NCBI GenBank assembly: GCA_951802195.1
Contig: OX637622.1
Coordinates: forward strand, 558,001-622,000
DNA from: Tausonia pullulans
Taxonomy: Eukaryota > Basidiomycota > Tremellomycetes > Cystofilobasidiales > Mrakiaceae
DNA: 64,000 nucleotides
Direction: 5' to 3'
This document shows positions 1 through 64,000 of the stretch, in pieces. Every line of letters starts with the position of its first letter. Position 1 is the stretch's first letter. The notes beneath the pieces are model-generated. The model saw only the letters and a list, made by a program, of their open reading frames with translations. It was not told the DNA's origin and ran no database searches. Made by a program: the position numbers and the translations under genes.

Positions 1-611
1 AAGGTCGTTAACGCCGGAAAGTACGGGCTCGTTATCCAGCAGGACTACCTCGTACGTCCGAGATTTTATTGTTTACCGTCAGTTTGTCGAATCAGATTGG
101 GACCAGGCTCACACAGCTCGTGTGCGAATTGTTCAATTTGCACCGATTTTTAGAACGGCGGACCCACCGGAAAGCCGACTAATGGGTGAGTTCTGAAAAT
201 GTGAAAATCGCAAGCGTGCCTCTGGAGACATGGAGGAGCGCGCGTGTGCGCTTGACCCCGCTAAGGTCTTTCCTCGTCCTCCGATGTTTTACTGAGCCTC
301 TTAACCCTACTATAACCATCTAAATTAATAGAGTTCCTATCAAGAACGTCAAGTTCATTGGCGGCACCTCGTCCATCTCTGTCTCGTCCAAGGCGACTCC
401 AGTTCGTTTCATTGGCTCCCTCCCACTCTCTTGTCCTCTGAGAGATTGTCAGAGATCTAACTCGATGTTTCAACTTCCAAACCAACAGGTGTACGTGCTT
501 TGCGGCTCGGGAACCTGTTCGGGATGGGACTTCTCCAAGCTCTCCGTTTCCGGTGGCGTCAAGAAGGCGATCTCTCCGTCCAGCCTCAAGATCACTGGCT
601 TCTCCCAGTAA
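1..611 (+). CDS. Endo-polygalacturonase (GH28), 3' part only
   Basis: This is the C-terminal part of a secreted pectin-degrading enzyme that hydrolyses alpha-1,4 links in polygalacturonic acid. Four exons can be read: 1-51, 154-185, 332-401 and 489-611. Together they give the order typical of fungal GH28 C-termini: AGKYGLVIQQDYL, then GGPTGKPTNGVPIKNV, a beta-strand repeat stretch, and finally VYVLCGSGTCSGWDFS with two cysteines, ending in KITGFSQ and TAA. Each junction has GT and AG borders and keeps the frame. The catalytic Asp residues and the signal peptide lie left of the window. The family match rests on the QQDY, PTNGVPI and CG.G.CSGW segments; endo rather than exo activity is inferred. 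Confidence 0.87.
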
Positions 612-2158
612 AGCTGCCGCATGCTTTCATTATTTGCTTGCATTTCTCTCGTCTCCTTGCATCAGCGCCGCATTCGGGCCGGGTCCGAACTCCGCGCGTC
701 CCTTGTCGCTATTTCCATCTCATTCGCTTGCAGATTGACTGGTTTAATTTCCCACTATATCTTTCGTTGCATTGATATGCTTTCCATTGTGATAGCATGG
801 AGCCTGCATTACGATCGTTGTTTAGACAAGAACGCTCTTCTATGGAGCGTCTCAACTCCTCTCGCGATCAACCGTCTCCCGCGGTTTGGCCGTACCGTAT
901 AGTCATAATATGCAGAAATCCGCCACCTTCGCCCCATTGGGCCCACTCAGATGAGACGCGAGAGAATGTAGGACCCAGGAAGAGAGAGTAAACAAGGGGT
1001 TCACCTCCGTCCGCCACCTCGGCTCCACGCCTGTGCAGCATCCCCCTTGCCTGCTCGGCTCCGATATCTTCGGCCCCTCCGCCACACTATCCCACGCTCT
1101 ATTTTCTCATCCTTCCATCCCTTCCTTGTTCCTACCCTTCGTCCATAGATTGCCCAATTAATCGTACCTTCTGTTCCGCACTCTGACAATCATTTGGATT
1201 TGACAAGCCTGCCCAAGACTTATAAGCGAGCCCGGGTCACTGCAAGCATTTGGTTCCACTCCTCCACCTACGCCCCTCATCTCATCCATCATCATTCCTC
1301 GACCTCAGGGATCAATCCTAACAGACAGAGGGACATTACCAATCTACCCCTCCTCGATCTCGACAGGTGCGGCGGCATCAAACGAGGTGGTGAGGAAGAG
1401 GAGGAAGGCGGTGATTGAGGAGGAGAAGAGCGTGATGGTGAGAAGGTGTTGATGGGGTAGTTGGGTGTTGAGTAGGACTTGCTCTGGTGCAACGCCTGTT
1501 TAGAGCACTCGATGCGAAGCTGCGAGCACATCGCAGGCGCATTTATGGCTACTCTTGTCCACCGTTGTCAGGAACAACCACAGTCTAAGAAGGGTCGAGC
1601 GTGCGAAATGATAACAGTTAAGGATAAGCTCTGCCTTGGCGAGACGAGAGAACGGCGGCCAATGCTATGGAAACTGGAGCGTCGGAACTACTAGCAATTC
1701 TTGCGACAGCGTTGTGCCACGCTGAGCTCACGAGCGCCCCCAGAGCTCGGCTCCCAAATGGACCGATCGCTCTTTCGCTACTGTCACGCTATTTCGCAGG
1801 TCAGTAACCTGTATACAACAATTAACTTTCTTGCTTCCGAAGAGGGATATCTGGGACGGGGCAGAGCGCAAGGTCGGGAACAAACAAAAGCGACCAGACG
1901 ACTGACCACTCGCACTCGAGGAACCGAACTCCGCCCTTGTTCGTCGGTCGTTATGTACGCCGAACGCCTAACTGGTCAAATTCTCGATGCTTTGTTGGCT
2001 CATCCGTCAGTATCGTCTCATCATAAGCATTCCTTCCAGCTTTGACCTCCCAGGATTGGGAGAAACGAGACCAGAGTAAGAATTGTTGCAACCCTCCTCA
2101 GGTGGGACGTATTGGTTGAAACAGCAAACAGTCATCCTGACACAGGTAAAAGAAATAC
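612..2158. other. Intergenic region, no gene supported
   Basis: About 1.5 kb between the polygalacturonase stop codon and the downstream end of the first tRNA locus. Open frames here are short, lack family resemblance and overlap each other on both strands. Pyrimidine-rich stretches near 1080-1150 look like ordinary intergenic sequence. I see no RNA gene or mobile element in it. Confidence 0.5.
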
Positions 2159-2163
2159 AAAAA
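2159..2163 (-). terminator. Pol III T-run terminator of permuted tRNA copy 1
   Basis: On the minus strand a run of five T inside TTCTTTTTGT lies 25 nt after the last base of the tRNA 5' half. The same TTCTTTTTGT string follows the second tRNA copy at about the same distance. A T-run on the non-template strand is the normal RNA polymerase III stop signal. Confidence 0.65.
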
Positions 2164-2188
2164 GAACAACCGCAGGATCCTTTTTCCA

Positions 2189-2266
2189 TATGAGCCCGAC
2201 ACGCTACCATTGCGCCAGCCCGCAGTTAAGTTGCGGGCTCCAGTTTCGATCTGGAAACCTTCGGGT
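2189..2266 (-). tRNA. Circularly permuted initiator tRNA-Met (CAT), copy 1
   Basis: On the minus strand the 3' half (2266 to 2232) comes first, then a 7-nt spacer ACTTAAC (2231-2225), then the 5' half (2224 to 2189). Rejoined as 5' half plus 3' half, the RNA is a 72-nt cloverleaf. Acceptor arms TGCGGGC and GCCCGCA pair over 7 bp. The D stem is GCGC/GCGT with loop AATGGTA, the anticodon stem TCGGG/CCCGA, the loop CTCATAA with CAT at 2192-2190, a 5-nt variable loop, and the T stem TCCAG/CTGGA. T loop ATCGAAA (A54, A60) and three G:C pairs in the anticodon stem are hallmarks of eukaryotic initiator tRNA. The first spacer base supplies discriminator A73. B box (GATCGAAAC) and A box (TGGCGCAATGG) are both intact but in reversed order. 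No conventional partner half lies nearby. Confidence 0.85.
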
Positions 2267-2314
2267 GTCAAGGAGAGATCCTACATGATGTCTTGAAACG
2301 ATGAAAGAACAAAA

Positions 2315-2322
2315 CATATATG
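2315..2322 (-). promoter_or_regulatory. TATA-like element upstream of tRNA copy 1
   Basis: The minus strand carries CATATATG 49-56 nt before the first base of the permuted tRNA. The second copy has ATATATATG at nearly the same distance. Upstream TATA-like elements help position TFIIIB at some fungal tRNA genes. The role here is inferred from the shared position in two otherwise diverged flanks. Confidence 0.4.
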
Positions 2323-2563
2323 ATAGCTCAAAATAAATAGCTTCGCATGATTGTCAATCATTATTTGGATGGCCGTTCGGGCCTCGAGTGGGGAAAGAAA
2401 GTGTTGGCGAAAGAAATGAGGCAGGGCGACACTTTGCCAACCTTGCTGCAGGCGGACTGGCTCGACATGCAGACAGCGCGCCTCTATTTCTTTAGCTCTA
2501 GATTCAAGAGTGCCTGATCTCGGAGGAGCATGGCCAAATTCGATGAAAGCACGACAGCGCCGA

Positions 2564-2570
2564 TGACTCA
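2564..2570 (+). promoter_or_regulatory. Gcn4/Cpc1-type site TGACTCA before TRP1
   Basis: An exact TGACTCA, within ATGACTCAC, lies about 130 bp upstream of the tryptophan gene start codon. This is the consensus bound by the bZIP activator of general amino acid control (Gcn4, Cpc1/CpcA). The position fits cross-pathway control of a tryptophan biosynthesis gene. A 7-bp motif can occur by chance, so function is inferred from placement. Confidence 0.45.
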
Positions 2571-2697
2571 CGCGCTCATCTGAAGGTGTCTGTCGCCCAG
2601 TGAGCGGCTGGCTCGCGGCGGACGAATTCGACTCGCTCGGCCCTTCGGTGCTGTCCCATTCTCCCTTCCTTCCCGCCAACCACCAACTCTGCCTTCC

Positions 2698-5600
2698 ATG
2701 TCCGACCCGCCCCCGTCCACGACGACCGCTTCGGGCCCCGTCCCCGTTCCGGCCGCCGTGCAGTCCGAGAAGGCTCCCACCCATGTCCCTGCGCCTGTCG
2801 CAGACGCCTCTCAAAAAGTCGAGACTGTTGAGGGGTTCGTTGTCTTCCTTGCTTTCTCTTCCTTTCTGTCGCCATGCTCTCGCTCTTCTCTTCATCTGTC
2901 TTCTCAGTTGGGGGGTAGAGAGAAAGATAATGGGCGCTGTGGAAGTCGTGCTGACCCGAGGCTTCTCATTTCCGGCAGGTCGTTCACGCTCATGATCGAC
3001 AACTACGACTCTTTCTCGTACAACCTCTACCAATACCTCGAGCAGCTCGGGGCTAACGTTCGTGTCGTCCGCAATGACAAGATCACTATCGAGGAGATTC
3101 AGGTGAGTGGCCGTGCTCTGGTGGCCGGATAAAGGGGGGCAGGGCGTCAACAGCCGAGGTGGAGGTGCGAGTCGCCGGAACACGTCCTCTCATCGGCATA
3201 GCATATAGACACCTTAGGTTGGGGCATTGGATATGTTCATTAACCAACCATAAGGTTGTCCTGAGCGTGGTGGCCTCTTCACCCTTCGCCGCCCGTGGTT
3301 CCAACGCTAGCCCCACGCCTCAATCACAGCTCAGCGTAGTTGTCTTCTGCTGAAATCACTTCCTTCCCAGACGTACTTTGCTGCCGGCATCCTCAAGAAC
3401 ATTGTCATCTCTCCCGGGCCCGGCCATCCTCGGACAGACTCTGGCGTCAGCCGAGATGCGATTATGTGGGGTCTCGGCAAGGTCCGTCTGACTCGGACAG
3501 CGGCGCGCGTTTGCACGCGTTCTCCCCACTATGACTCACGCATCTGTTGATCCCTCCCCCAGCTCCCCATTCTTGGCATCTGCATGGGTCTCGAGTGTCT
3601 CGTCGACCTGCTTGGAGGAGAGGTAGGTCGTGCCTCATCTCCCCTTTTCGCCAAACCTCCCACCCCCAGGCTGAGAGACGCCCCTCTAGATCGGTTTTGC
3701 TGGCGAGATCGTTCACGGAAAGACCTCGGCCATCGTGCACGACAACCGGGGTCTCTTCCACGGCCTTCCTCAGGACATTCAGTCGACCCGCTACCACTCG
3801 CTTTCGGCCGATATCGTCTCGCTACCCGCTGAGCTCCAAGTGACAGCGACAACCAAGGACTCAGGCGTCGTCATGGGCGTTCGCCACCGCAAATTCACAG
3901 CTGAGGCTGTTCAGTACCACCCCGAGTCGGTTCTCAGCGAGGGCGGCATGGAGCTCATGGGCAACTTCCTTAAATTCACAGGCGGTACCTGGGACCAGTG
4001 CCCGGGCTTCGGCCTCGGCGCATCCGAGGAGAGCGCTGCCGTCCCCCAGTCCGTCAAGGTCGTCAACGGCAAGGTTCACGAAGGCTCGGCTGCTGCTGCT
4101 ACTTCGTCATCGTCGTCGGCGACCGTTGCTGCGTCTGATCCCTCCAAGTCGGCGCTCCCGACAATCCTTACCCAGATCCACGCCCAGCGGCTGCTCGACG
4201 TTGCCCAAGCCGAATCGCACCTCTCGACGACGCCGTTCCAACTGCTCACCAACTTGAGCCTCCACCTCGCGCCTCCTCTTCTCCCTCTTGTCCCCCGGCT
4301 TCTCCAGACGGCGCCCCTCCCGGCGATCCTCGCTGAGGTCAAGCGAGCTTCGCCCTCCAAGGGCGCCATTGCTCCGACGACCAACGCCGCCTCCCAGGCG
4401 CTTCTCTATGCCCACGCTGGCGCCTCGGTCATTTCGGTCCTCACCGAGCCCAAGTGGTTCAAAGGTGGCCTCGCTGACATGCTCGCCGTCCGGACCGCGC
4501 TCGGGGAGATGCCGAATCGCCCTGCGGTCCTCCGCAAAGACTTCATTCTCTCGACGTACCAGATCGACGAAGCTCGCCTCTATGGTGCGGACACGGTTCT
4601 CCTCATCGTGGCCATGCTCGACCCGACGCTCCTTAAGGAGCTCTACTTCCACTCTGTGGGCCTCGGCATGGAGCCCCTCGTGGAGGTCAACAACGCCGAG
4701 GAGCTCGAGCGGGCCCTCGAGCTCGGAGCCAAGGTTATCGGCGTCAACAACCGAAACCTCCACGACTTTGAGGTTGACATGTCGACGACGAGCCGCGTCA
4801 ACGAGGCCCTCAGCCGGCAAGGTGCCTCGGTGGAGCGGCCCATCCTCATCGCCCTTAGTGGTATCACCAGCCGGGCGTCCGTTGAGGGCTACCTCAAGGA
4901 AGGCGTTCAGGGTCTCCTCATCGGAGAGTCGCTTATGCGCGCTGAGGACCCTAAGGCGTTCATCTGCGAGCTCCTTGACACTACGCCGGCTGGTGGTATC
5001 ACTCCGGCCATGCCCGCCGCCCCCCTCGTCAAGATCTGCGGCATCCAGTCGCTGACGGACGCGCAGACGGCCGTCTCGGCTGGGGCCGATCTTCTCGGAC
5101 TCATCTTTGTCTCCAAGTCGAAGCGCCAGATTCCGCTCGAAACGGCCTGGTCGATCGCTCAGTTCGTCCGACAGACCAGCTCGGCGGCCCCTCCTTCCTC
5201 TTTCCACCCGACCGTCGTCGCGAGCTCTTCGACATCGACGCCCAAGGGCTGGTTCGCCCACCACGCCTCGGTCCTCGCCCGCTCTCGCCGCCCGAGGCTC
5301 GTCGGTGTTTTCCAGAACCAGCCGCTCGAGGAGATCCTTCACGTTGTCGATGCCGTCGGACTTGACCTCGTCCAGCTGCACGGTTCCGAGCCCGCCGAGT
5401 GGGCCAACTTCATCCCCGTCCCTGTCATTCGGGTCCACCACGTCAGCCCGAGCTCGGGGCTCATTACCCCCGCAGACGTCGGTCGTCCGGGTCTGAACCA
5501 GTTCGTTCTCCTTGACGCTGGGTCCGGTAAGGGCACTGGAGACGGAGGGAAGGGGGAGGCGTTTGACTGGAAGGTCGCCCGGGATGTCGTCGAGGCCGGT

Positions 5601-5780
5601 GCCAATGAACGACTCCCGATCATCCTCGCTGGTGGCCTCAACGAGATCAACATCACTGAGGCTGTGCGTGTCGTGTCGCCGTGGTGCGTCGATGTGAGCA
5701 GTGGAGTTGAGGCGGTCGGAGGCGGGTCGAAGGACGCCGAGCGCTGCAAGCTCTTTGTCCAGCGGGCCAAGGGGCTGTAG
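2698..5780 (+). CDS. TRP1: Trifunctional tryptophan biosynthesis protein (TrpG-TrpC-TrpF)
   Basis: One polypeptide combines the glutamine amidotransferase subunit of anthranilate synthase, indole-3-glycerol-phosphate synthase and phosphoribosylanthranilate isomerase. Exons are 2698-2834, 2979-3102, 3371-3481, 3563-3622 and 3690-5780, giving 840 residues. The first domain shows [27 protein letters not shown], the nucleophile motif [10 protein letters not shown], and QYHPES of the catalytic triad. The second domain begins near [13 protein letters not shown] and contains [17 protein letters not shown] and GVNNRNL. The third begins at [13 protein letters not shown] and ends in the ILAGG and VDVSSGVE motifs. 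This domain order is the standard fungal one. An N-terminal tail of roughly 45 Pro/Ala/Ser-rich residues precedes the amidotransferase domain. All three active-site regions look intact. A Gcn4-type site lies upstream. Confidence 0.96.
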
Positions 5781-5862
5781 GTACATGATGCTGCATGGAA
5801 TTGCTCAACGCATGAGATTAAGAACAGGATCGTGAGGAGAAGGTAGTCCGTCTACACTATAC

Positions 5863-5900
5863 AACACTGTCTTCTGTCTGTCCGTCTGTCTGTCTGTGTT
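5863..5900. repeat. TGTC/CTGT simple repeat
   Basis: A short, slightly imperfect tetranucleotide repeat of the CTGT type lies between the convergent ends of the tryptophan gene and the next gene. It is unlikely to be coding. Confidence 0.6.
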
Positions 5901-5931
5901 TAGTCTCTGTTTTGTCCATCTCGACCTCAAC

Positions 5932-6864
5932 TCAGTTTCTCCACCAATCCGCCCTCAGATCTTTCATCCTCCCCCCCTCTCCCCCTTCAACGGTAATGGC
6001 AGGCGGCGGGAGGACCAGCTCTGGCAATGGCAAAGGCGGCGATGAGGCGCACGACCCTATCGCCCTCCCGAGACCAATCGTCGTCGCCTTGGGGGACGTC
6101 CTCGCTTGAGGAGGGGGGAGCGGGAGGTCCTCGAGGAACTTCGAGGGAGAGGTCGGCGCTGTAGAACTGCTGATGGGAGGAGGAGGAGGAGGCGAGGGAG
6201 CCCGGCTGTCGGTGTTGGGTGACGAGGTGGATAGATTGTGTAGCGCCGAGGAGTAAGAAGGGCAGCGCCGAAAGAGGTCCTTCATGTCGAGGGAATCGGT
6301 GATGGATGAGAGGCGGACGCGGACGGGGTGGGGGTAAGGTTGAGGGGACATGGAATGCTTCTTTCTGGAAGGCGACAAACGGGGCTGCTGCAAACAACCC
6401 GACGTTGTTCGAAAGTTGGCGGAGTTGCATCAACATTGCGTCGACATTGCGTGCGTCAATCTTTGGTCCTTGTTCAAAGCACGTGATCATGCACCCACAT
6501 CATGGTCCCATGTCCCAAGGGTGGTCGACGCATCGCTCTCGTCTTGCCAGGCAGAGACCGAAGAGTGCGAGTCGTTAAAGCTCTCTGAGAGCGAGTCGCC
6601 ACCGATGGCCTCGACGTCGTCGTGGTGGACAATGATGACGCTCCTATTTAGCGGATGGACGGGCAACCGGCGACGACGACTAAGCAGGCCAACAGCAACG
6701 GCGATGGAGATGAGAATGGTCAGGATTGTGAGGATAGAGGCGAGGACGCCGGGGTGAGGCGAGGACAAAGACTGCATGTAGGATGGCTTGGATGGGTAGG
6801 TGACAGGACAGCGACGACAGCCGTCAGTCGAAAGCTCATGCATCCATCCATCTTTGTTACCCAA
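5932..6864 (-). CDS. Putative single-pass membrane protein, unknown function
   Basis: I do not recognise a family. One exon-like block on the minus strand (about 6770-6490) encodes a hydrophobic segment, GVLASILTILTILISIAVAV, followed directly by the basic stretch RRRRLP and a Ser/Asp-rich tail. This is the layout of a type I single-pass membrane protein with a cytosolic tail. A second block (about 6390-5932) is rich in Ser and Pro, contains DMKDLFRRCPSYSSAL and a PPPPPP run, and ends at TGA 5934-5932. It would follow an intron near 6487-6390. Upstream exons probably extend to about 7200 (a stretch with SLDVILSRKLAGVPPPNG reads well), but the true start was not found. It converges on the tryptophan gene. 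Confidence 0.4.
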
Positions 6865-7200
6865 GCCTGAGAGTTTTTAGCTCACACTGGGGCGGTAGAA
6901 CAAGGACGGGCTTGGATAATGTGGTTGAAGGGGATCTCCATTAGGAGGAGGGACGCCGGCTAGCTTTCTGCTCAGGATGACATCAAGCGATTGAGGGTGT
7001 CTGGACTTTGGCCAGGCCCCGAGGGACAAGCAGACCTGGGCCGATTCAACCTGCCATGATGAGAGTGAAGGGCAAAATCCAGTGGTTTCGGGGGGACGGC
7101 GGAGATCCTTGTACGATGCGATGCGCGCAGTTGTGCGCGCGAAAGAGCAAGGCTTCGCTCGTTCAAACGGGCCGCAGGACGCACAAGAAAGTCTTTCCAA

Positions 7201-8218
7201 GTACTGCAGTTGAGATTGGGGGATTTCAGGCAGACAGACAGTCAGTTGAGATGAAGATGCATTTTGATAATAATTGCTCGTGATTCAACGGCCCTTTTCT
7301 TCGGTCTTTGCTCGTTCGCGGAGGTAATCGGACATCAAGGGGCATTGTGAGAGCAGATCACTAATACTATGTCCCAAATTGCCTGCCTTCCACGGCTATC
7401 GAGGTAAGGAGTATGAACGGCGAAAAGGTCAGGTTGCTGTGACGGAGGAGGGCTGCTTGGGGAGAGTACAAGCAACGGAGAGTCTGTCAGGAGATCGTGC
7501 TGGACACCACGACCCAGAGCAATGGGCCGAGCATGCTGAAAGAATCCTCATCCGTCGGTCTGCAAGATGGCATTCGGGGGATGGCACGCAGGTTCTCTGT
7601 TGCCCTCACACTCTTTGTCTTTTTCCACTCCATCACCTCGACCCGCGTTCTTGCTCTTCGACGCATCTCGTCTTTGGAATACCTATTAACGTGAAAATCT
7701 CACATGATGATCACGCTCGCCGGACTGATTCCTCGAGGGGGCAAGGCGGAAGGTGGCAGTCGGTGGGAGAAGCGAAAGGAGCTGTGTCATGTCGTTCACC
7801 CGCTTGAAGCCTAATGCGTACTGCACCGGACTCCTTGGCATCCCAAATTTCTCTCCGTCTCTTTCTCCCGCATTGGCATTCTCTACGACTTGCCTGTCCG
7901 TTTCACATGTTCGCTTGCCTCGCTCAGGCTTGTATGCCGCTCGCGTTTGTAAGGGGCGGCCAGACGAGGCTCTGCTGATTTCTCCCACGTGGCTTTCACA
8001 CGGACCTGATCGCTTCCTGTCATCGGTCCCCCTTCCTTCAGAGAGGTTTCCTTTCCACGGCCAGTCAAGACTACTGGCTCCATCCGAACGAAAAGAGTAA
8101 AGAGGAGAAGGCGATCGCGAGCGACCAAGGCTAGGCAAATGGTCCACCGCGCCGGCGGTCTCGGAAGCACAGGTACATGGAATCACAAGAAGTAGACAAT
8201 TTCCTTTTTTAAAGCTGT
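7201..8218. other. Intergenic region, no gene supported
   Basis: About 1 kb between the putative membrane protein gene and the 3' end of the branching enzyme gene. Open frames on both strands are short and Arg/Ser-rich, have no recognisable motif, and overlap in antisense. I see no RNA gene here. Confidence 0.45.
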
Positions 8219-11200
8219 TTAATCAATTTTCGCCAACACACAAGCTGTGCGTGTGGGCAGATAGGCCTGGAGCCAGTTCCTCCGTCCGTTCCACTCCATC
8301 GGCGTCGTAAAGTGCTCTGTTTCAAGCGAGATGCGATCGAACCCTCCGAACCGCTTCTCATCTGACGAGAGGATGACCTTGTACTTGCCCGCCACGTCGA
8401 CTCCCACGCGGAAGTCGACAAAGGACTCCGAAGGGTGGAGATTGAAAATGAAGAGGAGGCCGGCGCGTTCAAAGACGATGACCTTGTCGCCTTCGTGCTT
8501 GAGGGAGACGTAGGCCTGGGAAAAAAAGAAAATGTGCATGTCAGCACTCGCTCGTCAATCTGTGAACGCTGGCTCGAGGATCCACCTGAGGCGCCTGCAG
8601 CCACCGGTACTTGGTCTCGAGGTTGTTCATCTCGGCGTCAAAGTTGTTGAGGTACCGGTACCTAAGGAGCTTGTCCTCCGTCAGGTTGAGCTGACGGCGG
8701 GCATAGTGGAACGAGTTATTGTTTCCGGCACGGGGAAAATCGAGCCACTGCAAAGTATACGAGGAGGAGACTCGGTGTCAGTTAGAGAAAGGAGGCAAGC
8801 GGTGAGGGATGGATGGAGAGCGGACGAACCTCGGGATGGCCGAACTCGTTGCCCTCAAAGTTGAGGTAGCCCTCTCCTCCCAGCGTGTGGACGAGAAGAC
8901 TGAAGCAACAACCAACGACAGTGAGTCACCGCAGGGAGAAGACGGGCGACAAGGAGAATGTATACTCACCGGATGAGCTTGTGAAGGCCGAGACCGCGCT
9001 CGATGACGGGCGTGAACTCGGTGAGGTCCGACATATTGGTGTCTGAGAGGAAATTGATTAAGCCGTAGCTCCATTATCTCCACAATGGTCGTTCCCACTC
9101 ACACATTTCGGCGTCCATCAGCCAGAACGCAAGCGTCTTATCCCCGACGAGCGCCTGGTCATGACTCTCCGCATACGCAATGCTCTTCTCGCCGTGTCTC
9201 CTGTTCGTGAGCGTGTGCACGATGTTGCCGATGTTCCAAGAGAGATCCGACTTGGATTCCTTGAGGAGCTTGATCCACATATCTGGGACTGCCATCGAAA
9301 GACGGTAATCAAACCCGACGCCGCCGTCGGGAACTGAAAGGCAGAGCGCCGGCATGCCAGAAACATCCTCAGCGATGGTGATGGCCGAGGGGTAGAGCGA
9401 GTGGATCATCGCGTTGGCCTGGGCGAGGAGAGAAAGGAGGACGATTAGCAGACAGGGGGGAGAAAGAGCGCGGCCGATTTAAGAAAGCGAGCGACCCACG
9501 AGCATAAGGTAGACGACGGCCTCGTCATCGACATTCTCGCCAAAGTACTCGTGGTAACCTCCGGAGAAGCCCGCGCCGATGCCGTGGTGGGTGTACATCA
9601 TCGAGGTGACACCGTCGAAACGGAAACCGTCGAACTGGTACTCCTCCATGTAGAAGCGGAGGTTGGACAGCAGGAAACGAAGGACCTCGTGGTGGCCATA
9701 ATTGAAAAGACGGCTGACGGGCGGGGAGACAAGTCAGCCACAAGGCGAGTAGCGGGAGGAAAGATAAATAAAGAGGAGACTCACGAGTCCCAGAGTTCGT
9801 GGCGACCCTTTGCACCCTCGTGGAAGTACTGGTGGTCAGTGCCGTCAAACTGATTGAGTCTGGAGAGGAGGAACGGTCAGCCTTGCTCGTACAATCAAGC
9901 CACGTCGATAATATCCACCCATCGTCGATGTTCTTGCACGCGTGGCTGTGAACAACATCGAGAAGGACGGTGAGGCCCAGGCTATGAGCCGTATCGATAA
10001 GGCTCTTGAGGTCTTCAGGAGTTCCGTAGCGGGACGAGGCAGCGAAGAAGGAGGTGACCTGGTAGCCGAACGATGCGTAGTACGGGTGCTCCATGATTGC
10101 CATCCTGGGGAAGCAGAAGTCAGCTCGGTCAAACAACGAAGAGGCCGAGAGAGTCACTCACATCTGGATAGTATTGTAGCCAAGGGCCTTGATCCTCGGG
10201 AGCATGTCGCGTTCAAACTCCTTGTATGTGCCAACGCGGCCCTCGGGCGTCGAGATACCGACTGCGTCGATGACGGTTTGAGCACACATAGTGCGAGCTG
10301 GACACCACCAAAGAGCGAAGAAACGCACCGTGAGCCTCATAGATCTTGACGCCGCCCTCGTGGGCGAGGCGCTGCATCTCTTTGATCGGCCGCGGGTTCT
10401 TGAACTGGTGCTTCTGCGGCGGGTTCCAGAACCGGCCGTCGTAGATCGGGGAAACGTTGAGGTCCTGGGTGACCCGCGTGCTGTGACGAAGAGAGGAAAT
10501 CAGCAGGAAGGGGGGGGGGGGGGGGGGTTAAGGGAGGAAAACGAGGAACGCGTTGACTGAGATGGTGCACGCACATCCAAGCAGGGAGACGGTAGACGCC
10601 CTCTCCGCTGGCGAGGGTGAGGTAAATCTGTATTGATTAGTGTCAGCAGCCTGCATTTATTGAAGCTACTTGAGAGCATTTCTACCTTGATTTTGGAGTC
10701 ATGAGGGATAGCGCACTTGCCGGCGACGGCCGGGATCCGGATTTCGAAGACGCCAAATGCGTCCTTCTTCATGGGGTAACTGCCCGTGTTCCACTCGCCT
10801 TTGATAAAGAGCAAGTCATCAGCGACAACGTGAAGACGGGGAGGGGAGACAGGCAGCGAGTGGGCGGCGGACTGACAAAAGTCTCCGGTGAGCGAGGCAG
10901 CCGTCGCGGCGGGCGCCCACTCGCGATAGAGGACTGAGTTGTCCTTGAGAACTTGGAAGCCCTGGGGTAGAGGAGAAAATGATGGCAGGTTGTCAATTTT
11001 TGATGGACAGGCGCCGGGTCAGAGGGAGAGCAAGCAGTCTGTTTCCGGCATCTCGCTCGAGAGACGGGTCTCGTGATCGAGCGCAGCTCCGAGGAGGGGA
11101 ACCAAACCCCAGAGCCGTCCTCTCAGTCCTACCTGCATCTCACTTCCCCTGAACAAGAAAGCGAGCAGTTGAGCTCTCGCTTCTCGTCGGCCTTGTCCTC

Positions 11201-11725
11201 ATCGCTCGAGGCCGATGACCCCGGGATCCAGTGTCGAGAGCCCCGCCTCCCGACCCTCAGCTCTCTCCTCTCCTCCACGCTCTGCCCCATACGGCGTCGC
11301 CTCCCGAGGTGCCGAACCAAGAGGAAGTAGCAGTACTCACGAAACCTCTCTCGCCCTGCCAGCCACGGGTGAACTTATCCAAACCGCCCTCGTGCTGATT
11401 GATGGTCTTGACCCACTTGGTGTACTTGTCGTGCCGCGCGCGGAAGAACGGCGCGAACGGCTCGAGGCTGAGAGGGGGGAGAACAGACGGGATCAGCTCG
11501 GATATGATGGACGAGGGAGGGTTGGGAAGCACGCACTAAGGATCGGAGAGGACGACGGCGGTGCTGGAGGAGGGGGAAGAGAGGAAGAACGGTGAGTTGG
11601 AAGACGTTCGTTCGTGCGCCAGAACGGAGTGGCTGGACTGACCCATCCGTCGGCCGGAGCGTGGAGGCGTCGGGGGCAGCAGCAGAGACAGCAGCTGCCC
11701 TAGGAAGGGAAGCGGAAGTGGACAT
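8219..11725 (-). CDS. GLC3: 1,4-alpha-glucan (glycogen) branching enzyme
   Basis: The enzyme makes alpha-1,6 branch points in glycogen in the cytosol (GH13 subfamily 8 with an N-terminal CBM48). The minus-strand gene has many exons. The start [10 protein letters not shown] at 11725 is followed by [20 protein letters not shown], then the CBM48 part with [10 protein letters not shown] and [15 protein letters not shown]13 motifs appear in order: [53 protein letters not shown] (region I), [16 protein letters not shown] (nucleophile Asp region II), [13 protein letters not shown] (acid Glu region III) and [14 protein letters not shown] (region IV). The C-terminal domain includes [16 protein letters not shown] and [15 protein letters not shown], ending CVLAKID. 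All expected active-site segments are present, so it should be active. One intron holds an 18-base C run on the coding strand. Confidence 0.95.
10510..10527. repeat. Homopolymer G18 (C18 on the coding strand) in an intron
   Basis: Eighteen consecutive G on the plus strand. It lies inside a branching enzyme intron, between the exon ending in VYRLPAW and the exon beginning with TRVTQDLN, so its length does not affect the protein. Runs of this length are prone to slippage and to sequencing error. Confidence 0.8.
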
Positions 11726-12523
11726 GATGGGGGAAAGAGGAATATGGTTGTTGGGGAAGAAGGAGGGAGGCTGGCTGAGATGAGATTGAACTACCTTTCC
11801 CCCCAAGACTCGCGCTCGTTCGCTCGCGGTCTCGACTCGGCGCCGCCCGTGAGACGAGAAGTTCCAGGCAGGCTGCAGGGTTCAATGACGTCCGCACGAG
11901 TTTCATCATGTCCCCTCCTCTCTTCCATGCTCTCGCCACATCCCTCGTCCTCGCACCGAACGTGGCCCCCTCCTGCCTACCCTACCGTTGTCCTTGCCGT
12001 AGGCACAACCCAAGCGAACACAAGGCAAGGTGCGCCAGGTCCATGCGACCGACATCGAACCCGCCGGCAACGGGAGCGGGCGGGGCCCTCGAACATCAGC
12101 GCCGACATGAAGGAAGCAGAACAAACCTTGTGTCTCTCATCTCTCTCGCGAGATCTAGACCGGTCGTTCGGGTAACGAGCCCGCGGCCTCGAGCTACCAA
12201 CATGAGTTGGTAGTTAGTGTTGCACATCGGCATGGGCAGCAGTAGCACCACCACAGTTCCGTCTTGGTCGACGCTGGTTGACAGATCCGAGATGCATCTC
12301 TACTTGCGAGAAATAGAGCCCACATGAGGTCGCCTGGCCAGGCAGGGGTCTCTAAGCCCCCGCAGGATTAGATCGGTACACAGCCAATCTCCTCGATTTC
12401 ACCCTCGGTGCGCCATTGGTCCCCATTTGTCCAATCCTCTACTCATACTCAAGATGGTCCAGAGACTGAGAGGATACGAACCCGTGTGCTGGGCAAACGA
12501 AAATGCCCTTTTTTTGCATGAAG
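11726..12523. other. Intergenic promoter region, no gene supported
   Basis: This holds the upstream region of the branching enzyme gene (transcribed leftward) and the far upstream flank of the second tRNA copy. Short open frames in 11744-12213 are unrelated to any family I know and overlap in antisense. Confidence 0.4.
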
Positions 12524-12532
12524 ATATATATG
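12524..12532 (+). promoter_or_regulatory. TATA-like element upstream of tRNA copy 2
   Basis: ATATATATG lies 46-54 nt before the first base of the second permuted tRNA gene, matching the spacing of a similar element before copy 1. Its role in Pol III initiation is inferred. Confidence 0.4.
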
Positions 12533-12577
12533 ATCAACGTGACGCCCACTTCAGTGTCCATCTTGATCTTTTCAGAC

Positions 12578-12655
12578 ACCCGAAGGTTTCCAGATCGAAA
12601 CTGGAGCCCGCAACTAAACTGCGGGCTGGCGCAATGGTAGCGTGTCGGGCTCATA
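12578..12655 (+). tRNA. Circularly permuted initiator tRNA-Met (CAT), copy 2
   Basis: Order on the plus strand: 3' half 12578-12612, 7-nt spacer ACTAAAC 12613-12619, 5' half 12620-12655. Within the 3' half are base 38 (12578), the anticodon-stem strand CCCGA (12579-12583), the variable loop (12584-12588), the T stem-loop (12589-12605) and the acceptor strand GCCCGCA (12606-12612). A73 is 12613. The 5' half has acceptor TGCGGGC (12620-12626), D arm (12629-12643), anticodon-stem strand TCGGG (12645-12649) and anticodon CAT (12652-12654). All stems pair fully, with one G:U in the D stem. T loop ATCGAAA and the G:C-rich anticodon stem mark an initiator. The 71 tRNA bases outside the spacer are identical to copy 1; the spacer differs at one base. 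No normal tRNA can be formed with sequence on either side. Confidence 0.86.
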
Positions 12656-12684
12656 TGAAGCTGGTCGAAGTTGGATGCGGGTTC

Positions 12685-12689
12685 TTTTT
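12685..12689 (+). terminator. Pol III T-run terminator of permuted tRNA copy 2
   Basis: TTTTT within TTCTTTTTGT lies 29 nt after the last base of the tRNA 5' half. The same string follows copy 1. It fits termination after the rearranged 5' half, leaving a short 3' trailer beyond the anticodon loop. Confidence 0.65.
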
Positions 12690-12699
12690 GTCTCATCTG

Positions 12700-14696
12700 A
12701 TCATGCCAGGAACCAAGAGCTAGTCGGGTTCTGCGGGCGCGCGAGCCTTATCGCTCCCAGTAATGTCTGCCCGTCTGGTACCCCTCTTCTTCTCTGTTTG
12801 ATTGCCATCTTCACAAAGAGCACTGTTAATCAAAGCCTGGCCAAGGTGCTGGGAGAGCTCGGAGCTATGAGGTGTTCTCTCGGGCAAGGCCGAAGGAGGT
12901 GGCGCCTGACCGCCGCCCCCCTTTCTTTTTTCTTGTCCCCTCAATCACCACTCCAACCAGCAAACGGGAAGAATCCCCTCCTTCGCCCGGAAACCCTCCA
13001 CCTCCTCGAACCGACCTTCATCTAAATATCTGATCGAGGCTTCACGTCCTCCTTGGGCTGACGCCCGTTCGTCACGCGACTCAGCTCCTACCTGTCTTAT
13101 GTAGCTACCGGGCTCGCCCTCCCCTTACTTTTGGCGGTTGATCCCAATATCATGTGTTTAACATTTAACAGCTCCCTCGCGACTGGTCCATTCGTTGACC
13201 CGGTGGAGGGAGCAAAGCGTCGGGCATGGGTCGAGGAGTTTGTTCGCGCTTAGCACTCATGCCAGATCAAGCCACATAGAGACAATGACACTTCCAAGGT
13301 TTATACAGCGTTCAGTACAGATTGCTGATCGATATAATAAGAGAGAACTGATAATTGCCTCCAGTTTTCCGACTCGAGGCCCTCTGAGAAGATACATTGA
13401 CAAGCTTTTCCGATCAAGATCACCGAATAAAGCCCTCAATGAGGTGTTCATGACCTGTGGTCTGGCAGAGTAGGCCCTGGTCGGATCGCTTTTGGGTCGA
13501 TCTCAGCTAGAGCTTTGCCCAGTCGTGTGATGAAAGCCTTTGAACTGTGATCGCAATAACGCTCAAGTTTGACTTCCCATCCATGACGAACAACAGTGTT
13601 GTTGACCTAGGGATCCGCATCTAGGACCTGGACGACGCAGGCTACCGCTCTCCAGCATCTGCGGCTCTTTTCTTTCGGATTATCAGCAGGGAAGTACACT
13701 CATGCGCTGAGATACTCGACCCGTCGTCTTACCCTTACAGAATGGACGAGAAGTCGGCCAGCTTCTCGACATGGTCGCCCTTCTGTTGCTCGACAAGCCA
13801 ATCGCATCGCGGACGTCGGAGTGAGCGAGTACCTTCCGTATGAGCAGGAAGAGATGTCCAGATCCAGACTCCAGCTCATGACACATCCCCTTGATTCACA
13901 GATCCGGACATCGCGAGCGCCTTTGAGCACGAAGTTGATGACGAGTTGCGGTGGAGTGAGGTGTGAGTCTCGGGTCGTGTCTTTCTCGCGCGCGGGCCGC
14001 TGATGTTTTCGCGACTCCCGCATGTTGATGCAAGGAAGTAGCAGCGCGACCAGGGGCTCTGACGACGCAGAGGCTGTCCAGTTGCGCGGAGGACGAATGA
14101 CGACGATCAGGAGGAGGAGGTCATACTGCCTGTGTTCACTTGGGGTTTGTGATATTCAATCATCTTGAGGCCGTCGATCCGCCCACCCCAGATTATTGCT
14201 GGATGAAAGAAGGCCCAGATCGAGGGCGCATGATTTTCAATGTGACACCCCTTTTTGCCTCCCCACACTATATTTCTTGACTTCCCTCACTCTGCCGCGG
14301 CCGCTCTTTGCCCGCCCGCCCGCCCACCAGCGAAATGGAGTCTACCCAGGCTCGGCGGCGGTGACGACCCTAAGCTGCGGGACTCGCGTGGAGTCAAGCG
14401 TCGAGGCAAGGCAAGGCACAAGAGAGCTTCTCCTGCCTTCCTCCTTTGATTGGCCTCCCAGCCCCTGACGTCCAACCATCGACTCAACTCTACAGCTCTC
14501 TCTTCGGCTGCGCGCAACTCGGCAACTTCACCTTCTTGCTACAGCTCCACACTCGGCTCTCCAGCCCTCTCGCTCGCTCTTCCCTTCGCTCGCTTCCTCT
14601 CCTCTTTCGTCAGCCACCCCCGGAGCACCTGGAGTCCTCCGGCGACCTCAACTGTTCTCCCTTTCGCCCTAGCCGACCTTACTTTCGCCGCGCACA
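12700..14696. other. Intergenic region, no gene supported
   Basis: About 2 kb between the second tRNA locus and the CSC1-like gene. An open frame of 92 codons at 13195-13473 resembles no family I know. The last 400 bases are rich in CT and probably form the promoter and 5' leader of the CSC1-like gene. Confidence 0.4.
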
Positions 14697-17600
14697 ATGT
14701 CGGTCGTCGACGCTGGTCTCGATTTCCTCCACAGCTACAATGACAAGCAGAAGGGTGAGTCCAGTTGCGTTCGTGGTTGAAACCGCCGGGGAGCGGACGG
14801 GCCCAGCCGGTTGTAAGGGCCCTTGTCCTGAGAACGAGCCACCTTTCGAGGTGGAGGTGGGGGCTTATGACGACCGTTTGCCTATCCCGTCACTTCTGGG
14901 TCCTGCTCGAGTCCGACGAGAGACCAATGGGAAGAGGGCAGACGGTCGACGCGTTAGGCTTAGAAGCCCTGAGAGGCTGGCTGCCTTTCATGCATAGGGG
15001 AGCCTCAGCCCGAAGGGCAGGCGCGCGCGACGAACGCCTCTCTTCTCAGGGGCGCTAGCCTGTCTGCTCTGTCTCATGCCTCCTCTCGCTCCAAGTGTTA
15101 GGCTGGATTCAAACCTGCGTACTAGTCTTCTTCCTCCATGGAAAGCTGGTCCTGGAAGTCTAGGCTGGCCGGTGGGGGCGGTGACGTATCGACAATTGGA
15201 GGCGAGGTCAGCCAGCTCAACCCTGGAGAGTACTCGCCTGCTGTTGGCTGCTTTGATTCATACAGCCGGCCTGCTCCCAAGAGGTGAATCACAGTATGCT
15301 GACATATCCGTTGATTATCGCCTGCGGCTCATTCGCAGTCAACGTCAAGGCTGTGCCCATTCAGGTCGCCCTCATGGCGGGCGTCTCGCTCGCCGTCCTG
15401 CTTGCCTTCTCCTTCTTCCGGCCTCGGGAGAAGAAGGTCTACGCCCCCAAAGTCAAGTATCGCTTGCCCGAGGACGAGGATGCTCCTCCTCCCCAGGTAA
15501 GGCGCTCGTTGAGCTCACTCGCTCATCTCAAGAAGAAAGGGAGAGGGAATGAGCGAGCGAGCAAGGTCAATGCGGTCCTAGAGGAGCTAGTCAGCTCACA
15601 AACTCTTTCCTTCCTCTCACCCACTCAGATCAACAACGGATTCTTCTCATGGTTGAGTCCGCTCTTATCCAAGTCAGACTTGACGCTCGTCGACACGATT
15701 GGAGTCGACGCCGTGGCCTTCCTCCAGTTTCTCTCGCTCCTCCGCTGGGCGTTCCTGAGCATCGCTGTTCTCGTCTGCGGTGTTCTCATCCCCTTCAATG
15801 GTGGGTACTAGCATTCAAAGATTACAACAGGGATGTGAGAGCCATTCGCTGACCATTGACCGCATGTTTGCGTTGTTGTCCGCCTTACCTCTAGTCATCT
15901 ATACACTCAAATCTAACAAGGAGCACAATGCGCTCAGCATGCTCACAATTGCGAATCTTAGCGGAAAAGTCCTCTATGTGCACCTCGGCATGAGCTATGT
16001 CATCAGTGCGTTGCCGCCTTCTTTGTTCGTTGGCCACTAAGGTGTGAAACGAACATTGATCAACTCGTCCATGTCTCTTTCCAGCCGGAGTGCTCTGCTA
16101 CTGGATCTGGTTTTATTGGCGCAAGATGCTCAACCTCCGGCAAGCGTGGTTCATGTCTGCCCGGTACCAGCGCACCATCCAGTCGCGCTCTCTCATGGTC
16201 GGTTGCTCAATCTATCTTGCCTTCGCTCACGCAGGTAAACTGAGCTCCATCCTCCTACCCTACAGATCACTAACATCAAGAAGGAGTACCAATCGGATGA
16301 GGGTCTCAGAAACCTCATGGTCAGGCTTCAGGGCGGCAATGAGAAGGTCGCTGCCGGCATCCAGAACGTCATGATCGGTCGAGACCTCAAAGTTGGTGTA
16401 TGCGCTTCGCTTGCGGTAAGGCATATTCTGATCGACGATTATATCTTTCTCTGTTTCTCAGGACTACCCGCAGCTGATCGAGGGTGCGTTCACGCGTTCG
16501 CATCCTGCTCAATCCCGGACGAAAGCTGACCTGACAATAATTCATGTACCCCGAACACAGACTATAACGACACTGTGAAGGATTTCGAGGCCATCCTTGT
16601 CAAGTACCTCAAGGGGGGCGTCGAAGCTAAGCATCGGCCCATGATCACTCGTGGCGGATTCCTCGGCATGGGTGGCACCAAGATCGTGCGTAATCACTTG
16701 CTTTCTCCCACTCCAGACCCTCTAATTGAGATGCCTAACTCTTCTATGACTGTTTTAGGACGCCATCGAGTTCTACGCGACCAAGCTCGGTCGTCTGCGC
16801 GAGGTCCTCGATGCCAAGAAGATCGACATCGATCAGCTCAAGCCCAGGCACCGCAAGGGCCAACAGGGCCGGGATCCGGCCAAGCTGAAAGCCAAGCACA
16901 TCAAGATCCCTGCGGAAAACTATGGCTTTGTTTCAATGATGGACGCGGCTCAGGGTGAGGAGAGACCCTACTCTCTTTTGGTGTTTGACTATGGCTGACC
17001 TTCTCTCTTGCTCTCCTGCAGCGCACGCGATCGCCAAAGCTCACAAAGGTCGTCAGAGAGAGCTGTTCGGGGCCGAGTTGACGCTTGCACCTGCCCCGAA
17101 TGATCTTGGTTCGTTCGCCCCAACTGCTCCGTTCTTCGCTCATATTCCTACTCACTCATCTCCCTTGATTCCTCAGTCTGGAAGAACGCCAACATTACCC
17201 CGGCTGCGCGCAGAAACACTAAGTTCACCGGCATGGTTATCCTTGTCATTGGTGAGCTCCGTGCCCTTTTCTAAGGTTGCCCTTACCAGTTCCACAGGCT
17301 GACGCTTTTTTCCCTGCAGTCATGTTCCTGAATACGGTTCCCCTCCTTATCGTCGCGGCACTTGCGAACCTCGCTGTCCTCACCAACTACGTGAAGTTCC
17401 TCAGGTCGTGGCAGGAGGCAGGTGAATTCGGCAACTGGACGTTCTCGCTCGTCGCTGGTGCGTGTTGCCCCACTCCTTCCTCTGCCGTCTCTGCTGCGCG
17501 ATGAGATATCTGAAACGGAGTCCCTTGGATTCTTCCTAGGTGTCCTCCCTCCGATGGTGTCTGCCATCTTCGGTATTCTGCTTCCCATCGTCATCCGCAG

Positions 17601-20032
17601 ACTCACCAAGTACCAGGGAGCTGTCAGTGCTGCATTCTCTCTCTCTTAGGGCTCTCCTTTTCCTGCGAAGTCTGACGGGCCATTGACTCTGCCGTTACTA
17701 CGTCATGTAACAGATCTCCAAAGGCCAGGTCGACCGGACAGTCCTCACCCGGCTCTTTGCTTTCCTGGTCATCTCCCAGTTCTTCGTCTTCTCCCTGCTC
17801 GGTGTCGTTGCCGTCATGATTGCCCAGATCAGGGGACAGGTGGAAGACCGCAAAAACTGGAAGACCATTCTCTCGAGTCTTTCCGGTGCGTGTAGCTTCT
17901 CGCCTTGTCTCCTGGCTTCTCCCACACTGACATGAAGGTGTATTTTCTCGTAGATCTCCCGTACCTCATCCAACAGGCGTATGTCCAGCAGAGCACGTAC
18001 TGGCTCACGTGGTTCCCGTGAGTCTGCCATGTCTCTTCCGCAGGTCTGATTCCTTTGCTGCTCCTGACACAATCCTTCTTCCCCTCCTCTTAGTCTCCGC
18101 GGTTTCCTTGCGTTCTTCGAGCTCGCCCAACTCATCAAACTCGTCCTCCTCTCTGTCAAGACGTTGTGCGTTTCCCCATTCTTCTTGCCTTCTTGTTACC
18201 CCTCTCTGATACGTCCACATCCACCCTCCCTTCCCTTAGCCTCTTCGCCAAGACGCCTCGCGACATCCAAGACTGGACACGTCCGCCCAAGTTTGAATAC
18301 CCCGTCGTCTATGCCAATTTGCTCTTCATCGCCGCTGTTGGCCTCATTTACGCCCCTCTGGCACCGCTCGTCTGCCTTGCGGCGATGATCGTCTTCTGGA
18401 TTTGTGCATCCGCTCGCCTCTAATGCTCGCTCACTCCCTGCCTTGACTGACATCGACGTGCTCTCCCACTCATCTAGCGCACTACATCTACAAGTATCAG
18501 CTCCTCTATGTCTACGCGTCTCGCAGTGAGAGCGGTGGACGCATGTGGAACGTGTGCGTACCCTACTTTCCCGGAATTGCTTCACCATTGTCGCCGCTGA
18601 CTGAGCCGTTCTATCTACCCGGCAGCGCGATCAACCGTCTCCTCGTCTGCCTCATGTTTATGCAGGCCATTGTCATTCTCAGTCGGTCCCTCCCTTCCTC
18701 ACTGTCATACCGACTCGCTGACTCCGTCTCTGCCTTTCGCACCCAGCCCTGGTCCTTCAGCAGCTCTCCTGGCAGGACGGCGTCGCTGCTGGTGCGTTTC
18801 TCCGCCAGCCTGAGCCTTCATCCCGCTCACTGGGCTGACCTCCCGTCCTTCCTTTCTTATTTTAGCGCCTCCCTTCCTCATCACGCTTGCCTTCAAGATC
18901 TTCGTCCTCCGGCCCTACAGCAACCAGTTCTCATACTACGCGCCGACGCGTGAGGAGGCGAATATCCATCTCACAGAGGCACAGCACTCGTACAAGCAGC
19001 GGGTAAGTGGCTTTGTCTGCGAAATATGCGTGCAGCGGACGCTCACACAGCTCCCCGTTCTATTTGACGAGCAGTTCACACACCCTGCCCTGAAAGATGA
19101 CGTCCTCTACACCGTCATGGTCCACAAGGACCAGCAGGACCTTGTCCGCCACCTCCTGGATCCCTACTCGTCAACTCTTCAGAAGGATATTCGCGGTGTT
19201 CGGGAGGTTTGTCGTTGGGCTCCTCTTTTAAACGGAAGGTCTCGCAGCCAACTGATGAACGTGCGCACAACCCTCTGCAGAAAGATCTTGTTGATTACAA
19301 CCCTGAGCTCGACCCCATCCTCCACGAGGAGGGGGGCATCCTCGATGATAGCGCAAGCCGGTTTGACGGTGGGCTCAACGAGGGAAGCAGCGACGCAGCC
19401 TCGATTCGGACGGGCTTCTACCCTCCCCGGTTCGACCGTAGCTACTCCGAGTCTAGCCTCGGCATGGCTCCGAGCTATCACCGCGGCGACGGTGACGAGT
19501 CTCGTGTGGACCTTGTCCCTGCGGCGGCGCCTCTGGGTCAGACTGGAGGATGGTACGGCCAGCAGCAGCAGGTGCGTTCTCTTCCCTTTTAGGCGATGAT
19601 AGTCAATCCCCCCTTTGCTAACCTCTCGTTCGACCTCGCATTAGTCCTACTCGTCGGACTACCGGGATCCCTACAATCCGCCATCGCAGCCCGCCAACCT
19701 CGCCACCCTTCCGCTCCTCGTTGGGCGCTCCGGTTCGCAGTCGGGCCCGTCAGCAGACGCGTACCCTATGCAAGAGATGATCCCTTCGCGGGTTGCGAGT
19801 CCCGCCGGGCTAAGGACTCCGGGAGGAGGCTATGGCGGGATCCCCCAGTCGGACTTTCACAATGACGTCCAGCATTACTCGCCGCCGCATGACCACGGGG
19901 CCGACATGGACGACTAGTAAGTTCCCGTCGCTGTTGCTCTCTTCGCATGCTGGTCTGCCTCAAGACCTGACATTGTATTCCCCATGTTTAAGCAGCTATC
20001 AGCCGAGGACCCAGTCGCCTAGGCGATACTGA
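14697..20032 (+). CDS. CSC1/OSCA-like calcium-permeable stress-gated channel (Rsn1/Phm7 family)
   Basis: A multi-pass membrane protein of the CSC1/OSCA family (DUF221), which includes osmosensitive cation channels. The start MSVVDAGLDFLHSYNDKQK is followed by a long intron (14757 to about 15339), then VPIQVALMAGVSLAVLLAFS (first membrane segment). More than 15 exons follow. Recognisable blocks include LDTIG-like DLTLVDTIGVDAVAFLQFL, the cytosolic domain with RYQRTIQSRSLMV and AIEFYATKLGRLREVLDAK, then the channel core: VMFLNTVPLLIVAALANLAV, VLPPMVSAIFGILLPIVIRR, LTRLFAFLVISQFFVFSLLG and PRDIQDWTRPPKFEYPVVYA. The tail is hydrophilic and Ser/Gly-rich. The first in-frame stop (19915) is probably avoided by an intron with donor GTAAGT at 19917, which yields a final exon ending QPRTQSPRRY and TGA at 20030-20032. 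Confidence 0.9.
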
Positions 20033-20386
20033 GCCATTCGCTCCCCTCTCTCAGTTCTTTTCACCTCACGCTCTCTGCCTTCTTGCTTCGCCCTTCGTCA
20101 GTCGCTCTCCCGTGACTCCCTAGTCTATCAATCCATTCTTTTCCTTCCGCTTTCGTCCTTGTTTCCTCTCCCGCCCCGCACTCCTTGTTGTCTCCTTTCC
20201 CTTGCCCCTCCCTCGCGGCGGCCAGCCGGTCTCTTCGCCGCCTCCCATCTCTCCATTCTCCATCTCTCAATCCTTTTAAAAAAACGATCTAGGACACTTA
20301 GGTGCATGGACTTGTCACAGAGCAAGGCATCGCTACCCAAGTAAACTGGACAGATAACACAAGACAAAAAGGGAGATGGGGCGAGC

Positions 20387-23300
20387 TTACAGCCACATCG
20401 GCGCTGGCGGATCAGGCGGGAATTGGGGTGGGGCTACTGGCGGAGGGGCAGCGACCCCTTCTCCACCGCCAGCCGCTGCCACCTCCGCCCTCCGTCTCGC
20501 CTCGGCCTGCTGGGTCCACCTGGCCCGGATCCACGAGAGCAGCGCGACAGCGACGCAGAGCGCGACAAGGAGGATTGTCTCGAACCACGACTCGGTTGAG
20601 AACCCATCCTCGTCGTCATCCTCATCGTCGTGGTACCGATCACCGCCTGTGGCTGACTCGAGGCCAACCCAGTCGCCCTCGTCGAAATCGGGCTCGGCCC
20701 TAGCGTCGTTGTCGACTCTTCCTGCGGCAGCACCCTCATCTCCTGCTGCCGCTCCCGCCTGCTCAAGAGCGGCCCCATCGCCACCCAAGGCCCGCCTGAG
20801 CGTCTTCGCCAAGCTCAGGACGTACCACGCGTCCTCCTCCCCGCGCGTCGTCGCTCCAGGCGCCGAGAAGAGCGAGAGCGACTTTTGCGGCCCACCCGTG
20901 AGCGTCGACCAGAACGAGCGAGCATGGAGCCAAATGAGCGCGAGCGTCACAGGAAAGCTCGCCTCGTCGTTGGTTTCGAGAGCGAGGTCAAAGTTGCGCT
21001 TGGCGAGGTGCCAGTCCTGGGTTGAAAGGAGATATTTAGTGAGACACATCATCGGTGACGGGAAGGGCGGTAGGGATCGAGGTACCTGAGGGACTCCGAG
21101 CCCGTTCTCGTACATGTGGCCGAGGTTAAAGAAAGCGATGGCGGACGTCTGACGCTCGGCCGCTGGAAGTGTGCGAAGTAACAGGTGAGATGCAGCGCGC
21201 GATGAGAGGCACAATATGAGGGGCATCACGTACCCGACTGATAGTAGCCCGCAGCCTGCTCGTACTGCGGCTGCCCGCCATGGCCAATACCCTTGTAGAG
21301 GTAATCGCCGACTTTGACAAGGGCATCGACGTTGTCCTGGGCGGCCGAACGGATCCAAAAGTTGAGAGCCATCTTCCCCGTCACCTCGTCCGGGTAGGTC
21401 TTCCTCCACGGCAAACTATAAAGAGGGGTATCTGTGCAAAGGACTCCAATCAGGGTCTCCAGTCTAGAAAGGCAACGAAGATTCGATGCAACGCACCCTG
21501 ATCGAGAACATAAGCGAGGTTGTTCTGAGCGCTCTCATAGCCCCTCTCATTGGCCATCCACCACCCGAGGATCGCCTTGTCCGACTCCCCCCGCTCCCAT
21601 GCCCGATCAGCATCACTGACGATGTCGTCCTTCCACGTACCGCGCTCGACGACGATCTTGAGATGGGCGACAGCGGCGGTGCACGTTTCGGGGCGGATGC
21701 CGGCGGCGAGCTGCTGACGAGCCGAGGCAGCGTAGATTTTGCCAAGGAGGTAGAACGCTGGAAGTAAACAAGAATATTCAGTTGCTTGTTTAGGACTGGG
21801 GTGTCGGCTGATCAACATCTATCACCTTCGAAGGGGGACCCAAGCCGAACAGCCGAAGAGAGGAGACCGCTCGCGGGGTGGACCTCACTTTGAGCTGCAC
21901 ATTCGAAGATGGTCAGCAATTTGCGAGAAATATCAGACTCCAGTGAGACAGTAAGCCCGGACGCACCGAGATGGAGCTTCGCAAGGTTGATCTGAGCCTC
22001 AGGGAGATCAGCGCCTGCGGCTGTCTTGAAGTACTGAATCGCCTTGTTAATGTCCGGGGTGACACCGAGACCGTCACGATAAATGATGCCTAGCATGTTG
22101 TGACTCTCTTTCTCAACCTTGCAAGAGACAGGCAAGCGGGTTCAGTCCTCTCTTCTCTCTCTTGCCCAGTCGCTCTGTTGCAAACGCTCACGCCGATCTC
22201 GACAGCCCGCTCCAGGAATATCCTCGCTTTCCTGAAATCCGGCTTGCCAGGCTTGCCCTCCCCCCTCAGGTACATCCGACCCAAGAACATGGCCGAGTAC
22301 ATGGCGTCGCGGGCGAGCCTATTGTCGAGCTCGATCTCCTTGCCGTTCTTGAGCTTGTGCCGACCGAGGTGGCCTCGCTCCTCCGAGGGCCAGACTTGAC
22401 GGACAACGGCCATGAAGTAGCGGTGGGCCTTGTCGAAAGACTGAGTGACGGCGCCAACTCCTGAGGGAGTATATGACAAATGGGAAAATTAGTGATGAGC
22501 GGAGGAAGGATGGGGCATCCACGACGTACCCTCGGCACCAGACGCAAGGCCACCATAGGCTTGACTGAAGGGCGAGAGACGGATAATGAGCATTCGACGA
22601 GGGCAAACGGACAGAGCGAACAAACTTACTAGAGCGACCCGAGGTAGTAGGCCCGACCGAGAAGGAACGAATATTCGTGCTCGTCGTGGTTGGCGTGGTA
22701 CTAGAAGTCAGAGCAATCGAGGGTCTATCAGCACCTCCGGGCGAAGGAAACGGAGAGAGGACAGATCACCGACCTGATAGTACTCCATAATGTCATCCCA
22801 CGTCTCCCCGCCGGCTCGAGCTTTTGCGGCGTCGATGGCCGCTCGGCGCGAGTTGTGACCGGCGCTCTGTCCGGAGTCGCCGTAATCGTATGTGTCAGCC
22901 AGCAGAGTCGCGGAAGAAGGGTGAAAGTTCTCACCGCCCAGCTTGCGCCGTCGCCATAGACGCCTCCACTCTGGTCCGAGAGCCGCGTGTTTGTCGGCGG
23001 CAGCGTTCGTCCACCAGGGGGTCCACTTGTGAAGTAGTTGTAGACTGTGCGTCGAGAGGGCGCATTAGCGGAGGAACAGAGTAGCAACGGCATAAGGCAG
23101 AATACCGACCTCGCTCGGCGCCCCTCTCGTACCAATCGAGGGCCGTCATGCAGTCGTCCTCGCTGACGCCAATGCCAGCCCAGAACTTGTATGCAAGCGA
23201 ATGTTCAGCGGCCGGGTGGCCCTGGAGAGCTGCAAAAGTGTAATGGAGAAGTGCCTAGCAGCGTTGATCCTTCAGCGCGAGAAAGTTGCAAGTTAATCTA

Positions 23301-24801
23301 GGAGCAAAAGTCACCTTTCCAGGAGCGATATCCGTCACACCTCCGTAGCCTGTGGCGTGGAAAAAGCCGACGATGTAATGCGATGTTGCGTTTCCGGTGA
23401 GTCGGGCATGCTCCTGCGAGAACCAAGCAGGACGATCAGCAAAGGGGATGAAGGATGGAAGAGAGCGAAAGGGAAATGCACCGAATACGCGTTGAAAGCC
23501 GTCACCAGGTTCTGCTGCAGTGGAGGAGGAGGGTACTGTTGGAATCGAGGTGTGCTTCGTCAATGTCCATTCGACAGGGAAGCTCCTTCTTTCTTCTCTT
23601 CACTCACCAACGCCAGCTGCCCCCTCGTCCCCCACGCTTCTGCGCAGCCGTCGTCCGTCGCTTTTTGCAAGAGTTTGAGGATCCTGACCGCTTTCACCCT
23701 AACCTCATGCTCGTCAATCTTCTTCCCCTTGTTCTTTTTCACCCGGGGATCGCTACCGCCGATTTCGCCCTGGCCGGGCATCCGCGAATCCGTGTAGCCC
23801 TTGCGCCAAAGCGCCCGGCGAAGCATCTCGATGTATCTGCCGAAGAGGGTGTCATGGCCGGGTCCCGAGTCCGGGGCGAGCTGGAGGAAGACTTGGGGGG
23901 GGATCTGCACGCCGAATGTCGGGAAGGTCTTGAGCTCGTCAAGGGCGAGATCGTGCGAGGCGCAGGCTGTTTGCAGAGGACGAGAGTCAATAACGATGAG
24001 TCACGACGGAACGTGCATGCGTGGTCCTTACCATCGACACTGGAGTCCTCGGTGACGGCTGGCTTTGCATCTGCTGGCGCGAAGGCGGGCGTGAGCTGAA
24101 GGGTGAGCAAGATCGCAAGTCAGCTGGAGGCGTCTGGGTATGCAAAGGGGAGGTGATGTTGTGGTCGCGCGATGGAACAGGTCGAGTCTTAACAAGACGG
24201 GACATAGAGACTGGACAGGATTCTGCCCTCAGACTAAGGAGGTTTGATCATAAGAAGGGCGAGAGAGACGCAAGGCGCAGGCGCTCATGTCGACGACATC
24301 AGGTCCGGTCGCGTCGCGTCAGGAGTCCCTTCTTCTCTCGGAGAAGGCTCCGAAGATGAACAGGCCTGTCCAGACGCACCTCTTCCACCTTGGCCTCGTC
24401 CTCCTTCTCAGCCTGCTTTTCAGGCACAGCGGCTTCAGTCTGCTCCTCCGCTTTGGCGATACCCTGAGGCCGCTCGAGGACGACCTGCGAAATGAGCGCG
24501 CGCTTCATCGTCGTCAGCGCGACCTACCTACTCTCGGTCCATTCATCCTGTCTCTGACAAGACGCACCTGGACCGCTGCCTCCGGCAACGGCGGCTCCCC
24601 CCTCATCTGCCGCTGAATGTTTTCCCTCATTCTCTCCGCCTGAGCTACGTTGATCTCGGCTCGATCGAGGTGCGGATCTGCTGGGTTGTGGTCGCCGTGC
24701 GCGCTAACGGAGACGACGACGACGAGGGCGGCGGCGGCGGCGATAAGGAAGAGCCGCCGTAGCGGGGGGCGGGATCGCCGGCGGCGCTGGGAAGTGGACA
24801 T
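20387..24801 (-). CDS. HRD3: Hrd3/Sel1L-like ER-associated degradation protein with Sel1 repeats
   Basis: This is the likely partner of the Hrd1 ubiquitin ligase, which selects misfolded proteins in the ER lumen. The start MSTSQRRRRSRPPLRR (24801) is followed by a hydrophobic signal anchor LFLIAAAAALVVVVSVSAHG. Across the following exons there are many Sel1/TPR-like helical repeats, for example YMAVVRQVWPSEERGHLG, AEYMASRASLLSS-type antisense exons read as ARDAMYSAMFLGRMYLRGEG, HNMLGIIYRDGLGVTPDINK, AIQYFKTAAGADLPEAQINL and TAIAFFNLGHMYENGLGVPQ. Near the C-terminus an acidic DDEDDDEDG stretch precedes a membrane helix, ETILLVALCVAVALLSWIRA, and a Pro-rich cytosolic tail ending PMWL. One C-terminal helix after lumenal Sel1 repeats is the Hrd3/Sel1L layout. 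Internal exon borders were not all resolved. Confidence 0.82.
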
Positions 24802-27124
24802 GTGGATGTGGAATAGGAAGACGAGCGAATGAGCGAGCGACTGAGTAGATGAGTGAGAGGTGAGGGTTGAGTGGGTCATGGGCGAGTGCCAGCGAACGTG
24901 CCGCTCAATGCCCGCCAGACGCGGCTTACCCCGAGTGTTCGCGGCCGGTTCTCACGCCTGGCTCTTCTTGCTCTTCAAATTGTTTCCAAAGTCCATCTCT
25001 CTTCTTAAGTTACACCCTCTGTCTCTAACAAAAAGTCCAGTTCACCTGCTGCATGTATAAATTTTGTTGAAACGCACGAGTTCTCCGTCTCTGCTTGACG
25101 CAAACTTCATTGTAGCTCATGCCACGGACGATCGATTCTCCGGCTCATCGACGCTCCTTTGGTCTCTGCACTGGCTCACAGCGATCCTTTCCGGAGACGA
25201 AGAGGAAACACACACGTGTATATGAGTGGGGACTCGAATAAGGAGACGAGGAAAGATGCCCAAAGAGCTCCTTGGGCTCGTGATGAGGAGGGCGACGACT
25301 TCCAGGCTTCATTCAACTCACAAAAGGAGGCCGCGAGCGAAGCGACCTGAGAACCGAGCGATGGAAGGTAGGCTCTCATCAGAAGAGGCTGCAGGGATGA
25401 GCGAGGAGGAACTTATTGGCTGACCACTCAATGTAAGCGCCACCAACGAGAGCGAAGAAGGAGAAGTTGTTTGGCAAGTGGAGGAACCAGAAGGGGTGGG
25501 CGACGTGGAATGGCCGGAGGAAAGTTGAGTTGACCGCTGGTAAGCATCGTCAGACCTGGTGTGCTCCCGGGCGGGTCAAGATGCGAGGAACAAGATACAC
25601 CGAGCTTATTGGGAGGAAATAATGCAAGGCGAGTGAGAGAGCAGAGAACTGCTGGAAAGGAGTCAGGCCCTGAGAATCTGAGGAAATGAAGCATAATCGT
25701 TATTTCTGACAGCCGGCTCATCCAGCATGCAGATCAATCTAAGCCAGAGAGGAGCGCATGTCGTTCTTCGTTGATGGCCTGGCCGATGATGCCCAGCAGC
25801 TAACCATTTTTGCCCCAAGCCTTTGGAGTGCTTCAAGTTGAAGCAATTGTCCCAGAGTCGTTCACGGCCCCACTGAAGCACGTTCTCGATAAGGTTGATG
25901 TCGGGCTCCAGCAAAGCGGGGGTGCCGAAGAGGTCCCTGACTTCCTGAACTGTCTACGTGCATTAAAGCGAAGACGTTATGAGTCGACCAACCACTGGAC
26001 CACTCTCAACGTCCAACTTTAGCTCTAAGGGCGGTCGTGGTGTGCTCCCAGTGTGGAAGCTGGCATCCTTGGTATGACGGGCCCGGACGGCGGTCGAGCA
26101 TCTGTAGGCATGGGATAGGGTTAAAAGCCAGATCTCGGGAGGGAGTCCACGGATGCAGGGGTACACAGCGTACCGAGCCGCGAGAGCCGATCACAAGAAA
26201 GAGCGTCTCATAGAGTCGGGAGGCCTGGGTCTATCGCTGGGTTCTCCACAAGCTACCTACGGTTTTGAAACATCTGACGGTGTTTGGAGCTGGTTAGCAG
26301 AGCGGCACGCATCGATAGCGATGGTTGTGCGCCTGAGCAACCGTAGACCGGCACGAGTGCAACTGAGCCGGCCAAGCCGAACGATGAACAAGGTACTACC
26401 AAAGTAGTCACTCCTCCTTGCTACTGCTCGCTGAAGATCGGAATGAAAATCTGCGGCAGGATAATGGACCTCTAGTGTAGAGAGAAGTTGCTAGAAGTGA
26501 AGATCACTTGAGCCGTGGGATCCGGTGGAAAGAGCATCGAAAGGGCGGTGAGGGCGAGGCGGGACGTAGGGGGAAAGACCTGGCTATCGGTCGCCATTGA
26601 TGATAACCTAAAGCATGATGGCCTGGCGTAGGCGAGCGGATGATGACGAAAGGGAAGGAATGCAAAATATAATGCGGTTGAGGGTTGCAAGGGAAGATGG
26701 AGAATAAGAATTGAGGGAAGGGAAGGGAGGAGAGGCATCAACAACGGAAACGGGCTGCGTTCGTCGGTGGCGGCTTCTTGTGCACACACGTGCAGCAGAG
26801 ATGTCGCCTTTGGTCTTTGCTACCGATAACTGACTCTCAGGGTCGAAGGAGGAGGGGAGGAGACCGATCTATCGCTCAATGCATCAGGATTGTAGGATGC
26901 AATAAAACTATGGGAGGGTAATGGCTAGCAATACAGAGAGGGTGGGTCTCGAGATATAGGAGGACCTAGAGAGTTGCCATGGCCCTAGTGAGGGATGAGC
27001 GTCAAAACTTCATACATTACTATCAGTACTTGGACACAACACATTATGCCAAGCTGACGACGCGTTAAGACTCACAGGACGAGCGAGCGAGCGTTGAGCG
27101 AGCATGTGGTCGAATCATGGTCAA
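24802..27124. other. Largely non-coding region
   Basis: This region of 2.3 kb separates the Hrd3-like gene start from the end of the vWA gene. Apart from a weak F-box-like remnant (listed separately), open frames are short and unrecognised. The left end should hold the Hrd3 promoter. Confidence 0.4.
25663..26166 (-). pseudogene. F-box-like gene remnant (low confidence)
   Basis: On the minus strand, an open stretch starting at 26166 contains LPPEIWLLTLSHAYR, which resembles the LPxE(I/L)WxxI(L)xHA core of fungal F-box proteins. After a break, another frame (25914-25663) reads EVRDLFGTPALLEPDINLIE and then NVLQWGRERLWDNCFNLKHS. It has the look of genuine protein rather than random translation. 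I found no intron pair that joins the two parts cleanly and no full-length frame, so this may be a decaying gene or a poorly modelled multi-exon one. The PDINLIEN string also recalls the PDLNPIEN motif of Tc1/mariner transposases, but no other transposase part was seen. Confidence 0.25.
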
Positions 27125-28607
27125 TCATCGCACGCTCTTGCGATCAATCCTCCGGTTGACTCCTCCCATCAGACTTTGCACGACGAGGTAAGGCAAGTAT
27201 AGATTAGTTCAGTTCTAAAAGGCTTAGAAGTCGATTCGACACGTACACCTTCTCGACCCAGCGCGGCTCGGCACTGTTGGACGCCTTGTACGGCGCGGTG
27301 TCGACGATGTCCCGAAGCTGGAAGGTGACAGCGAACGTCTCATCAGCTGAGGAGCGCATTCAAGCGAGAAATGATCAGCTCACATCGGCACCGAGGTCGT
27401 CGTCGAGTTCGGCTAATGCCTCGGTCGCGGCCGGGTCGTTGCTACAAGCAAGAGCGCTATCAGACGACATGTTCGCTGAGAGTCGATTCCTGACAACTGA
27501 CGCACCCGATTTGCAAAAAGAAGATGCCCACTGCAGACAGAGGGAAATCGCCCCGATCGAGTCTCTGCTCAAAAAGGTGGTGAGATGACGGTCCAGCTTG
27601 ATATAGGCAGAATTGGATGCTCACCTTGGCAGCCGCGATGATGACGCTCCGAGGGTCGTCACTGGTGAGGCCAGCTACTATCAGTACAGCCCTACCCCTA
27701 GCAGCACAAGTAATTATTTAACGCACGTCGGCTCGCCGTCAGTGAGGACGACGATGTTGAGCGGCTTGGGCAGCTTGGAACCGGTCTTCTGAGCCCGCTC
27801 GAGGGTGGTGATGTGCTCTCGGAGGATTGTCTCGAGCCGGGTGCCTGTTAAGTCGATTGGCAAGTGTCAGTCAGTCGAGCTCAGTCAAGATCATCACCCA
27901 TCAAGACGCACCGGTGGGCGTGCCTCCTCCTGGCCGGATAGTGTTGAAGAGCGTCATGACCTCCCTGGAGGACTGCAGAGGGCATTCTGCGTGAGACTGT
28001 CTGTCGACTAAGCTCGTCTAGTCCTGCTGTCCACGCACCTTGAGCCCATTCCCAACGACCCTGGAGTTGAGAAAATGCACATCGACGCCATCGTCGTCGT
28101 ACTTTGCAGCCGTCGCTACGACCGAAGCGAGCGCATCCCGTGCCTCTTGCCATCGTCGGCCGGCCATCTGAGTTGGCAGCGAGATCAGCGGGTGATCAGC
28201 AGGAGACCTTCAGATAAGCGTCCTTCCGAACTCACCGAGCCGCTGTCGTCGATGAGGAAGACAGTGTCATAGCTTCGAAGGAACTGCAAGTGATGGCTTT
28301 CAGTAAGATCGACATCCAAGCGACACGAAAATCACGCGCGCGCCTCATTTCCACTCACGTCGAACGGGTCCTCGCCCCCCTCCATCAATACGGTCGCCGG
28401 TCTTGCAACAGAAGCCGACCCAGATTGGCGACTTGAACTAGGCGTCGCAGCAGCGGCTTCGTCGTAGCTCGGAGGTGAGAAGAGGGCGTTGACGCCGGTC
28501 TTGCTATTCGACTTCGAAAAGGAATTAACGTGGTTGCTGGAGGCAGATGAGGGCGATCGGCTGTGAGATGAGGAGGAGGAGGAGCGGTTAAGGAGCTTTT
28601 TAAACAT
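27125..28607 (-). CDS. von Willebrand factor A domain protein
   Basis: A probable cytosolic vWA-domain protein of unknown partner. It starts MFKKLLNRSSSSSSHSRSPS (28607), a low-complexity Ser-rich tail of about 75 residues containing FSPPSYDEAAAA. The vWA domain follows: FLRSYDTVFLIDDSGS, where DDSGS supplies the D-x-S-x-S metal site, then RRWQEARDALASVVATAAKY, DGVDVHFLNS, the loop with PGGGTPTG (the MIDAS threonine), and KPLNIVVLTDGEPTSDDPRS with the MIDAS aspartate. Introns separate most of these elements, with donors such as GTGAGTGG after EDPFD. It ends VNRRIDRKSVR and TGA at 27127-27125. All metal-binding residues appear present. Single-domain vWA proteins of this kind are common in fungi, and I cannot give a specific role. 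Confidence 0.82.
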
Positions 28608-28884
28608 GTGTTCTGGTGTATGTGTGGTGAGTGTTGGAGGTGAGGATGAGAGACGAATCGACGCCAACGTTGATCCGCCGGCCAAGATGCAGTCGGAAGC
28701 GTCGGCAGAGGCCGTGAGCCGAGCCCTCCACTCGTGTGCCGAACCCCCCGGCGCCAAGAGGGACCGCGCCATCACGTCACACCGGGCAAGACCGAGCTTA
28801 TACATGAATAGATTGCCAGAGATCTCACGATGAAGGATAACAAGAGAGATGTGAGAAGAAAATCAAGGTGAAAGAAGCGCCCCA

Positions 28885-31573
28885 TCAGAGCTTGGACCGG
28901 AGCCTGGTCCCACCGAGGCTCTCGTCTGTTTTGTCAGAGAAGGGTCGCCACAAACACTCGTCAGATACGCGATGGGATGATGAAGACAGACGCAGGACAA
29001 AACACGCACAGTTGACGCCAAAGAGCGTGTCGTTTGGAACCGACGAGTGCGACTCGAGCGCTCGGGCGTCGACCATCGAGGGCACAACCTCGGCGATGGT
29101 ACGGGCGCCGAGGAGCCTCATGTTCATTTCGAATTCATCTTTTGTCGAGATAGGGAAGTCAGAACAGAGCAGACAAGCTCGACAAAGCTAAGCAAAAGAC
29201 CTACCCTTGAGAATCTGCATCGCGTGCTCGGTGCCCTCCTGGCCGTAGGCTGAATAAAACCATTGTCAGAAAGGATTATCTAGAAAGGAGGATAGCTGCT
29301 ACACGCACCTGAGTAGGCATAGATGAACGGCCGACCAACTCCAACGGCGGTCGCCCCGAGCGCCACGGCTTTGAGAACATCAGTCGCACGACGGACGCCG
29401 CCGTCGATGTAAATCTCAAACTTGCTTGGGTCATAGAGCCGGCGAGCTTTGAGCTCGCGGACGACCTCGATGAGAATTTCCAGGCCGGAGCGGGCAAAGT
29501 CGAGTTGCCGTCCGCCGTGGTTCGAAAGGACGACACCGGCAAGGCCCGCCTCGGCCGCGAGCACGGCGTCCTCCCAGCACTGGACCCCTTTGAGGACGAT
29601 GGGCATCTTGGTGATCTTCTTGAAGAAATCCAAGTCGTCCCAACAAAGCGAGGGGTCGATGAAGGAAGAGATGGCTCGGGCGGCACCTTGGTCCTTCTCG
29701 ACCTTGTCGCCGGCAGTGGTCTGAACATTGGAGCCCTGCTCCGAATCGTCGAACTTTTGGCGCATATCCTTCTCTCGTCGTCCGAGTTGCGGTGCGTCGA
29801 CTGTGATGAAGAGGCCCTGGAGTAGGAACTCGTTGGCGGCCACCAACAATATAAATGAAGAGGGAGAAAGTAAGAGCGTACTTTGATGCCACGCTTCTCG
29901 GCGTGCTGGACGATCTTCTTAGTCTTCTCACGATCCTTGTTGACATAGAGCTGCATGAACTGCGTCTGCCCATCAACAGCCGCGTCGACAATCTCGTCGA
30001 ACGAGCAGGACGCGAGCGTGGGGATCTGCGTTAGCATGAGGCGAGAGATCAGTTGAGGACACACGCGACGATCTCAATATTGTCACAGACCATCTGTATA
30101 ACGCCGTGCTTTCCTCCCGCACGAGTCAAATTGAGCTCACCCTCTGGGTGGCCTAGCTTTCCCAGGGCAGTCGCGGTGATGTCTGGGGGTGGACAGCAGT
30201 TAGTGTGGCTGTCCGCAAAATTCCCTTTTCGTTGAGACGACTCACAAACTGGCATGGACGACTTCTGCCCGAGAATTGTCGTGGAATAGTCCACCTTTTC
30301 CACGTTCCGCAGAATACGAGGCCGAAAAAAGACCCGGTGGTACGCAAGATGGTTCTCGCGCATCGTAATCTCGTCGTCCGCTCCGCTCGAGTAGTATCTG
30401 CAGCCTTGGCCGGTCAGGACCTTTCCAAGCCCGGATAAAAGGCAGGCACTCACGCCCACCCACGCTCCTCCATGACCTGCCGAGCAACAGCCTCGAAGTC
30501 GTGGAGGCTGAGCACAGTGGACAGCGGCGGGCGGTCCATCATCCGAAGCCTCCTCTTCATCTCGGCAGCGGTCAACTCCCGCCCGGCGAGCTGCTGGTCC
30601 GTCGTTCCCACGAGCGACTGAGCTGAGGGCGCCCCATTGTTGGCGGTGGAGGGGCTCGCGAGAGCGCCGAGCTGCTGCTTCGGGGAAAGATTCTCGGTGA
30701 CGACGTCAGGGGCGTGGACCTGGGAATACTCCTCGGTTGCGTCCTTGCCGGCGTATTTGCTGGAGGGAGAGAAGATCAATGTCAGCCGCTGGACGACATC
30801 CGACGTCAACGTCACAGTTGACCAGATGAACGCGCGCGGTCTGGCGGGCTGCTCCTTCGTGTACACGCCGTTCACACTCTTTTGGTCCTGCCTAGTGCTT
30901 CTGCACAAATGGGTGGTCTCTATCTGGGCTCGAGAGCCCTAGGAGAGCGCCGGAGATGGCCGCGGTGAGCGAGTTAACCGCGCCTTCCCATTGGGGCGTG
31001 GCAAGGTCGAATACGCATTTCCCTCCTTCCTTTCCAAACCCCAGCGGCACGAGCCTGAGTGCTCAGACGGGCGAGAAGATAAAATCCGTCTGAAAGCCTG
31101 TATGACAATGGTAAAAGAGCCGACAGAAAGATGCGAGCTGTCCGCGCCCTTTCGAGCTTCTACAGATGCAGACAAGGGTTTCGAATCAAGCGACATCATG
31201 AAATCTCCCGACTTACAGGATGATCTTTGCCCCTCCTGAAGACCAATCGATTGAGAGAACGAGCGAGAGAGGAGAAGTCAGTCATAGAAAGCAGCTCGTC
31301 AGCCCGTAGCCCTTCTCGATCAGACCGACTCCTGCTTCCCTTTCTGGGGATGCATCACCGTCAAGCAAACACTCACCAGGGTGGTCATCGAGGAAGTCCG
31401 TTACATCGTAAACTGGCCCCCACAAGCTCGTCGTCTGTCAGCCTCCCTCCAGGCGATGGAAGCAGCCTAGGCGGCCCAGGCGCGTCATCCCCACCTTTGC
31501 CGTGGACGACGATCCAGCAGCTTTCTCTGGAAGCGTGCTTGGCGAGCTCCTCCGCTGAAATTCCGGCAGTCAT
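28885..31573 (-). CDS. CYB2: L-lactate dehydrogenase (flavocytochrome b2 type, FMN-dependent)
   Basis: It oxidises L-lactate to pyruvate. The N-terminus, MTAGISAEELAKHASRESCW and IVVHGK, starts a cytochrome b5-like heme domain, continued by VYDVTDFLDDHPG. After a linker, the FMN-dependent alpha-hydroxy-acid dehydrogenase domain shows AYYSSGADDEITMRENHLAY, FRPRILRNVEKVD, FMQLYVNKDREKT, GLFITVDAPQLGRREKDMR, the active-site segment LSNHGGRQLD with the catalytic His, and EIYIDGGVRRATDVLKA and GRPFIYA. The likely last junction joins TLFGVN to YESLGGTRLRSKL, ending at TGA 28887-28885, which matches the C-terminal form of this family. The protein begins almost directly with the b5 domain, without the long bipartite presequence of yeast CYB2. 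It may therefore not be in the intermembrane space unless an upstream exon exists. Confidence 0.92.
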
Positions 31574-32533
31574 TTTGGATGGATACGTGTGGTGGAATGG
31601 AAGGAGAGGGTGGCGAAAGGGAGAAGGTGGAGGTTGGAATCGAAGGAACCGAGAGCCAGGGCAAGAGAGAGAGAGAGACTCGGCACTCGTTCCGAGCGAG
31701 CCGGCTGGGAGCGGCTGGCTTATATGTCGTCGGGCGACGTCGGCTGGCTAAGGAATGGCTCGAAGGAAGGATAATTTCTGAAGCAGGCAATGGCTGCGCT
31801 CACTGGACAAGCTCTATGCTATGTATGGCAGTGAGCGAACTTTCACGGTCGGACGCGCGCGTAGACGACGCATCAACCCTCAAATTTCACTCTGTTCCGG
31901 ATGACTCTACACCACTTGCGTTCGTATGCGAGCGAACGCCAAACTTGAGAAGGGGTTCGTTCAACATCTGAACCAGTTGGAAGGCTGGAGGCTGCACACG
32001 CCGTTATATCGTCGGCTCGACATCGGCGTCTCTCCTCCATTCGGCGGACGTTTGTTTCGACTGAGCTTTCAGCTCGCTCCCAGCTGATCAGATTGCTGTC
32101 ACAACTGTCTCGCAGACCGCGTGACGGTGAACTCCCCATCTCGGAAGACGGCTGCCTTCGGCGAAAGAAGGAAGGGTGGATACGGAGAAGGAAGATGGAC
32201 CAGTTTGCCCATTTTGGCCGGGCGCCGGCTAATTTACGAGGCGTTGGTGAAGAGATGAGTCTCCATCCGTCGTTACCCTCGAACTCTCTGGAAGTAGTGA
32301 AAAGAGCGGCCATGTGACCTCCGGACCCCACAGCAACCTTCCTACGCCTTCCGGACGCGCGGAGGGAACCGGGCGGGGGCCGCGACGCATTCGCACGGGC
32401 GATGCAGGGCGTCAACCGCGTAATCCAGCGGGCTGCATGCAGCAGGCGATCTTCCTCTCGCTTTTTACCTCCCATCCATCACCATCACCCCTGCTTCCAA
32501 CCTCATTCAAAACTCCCATCCCTATTTGCAGCC
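31574..32533. other. Divergent promoter region, no gene supported
   Basis: About 960 bp between the lactate dehydrogenase (leftward) and alcohol dehydrogenase (rightward) start codons. It is probably a shared regulatory region. A short GA repeat lies near 31660-31680. No coding region with a recognisable motif was seen. Confidence 0.45.
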
Positions 32534-34589
32534 ATGCCCGTCACCTCCCAGTCTCACTACGGTGCGTCACTGACTCGGCCCAGCTCATCCGTTGCGTTCG
32601 GCAAGGCACCATCAGTCTTGTCCACCAGTACTGACCATCGATCGCTTCCCTATCGCCTCTCGACAGACATCCCCAAGACCCAGAAGGCCATTGTTTTCAA
32701 GGAGAACAAGGGCCCGTAAGTGTTCATGTGTGAGAAGAGACGTCGAGCTGGGTCGCTGCTAACATTAAGAGCATTTTGGCCCCATCTTCCGGCTTCATCT
32801 CTCTTCAGGATCACCGTTGAGAAGGAATGGCCTGTCACTCAGCCAGAGGACCTCGCTCCCGGAGAAGTGAGCTCTTCATAGTTGTCCATCTGATCGGACA
32901 CAGCTGATAACGACGGCTCTTGCAGGTCCTCGTTCGCCTCGCCTACACTGGAGGTACGCTCGCAACTCGCTAGCTCATCACCAAACGGCCGAGATCATCC
33001 GCTTATCACTGCATGCGTCGCACAGTCTGCCACACCGATCTTCACGCTTGGTACGGTGACTGGCCGCTCGGTGAGTGAACAGGCTGTACTCCTCGGTTTG
33101 CGACGGGAGCTGACGCCTTGAGTGATCTATCTGTCGATTGTTCCTTCAGATAACAAGCTCCCTCTCGTCGGAGGTCAGTCTCCAACTGCGAACTTCCGAA
33201 GATCCAACGTTGCTGAAATCGTCTTGAACTTAGGCCACGAGGGCGCCGGCTACATCTGCGCGATGTAAGAGGTTGCGCTTGCGAAATCATCGCTGCGATG
33301 AGCCATTTTATTGACAGTTTGTTTCCTCATTCAGCGGAAAGAACACCAACACCAAGCTGAAGATCGGTGACGCCGTCGGCATTAAGGTAGGGCTGAACCA
33401 ATGGCGCGGGTGGGGGCGTGTCTAGACGGCCCTGACTTTCTGGTTGCCTTCCCCTCCCCTCCCTTCCACAGTGGCTCGCCGACTCCTGCCTTCACTGCGA
33501 AGAGTGCCGCAAGGGATACGAGTCTGTCTGCCCGGAGGTCAAGAACAGTGGATTCGGAGTGGATGGATCGTTCCAGCAGTACGCAGTCTGTCAGTACGCG
33601 AGATCTACAGTCCGCTCCCAACATTTTGGCACCTGTTAATTGTACTGACCTACTTAATTCTATGCCTTGATGAATAATATTTTCGCCCAAAACACCAAAT
33701 CGTCGCCTCCTTTCTCCTATGACACTCTGGATCCAGCTTACGCCGCCCACGTCACCCCGATCCCCGATGGCCTTCCCCTCGACGCCGCCGCCCCACTCCT
33801 CTGCGCGGGAGTGACCGTGTACAAAGCGATCCGCGAGTTTGGCGGCAACCCGGGCGAGACGATTGTGATCCCCGGTGCTGGAGGAGGACTCGGGCACCTC
33901 GCGTGCCAGTACGCCGTCGCACTAGGTTACCGCGTCATCGCTGTTGACTCGGGGGAAGAGAAGCGCAAGTGAGTCGGATGTTAACGGAAATATGGAGATG
34001 GCATGAGGCTGACTGGCGCGATGGCCAGGCTCATTCACTCCTACGGCATCGACGACTTCATCGACTTCAAGGAGGTCTCGGACGTCCCCCAAAAGGTCAA
34101 GGACCTGACCGGTGGACGTGGAGCACACGGGGTCATCGTCGTGGCCGCTAGCTCCAAGGGCTACGAAGACTCGATCAAGTACCTTCGTCCTCACGGCAAA
34201 CTCGTCGCCGTTGGCATGCCGCCTGACACCTTCATCAAGGCCGAGGTCTTCTGGACGATTGTCAACTCCCTGACTTATTCGGGAAGCTACGTCGGCAACA
34301 GGCAAGGTAAACACCTCTCTATTTGTATGTGGAGATTAATTTGGAGGTCTGGACTGACTCGCCCCTGCCATCGCTTCCCCCCCCACCCCGCCCCCCCCCT
34401 TCTTCCCTCCTTCCCTTCGCGTCAATCCTTTCCCTCCTCCACCCAGATGCCATCGAGGCCCTCGAGCTTGCCGCCAGGGGCAAGGTTAAGACATCGTTCC
34501 GTGTCGAGAAGCTCGATGCGCTACCCAATGTCTACGAAGAGATGCGCGCCCTAACGCTCGTCGGCCGCGTCGTCCTGGACTGTGAATAG
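32534..34589 (+). CDS. Zinc-dependent alcohol dehydrogenase (MDR family)
   Basis: It interconverts ethanol and acetaldehyde with NAD. It starts MPVTSQSHY in a short first exon, joined to [17 protein letters not shown]. Catalytic zinc ligands are in [15 protein letters not shown] and GGHEGAGYI, and the structural zinc cysteines in [19 protein letters not shown]. The nucleotide-binding fold has [17 protein letters not shown], with [11 protein letters not shown] at the end of the second strand. Later blocks, [13 protein letters not shown] and [14 protein letters not shown], and the C-terminal [10 protein letters not shown] are typical of fungal ADH1-like enzymes. The gene has at least nine exons, several very short. 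Length (about 350 residues) is normal and no expected residue is missing. Ethanol as the main substrate is inferred from the closest family resemblance. Confidence 0.93.
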
Positions 34590-34729
34590 GTGCTACCTAC
34601 CCTCGCTTTCACTTTCTGTCTTGCCTTTGTTCTTGGGTCTTTATGTCTTCGCACCTGTACCCGAGTCCTGTCCTGTTCCCGAGTTCCGTAATGATTTCTT
34701 TCAATCCGATTACATGTTCTCCATCCGCA

Positions 34730-35928
34730 TCACTTTCGCCCCTTCTTCTTCTTCCCTCCGCCGCTTCCACCCGTCTGTGCTGTCGGCGGCGCACTTGCGA
34801 CACTACCTTGGGTCATACCCGCGCCCATGCCCTCCTTCTTCGGCAGGCCATTGCCCTTCTTGTTCTTGCTGTTCGCGTAGTTGCCCGGGATGGGCGCAGC
34901 AACCTGGTTCGTCCGTGCGCGGAGGGGGAGCCATCGCTCCGGCTGTGGAACTCGCTCAATCGTCAGCAGACAGTTCTCAAATGAGCTCAGGCGAGAACCA
35001 CTCACGTCCTCCGTGAATGGCCGTCCTTCGACAGCGCCCTTGGGCAGCCGATGGGACCGGCGCTTCTTCTTCTCGCCCTCCCCAGCAGCAGCAGCAGCAG
35101 CTCCGGCAGCTGCCTTCTTCGCCCCCTCGCCCCAAACGAGAGGCGTCCTCGAACCCGACGCGATCGGTTGTTGCTCCTCCGACCAAACAGCCTTGGGCAG
35201 AATGGGCACTTCCTCCTCAAGCGCATCGAGGTCGAGCGTGTCCTCCGCATCACGGGTGTGCTCGAGGAAACCCGTGGCGAGGAAGTCGGCGAGGGATGTC
35301 GCGAGCGTGAGGTTCGCCTCCAGGAGCGGGGCAGCGGAAGCCAAGGTCTCAGTGGCGGTGATGGTGGTGAGGTTGGAGAAGAGCTCGGCGGCGAGAGGAT
35401 AGGCGTGGGTGGCGTAGGCCTGGAAGAACGGACAGGTGGTAGCTGTAAGCATACACGCGCGCGTGCCGTCGCAGGGAAAGCACGCGATGTGAGAGAGCGA
35501 CTCACAATCTGAGCCTCAAGCATCTCCTTGGCCTCCCCATCCTCCACGCCCTGCTCCAGCACCGTCCGGGCCTCGGCGAGCCTCCCGAGTCGGTAGAGCG
35601 CGTACGCGCGCTCAAACTCGCCGCCAGCAGCAGGCAGCGCGGCGAGGGCGTCTTCGAATCGGCCAAGACGGAGATGGATGCTCGCCCGGGTGAGGGCGTC
35701 GACCGGGGTTGGGTCGAGGGCGAGGACTGCTCAGCAGTGCAGTCGTCAGCGAGGAGAGCTCAGAGAGAGGGAAGGCCTCGACGCCAACGCACGTTGCTGG
35801 GTCGTCTTGAGCGCGTTGACGAGGTGACTCTGCGCGAGCTGGGTGGCGAGCCGCCGGCGAAGATAGGCAATCTTGACGGCCGCTGGACGGGCGGGCCGCG
35901 GGGCGATGGGCTTGGGAATGTAGGGCAT
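34730..35928 (-). CDS. SRP72: Signal recognition particle subunit SRP72, unusually short
   Basis: Part of the cytosolic ribonucleoprotein that directs nascent secretory proteins to the ER; SRP72 works with SRP68 on SRP RNA. The start used is MPYIPKPIAPRP (35928). After one intron comes a TPR-like block, VLALDPTPVDALTRASIHLR then FERAYALYRLGRLAEARTVL, which closely follows the first TPRs of SRP72. The C-terminal part has the basic stretch EKKKRRSHRLPKG and, once a short intron is removed, DPERWLPLRARTNQ, the conserved SRP72 RNA-binding motif, then a Lys/Gly-rich tail ending KKKKGRK (stop 34732-34730). I estimate about 330 residues, against roughly 600-670 in well-studied members. Most of the middle TPRs are therefore absent. 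Alternatives are a missed exon or a wrong start. Confidence 0.8.
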
Positions 35929-36072
35929 GACGGTGATGGGTGGTGGGGGTTGGACGACGAGATGAGGGAGCAAGGAAAGCGAGACTCCGAGACGGCCCGC
36001 GCGCGTCTCGACTGGAGCAGAGAGGGCCGGCCATGTCCCTTCCGACCATCATCCATCTTCGCCACCATCACC

Positions 36073-37688
36073 ATGCTCTCCCCGTTTGAGTTCAGTCAGT
36101 CCTAGCCCACCTTGAGCCTCCGGATTTAGTCCTCATCGCCTAATTCTCGCCCCTACAGACGTCCTCAAGGCGTTCGGCCTCGTTGGCGCCCTCTTTGTTC
36201 TCTCCAAGACGCTCAGCCTCCTCCGGCTCGTCGCCGAGCTCACCATCCTCCCGGGCAAGAGTGTGCGTCAATCAGACTGACATGAGTGTAAGGCGAGGCC
36301 AGGGTTGCTGATCGCGGCTGTGTTTGCGTATGCTCCAGCTCAAGGCGTACGGCGCGGGCAAGGGCTCCTGGGCTCGTGAGTCCTCTCTCTTTGGTTCTCT
36401 ATTCGAATACCAGCCATCAACGAAGTGGGGGAGTGAGGGGGGGGGGGATAAGCAAGACGGCAGCGGTCCATTGCCTTCACGACGCGTCGGCGGCCTCGTG
36501 CGCGTGGGGGCCAGCCGGTTATCCTTTCGCCGCGTTGGGGCAAATGACAAGCTGTCTCTTCTTCCCTGCAAAGATTCACGCGTCTTCCCATTGAAGGGTC
36601 CATCCAGGTGGGAAGGGCTGCCCTCATGTCCGAGCCCGGCCCAATGCGCTCGAGCCTTTCCCCAAGCCGTCCTCTAAATCTTCCTCCCCCAACGCGGGAA
36701 CTGGTCTATCTGACACCCCCCTCCGTTTACGCTCCCAGTCATCACCGGTCCCACGGGCGACATCGGCCTCGCCTTTGCGCGCAAGCTAGCCAAGGCCGGC
36801 TTCAACGTTGTCCTCGTCGGCCGGTCCAGGGCCAAGCTCGCCGACGTCGCATCTGAGCTCCGTGAGTTCTTGGTCCGGTCGCTCATCCTGGATCCGCGAG
36901 CTGATCCGCCATCGCAGAGACCAAGTACAGCGTTAAGACCCGCGAGGTCGTTCTTGACTTCGGCAGCCCTGCTCCCGAGGCATTCGATGAGCTCCGCTCT
37001 CTCGCGGGCGAGATCCAGATCTCGGTCCTTGGTTAGTCGCAGGCTTCTCACTACCTCCTTAATAGGCTGACCACCTCCTACAGTCAACAACGCCGGCGTC
37101 TCACACGACATGCCGGTCCACTTTGCCGAGACCCCCACCTCAGAGATGCTCTCCATCCTCGACGTCAATATCAAATCCACTCTTCTCGTCACCCAAGCCG
37201 TCCTCCCACCCATGGTCACCAGGAAGAACGGCCTCATTCTCACCGTCGGCTCCTTCTCCGCGCTCATCCCCTCCGCGATGCTCGCGACCTACACAGGTTC
37301 CAAGGCCTTCCTCGAGCGGTGGTCCCAAGCGCTCGGCGAGGAGCTCGCCGAGTCCCACGTCGACGTCGAGCTCGTCGTTCCGTACTTCGTCGTCTCCTCC
37401 ATGTCCAAGATCCGGAAGCCGACGATGCTCGTCCCTACCGCCGGAGCGTTCGTCGATGCCACGCTCTCCAGCTTGGGCCTCGCCAGGGGCGCCGCTGGAC
37501 GGCCGTTCACGAGCACGCCGTTCTGGAGCCACGCGGTGTTTGATTGGGCGCTGGCGACGTTTGGACTCGGAGGAAGGTTTGCGATGGGCAAGGGCCTCGC
37601 GATGCACAAGGACATCAGGAAGAGAGCGATCAGGAAGAAGGAGAGGCAGGCTGCTGCTGCGGCGGCGGCGGCGGCTGATAAGCAGTAG
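36073..37688 (+). CDS. IFA38: Very-long-chain 3-oxoacyl-CoA reductase
   Basis: It catalyses the NADPH-dependent second step of fatty acid elongation in the ER membrane. A short first exon MLSPFEFS is followed by the membrane segment FGLVGALFVLSKTLSLLRLV, then LKAYGAGKGSWA and a longer intron (to about 36737). The short-chain dehydrogenase fold has VITGPTGDIGLAFARKLAKA (TGxxxGxG-like cofactor site), NNAGVSHDMP, and the catalytic segment VGSFSALIPSAMLATYTGSK with Ser and YxxxK. The C-terminus is basic with an Ala run and ends AADKQ. The TGPTGDIG and YTGSK motifs and the N-terminal helix place it with yeast Ifa38. It is of normal length with no defect seen. It starts about 145 bp from, and diverges from, SRP72. 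Confidence 0.93.
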
Positions 37689-40600
37689 GTAGGTAGGGAG
37701 AAGACGAAGAGATCTAGATGACTAGCAGAAGGCGCACCAGATCAAAGCCATGCAGTCGGGACGCGGGCGAGACAGGAGAGAGAGACTGCATCTTCCTTCG
37801 AGTCAGTCCCAGAGATCCCATGAGCGTCTGCGCGTCTGGATGCGGCACCATGAAGAGGTTCGAGAGATGGCGCATCTCCTGAGCAGCGGCAACCGTTAAG
37901 GGATCGGGTGGTGTTCGAAGAGCGTTAGAAAGGCCTTAGGTGGCCAATCTATAGAGTGGCCGAAAAGGTCGTGGTCCTTGACCGCCTGCAAAGGGGGTTG
38001 CATGGCGGACCGGCTTGGACAGGATATCGTTGAGCGCGGAAAGAGGCCTGGTATCGAACGTCCCATCGTCGACTGGTCGGATTGCCGCCTCTTTTGAAAC
38101 GAAACCCAAGAGTCGCTCTCTCTGTGCTCGTCAGAACAACCATTCGGCGATGTAGTCAATGCGGGGCGCGACAAAGACTCGGATGGCAGCAACCGCTCTC
38201 AATCGGAGGAGCTGCTAGTCACATGCTGGGCTTGGCAATACCAAGACGATCGAATGCGTCTTTGAGCAGCGGGAAAGCTCACTTGATGGAGGAGATCAAG
38301 GTCGCCAGGACGGCCGCAAGGCCGGAGGACCGCCACCCTAAGCGGGGCGGAGGAGAATGAGGGGAAAATACTGCCGATGAGATCAGCGTCCATGTTTCCA
38401 ATAGTCCCAGAACCATTATGTACTCTCTATTACAGTGTAACCCAGCGCTCACTCGAATGAGATGAAAGAGATGGACAGGCCCCCTCACTCGCGGCAGCTA
38501 CGCACGATGCAAAGTCCGTCAGCGACACCATCTTGGGCTGCTGAGGTGTCGGAAGCAGGGAATGGCAGGTGTAGTGTTGCAGACAGAGTATTCACCAGTT
38601 GATGCTTTTGGTCTGGTCGAGTTCGGGCTGCTCACCTAGACAAGTTGGTGGTGGATCCCGAGCTGTGAAGGGAAATTAAGGTCGTGAGCAATGCTACCGA
38701 ATGCGTCTTTCTCGAGTGATGTCACATGACACCTATTTCTGAAAAAAGCCGCCTCCGTCTGATTTGACTCCAATGTTGTCTGAAGGAAAGAGACCGCGAG
38801 TTAGGAGGTGGTGCTAGGTCTCACGCGAAATCTATACGATGCCTTGGGATGGCAAGGCGGCGTGCCAGATGCTGAGTTCAGCGTCTATTTCCGATATTTG
38901 ATCGTTCAACACCAAGCAGATTTTGGATGCCAAGCCGAATTGTAGGGACGCAAAACTAGCCGAACGAAGCAGCTAAGCTGATTCCGGGAATGTACAGACA
39001 GCGAACAGACATGTTAAGCTCAGCGGACTAGTCTCATCACACAAGACGAGAAAGTCTCACCGTCGAAATTCTCCCCAGTAGAGCTCGCTCGCAACTTCCG
39101 ACGATGGCTTGTCAGCTCGATGCTCCGTCAAAGGACTCCTATATTGATGGCAAAGTGGAGACCTTCGCCGGCTACCAATAGAACGCACTACGGTACTGAA
39201 TAATTCTGGTAGACCTCTCAGAGGAACTTATTGTTGCCCTAAGTTAAGAAGAGTACATTATGACCTTCAAAGTGGACTCACAGTACTGATGTGAAAGTCA
39301 TAGCGTGCGGTGGGCGAGGCCGGATAAAGCGGGTGAAAGCATGATAGGATCCATCTGGAAGTGATGGGTATGGGATCAGTAATGCTTCAGACGCAGGACG
39401 CCTGAGAGGATCCTTCACTGTGAACTCCGAAGACGGGACTTTGAGTGAGGACGAGGGTCTGAACTGCGGAGTGAGCCGGGCGCAAAGACAAGGAGGCAGC
39501 CGACGTGCGCAAAGCCGCCGTTCGTCTGGTATATATTAGCAGTATACATCCTGCAATAGTTGTCATACAAGAGGATGGACTGTCTGGTGTCAGATACCGT
39601 ACAAGTCAAACGAAGAACGGTGGAGCTGGTTGCAATGTGCGAGAGTTTAACGCGCGGAGGCGAGGTCCATCTCGGCGACGCTCGACTATCCACCGACTCA
39701 CGTCTTTCGAGTTCTTGGCGTTAACTTGCGATGTCATTCTGTCGAGTCTTCCTAAACAGGCTTCCTGAGTCCGTCTCGCTCGCTCTATGATGAATATGCA
39801 CGCCTGTCTAATGTCTAAGGCTTCGTTCAGACCATTATGCGCTTCTCTCTCCTCAATTGGTTGCCGTCGTCGGCTTCCAAATTGCCCCTCCTGCCGAGGC
39901 TGCTCCCCGGCCGCTGTCCATTCAGGTGATCCGTGGAGCTGCACGCCGCCAGATCCTTGTTTCTCCCAGCGCCATTTTCTGGTTGACGTCCTGCACCTCA
40001 GTCGTCGAGAATGTCACCTCCCTTTCATTGGGAGCATGCCGCGCCCTGACGTGGCTCTTCTACTCTGTACAGGCTACAAGGGTGGCTAAATTCATGCTGA
40101 ATCCATGGGACACGGAGTCAAGGCTTAAGTCAACAATTGTCTGTTTCCTCACTCCGAAAGCTATCGTGCGTGCGACTTCGAGAAGTCCCAGGGAGGAGGA
40201 AGCGCGCCGATTCAACATCACGGGAGAATCCGGCAAGCTTGGGATGCTCATCATCTTCAATAAAGAACTCTCATACTGATGCAATAGCTCATAATTATAT
40301 ATTATTCTTCAGTTTTCTTTCTGGCGAACGATCTGTTCGGCGCTTCTGTCCTTCATCTATTATATCTCCCCTCGTCTCCGTCTCTATCCACTCTCACTGC
40401 CCAGTCGGCCGATCCTTGGGCTCCTTAACATCACCATTAGGAGAAATGTACCACAGTAATGATGATAATATCCACCAGTTCAGACATCATTGCTTCAAGT
40501 CAGCAGTCCCCTGCAGGCTGACACACATAGTAGAATGCACCATATGATGACTTGGTACATCGGAGGTATCATTCCCGCTTCATGCTGTGAACGTAGTTAG

Positions 40601-41672
40601 AAGTCAACAAGGAAGTGGGGAAAGTCCGTTTTTTTGAGCGTCAGATCTCGAATATTTCAGTGCTGCGTCGCTTTACTAGCTTGTGGCGTCCGCCCTGTTT
40701 GTACCTCCAACCACCCCTTCCATATGAGCTGTTGGATGGCGTTCTTGTGCTTGCCCGCCAGTGAGCATGCCGAGAAGACTTGGGTTGAGCAAGATGAAGT
40801 CGGAGGTGAGTTCCTGAGTCGTGAGCGAGAAAGGTTTCTTTTTCGCACTCACCGCAGAAATCACACGACAATACTGTTGAGGACAGGACATGAATGCTCA
40901 TGTGTAGACAGGTCCAAAGAAAGGAGGAGTATGCGCGCGTCAATGACTGACAAGGATGATAATCGATACCGCAGCACGTCATCGGGATGCTTGCCTGCTA
41001 ACAGTTCCGCATATGTTTCAGTGACTACTCGAGTGACGATCTGTGTTGAACGACTTGAGATGGAAGGAACAAAACAAAGGTAGACAACAGGATAGATACT
41101 GGCAGCAAGCAAGGTGTTTTCATTGGCTCTTGACTTCAGATACGCATGAGAGGGGACTCAAAGAGGGAGTTAGATAGAGGGAAGATATAAGAGACCGTAT
41201 CGTCGGCCATGGCTGGAGAGTGAGAGTGAGAGTGAGATTGGGAGTGATGTGATGGGTTTGGGTGATAAGATCGACGAGCCGGAGAGGATTATGAGAGAAA
41301 GGAGACAGCGTCGGTGTCTTCAGTCCTTAAAAGGTGATAGACATAGTTCGAAACACTGCCAGTGCCCGCTCCAAGCCTTCTTACTTGCCTGATGTCCCCG
41401 ACGACGGCAACTTCAGGCGTGGCCTGACCGGCGAGCGAGCCAGAAACAGGTGCCTCCCATTTGTTTTTTTTGGGGAGCACTACTATTGATTCTTGAGAAC
41501 TAGCCTGAGACAACCCTGACAGGTGACCAGGGAGGAGGGGCCAATCGGGCTGCAGCGGCGATGCGCGCGCGGCTTCAGTGTCACGACAGTCGACGCTTCA
41601 AGCCGCCACAGCTGCACCTGCCAAGGCTCCCTTTCTGAAACATTTTAGAAGGGCTGCGAGCGAAGACCGTCA
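37689..41672. other. Region of about 4 kb without a supported gene
   Basis: Open frames here are under about 150 codons and none shows a domain I recognise. The longest (39857-40279 on plus, 40634-41083 on plus, 40861-41112 on minus) overlap antisense frames and lack plausible splice partners. The frame at 41112-40861 contains IVTRVVTETYAELLAGKHPD, which looks somewhat protein-like but could not be extended. The sequence is less GC-rich in wobble pattern than neighbouring genes. No tRNA, terminal repeats or transposase were found. It could hold decayed elements or lineage-specific transcripts. Confidence 0.35.
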
Positions 41673-44226
41673 TTAAGCATCGTGGGCGATTGTTTGACCC
41701 TCTTCCCTCTCGAGCTCCGCCCTGATCCTCCTCTTTCGGACACGGTCCTCGCTCCCGAGCTTGCTATCTCCAAATACCTCGTCCATCTCCTCGAGACCTG
41801 ATCCAAGTAAAGGGTGTCAGGACATCAGACCGATCCTGAGTGGGCGTTCTGTCTTCTGCTCACTTCGTCCTTTGGTCTCGGGCACAATCAGCGAGGCAAA
41901 GAGGTACCCGCCGAAGCAGGATCCAGCGAATAGGCAGTAAGTCAAAAGCGGCGAGAATGAGAGGAGAGGAGGGGTCACGAGCTGCGTAAATCGGGTTAAA
42001 TGTCAGCAAAGAGTGAATTGACCTGAAGAGAAGAATGAGTGTGGGCTGACTCCGATAAGGGCGTTGAACCTGACGGAATCCGGAAAAGGCGGACGATATC
42101 AGAAAAGAGAAAATTGAAATATTGGATTGATTCACGCACGTCCAGTTGGACGCAGTCGAAAGCGCCACCCCTCGCGCTGAGACGCTCGTTGGGAAGACCT
42201 CAGATGGAAGCACCCTATGCGTGTGTCAGCTGAAACTCGCATTTGGTGCCTCCGGTGGAATGACAAACCATGCGATGGGACCCTGACGTAGTTAGTCAGC
42301 TTGTAAATCACGCACAATCGATGGGAAAACACTCACAAATGAAAGGCCGTAGAAGGCGGTGAAAGCGTAAATGAAGCCCTAAGATAAATCCCGTTTGTCA
42401 GTCTTGGGGCCTGAGAAGTAGTTGCAGTCTTATTCAGAGCCTTACTACGGCCGTCCACGCCATCGTTTGATGCTGCTCCCACTTGCCATCGAAGCGGGCG
42501 ACAATCCCGGCGACGCCAAGGAGCGCAAACATCATGCCGAGTGCTCCCAAAGTGAGGAGTCGCTTTCGGCCCAGTGAGTCGACCCCTGAGATCGAAAGGA
42601 TGATGAATTAGAGAGGTTGGAAGCACGGATAAGGAGATTGCTGGACCGACAAAGGATCGCGGGGAAGGTAACGACGAGCTGGATAATATTGATGAGGCCC
42701 GAGCCGAGGAGCGTCGGGAGCGAGCCTGAGAGACCGAGGGATGCCAGCATCGTGGGACCGTAGTAAAGAAGGGCATTTATGCCGCTTCGAAGAGGACCCG
42801 TGTAAGAACAGAAGTCCCCAGAAGTGGGTGACTATGGGCGAGGGCTACTCACCTCAGCTGCTGAAACAGCATGACTCCACATCCGACGATTGTCCGCCTT
42901 CGCAGCCCGGGATCGAGCAGACTTTTCCATTCGGCTATCTCAGCCTTCAATACCATCCATCGGCTTCCTGATGAAGGGCGGAACCCTTTGGTACGCTCCT
43001 CTCGACACTCTTGAGCAAAGCGAGCTTCAACGAGAATCTCTCGCCACTCGCGCTGGACCTCGGCGTCGTTGGTGGGCAGCTGGCGCAGGCGGGCGAGGCT
43101 CTCCAGACCGAGCGCTTGGGACTTGGGTGATGACTGCGAGGCGAGCCATCGGGGGGAGAACGGGAAAACGAAGACAAGGGCGAGGATAAGGAGGATGGCT
43201 GGGAGAATCTGAACGAAAAGTGGAAGGCGCCAAGCTGATCAATGCAAACATGTTTCAGCTGAGTCGAATCTCTGAAGGTCGAGAGCTCCGACTTGACTTA
43301 CAGATCGAGCCGGGCACTGTAGACGTTGTCCATAATCAGCGAGATTCTATAATACTCGTCATCCCACCTCCTGTAATCACAGTTCCTCGTCGCAAATCCG
43401 AACCAGAAGCCCAGGACGACGCCTGAGACGATGGAAAGCTGCTCCAGCGCCAGGATGGCCCCTCTCAGCTCCGCCGGAGATATCTCGCTCATGTAAAGGG
43501 GACTGAGCATTGACATGGCGCCAATTCCGAGCCCGCCGATGGCGCGTCCCGCTGTGAGGCTCCCGAACGAGAAGGAGAAAGTCTGGAAGAGGGAGCCAAC
43601 GAGGAAGACAGAGGAGGCGAGAACGAGAGAGTATCGGCGCGATATGGCGTCGGCCCAGAAAGAGGCCTGTAAGGAGCCTTTTGCAAAAAGTTTAAAGGAA
43701 TAAGTCATAGTCCTATCTGATTGTGATATCCACTTACCGATCACGCAGCCCAGCTCGAGGGCGGCCGTGACGAAACCGAGCTGTGCGGAGGAGAGCGCGA
43801 ACCGCTGCTTGTAATCGTCCATCACGAGGACATTGGCAATCACCCTGAGAACGAGCAGTCAGCCTGTTGCGTCTTGATAGTTGACATTAGGTGAAGCTGA
43901 CCCCTGGTCGTAACTGAATGAAGGGACGAGATTGAACGAGGTCAACGAGCGAGCGGCGTGCCCTGTTGACATAACAAGGTCTCCTTAATCGTAATCACCC
44001 GAAACAGAGCCCACCGAGAGACGCGAACCCTGCGATCAGGATTGGAGTTCTGTTATTACTGGACACAAGCCCTCGCCAGCTCGCATGCTGAGCGCCTTCA
44101 AGATTCGTCGGAGCAACGGATGGGAAGGGGGCGAGTGGTCTGGCACATCAGAAGTCAGCTCCGCTGAAACTATCCAGCTAATATTTCGACTTACTCGTAG
44201 CCTTGATATAGATGGCTAGTGGACAT
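41673..44226 (-). CDS. MFS sugar transporter (sugar porter family)
   Basis: A 12-helix plasma-membrane transporter, probably for hexoses or related sugars. The chosen start MSTSHLYQGYE (44226) splices into PLAPFPSVAPTNLEGAQHAS and then TPILIAGFASLGGLCFGYDQ, the first helix with the GYDQG motif. Then follow VIANVLVMDDYKQRF, ADAISRRYSLVLASS, and the family signature GRAIGGLGIGAMSMLSPLYM with SEISPAELRG. After the sixth helix come FPFSPRWLASQ and ARLRQLPTNDAEVQREWREI of the central loop. The C-terminal half has SGINALLYYGPT-like sequence, VDSLGRKRLL, LPSEVFPTSVSARG, NALIGLVTPPLL and PETKGR. It ends EEGQTIAHDA with TAA at 41675-41673. The main conserved motifs are intact. The exact sugar cannot be read from sequence. 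Confidence 0.9.
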
Positions 44227-45609
44227 GATAGTTGAGAGGCATGAGCGAGCGAGACTTACGCGCGTCTGGGCCATCTCTCGCGTTCGGCTGAGCCCGAGTC
44301 TCCGCATGGACCTGTATGCCAGGTGAGGGCTGCGATTTCGAGAAGACATGATAGCCAGATGACAATCATACAAAGCCGCGGAACTGACCTTGTACGATGG
44401 CGAGCAGCAGCAAGAGACGCCTGCGTGCGCTGACACATGCCCTCTGATGTCTCGCTTGCACCAAGAAGGCGGCGGAGCTATGAACATTCGTTGATAATTC
44501 TCTATCTTTCGGCTCTCCAGCGACGTCAGGAAAATATTGATGCCCTGACAACTCACGGGATCTCCAAGACTCAAGCTGGACGGATGGGCCAGCCTGCAGG
44601 AGTGGCGTCTCGCCTATCACCGATCCCTCCCTCCGAGGTTTTTACGTTCCTGTCCATCTCACTTCCGCCGACTTGCTCTATATCGACCTATTCTGAGTGT
44701 TAAATAAATGAGAATATTTGGTGCTGAGTCATGAACATGGAAGCCTCCCTCTATGTGATGACTTCTCAGGGCATGTCTCAGCCTCCACTCGCCAGCGCGC
44801 CTCTTCTACCCCTTCATGTCAGACTGCTTCAAATGCAACGCCTCCGCCACTAGGTATCCCGATCAGCCCGCGCGGTCCCGTCTACCCAAGAAGTCGGCCA
44901 GGCTCCTTCCCTGTAAATTTTATCAAGGAGCCACTCGAATCACACAATGTGAGCTGAATAAGGAGGGTGGCCGGAAGTTGCCCGGCTTACAGGCTTTCAA
45001 CCATCACCGTCGCCTCGCCTAATATCCTTCAACCCGCCCTCGTGGAAGCGGCCTCGCCGGAATTCCTGGCGTCGAGACATCTTTCCCTGAGGGTGGCGTT
45101 GAAACTTACCCCGATTCGGCGATCATGGGTGAATGGTGTTCTCTCTCCCCTGTTGTTTCTGAGATGATCTCATGATATCTTCGATAGAAAAGACCAAACA
45201 TTCACTGAACATCTCTTCAAGCGTGGGCATCTGAGATGGGTGAGGTCTCAGACAGAATCAGACACGCCTAGTGACAGTCGGTGAGTCAGTCAATGGTGCT
45301 CAAGGCTGGTCGCGTGGTTGGAGGCTGAGAGGTCATCAACCTCTAACCGTCATGAGAGGGCTCTTACCTTTGGCCATGCCAAGCCTTTCCCCAGGTCTCC
45401 GCCGACACGCGCGCACATAGTCGAGGCCCGCGATCGCTGATCCTTTTTCGTTCCCGCCCACGCCACCTACCCGAGCGAGGCGCAGTTGAGGCGGGGCGCC
45501 CAAAGTTGAGCAAGAAGCGGGACGACGAGCGAACATCTTTCCCGCTCTCTACCCTTCTCCCTATCGCCCACATCCATCTCCTCGGTCTCAGCCACCCCCC
45601 TCCAACATC
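44227..45609. other. Intergenic region, no gene supported
   Basis: About 1.4 kb between the divergently transcribed sugar transporter and Ser/Thr-rich membrane protein genes. It probably contains both promoters. Short open frames have no recognisable features. Confidence 0.4.
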
Positions 45610-47512
45610 ATGGCGGAACAATGCTACACTAACCCTGTCGCGACTCTATACGAAGAGAGGACGACGTCCTTCGTCAGCAATATCCTCTCAACAATCGTAA
45701 ATCCTATCCCCTTTTGCCTTCACTGGAATTCTACGCCACATCGTAGTGCTGATCTCCGCTTGCTTTAGAGCATACCGTTTACTTCTACCATCGAGGCCAC
45801 TGTCACCGTCGGGACCGTCACTAGCTGCGCTTCGTCAACCGTCGTAGTGCCGACGCCGATCGTGTCGGGAAACTCGTCAATTTCTGGATCTCCGATTACA
45901 AACTGTCTGGATCCTGTCACCTCCTACATCCTCTCGACCACGGCGAGTCTTCTTCCCTAGCATGGATCGGTTTAGAAACGAGTCTGATAGTTCCCCTACA
46001 GCGATCACCCAGCACTGGGTACAGCTTCGAGACCACGACCATCCCCACCACGATTTACGGCACAACTTCTGTGGCGACTGGTACTCAGTACACGACCTCT
46101 TGCACCACAGGCTCAGAGTCTAGCTCGTTAGTCGTCCCAGTCAGCGTTCAGAACGGCCGTCGCCAGGATGAAACTGATCGATACGCCCCATAGTTCCACC
46201 TCGTCAAGCAGGTGGACCAGTAGCTGGACCAGTTCGGCTCCCCCCACTCCCATTGCCGCCAGGTCATCTTCGTGGGAACCTCAGTCTACATCCTTTTCCG
46301 AAGCCTATTCCGTGTACTCGAAAGCGGAAATCATGACCGTCACATCCAACGGGGCGGCCTATGTCACATCTGTAAGCGACAGCGCTGGGGTGCAGCATGC
46401 ATCTATTCGAAGAACAGGGTCGTCATCGCTAAAATTTGGTTTTACGAACTGCAGGTGTTAACCCCAGTCACTGTCACTCAAACATTCTCTCAAATTATCG
46501 AAGCTCAACAATCGACTGCGACTAAGATCGCGTACGTACTGTTTTACTGGATCCGCGAGCATGGCCGATGATTTGGTCGTTGATAACTCGACGTTCAGCC
46601 CCATTATTGGAGGTGTCGTCGGTGGAGTTTCTATTCTAGCGTGTATCTTTGCATTCCTCTTCTTGCGGTGGCGCAGGAAGAAGAAGGACAGGCAGGAGTG
46701 GGAGGAAGCCTATGATGCAGGTCAAATGGCGGCTGCTGCCCACGGCGATGGCAGCAACGATGATCACGACGGTTACGCCGCTGGAACGTAAGTTCTGTCA
46801 TTATACAAATTTACCAAATAATAGGACGACAATCATAATTGACATCTCTTCTGCTCTCAGTGTCGAGAGGAAGCCGGTCGATCTCGATGATGAGACGAAG
46901 GACAGTGCGGGAGTGATCCAGCCCTATTCGGTAAGAGACGACAGCCCGCTTCCACTTTCGTCTTTCTTCCTCTCTTCTGACGTCTAGAACCTCCATTAGT
47001 ATTCGCTTGAAGCCAACCAGTACGCCACAATGCCTGCTTCTACCTACGAGGGCCAGCCTATGTCATCAACTTCCGGCGCCGCTGCCGGCTTTGGTCTCAC
47101 CGGTGCTGGTGCTGCTACCTCGGCCTACTCAGACAGCCAGCATCCTCACTCGTCCGTTTACTCGCCCTCGATGATGTCCGGCGAGGCGTCTGAGTACGGC
47201 GGCGGCGTTGCAAACCTCGGCGCGGGTGGCCAAGGCTCTCCTCCTCCCCCGACGCCGTACACTGCTGGCACCGATAGCGGCCAGAATCTTGGTCTTCTCC
47301 CAGGCCAGCGCTACTCTAAGGCTCACGAGGCTGGCTACGAAGCTCCCGTAGTTCGTGGCAACAGCATGGCAAGCAGTGGCAGCAGCGGGCCAGCCCTCTC
47401 ACCGACGGCCGCTATCTTCCATCACACGCCTGGTGGAGACCCCCTCGTCCAGCATCAGGATGCCGGCCCGGCCGTTGAGGAACTTCCACCTACCTACATC
47501 GGTATGAGGTGA
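45610..47512 (+). CDS. Ser/Thr-rich single-pass membrane protein
   Basis: Function unknown. It begins MAEQCYTNPVATLYEERTTS, then Ser/Thr/Val-rich exons (STIEATVTVGTVTSCASSTV, TTTIPTTIYGTTSVATGTQY) that would be a heavily O-glycosylated outer domain. One membrane helix, SPIIGGVVGGVSILACIFAF, is followed by the basic stop-transfer sequence RWRRKKKDRQEW. The cytosolic tail is rich in Gly, Ser and Pro and ends EELPPTYIGMR, TGA 47510-47512. This layout resembles fungal wall or stress sensors and the TMEM154/Mid2-like single-helix proteins, but there is no WSC or similar domain. No clear signal peptide is seen at the chosen start. One intron may be of the GC-AG type (45943-46001). Exon borders between 46090 and 46560 are uncertain. 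Confidence 0.65.
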
Positions 47513-48137
47513 TATTAAAGTTTCACTGGGGTCTCCCTTGGCCATAATCTTTCTACTTCTCTTTGAGTTGCCTTCCCTCCCTCTTGTACTTTAGTGCCTT
47601 TATTATTATTCCGGTACTGTCTCCCTGCCATGCCATATATTTGCTGATATTATTGATCCGTTTGTCCTCTGATCGAGGACAAGGAGTCAAAGAAAGATTG
47701 AAAGAGCGAGCAGTCGTCTATTGTGAGATGCGAAGAGCGAGAGTTCTTAATCTCCGTGTTCTGGATATGAGTCGGCATGCCGCAGACCAGTAACCTAGAG
47801 ATGGAAATTGGCCGAGTGGCATAATATCTCCAGATTAGGGCGCTCAAGCCGCTCCCAAAGGTATGGTCGGCGATCCCGGCTGCAGGCCAGGTCCTCTTCT
47901 GGCTGATCGACGGTAATGCGAATCACTCCGCACAGAAGCAATTTCGTTCTTCTTCCCCTACCTAACTTCACAGTGGCCTTTTAAATGGGACTCAAAGCCC
48001 GCATTTATGAAGGGCTAGCGACTCGTAGGAGAAAACGAAAGCCTTGCTTGTGAGAATGGTGGAGTGATCTCCGCTTTGACCAAACCTTGCTCCCAACCTC
48101 TTCCATTCTCCCATCATCCTAGTCTCCTCTCTTATCT
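47513..48137. other. Intergenic region, no gene supported
   Basis: About 600 bp between the two tandem copies of the Ser/Thr-rich membrane protein gene. It should hold the terminator of the first and the promoter of the second. No other feature was seen. Confidence 0.4.
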
Positions 48138-49704
48138 ATGTCGCAATGTTACACGAGCCCTGTCTCCAATTTTTCGGAACGACCAACAGCCAGATCGGAG
48201 GAACGATGGTTATACCAACATTTCGCCAACTCTCACTCGACTTGGAACCCGATTGACATGCTACTTTTGATCAGCCTCCTTCCAGACAGCTGTCGTTGTC
48301 TCCCCAGGGCGAGTTGGTGACCTCCTTCTCCTCGACGTGCAATGGATGCCACAAGGGAAGCTACACCGATGCCTGCTCATATTGGTTGACCCTGACCCTC
48401 GTCACGACGCCAGTCCGCGGTGTTGCGTTGTCTGTGCTGAGCGCTCGGACATCAAAGCGCGCGCGCCTCCGCGCCTCGCGGCTGATAAATTCTCTTCCTC
48501 TCGTGTCTCCAAACGCCAGTTAACGTTGCCGCTGAGTAGCTCATCACCCAGATTGACAACTCCCTCGAGTCGTCCGTTCTCTTACCAAAAGGCCCCTGCC
48601 AACGCGCCATCGAGCGGTTATGGCTTCCTTCTTCTCTCTGGCGTTTATAAAAGCCTTATTGGGCAGTAAGAAGCAGTGAAAGTGGTGTCAGATCTTCCCA
48701 ATTGGGTTGACTGTGGATGGCCAGCGAAGGATGGGCCTGACTGTGATGCCGCATCTGCTTCTTCCACGACTCCGTGGCGGGTAGCAGTTGTCCTCAACAC
48801 CGATTCTGCTACGGGCGACTCGGACACCAAGATCGGGTACGGGCCGGATTTGTATTCCGACTGCGCGTCGTCCGTTGTACTTGCTGATCACGTTTCGTTT
48901 CCCCTCCTCATCGCATATTCATGGTCGGAGACGCCATCAGCAGCATCATCGGGCATCGCCTCATCACCCTAACTCCCTTTCTCAACCGGCATAAGCGTAG
49001 GCACCAGCAGCAGAATACGACCTGTGACGCGCGCAACAACGGCGCAAGTACAATGTCAGCCATGGTCCGAATGTGTTTCTGCTGAAAGATCGCGCCCACC
49101 TGATATTCCAACCACTCTCAGGATCGACAGAAAGGAGGATGACGAGGTTGTCCCTGCTGACGTTGAAGCCTGATCCAGCCGGACGGCGTGGGTCAACCAG
49201 CCAGACGGTCCCGTGTGCTTTCTTGACTGACCTCTTGTTACATCAATACCAGCCCAAGCCCGCTCCTTATGTTGTGCTTCAAATTGAGGAGGCGCAGCAC
49301 TAACAGCAACAGCATCAGTACTCCCACCACCCCGTCTCCATTGCATTGTCCTCCACTGTCCCGTCTGCCTGCCTTCCCTCCGCCAAAGCTCCCTCCAAAG
49401 ATGGCTCCTCCTCTTCAGCAGCGGTACAATTGGCTGGCGGTCTGCCACATGGCCAGCACTACTCCAAGGTGCAAGAGGTCAGCTACACTGCTTACTCCTC
49501 CAATGGCCCTTCTCCGTTATCGGCGGTCCCAGCGGCAGCTCCTCAGGGCACATCTCGTCCATCGTGAGTTCCTCTGCGACTCCTCCTGTGGTCATTCAGC
49601 AAGGGGGGGAGACGAAGAAGGGGGATGCGATCTTTCAGAGTCAGGATGAAGACCTCTCGAGGAGCTTCCACCGGTCTAATCTGGGCTGTAATATAGATGA
49701 GTGA
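48138..49704 (+). pseudogene. Diverged tandem copy of the Ser/Thr-rich membrane protein gene
   Basis: It starts MSQCYTSPVSN, close to MAEQCYTNPVA of the gene just upstream, and its tail reads LAGGLPHGQHYSKVQEVSYT, matching GLLPGQRYSKAHEAGYE there. Between them are Ser/Thr-rich segments (GELVTSFSSTCNGCHKGSYT and TDSATGDSDTKIGYGPDLY) and a basic stretch, FLNRHKRRHQQQ, at the place expected after a membrane helix. The helix itself is weak. Near the end the counterpart of VEELPP is in a different frame from the QSQDED segment before it, suggesting a frameshift, unless an intron is missed. The two genes clearly arose by tandem duplication. Whether this copy still makes a protein is open. Confidence 0.4.
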
Positions 49705-49879
49705 AGAGGACGTCCTCTGCCGCGCGCAGTTAGACTTTCTTTTGCGCTGTGCTTATATTCTGCTTCTTGGGGTTTCTTCATGATCTTAATTTATAATCCA
49801 TGACTATCTGGTTGGGGAAGATGGTCCGTCAGCGGAGAACTCGGAGGGACATGAGGGAGACTCGCGCTCACAATCGTTA

Positions 49880-50906
49880 TCAGCCGTTGAATGCTGCCTG
49901 CATCATCTCGTCTCTCAAGACCTGCAACTTGACCTTCAAAGACCATCCGCGTTAGACAAGATCCCTGAAATTTTCAGTCGAATTGTTGAGCTTACCAGCT
50001 CCCTTCTCTCCTCCTCAACTCTCACTCTCGCCAAATCCAAATCCGCCGGTAGGCCCTCGAACCTCCCTACCTCTCTTCTCAACTCAATGTTTCTCCTTTC
50101 CACTTCCTCAAGCTCCTCCGTCCGTTCGAGCAACCGCGAAACGCTTCGGAAATCGGCCGCGGAAGCGCGTGCGGCGAGGTGGGAGGACTCGGCGCGGTAC
50201 TCGGTTGCTTTGCGAGCCAGAAGGGCGAGGTCGTGCGTGATGGTGGTGGATGGGGGGCGAGTGGAGGATAGCGTGTCGTGTAGGCTAGTGCGTAGGAGAT
50301 CGAGGAGTCAGCTGATGTACGTGCTGAGAAGACAGGCGGCGTACGAGGCGAGAGTGCTATGCACGTGACCGAGGCGAGCCTTGGAGTCTTTCAAAGAAAA
50401 GAGGGCCCGCTCGGCATCGAGGATGGAGAGTGAGAGATTCTCTGATTTCTCAGACAATTGATGGAGGGAAGCAAGGATGCTGTGAGAGAGTCAGGAGTTT
50501 CCTCGCCCGTAATTGATTGCGCGCTTGATTCCAACTCACGCTTTCGTCGACACGTCTCCTGGATGGAGACCGAGGGCCATTGATAGGTCCACGAGGTTTT
50601 CCAGAGACCTGCTGGAGAATGATGCGAGTTCTGGAGGTAGGGATGCCCAGATCCGGGCGGCTGCTCTCATCGGCGCGAGAGTAAGTCGCGTACGCATGCT
50701 TGTGAGATGACAACCCTTCCGCTGACACTCCCTCGCCGATAAAGCGCACCTCTCTCCTCATTCTCCCGATTCTCCTCGAAAGACGCGTCCTCGGTTGCCG
50801 TGCGGGATCGCTCAATAGTGAGGACCTTGTGTCGAGCGGTCCAGGGCGTATCGGCGACAGGCGGCGGACGAAGCCGGGCGCTAACAGAGGAGCGAGACAG
50901 ACTCAT
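49880..50906 (-). CDS. Putative HAUS augmin-like complex subunit 1
   Basis: Augmin recruits gamma-tubulin to existing spindle microtubules. The minus-strand gene is predicted to be almost wholly helical and coiled coil. Readable parts are LPPELASFSSRSLENLVDLS with MALGLHPGDVS, then a long heptad-rich region (ILASLHQLSEKSENLSLSIL, TITHDLALLARKATEYRAES), then LLERTEELEEVERRNIELRR and FEGLPADLDLARVRVEEERR. The segment GLPxDLxLARxxVExxRxEL is the most HAUS1-like feature. A 66-nt intron after REL joins LQVLRDEMMQAAFNG and TGA at 49882-49880, giving a good ending. The start at 50906 is provisional because the first junction did not keep the frame with the donor I could see; an internal start is possible. 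The length would suit HAUS1. Another coiled-coil spindle or kinetochore protein cannot be excluded. Confidence 0.5.
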
Positions 50907-51119
50907 TTGACCAAAACGTGCGTTCGCTGAGTCGTGGATGGAGGCTGGTTTATCTCGGGAAGCGATCTTGATGGTTGGGGAGACAGCAAGCCTGGGTTGG
51001 GTCACGTTCAATCAAACAAGGGGTAATAACGCATGTGCCGCTTTGGAGGGAAGAGTGAGGGAGGGCGAGCCGAGGCAGTGTATCATGCGCATAGCATCTT
51101 GCCTCCCAACCACCATCTC

Positions 51120-51319
51120 NNNNNNNNNNNNNNNNNNNNNNNNNNNNNNNNNNNNNNNNNNNNNNNNNNNNNNNNNNNNNNNNNNNNNNNNNNNNNNNNN
51201 NNNNNNNNNNNNNNNNNNNNNNNNNNNNNNNNNNNNNNNNNNNNNNNNNNNNNNNNNNNNNNNNNNNNNNNNNNNNNNNNNNNNNNNNNNNNNNNNNNNN
51301 NNNNNNNNNNNNNNNNNNN
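51120..51319. other. Assembly gap of 200 N
   Basis: Exactly 200 N, the style of a scaffolding gap of unknown or fixed size. It lies between the divergent HAUS1-like and AAA-type ATPase genes, within their shared promoter region. Frames reported across it are not real. Confidence 0.98.
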
Positions 51320-51490
51320 GTGTATCTCTCTCTTCCATGCATTCTCTCGGCCACCGTTCATATTAGTGACTCCAGTGACGGCCATCCTTAAAGTCGCCTC
51401 CGTCACGTCTGGGTTCACTCCCCTCCGACCCTCAACTCTCCTCGGACTTCTCCCCTCGTTCTCTGGCCGAACACTCTGTGATCTCCCACC

Positions 51491-54042
51491 ATGATTCGGC
51501 CCCTCACATCGGTCCGAACTCTCCTTATCCCGCGGCTCCTGCTCTCCTCCCGCCAGCCACATCCTTTCCTCGCCCTCACCTTGTCCTCACGCTCGTGTCC
51601 GGCTGGCCTTGTCAACGTCCTCCCTACGTCGATCCGACGCATCGGCCAGCAATCGCCCTTCGTTCAGCCGCCGAACCCACAGCCCCAGTTCCCCGACTAT
51701 GATGGCGAGGAAGGATTGAAGAAGGAGAAAAAGAAGAAGGGCGGCATCGTGAACAGCCTCATTGACAACCCAGCGTTCGGGGCAGCCGCGACGACCGTTA
51801 TTGGACTGGCGCTCGTCTTTAGTGCGGGAATCGCATATCTGGCGTGGTACAAAGTGGGCATCTGTTCATGTCGTTGAGTGGCCTTGGCTGACTCTGTGAA
51901 CCTCCTCGCCCAGTATATTGTCCTTCGTCGGATGGAAAAGGGTAAGAGCACTCTCGCCGAAGTCGCGCAGGCCCTCCTGCAAGTGCTTCACTCTCAGACA
52001 TATTCACTCCGCTCTCTCGCTTTCGAACAGCCTTCGAGCCTGGGTATGATCCAGCTCTGGACCTCTCAGAATCGTCCTACAAGCGCCGCCACCAGGCGTA
52101 TAAGCACACTCTGGCTCCCGAAGAAGAGCCTGACCACATCACGCGCGAAGAGCAGCCGCTCGTCGACCGGATCGTTGGTGGCAAGGAGGCTGGAAGCTAC
52201 TTTATGCTGATTGGGTCCAAGGTGGGCAAGGATATTTTTGGGTAGCGGGTGAGAGAAGGCGCGCTCACTAGAGACATCTCAGGGCACCGGCAAGAGCACC
52301 ATGCTTCTCGATGCGATGCGGGATATCCAAGCCGACGGAGCGGCCTTTGTTGAGGCTCACCCGGATCTCGAGGTCTTCCGACTCCGCTTCGGAAAGGTGA
52401 GGGGAGTGGCTTGAGGATATCCTTTCGTGAGCAAAGACTGATTTTATCTCTCCTCTCTAGGCCCTCAACTTCGACTACCATGAGGACTCGCAGGCCGCGC
52501 TCTTCTCCCGTGCCGAGCCCCGTGAGGCAGGCCCCTCACTCGACATTGAGCGCGCCTTCTTCAAGCTGGAGAAGGTTGCACTCAAGTACACGCGCCGACG
52601 AGGTCGGCCTCTCGTCATTGTCCTCAACAGTAAGCCCCCGTCGTGGTCGTCGCAACGCTCCCTCGTCTTTGGCTGAGCCCTCAACCTCCTCCAGATTGCC
52701 ATCTCTTCCCGAATGACGAGATGGGCCACTCGCTCCTCCATCAACTCCAGCAGCGCGCCGAAGGCTGGGCAGAAGCTGGCATCGTCACGATGGTTTTCTC
52801 AACGGACGACTTTTGGCCGTACTCCGTTCTCCGAAAGAACTCCTCTCGGATGAAGATCCTCACGGTGTATGACCTGCCTCAGGAGCAAGCGGTCCTTGCA
52901 CTCAAGCAGATGCGGAGGCAGTTCCACCCTGATGCGGAATCGCCATCGAAAGGTGTACTGGAGATGATTTACTCGCTTGTTGGAGGAAGGACGAGCTTCT
53001 TGAGCAAGGTTGCAAGGGCGAAGGATATGCTTGCAGAGGCGAATTGGATGGTAACGAGTGAGAAGGAGTGGCTGATGAGCCAGATCGGACTTATTCCGGA
53101 TGTGGACGACGGTGTGGCCCTTTCTTCCTGTCCTCGCTTTCTCCCAACTTCTCTCAGCTGACACCGCCTCACCCAACCTTCCAAAGACTGCATGGACGAG
53201 CAAAAGTGGTGTAAGGCCCATGTCCGTTTGACCGTCGGTCGAACACTCGCTGACTCTACGTCCTTTCGTGCAGGCTCCTGCTCCTGGCTCCTTCTCCGCG
53301 AGCTCGCCCAGCAGACCTCACCACTCGAGCTTCTCCACCGTATCGAAGATGATGAGGCTTCAGAGCCGGATATCAACGGCGAAACTGCATTGCCGCTGGT
53401 GCCGGTCATCGACGCCGACGACCAGGAGAAGGGAGAGAACCAGGAGGAAGTGATCGACCTCGACTCGAACGCTGAGACGGCGGAGAAGGAGGAGCGGGAT
53501 ATGCCTGGTTATGTGACGTTTGGGAAGGCAAGGCAGTTGATGACGAGGGGGGACTTCATGGCTCAGCTGGACCATCTCAAGTGAGTGCAGAAGAAGAACT
53601 AGGCAGGAGCTTGGGCTGACAGTGTATGGGTCAATCCTCTCGCAGCATCATTTCCATCGATGTGAGGCAATGTCCCTTCACTTGTCCATTTAACTAATCG
53701 TACGACTGACAAGTATCTCTCCTTTCTCGTCCTTTTCAGACGAACCACCACGTTCGCCCAGACTCACAAGTCACCCTCTCAGCTATCCGACAGATCGTCG
53801 GCGAAGAAGGCTTCGACGAGCTCCTCGATGGCGTCCGGGACCGCGTCGACGAGATTGAGTCTCTCCACCGGACGAGCGAGTGGATGCTCAAGGAGCCCGT
53901 CAGTGTGCAGTTTGAACAAAGGGGGAAGAGCTTCCGGCTCACGGGGCTGGGTGGCGGAGGTGGGGACGATGAGGATGAAGGGAAGAGGGAGGGAGAGACC
54001 AGCGGCGGCGGTCGTGGATGGTTTGGAGGGCTTCTCCGTTAG
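51491..54042 (+). CDS. Mitochondrial AAA-type P-loop ATPase, fungal-specific type
   Basis: The protein starts MIRPLTSVRTLLIPRLLLSS, an Arg/Ser/Leu-rich amphipathic leader that suggests import into mitochondria. After a Pro- and Lys-rich linker comes a membrane helix, AATTVIGLALVFSAGIAYLA, then YIVLRRMEKAFEPGYDPALD. The ATPase domain has the Walker A motif GSKGTGKST (split by an intron after GSK) and RGRPLVIVLNN as the Walker B-like strand, followed by GIVTMVFSTDD, a sensor-1-like strand. A predicted winged-helix-like part and an acidic stretch (EEVIDLDSNAETAEKEERD) follow, and it ends GGRGWFGGLLR. It resembles the archaeal-type ATPase family (PF01637-like) found in fungal genomes without an assigned role. 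The inner membrane location is inferred from leader plus one helix. Confidence 0.75.
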
Positions 54043-54384
54043 ATGGAGATCATATGGAGATATATGTTTTGGAGTGTTCGCAAAGTGCACAATCACGTGC
54101 AGCTCGGCGGGGTCGTCAAGACACAAGGGTGAACCAGCAAACGGGCTCGCGTGAGGGAGGAGGCCGCTCTCATTCCCCCTCGTCCGCATATCCCCTTTCG
54201 AACCTCCTCATCCTCGTCTCCTACCCACCTCCTTTCGACTCGTTCCCCTTCCTCGTGCGTATCCCAAGCCGTCCCCAATCCCTTTGTCTTGCATGATGTA
54301 GGGCGATGGTGGTGTCGTTTGGACATCCAGCTCATGTTTGTTCCACTGGCCCATAGCCTTCCCTCTCCTCTCTGTCCAGTCAGC

Positions 54385-55820
54385 ATGGGGTTCCGTACGA
54401 CCATTATCATCAGCGCGACGTCGCTCCTGCTCGGTGCGTCCTGCCCTGCTCAGGGGTTTGACTGGAGAACAGGATCGCTGACCCTCTTGGTTCGCACTTC
54501 ACGATCCGCTGCTGTCTTCCGACCAACCTCTCAACTCTCTTCCGGTTCATCGTGTCAATCTTTGACTTGCTACAGGGAGCACGTTCACCCACTGGATAGG
54601 TCAGGCCTCGTAGTCAGCCTTGAAATCAGCGCGTCAAAGCTGATGCTCGCCTCTCCCCCGATCCTTCTTGCTCGCGCGCTCTTACTGCCGGCCGATCCGC
54701 ACTTTCCTCGCTTTCCTCCGGTGGCCTTTGCATTCCATCAGCCGATCACAACACCCTCTGGCGTTCCCCAGTTACTCCGACCTCCCTCTCCACGGCCCTC
54801 AACTACTACTCGGCCTTCGTCTCGGCTCCTCCGCTCGTCTTTGGGACGTGGTGCCTCTTTGGAGCGATCGCCGTCGGATGCCTCTCTTGGAAGCTCTGGG
54901 AGAGGTGGGGTGCCGGTAGAGGGGAAGAGCTGTTTGATGGGGGAAGCCTCTGTGAGTTCCAGTCGTCGCGTAACCCTGGAGGGAGAAGGCGGAAGAGGAC
55001 GGACAAGGACGTGTTCAGGCTTGCGCGCCGGAGCGGAGAGGAGGTCCCGGTCCTTCTGGGTTCTCATACTGCCTCCCTCCCCGTGAACCTCGGAGCTCGA
55101 CTTAACAACGGCTAGCTCGGTTCAGTTGCCCTTCTTCGCCGGAGACGCAGCTGGGCGCTCCTGCTAGCTCGAGCGCGCATGCGACGCTTTTTGTCGATCC
55201 TCTTGCTGACAACTGTTCTCCACAGTCCTCTTCCTTGCTTTCGGCTGGATCCACATCACCGACATTGGTCCCAGTCAGTCCTCTCTTGACCTGTCGGCGT
55301 CCCTCCCGACGCATCATCCTCGACGCGTCTGGGTTCGTGCGCAATGGCTCACCCAACCTATCTCTCCTCGGCCATTCTCCCCTCACTAGACTACAAGCTC
55401 ATCCCCAACACAGTCCCCACCCCTCTCCCTCCCACCCTCCTCTCCGCCAACTCCCCGCTCACCTACGCCCTCCGGGACATCGCGGCCTCGCACGTCCTTT
55501 CCGCAGTGGCGCTCACGGGCGTTCTCTTCCTCCAGGGAGCGCGGTACTATTCCAACAATCTCGACCAGTCGGATGTGCCGGACGAGTCGCTGAGGCAGCA
55601 GGCGTCAAGTGCCGTGTCGCCTGTTTCGCAGTCGTCGGAGCTGCCCCAGATGACGACAGAGAAGGAGACGGCGTCGGCGGTTGCGGACGAGCTGAAGGAA
55701 CAGCTTGAGGCGGAGCAGTCGCCGACGAGGCGGACGGGAAGCCCGAGGCGGAGGCGCGAATCCGGGGAGAGGGACCGGAGTGGGGTGAAGCGGGGCCTGA
55801 GGAGCACTGGCTCGAAGTGA
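54385..55820 (+). CDS. SHR3: Shr3 amino acid permease chaperone
   Basis: An ER membrane protein needed for folding and export of amino acid permeases. The start MGFRTTIIISATSLLLG matches the Shr3 N-terminus and forms the first helix. It splices to STFTHWIADHNTLWRSPVTP, which is strongly conserved, then STALNYYSAFVSAPPLVFGT and AIAVGCLSWKLWERWGAGRG, FDGGSLF, LFLAFGWIHITDIGP and, in the last exon, LRDIAASHVLSAVALTGVLF with LQGARYYSNN. Four membrane segments in all are as expected. The cytosolic tail is charged, with SPRRRRES, and ends TGSK. The tail is longer and more charged than I recall for yeast Shr3. The start lies about 340 bp after the AAA-type ATPase stop in the same direction. Confidence 0.9.
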
Positions 55821-56232
55821 AGAGGGGATGATGGTGGAAGGGGGGGCGGCGAAGCTTCAACGCTGTGAAGAGATGGGAAGGAGTAGGTGTTCTCGAGGCC
55901 GCTTTCATCTGCACTCGATAGAGGTTATGTTTTTTTTTTTTGCGTGTCTGTGTATGTGCATGAAAGTATATGTATTCTGATGTTATGTTCTGAGTAACTA
56001 AGGGGTGTACGTACATGCGATGAGATCGACGTCAACGTCCCCTTCGGGATCAGTTTCCAGTTTCATCCACCAGCCCGGCGTCGTCCAACCCGACCCACGC
56101 CCTTTCTCTTTTTCCGCGTTTGCCTCTTCGTCATCCGGGTGTAATCCGACGGCCACTATCAACCGCAAACACTGAATCCTTCTCTCAGATCGTTCATCGT
56201 ACGGTCTCGCTTCTCTTCTAGACTTTTCCAGC

Positions 56233-59200
56233 ATGGCGCCGAAGTCATCGCCAGCCACCGCACCGCCTGCCTCCTCCTCGGGTGGCCGCCCCGCCAAACC
56301 GGCGGTCTCCAAGCCCCGGAGCCCGCTCTGGACACTCGCTCACCTCGTCCCGGTCTTCTTCGCCATCACGGGCGTCTGTATATGGCTCCACTATCGGCTT
56401 CCTGCTCCGGTCATCAGCGGGTGCGTCGTCGTCGTCGTCGTCTCGTGCGCAAGGGACACGCTAACGCGCCTCTCGCCTCTCGCTTCTTTCGCAGCTATAA
56501 CTACGAGCTATCCACCCCCCAGTTCTCCGAACACAAAGCTCTCGAGCACATCCAAGCGCTCGAAGACGTCGGATATCGTATCGTCGGCACCAAGGAGCAT
56601 GCCGCCGGCCTCGAGTACGTCCTTCGCGTAGCCGATGAGCTCATCGAGAAGTGTCTCGCCTTCCCCGAGCTTGAGTGTGAAGTCTGGCACCAGCAAGGCT
56701 CTGGTTCCCATCGGTTCAACATCATGGACCATGACGTCCTCAAGACATACGCATCGTTGTCGAATGTGATTCTGAGGATTTCGAATGGGTCGGACGAAGC
56801 AAAGGCGAACGCCCTACTACTCAATGCGCACGTCGATTCGCAGATCACGGGGCCAGGGGCGGCGGATGATGCGATTGGTGTGGGAATCATGATGGAGCTT
56901 GCGAGGGTGCTGATTGAGCGGGGGGAGCCGTTCGAGAATGCGCTCGTGTTTCGTGAGTCCAGCCTTGAATCCGCAGGAGGTGATGGGAGACTGACACTTC
57001 GCTGCATCAGTGTTCAACAATGCTGAAGAATCGCTCCAAGGTGCGAGACAGTTGATCTCAAAGATGCGCAATCATAAACGAAACTGACAATGTGGCTCTT
57101 GACGCGATTGCAGACGTGCGTGCAGCTGTGCCGCTCCTCACGCATCTCGATTCACTGACGTCCACACACACAGGCCTCTCACCTCTACTCGACACAACAC
57201 GAGACGGCCTCCACCATTCGCGCCGTCGTCAATCTCGAGGCCGCCGGGTCCACTGGGTCCGAGATGCTTTTCCAGGCGACGAGCAAGGAGATGGTTGAGG
57301 TTCGGCCTCCCCGTTCGTCGCTCGTTCATCAATCCTTGCTGAAGAGCTGCCGTTCAACCGCCGTGTACTAGGCGTACTCCAAGGTTCCTTACCCGCACGG
57401 AACAGTCCTCGCCGCCGATGTATTCTCCTCGTGAGCGGTCGTTTCTCACGGCGGATCTTCGCTGCTCGCCTGCTGATGCATGAGTATCCAGCGGCATCAT
57501 TGGGTCCGACACTGACTTTGGCCAGTTTGAGAATTATCTCGATATTGGCGGGCTTGACATGGCTGTCGTTGGTCACTCTTGGGTGAGCCTCTGAAGCGGC
57601 GAGGATGGCTGGACCAGGACGCTGACGCTAGCCCTGACGCAGTACTACCACACGTAAGAAGACGGGCATTGGAAAGAGAGTCAGCATATCGATAAGAAAT
57701 TGATATTTTGGGCTCATTTCAGCACGAAGGACATACTCGCCAACATCCAGGCGGGCACAACGCAACACTTTGGCGAGAACGTCCTCGCCGTGGGTTTGCC
57801 GTCTCGCGCATAGCATCTCCGAAGAGGACTGACAATCCGCTTGCTTGTTTCTCAGATCATCGATCATGTGACGGGTCCCGACTCGAAGCTCGCCGAGATC
57901 AAGAAGGGCAGGGAGACGCAGACCATGGGTTTGTGCCAGCTGGTAGTGGGTCGTCGCGAGGAAAGCATTAACACACACTCAACGCAGTCTATACGTCCTT
58001 CTTCGACCTCTTCTTCATCAAGTACGATCTCGAGCAGGCTGGAAAGGTCCGTAGTCCTAGATCTTGTCCCGGGTCGTGTTCTGCGCTGAAACCTGTGTCC
58101 GGTCATTTAAGATTGCCCGTACTATCGCTGCCGTCTTTGGCATATGGAGCATTAACAGCATCCACTTCTCGGCCTGGCGCGCCTACGTCCTTGCTCTCTT
58201 CGGCACCGTTGGCTCGCTCTTTGGCTCCATTCTTGGAGCCAACATGGTTGCTGGAATTATGGTCGGGTCTAACCACGCTATGTCGTGGTTCTCGTCTGAA
58301 TTCTACGCCCCGAGTGAGTGTCTGAAAAAATGACAGTTTGATCGCAAAGCAACTGATCATTTTATAGTCCTCTACGTGCCTCCTGCCTTCGCTGGTGCCT
58401 GGGTAAGCCAGATGCCTCCTCTCTCCGCTTCCTTGTTATCCCTTTTGACCACTGGCCCGTCCCAGACCGTTCAATACTTCATCTCGCGCTTCGTTCGCCC
58501 CGCCGACCTCCCCTTCCTCGAGCACGCCGCCCAGTTCGCCCAGCTGGCGCTTTACGTCTCGCTCATGGGTCTCGCCCAGCTGTTCAACGTCCGCTCCGGC
58601 TCCCTCTTCGCCTTCCTCTCGGGCTCAGGCGTCCTCTCGCTCGGTCTGAATGAACTGATGAGCTGGGTCAAGGGCAGCCGGGCGGATCGTGGGACGGTGC
58701 ACCTCGTGAGTCGTCGGAGCCAGGTCTAGAGGGAGACGAAAGGGGAAGGCTGATTGATCGATCGTCAACGCCAGACGACCTACCTGATCGCCATGGTCAT
58801 TCCGACAATCCTCGGTGTCGAGGCCACCACGGGCGTGCTCATGATCTTCGTGCCCCTCACTGGTGAGAATCCTCTGAGAGATGAGGTCAACTCAGTCCTG
58901 ACCAAAGTAACCTCTGCATTTTCAGGTCGCATGGGAGAGCAGGCCCCCGCCGAGTTCATCATTGCCAATGTGCGTATCCCAGTTCTTCTCTTGGGAAAAC
59001 CGCTCCTTAAAACTTTCCTCAACACCAGATCATGGCTATCACGACGTTCTTCTTCATCCCGACCTCGATCTCGTTCTTCCACCGCTTCCCTATGCACGCG
59101 AACTTCAAACGCTACTCGCTTGGACTTCTCTACGCCATCTCGGGACTCGCGATCCTCGGCTTCGTCTTCAAGTCACCGTACGACGCCGAGCATCCGCGGA

Positions 59201-60181
59201 GGCTCTTCTTTGCGCAGGAGTTCAACGTGCGTGCTCTTAGTCCTCGGTCATAGAAGTAGGCGACTGAAAGTACCCGTTCGATCTCTCAGTCCACCTCCGA
59301 GACCTGGACGTTCCACGCGGCCGCAATGGACTCGGCCCCCGGCGTCCCTGAGGTCATGAAGGAGATCCACACGGTCCTCAAGGCGGACCCAGCCACGCCG
59401 GCGAGATACCAGCCGATCGAGGAGTTCAATCCGTCTTGGGATAGCCTGTACCCCAGTGCGTTTGCGACCTCTCGGGCTTGGTGTGAAGAACGCTGACGAT
59501 CGATTCTCCTTTCCTTTTGCTAAGTCGGAAACGTTCGTTTCTCGCCTCTTCTATCACCTTCGATGCGCCATCACTCTGACACGCTGTACCTCCCAGTTCT
59601 TCTCCACCTGGCAGTTCCCCCTCCCCCAAGCCATCGAGACCACCCCCCTACCGAAAGTCACGATCAAGGCGCTATCGGACACATACGACGACTCGACGGA
59701 CCTCCGGTCCCTTAGGTTGGGCGTCTCTCACAGGGGTCTCATCTGGCCCACGTTGGCCTTCTCCGCCAACATCACCTCCTGGCCCTTCAACTCGCCCCCG
59801 CCGGTGAACCACGTGAGGCACCACCTCAAGGGCGCGTCGGACCATGGCTTTGAGGAGTACGAGGTGGCGTTCACGGTGGTTGGGAGAGAGACGTTCTGGG
59901 TCGATTGGACGGCGGTCGTGGAGAACGGGATCTGGAAGTCGTACGTCTCTCTTCCTCCCTACTCTCTCTCCCGCTCCTTGTTAGCTTTGTCTTCTGCTTT
60001 TGCGTGCTTGCGCTGACCCAGAGGGAACCTGAACAACTCCCCTAGGACGGGCAAGACCCGCGGGAAAGACACCGCCGGGTCGGCGCGATGGGGCGAGCTC
60101 GATGCGTACCTCGAGGAGACGAGGAAGGGCGCGGTCGACAGTCTGATGCTGACCACGGTCGTCGGCGTAGTGGAGATATGA
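56233..60181 (+). CDS. M28-family membrane metallopeptidase (ERMP1/Pff1-like)
   Basis: A zinc aminopeptidase-like domain joined to a multi-pass membrane part, as in ER metallopeptidase 1 and yeast vacuolar Pff1. After a short Pro/Ser-rich tail the first helix is LWTLAHLVPVFFAITGVCIW. The peptidase domain contains LLNAHVDSQITGPGAADDAI, with zinc-ligand His and Asp, then LFNNAEESLQDASHLYS with the catalytic Glu pair, AVVNLEAAGSTG, and GSDTDFGQFENYLDIGGLDM with HSWYYHTTKDIL. At least eight membrane helices follow (for example YVLALFGTVGSLFGSILGAN, LTTYLIAMVIPTILGVEATT), and a C-terminal lumenal domain ending LTTVVGVVEI. Zinc ligands look intact. The gene has about 20 exons. ER or vacuole location cannot be decided from sequence. 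Confidence 0.9.
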
Positions 60182-60409
60182 GCGTAGAACACCTGGATGG
60201 AAGGCTGGAATGAACGGGGGAGAAACTGGCGACCCCACCCCCTCCCCCCTCCCCCTCCCCCCAACTCACTGTTTTCTCTTTCAAACTTTTTCTATATACA
60301 AAAAAGAAAAAAAAAGAAGATTATGACGATGGATTCTTTGGCATTTTTATATACACTTTTTTTTCATGCCTTCCCAGCCGATCGAGCCTTAGCTAGCAAG
60401 CTACCGCGC

Positions 60410-60413
<4 letters not shown>

Positions 60414-60447
<34 letters not shown>
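60414..60447. repeat. CT dinucleotide repeat abutting the prephenate dehydratase stop
   Basis: About seventeen CT units (GA on the coding strand) run up to, and just overlap, the TAG stop codon at 60448-60446 of the minus-strand gene. It lies immediately in the 3' untranslated region. Length changes there would not alter the protein. Confidence 0.85.
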
Positions 60448-60448
<1 letters not shown>

Positions 60449-61971
60449 ATCCACGGCGACGTACGCCCTCCACGACCCCAGGACGGCCCCGACCGCGTCC
60501 AGCTCGTGGACGGCCTCTTCTCGCGGGACCTCGAAGACCCCGATGTACCGCGTCCGGAAGCCCCCTCCGTCCTCCTCGTCCGTCTGGCCTCGTGTCCGCT
60601 GCTCGGGCGTCGGGCGTCGGTCGAGCGTGAGGAGCTTGGTCCCCGACGGGGAGGCGGGCGAGGTGATGCCGCCGACGGCGAGGAGGGTCTCGTGCAGGGG
60701 TTGGTTGGCGGGGAAGGCGACAAGCGCGTGGAAAGGAGGGGGAGGGAGGGAGGGTGGTGGGGATGGGCGGCAGCAGGGGAGAGCGGAGCCAGGCGTGGAG
60801 GAGAGGAGGAGGAAGCGGGTTCGATTGCCTGATCGGCCCGGCCGACGACGACAACAACGACGACGACGACGACACAGCGCCCCCCCAAGACGAAGAAAGA
60901 GATCAGCTTCACATCTCACCCCTGAGCAGAGCACGACAGACAGAGAGGTCCGGAATGAAGGAAGCCCACCCTTCTGATCCTCGATCCCCCCTCTCAAGAC
61001 ACTCAGCCCCTCATAAGTCTCCACAACCACCTTGGAGCACACGGCAGCCCCCCGTCCGGTGATCGGCAGGCCTTTGTCGTCGGTAGGCCGGGAGCCGTCC
61101 GGCTGAGGGAGAAGGAGGAGCGCCCCGAGGGCCGTGGACGTGACGGGGATGCGTTTTGCGTTGGGGAGGTAGGTGGAGAGGAAGGATTGGCATTGGTTGA
61201 GGGCCTGAGAGCGGGAGGGAGCAAGGTGGCAAAGGAGAGAAGAGTCAGGCACGGCGAGCGCCGCCCATCAGAAACGCACGCGACCGACCACGCCGACGCG
61301 TCTCGACGACAGAGCGAACGATGACGATTCGTGCACGCACCTGCTCATGGCTCCTCACCCACATCACCCCTTCCAGGTCCTCCCCATCGTCTCCCTCGAC
61401 GCCCACCAGGCAATGCTGGACCCTCGTTCGGCATTCCTCGACGACGCGCAGGTCGGGCCGCGGCGAGGCCTGGAGGAGGAGGTCGAGCGTCTCCATGACG
61501 GGCCCGTTTTTGGAGTTTTCAAAGGGGATGAGGTGGAGTGTTGGGCGGGGAACTGAGGGATGATAGTTGTAGACGTCTAGTGGGAGGGGTGGGGTGGGGA
61601 GAGGGAGAAGGAGGACGGGGTGAGAGGTTCAGCCCTCAAGGTAGACCAGATAGAGAGAGAAACAGAGAGAGAGAGAGAGAGATATGGGGCCGACGCGCAC
61701 CTGCGATGGTCTTGCATGGAACAAAATCGATCTCGCATTGGGAAGGCGGGAAGCGCTCGTACGCGCACTGAAGAGGGAGAGAGAGCGGGATATGCACGTA
61801 TTGTTAGCGGATCGATGAAGAGAGAGAGAGAGAGAGAGGAGAAGACAGAGAAGAGACAAGCAGCCGGCCCAACAGCGAGAAGCGACGCACCTGAGCAGAA
61901 TAAGTTCCCTGTGGGCCCAGATAGGCGAGGACCGGCCTCGATGAGGGCTGGGGGGTACCGTTGGTGGCCAT
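60446..61971 (-). CDS. PHA2: Prephenate dehydratase
   Basis: It converts prephenate to phenylpyruvate in phenylalanine synthesis. The start MATNGTPQPSSRPVLAYLGP continues into the family signature GPQGTYSAQ, which splices to CAYERFPPSQCEIDFVPCKT. Next come LIPFENSKNGPVMETLDLLL (the P-x-E-N-S motif), EECRTRVQHCLVG, and ITGRGAAVCSKVVVETYEGL. The catalytic NRTRF motif is in NRTRFLLLSS. The regulatory ACT-type domain is divided by an intron around VAFPANQPLHETLLAVGG and ends RYIGVFEVPREEAVHELDAV and AYVAVD. Two introns near the 5' end hold CT-rich tracts just before their acceptors. All catalytic motifs are present. It converges on the M28 peptidase gene. Confidence 0.92.
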
Positions 61972-62277
61972 GGGCGGGCGAGAGCGACGATGGTCGTTGA
62001 CCTGGAACGAGTCAAAGGCTCCCCGTTCATTTCGAGCTTTCGGGGCCCTCGCCTTCCGACCGGCCAAGTCCGCTCCTCGCTCTCTGGGGCGTTGGGTCGG
62101 AGAGAAAGAAGGCGATTCCATAGGATTTTTCTTTGGTATACGGTGAGAGAACTAAGAGTACATACTTAGAAAGAGAATGAAAGGGAGAGAAAAAGAAAGA
62201 ACGAGGCGCTGCCCGTGAAGATATATGTGCCGCCGTGCCCCAGCAAGCACAACAGCGAACTCCTGCGATTCCTCCTC

Positions 62278-62338
62278 TTAGTCCGCGTACTGAAGCAGAA
62301 GGGAAAAGTCAGCCAGCTGCTTGTCGCCATATAATCGA

Positions 62339-62376
<38 letters not shown>

Positions 62377-64000
62377 ACCTTCATGACGACCCAAACGACA
62401 CCCCCTCCAAGCAGCCCCATGACCGCCAGCAGTGCGAGGATCATGCTCCCCAAGAGGTAGTAGTTCAGGTCCCCCTGCGACGCATCCTGAGCGAGTTGCT
62501 GAGTCGTCAGCGGTGGCAGACCCTTGGACACCCGCCACTCGGCGCGCTCGCGGGCCCGCTTGCGGAGAGCCTTGGCGGCGTCGGCGTCGGCCTTGGCGGA
62601 GGCGATCCGGAGACGAGCGTCGTTGGTCGATGTATCGAGAGTGGAAGTGGGGGCGCCGGGAGGGGTGTTGGGCGAGGGGGCGATGAGTTGGATGAAGGAG
62701 GGGTACTCTGGGGGAGCCAATGTCAGTGTGGTGTGAGTATCCAGTATGTATGGGAGACAGAGCATGCGACACTCACGGTGCTCGGTCCACTGCTCGATCT
62801 TCCCGCATGCGATGGAGATCTTGATGAACGAAGGGTCCGCTGGAACAGCCTTGGCGTGGATCTTGCGGGCGTAGTCGCGGAAGAGGTACGCGACGTCCCT
62901 CGGGTTGGTGCACTTCATGATGAGCTGGACGGCCTGACCCTTGCGGATCTTGATGTTGCGTCGGAAGACCTCCTTGTTCATGAAGCACAGCTCAAGCGTT
63001 GCGATCGCCATGACGGCGGGGATGGCGCAAAAGTTGAAGGCGCTCTGGTTCTTGAGGAGGCTGAGGTAGTCGAGCCCGTCGATGCAGTGACCGAGAGCGT
63101 CGACGACCATGGCCGAGAGGACCCAGAGTGCCTTGTCCTCGTTCTCCGGCCGAACGAGCTCCTTGAGTGAGGTGAACCCTCCGAACCTCTCAGACCCCCA
63201 GATCTCCCGAGGCCAGAAGGCGCGGCCGTCATCCGTGTCCTCGCGGATGTCGCGGAGAATGTTGGTCTTCTGGAGGAGGAGACCGAGCGAGTTGGAGAGG
63301 ACGAGCTGGTCGGCGAGCCAGGGCCGTTCCTTGCCCGTAGAGGAGAAGAGACCCGAGAGACCCTCGCCGACAAGACCAGCGACGTAGTGGCAGTAGAGCG
63401 AGAAGTCCTCCATCGTCGCCACCTCGGCGACGGGCTTCTCGGGCGTCGATCGGGCCGCGAAATCGGCCATGCCGTTGCCCATCTTGCGGGCGATGTCGGC
63501 AATGATCTTCTGGTTGCTGAAGGGGGTTGAGGGGGGGTTCGGGAGTGTATGTGTGTCAGTCAAGGGCCTACGGACACCTTCGGCTCGTCTGACGCCCTCG
63601 CACCACTCACTCGACGTTCAAGTTGTTGAACTCCTCAACGACGACCTCGAACCTGACGAGCAGCGCTCGGTCTTTCTCCTTCTCACCCGAGCCGTTAAAG
63701 TTCCATCCGGGCTGGTAGAGCTTCTCGTGGAACGACCGGAGGAGGGGGAGCTTGACGTCGTTCGGGAGCGACATGTCGTCCTCGATCGTGTCGAGGCCGC
63801 GGAGGACGAGGTAGAAGATGCAGATCTAGGAGACCACAAGAGCGGTCAGCTCATCGCGTCCCTCGCATCTGCGGCCGAGAGGGAGCAGTCGGGCGGGGCC
63901 GCCCTCCCAGCCAGCGACCGACAGAGAGCGCACTCACGCATCGTGCGAGATCCCCGTCCAGCTCCTTGATGACCGCCGCGAACGACCTCGAGGTCAAGTC
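62278..64000 (-). CDS. ERG9: Squalene synthase (farnesyl-diphosphate farnesyltransferase), 5' end beyond window
   Basis: It joins two farnesyl diphosphates into squalene, the first committed sterol step, on the ER membrane. In coding order: [20 protein letters not shown] with the first Asp-rich motif [18 protein letters not shown], the [13 protein letters not shown] motif, and [20 protein letters not shown], the second Asp-rich motif, with [10 protein letters not shown]. Then come [20 protein letters not shown] and, after an intron, a hydrophilic linker. The C-terminal anchor is [20 protein letters not shown]. The last exon encodes only YAD and the stop codon (62280-62278). The final intron contains a long CT tract. 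The N-terminal region lies right of the window; all parts visible are intact. Confidence 0.95.
62340..62371. repeat. GA repeat in the last intron of squalene synthase
   Basis: A run of about fifteen GA units on the plus strand, CT on the coding strand, sits just after the donor of the final intron. It contributes to a very pyrimidine-rich intron. A similar CT tract lies in introns of the neighbouring prephenate dehydratase gene (about 61663-61682 and 61819-61838). Confidence 0.8.

Follow-up and report, generated by a model that had tools for sequence, protein, structure and literature searches.

Circularly permuted initiator-type tRNA genes form a family of 14 copies in a fungal nuclear genome

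Positions 12578-12655 (78 nt) of the window, by which we mean the whole 64-kb stretch of DNA analyzed here, encode a tRNA-Met(CAT) in swapped order: tRNA positions 38-72 come first, followed by the spacer ACTAAAC and then by positions 1-37. This permuted arrangement is real. On present evidence, it is very likely that this locus and 13 others in the same genome are working type II circularly permuted genes, and that they are the only initiator-type cytoplasmic tRNA-Met genes of this fungus. The sequence evidence is that of functional genes, whose expression would yield a circular RNA and, from it, a joined tRNA.

The preliminary description had placed the 3′ half before the 5′ half, 7 nt apart, at exactly these coordinates, and had all four stems pairing once the halves are rejoined; both points are correct. 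The rejoined tRNA has stems of 7, 4, 5, and 5 base pairs, and all 21 of the 21 pairs are standard, with G10-U25 counted as a wobble. On the forward strand, the 3′ half (35 nt) occupies positions 12578-12612, the 7-nt intervening sequence ACTAAAC positions 12613-12619, and the 5′ half with its CAT anticodon (36 nt) positions 12620-12655. The first A of the intervening sequence is a possible discriminator base 73. A TATA box (12525-12530) starts 53 nt upstream of the 3′ half, and the leader (12548-12577), which would begin at the transcription start and has G at position -3 (12575), can pair with the trailer (12656-12689). The trailer ends in a T5 run (12685-12689) that is a possible Pol III terminator. 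A second permuted copy (copy 1) lies on the reverse strand of the window at 2189-2266, with its TATA-like box at 2316-2321, its 3′ half (positions 38-72) at 2232-2266, the intervening sequence ACTTAAC at 2225-2231, its 5′ half (positions 1-37) at 2189-2224, and a trailer at 2159-2188 that likewise ends in T5.

ARAGORN, and Rfam at its gathering cut-offs, reported nothing in the 64-kb window, a silence that is expected because the gene is permuted. Neither half had a match in 100 shuffled windows. To score the arrangement by a noncircular test, 11 of this genome's collinear tRNAs were rearranged into 3′-half-first order, with the initiator left out, and used to build a model (R3). R3 gives the two window copies 62.4 and 61.8 bits, and the higher-scoring match (E = 3e-19) falls exactly on 12578-12655. 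An earlier model, R2, recovers both window copies too, which it does by construction, having included the initiator. All 14 genome copies score between 56.1 and 62.4 bits with R3. The scan covered 48 partly overlapping stretches (208,529 bases, or 0.2 Mb of 23.9 Mb) picked so as to contain every one of the 14 copies; within them, the best other match reached 28.1 bits and was located in a collinear tRNA, and no other permuted isotype exceeded that value.

A genome search with the permuted 78-mer (23.86 Mb, 21 contigs) recovered 14 full-length copies on seven large contigs (1, 3, 6, 7, 9, 11, and 14), all with the 3′ half before the 5′ half and a short spacer between them. The family that emerges from this permuted-gene search, which the preliminary description had proposed, is larger than that description saw. 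The halves are identical in 13 of the 14 copies. The remaining copy, on contig 1, carries A52->G together with U62->C, such that the T-stem pair A52-U62 becomes G52-C62 and the change is compensated. Spacers are 6 nt (seven copies), 7 nt (four), 8 nt (one), or 9 nt (two) in length, and all of them start with AC. That the halves stay identical while the spacers between them differ speaks for selection acting on the mature tRNA.

Three pairs of copies share flanking sequence (L040/L041, L045/L046, and L047/L048), leaving 11 loci that were used in the tests described below; the number of independent loci may fairly be 10, given that the sequences upstream of L047 and L049 are ~72% alike over 74 nt. 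The downstream flanks of L044, L046, and L048 have a common repeat more than 300 nt away. Over the nearest 60 nt, median ungapped identity among the 91 pairs of copies is 0.28 upstream and 0.30 downstream. A SINE-like repeat was considered as a candidate and rejected, since unrelated loci have only the tRNA in common, duplicated flanks aside.

A different way to account for the swapped halves is that each site lies where one collinear tRNA gene of a tandem array ends and the next begins, or else is an assembly chimera. At the boundaries of a tandem array, a 5′ half does come shortly after a 3′ half, and the L039 leader contains a short stretch that resembles a 5′ half. However, the outer halves that such an array requires are missing within 600 nt on either side of all 14 copies, and a single misassembly is excluded by the 11 different flanks, which are spread over seven large contigs. 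We rejected this explanation on these grounds and regard its chance of being right as negligible. The stretch in the L039 leader (contig 3, ~624.8 kb) comprises ~16 nt directly before the 3′ half, TGGTTGAGCGTGTCGG, and resembles the end of the 5′ half. Only 1 of 1,000 shuffles gave as good a likeness, in what was one among 22 comparisons, and the stretch may have survived from an ancestor that was collinear or tandem.

Near-identical permuted copies also occur in inverted orientation ~9-12 kb apart on contig 14 (217.9 and 229.7 kb) and contig 6 (375.3 and 384.0 kb), and on contig 6 a cluster of collinear tRNAs is repeated in mirrored order (L029 and L030, at 687 and 709 kb). These arrangements suggest large inverted duplications.

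The preliminary description took the CAT anticodon, the T loop ATCGAAA, and the three G:C pairs of the anticodon stem as the marks of an initiator. All of these are present, and the T loop, which supplies A54 and A60, is found in 14 of 14 copies. For the yeast initiator, the accessible text of one report names the pair A1-U72 along with A20, A54, and A60 (PMC10602860). The fungal copies depart from yeast at two of these places, with U1:A72 and U20 in 14 of 14 copies and the A1:U72 pair and A20 absent. We therefore file the tRNA as initiator-type, and we infer its initiating role because it is the CAT tRNA that exists beside a separate elongator, a collinear tRNA-Met gene with a 10-nt intron that is also found in this genome.

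The flanks of the permuted genes differ from those of their collinear counterparts. At 8 of the 11 loci (11 of the 14 copies), the region from -61 to -51 relative to the 3′ half contains the start of a TATA-like hexamer; L039, L042, and L043 are without a clear TATA box. None of the 46 collinear genes, a sample in which a small number of isotypes (Trp, Asn, Lys, Glu, and Leu among them) are overrepresented, has such a box at that distance (Fisher P = 1e-7 vs. 8 of 11 loci), and the 45 distinct collinear flanks have no TATA at either -65 to -50 or -45 to -20. Both U6 genes that score over the Rfam cut-off have TATATA 31 nt upstream of the match. The TATA box is associated here with permutation, and permutation reverses the order of the A box and B box. 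A TFIIIC B-block domain was found in the genome, so TFIIIC is not evidently lost. At the other end of the genes, a run of at least four T residues starts 13-29 nt past each permuted 5′ half, whereas in 42 of the 46 collinear genes such a run occurs within 9 nt of the gene end. In all 14 copies, both halves and the spacer are free of T4 runs. The window copy L050 does have a T4 run at -9 in its leader, which lies within the predicted transcript.

The leader and trailer of each gene appear to have changed together. Pairing of each leader with its own trailer was compared with pairing to trailers swapped among the 11 loci, using 20 and 30 nt. Own trailers pair at -12.2 kcal/mol compared to -6.7 for those of other loci at 20 nt, and at -17.2 compared to -10.2 at 30 nt, and 0 of 20,000 swap permutations were as good as the own pairing. 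The effect survives removal of the paralogous L047 (0 of 200,000). At 20 nt, the own trailer is the best partner for 7 of the 11 leaders, with L052 being the weakest (rank 8 of 11). The 45 distinct flanks of collinear tRNAs show no such effect (-10.2 vs. -10.1; 6,984 of 20,000 permutations). Because the pairing is specific to the locus, pairing within one transcript is favored over pairing in trans. For 10 of the 11 precursors, the minimum-energy fold is the permuted cloverleaf, with 10-23 pairs between leader and trailer; in these 10 folds, 16 of the 21 tRNA pairs are formed and the T stem is slipped in register. The minimum-energy structure of L043 is not the permuted cloverleaf.

Candidate splicing marks also occur next to the 3′ half. 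All 11 loci have G at base -3, upstream of the 3′ half, for which chance is ~5e-7 given the base composition, and this G is able to pair with C32 in every one of them. Base -1 is C in 10 of 11 loci. A strict bulge-helix-bulge was sought in the leader and trailer columns and was not seen, with the conserved columns being -3 and -1 alone. Positions 32 and -3 are what we take to be the exact sites of the anticodon-intron pair. The bases at 32 and -3 are Watson–Crick partners in the collinear introns of Asp, Lys, elongator Met, Leu, and Pro (5 of 7 isotypes), form a wobble in Ser(CGA), and are unpaired in Ser(GCT), with intron boundaries in this comparison as assigned by ARAGORN. An anticodon-intron pair is described for eukaryotic pre-tRNAs in the accessible text of PMC3978253. 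Genes for tRNA-intron endonuclease, fungal tRNA ligase, and RNase P RNA are carried by the genome. On contig 6 (L063, 1-1535), a permuted copy begins at 345,176, ~390 bp downstream of the tRNA ligase ORF (end at 344,789) and on the same strand. The product of this adjoining gene would have to join the halves of the copy, and the proximity may be a coincidence.

These features are consistent with a pathway in which transcription by RNA polymerase III would begin ~25-30 nt past the TATA box and end in the T run. The leader and trailer of one transcript would then pair and, together with C32:G-3, would display the 37/38 junction for the splicing endonuclease, such that the paired leader and trailer would resemble an intron whose loop has been opened. 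Joining of position 37 to 38 by fungal tRNA ligase would close the RNA into a 77-80 nt circle, which RNase P and tRNase Z would open by cutting the 6-9 nt acceptor loop, and CCA addition would be the last step. One alternative order is that RNase P and tRNase Z cut first and that the two halves, kept attached to each other by the stems and the leader-trailer helix, are subsequently spliced like a split tRNA, with no circle formed. A leader-trailer helix as long as that predicted by the folds could hold two pieces together, but circles with retained spacer have been detected in C. merolae and green algae, according to the accessible text of PMC3978253, and we consider the split route unlikely. 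Processing through a circle was also proposed in the preliminary description. The 37/38 permutation, the leader-trailer pairing, G-3, the endonuclease and ligase genes, and the lack of a detected collinear initiator all fit that proposal, and the circle itself is what we infer from them.

A very different interpretation is that the permuted copies are inactive remnants and that a collinear initiator gene, so far undetected, supplies the tRNA. The preliminary description had named such a gene as a check on its proposal, and none was found using the rejoined tRNA, the anticodon arm, the D arm, or the Rfam tRNA model, whose scores cover 63 of 897 candidates. The rejoined 71-mer gave 28 half matches in the genome, which correspond to the same 14 copies; the longest match spans positions 1-40, and none spans both halves. 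An exact search of the genome for the initiator anticodon arm without interruption, GGGCTCATAACCC, found nothing. With one mismatch the arm occurs at 19 places, one of which is a permuted copy itself (L039, the same place as L070), and ARAGORN finds no tRNA-Met at the other 18. Nine places (L071-L076, L079, L084, and L085) that have similar sequence around TGGCTCATAACCC and no ARAGORN tRNA constitute a dispersed repeat family.

Exact matches to the initiator D arm TGGCGCANNGGNAGCG number 17: each of the 14 permuted copies contributes one, another is in a tRNA-Arg(TCT), and the remaining two lie where there is no tRNA. When 73 one-mismatch matches are included, the total is 90, compared to 95 for a reversed control pattern. 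A Neurospora initiator used as a genome query gave no match; because it missed even the permuted halves, this search has no weight. The reach of the collinear searches stops short of an intron-bearing initiator with a changed D arm, and the locus-by-locus reading of D arms covered the 17 exact matches, which leaves the 73 others, along with the Rfam candidates beyond the 63 scored, as places where a collinear gene might lie. Set against this are the absence of the uninterrupted anticodon arm and several features that would be unexpected in dead copies: identical halves in 13 of 14, a compensated base pair, coevolving leaders and trailers, an invariant G-3, and T runs. We therefore judge it very unlikely that the copies are remnants, and the reading of the 14 loci as working genes is retained.

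That the host is a fungus and the genome nuclear, as the preliminary description held, is supported by the spread of the copies over seven large contigs and by a TRP gene near copy 1 (3735-5780, forward strand), which encodes Pfam GATase, IGPS, and PRAI domains and is 73% identical to that of Mrakia frigida (Tremellomycetes, Cystofilobasidiales), its best named relative. This one gene points to a basidiomycete host close to Mrakia, which would probably belong to that order. A squalene/phytoene synthase domain is encoded on the reverse strand at 62166-63563, and the two genes frame the fungal origin of the window. A gapped initiator pattern with the T arm before the D arm was searched against collections of viral and genome contigs, neither of them a fungal collection, giving 1 match in the former and 12 in the latter. 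All were rejected as permuted initiators: the matches in L095 and L106 lie in ordinary tandem tRNA arrays, and the other 11 loci have no ARAGORN tRNA at the match. In the accessible parts of two Mrakia genome papers, tRNAs are counted with tRNAscan-SE and the initiator is unmentioned.

We think it reasonably likely that these genes gave up their internal A box/B box promoter in favor of a TATA promoter of the U6 type, multiplied to 14 loci, and retain a clamp made of a leader and trailer that coevolve, in an arrangement that goes with the unusual U1:A72 initiator and may characterize an entire clade around Mrakia. If the reading given here holds, the cell probably splices an RNA into a circle and cuts it again before protein synthesis can start. 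The persistence of permuted tRNA genes would become testable in a yeast-like group that offers 14 natural replicates of a permuted initiator, including which flanking pairs are needed, whether the cell can do without the circle, in what way Pol III transcribes a gene with its B box ahead of its A box, and whether splicing limits how much start tRNA is supplied. A practical consequence is that an essential tRNA can be wrongly listed as absent by tRNA scanners, given that neither ARAGORN nor the Rfam tRNA model reported anything here.

Among known systems, that of Cyanidioschyzon merolae was reportedly described by Soma et al. in 2007 as having swapped halves, TATA-like sequences upstream, T runs downstream, and a 37/38 junction in 6 of 11 genes, and its circular intermediate is said to have been shown. 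The swapped halves, the upstream TATA-like sequence, and the downstream T run are alike in the genes reported here. However, as far as the accessible text of PMC3978253 goes, TATA-like sequences in C. merolae precede permuted and nonpermuted genes alike, its junctions vary, and its permuted initiator has a 50/51 junction and a spacer of 74 nt. More broadly, the accessible parts of PMC3978253 and PMC12633428 place permuted tRNA genes in a few algae, a nucleomorph, and one archaeon. The preliminary description knew of no fungal case, and none was recognized in the accessible literature, judged by titles, abstract openings, and passages, mostly from outside subscription papers (including PMC8450103, PMC12633428, PMC9976931, PMC4090602, PMC12749792, and PMC5100859). 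Permuted initiator genes are, to that extent, new to fungi.

The archaeon Thermofilum pendens has permuted iMet and Tyr genes, and its iMet spacer of 7 nt is like those found here. Unlike the fungal genes, it has a 59/60 junction, an encoded CCA, an extra intron, and archaeal machinery (PMC3978253, accessible text). Other counterparts are the type II iMet(CAT) genes of Micromonas pusilla and Micromonas sp. RCC299, which, in the accessible portion of the same source, share the 37/38 junction and the 3′-half-first order, and whose leader and trailer the splicing machinery is likewise expected to remove (PMC3978253). In Micromonas, however, the spacers are 47 and 12 nt rather than 6-9 nt and several isotypes are permuted, whereas here the host is a fungus, there are 14 copies, only the initiator has been found permuted so far, and the TATA box is absent from the sampled collinear genes. 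Ordinary intron-containing pre-tRNAs of fungi share the 37/38 junction and, in 5 of the 7 intron-bearing isotypes compared from this genome, the 32/-3 pairing, but in the permuted genes a leader and a trailer replace one continuous intron and the halves stand in the opposite order. On the sequence evidence, the genes would work like known type II permuted tRNA genes, and the variation they add is a 14-copy, mostly TATA-bearing family in a genome whose sampled collinear genes are without the box.
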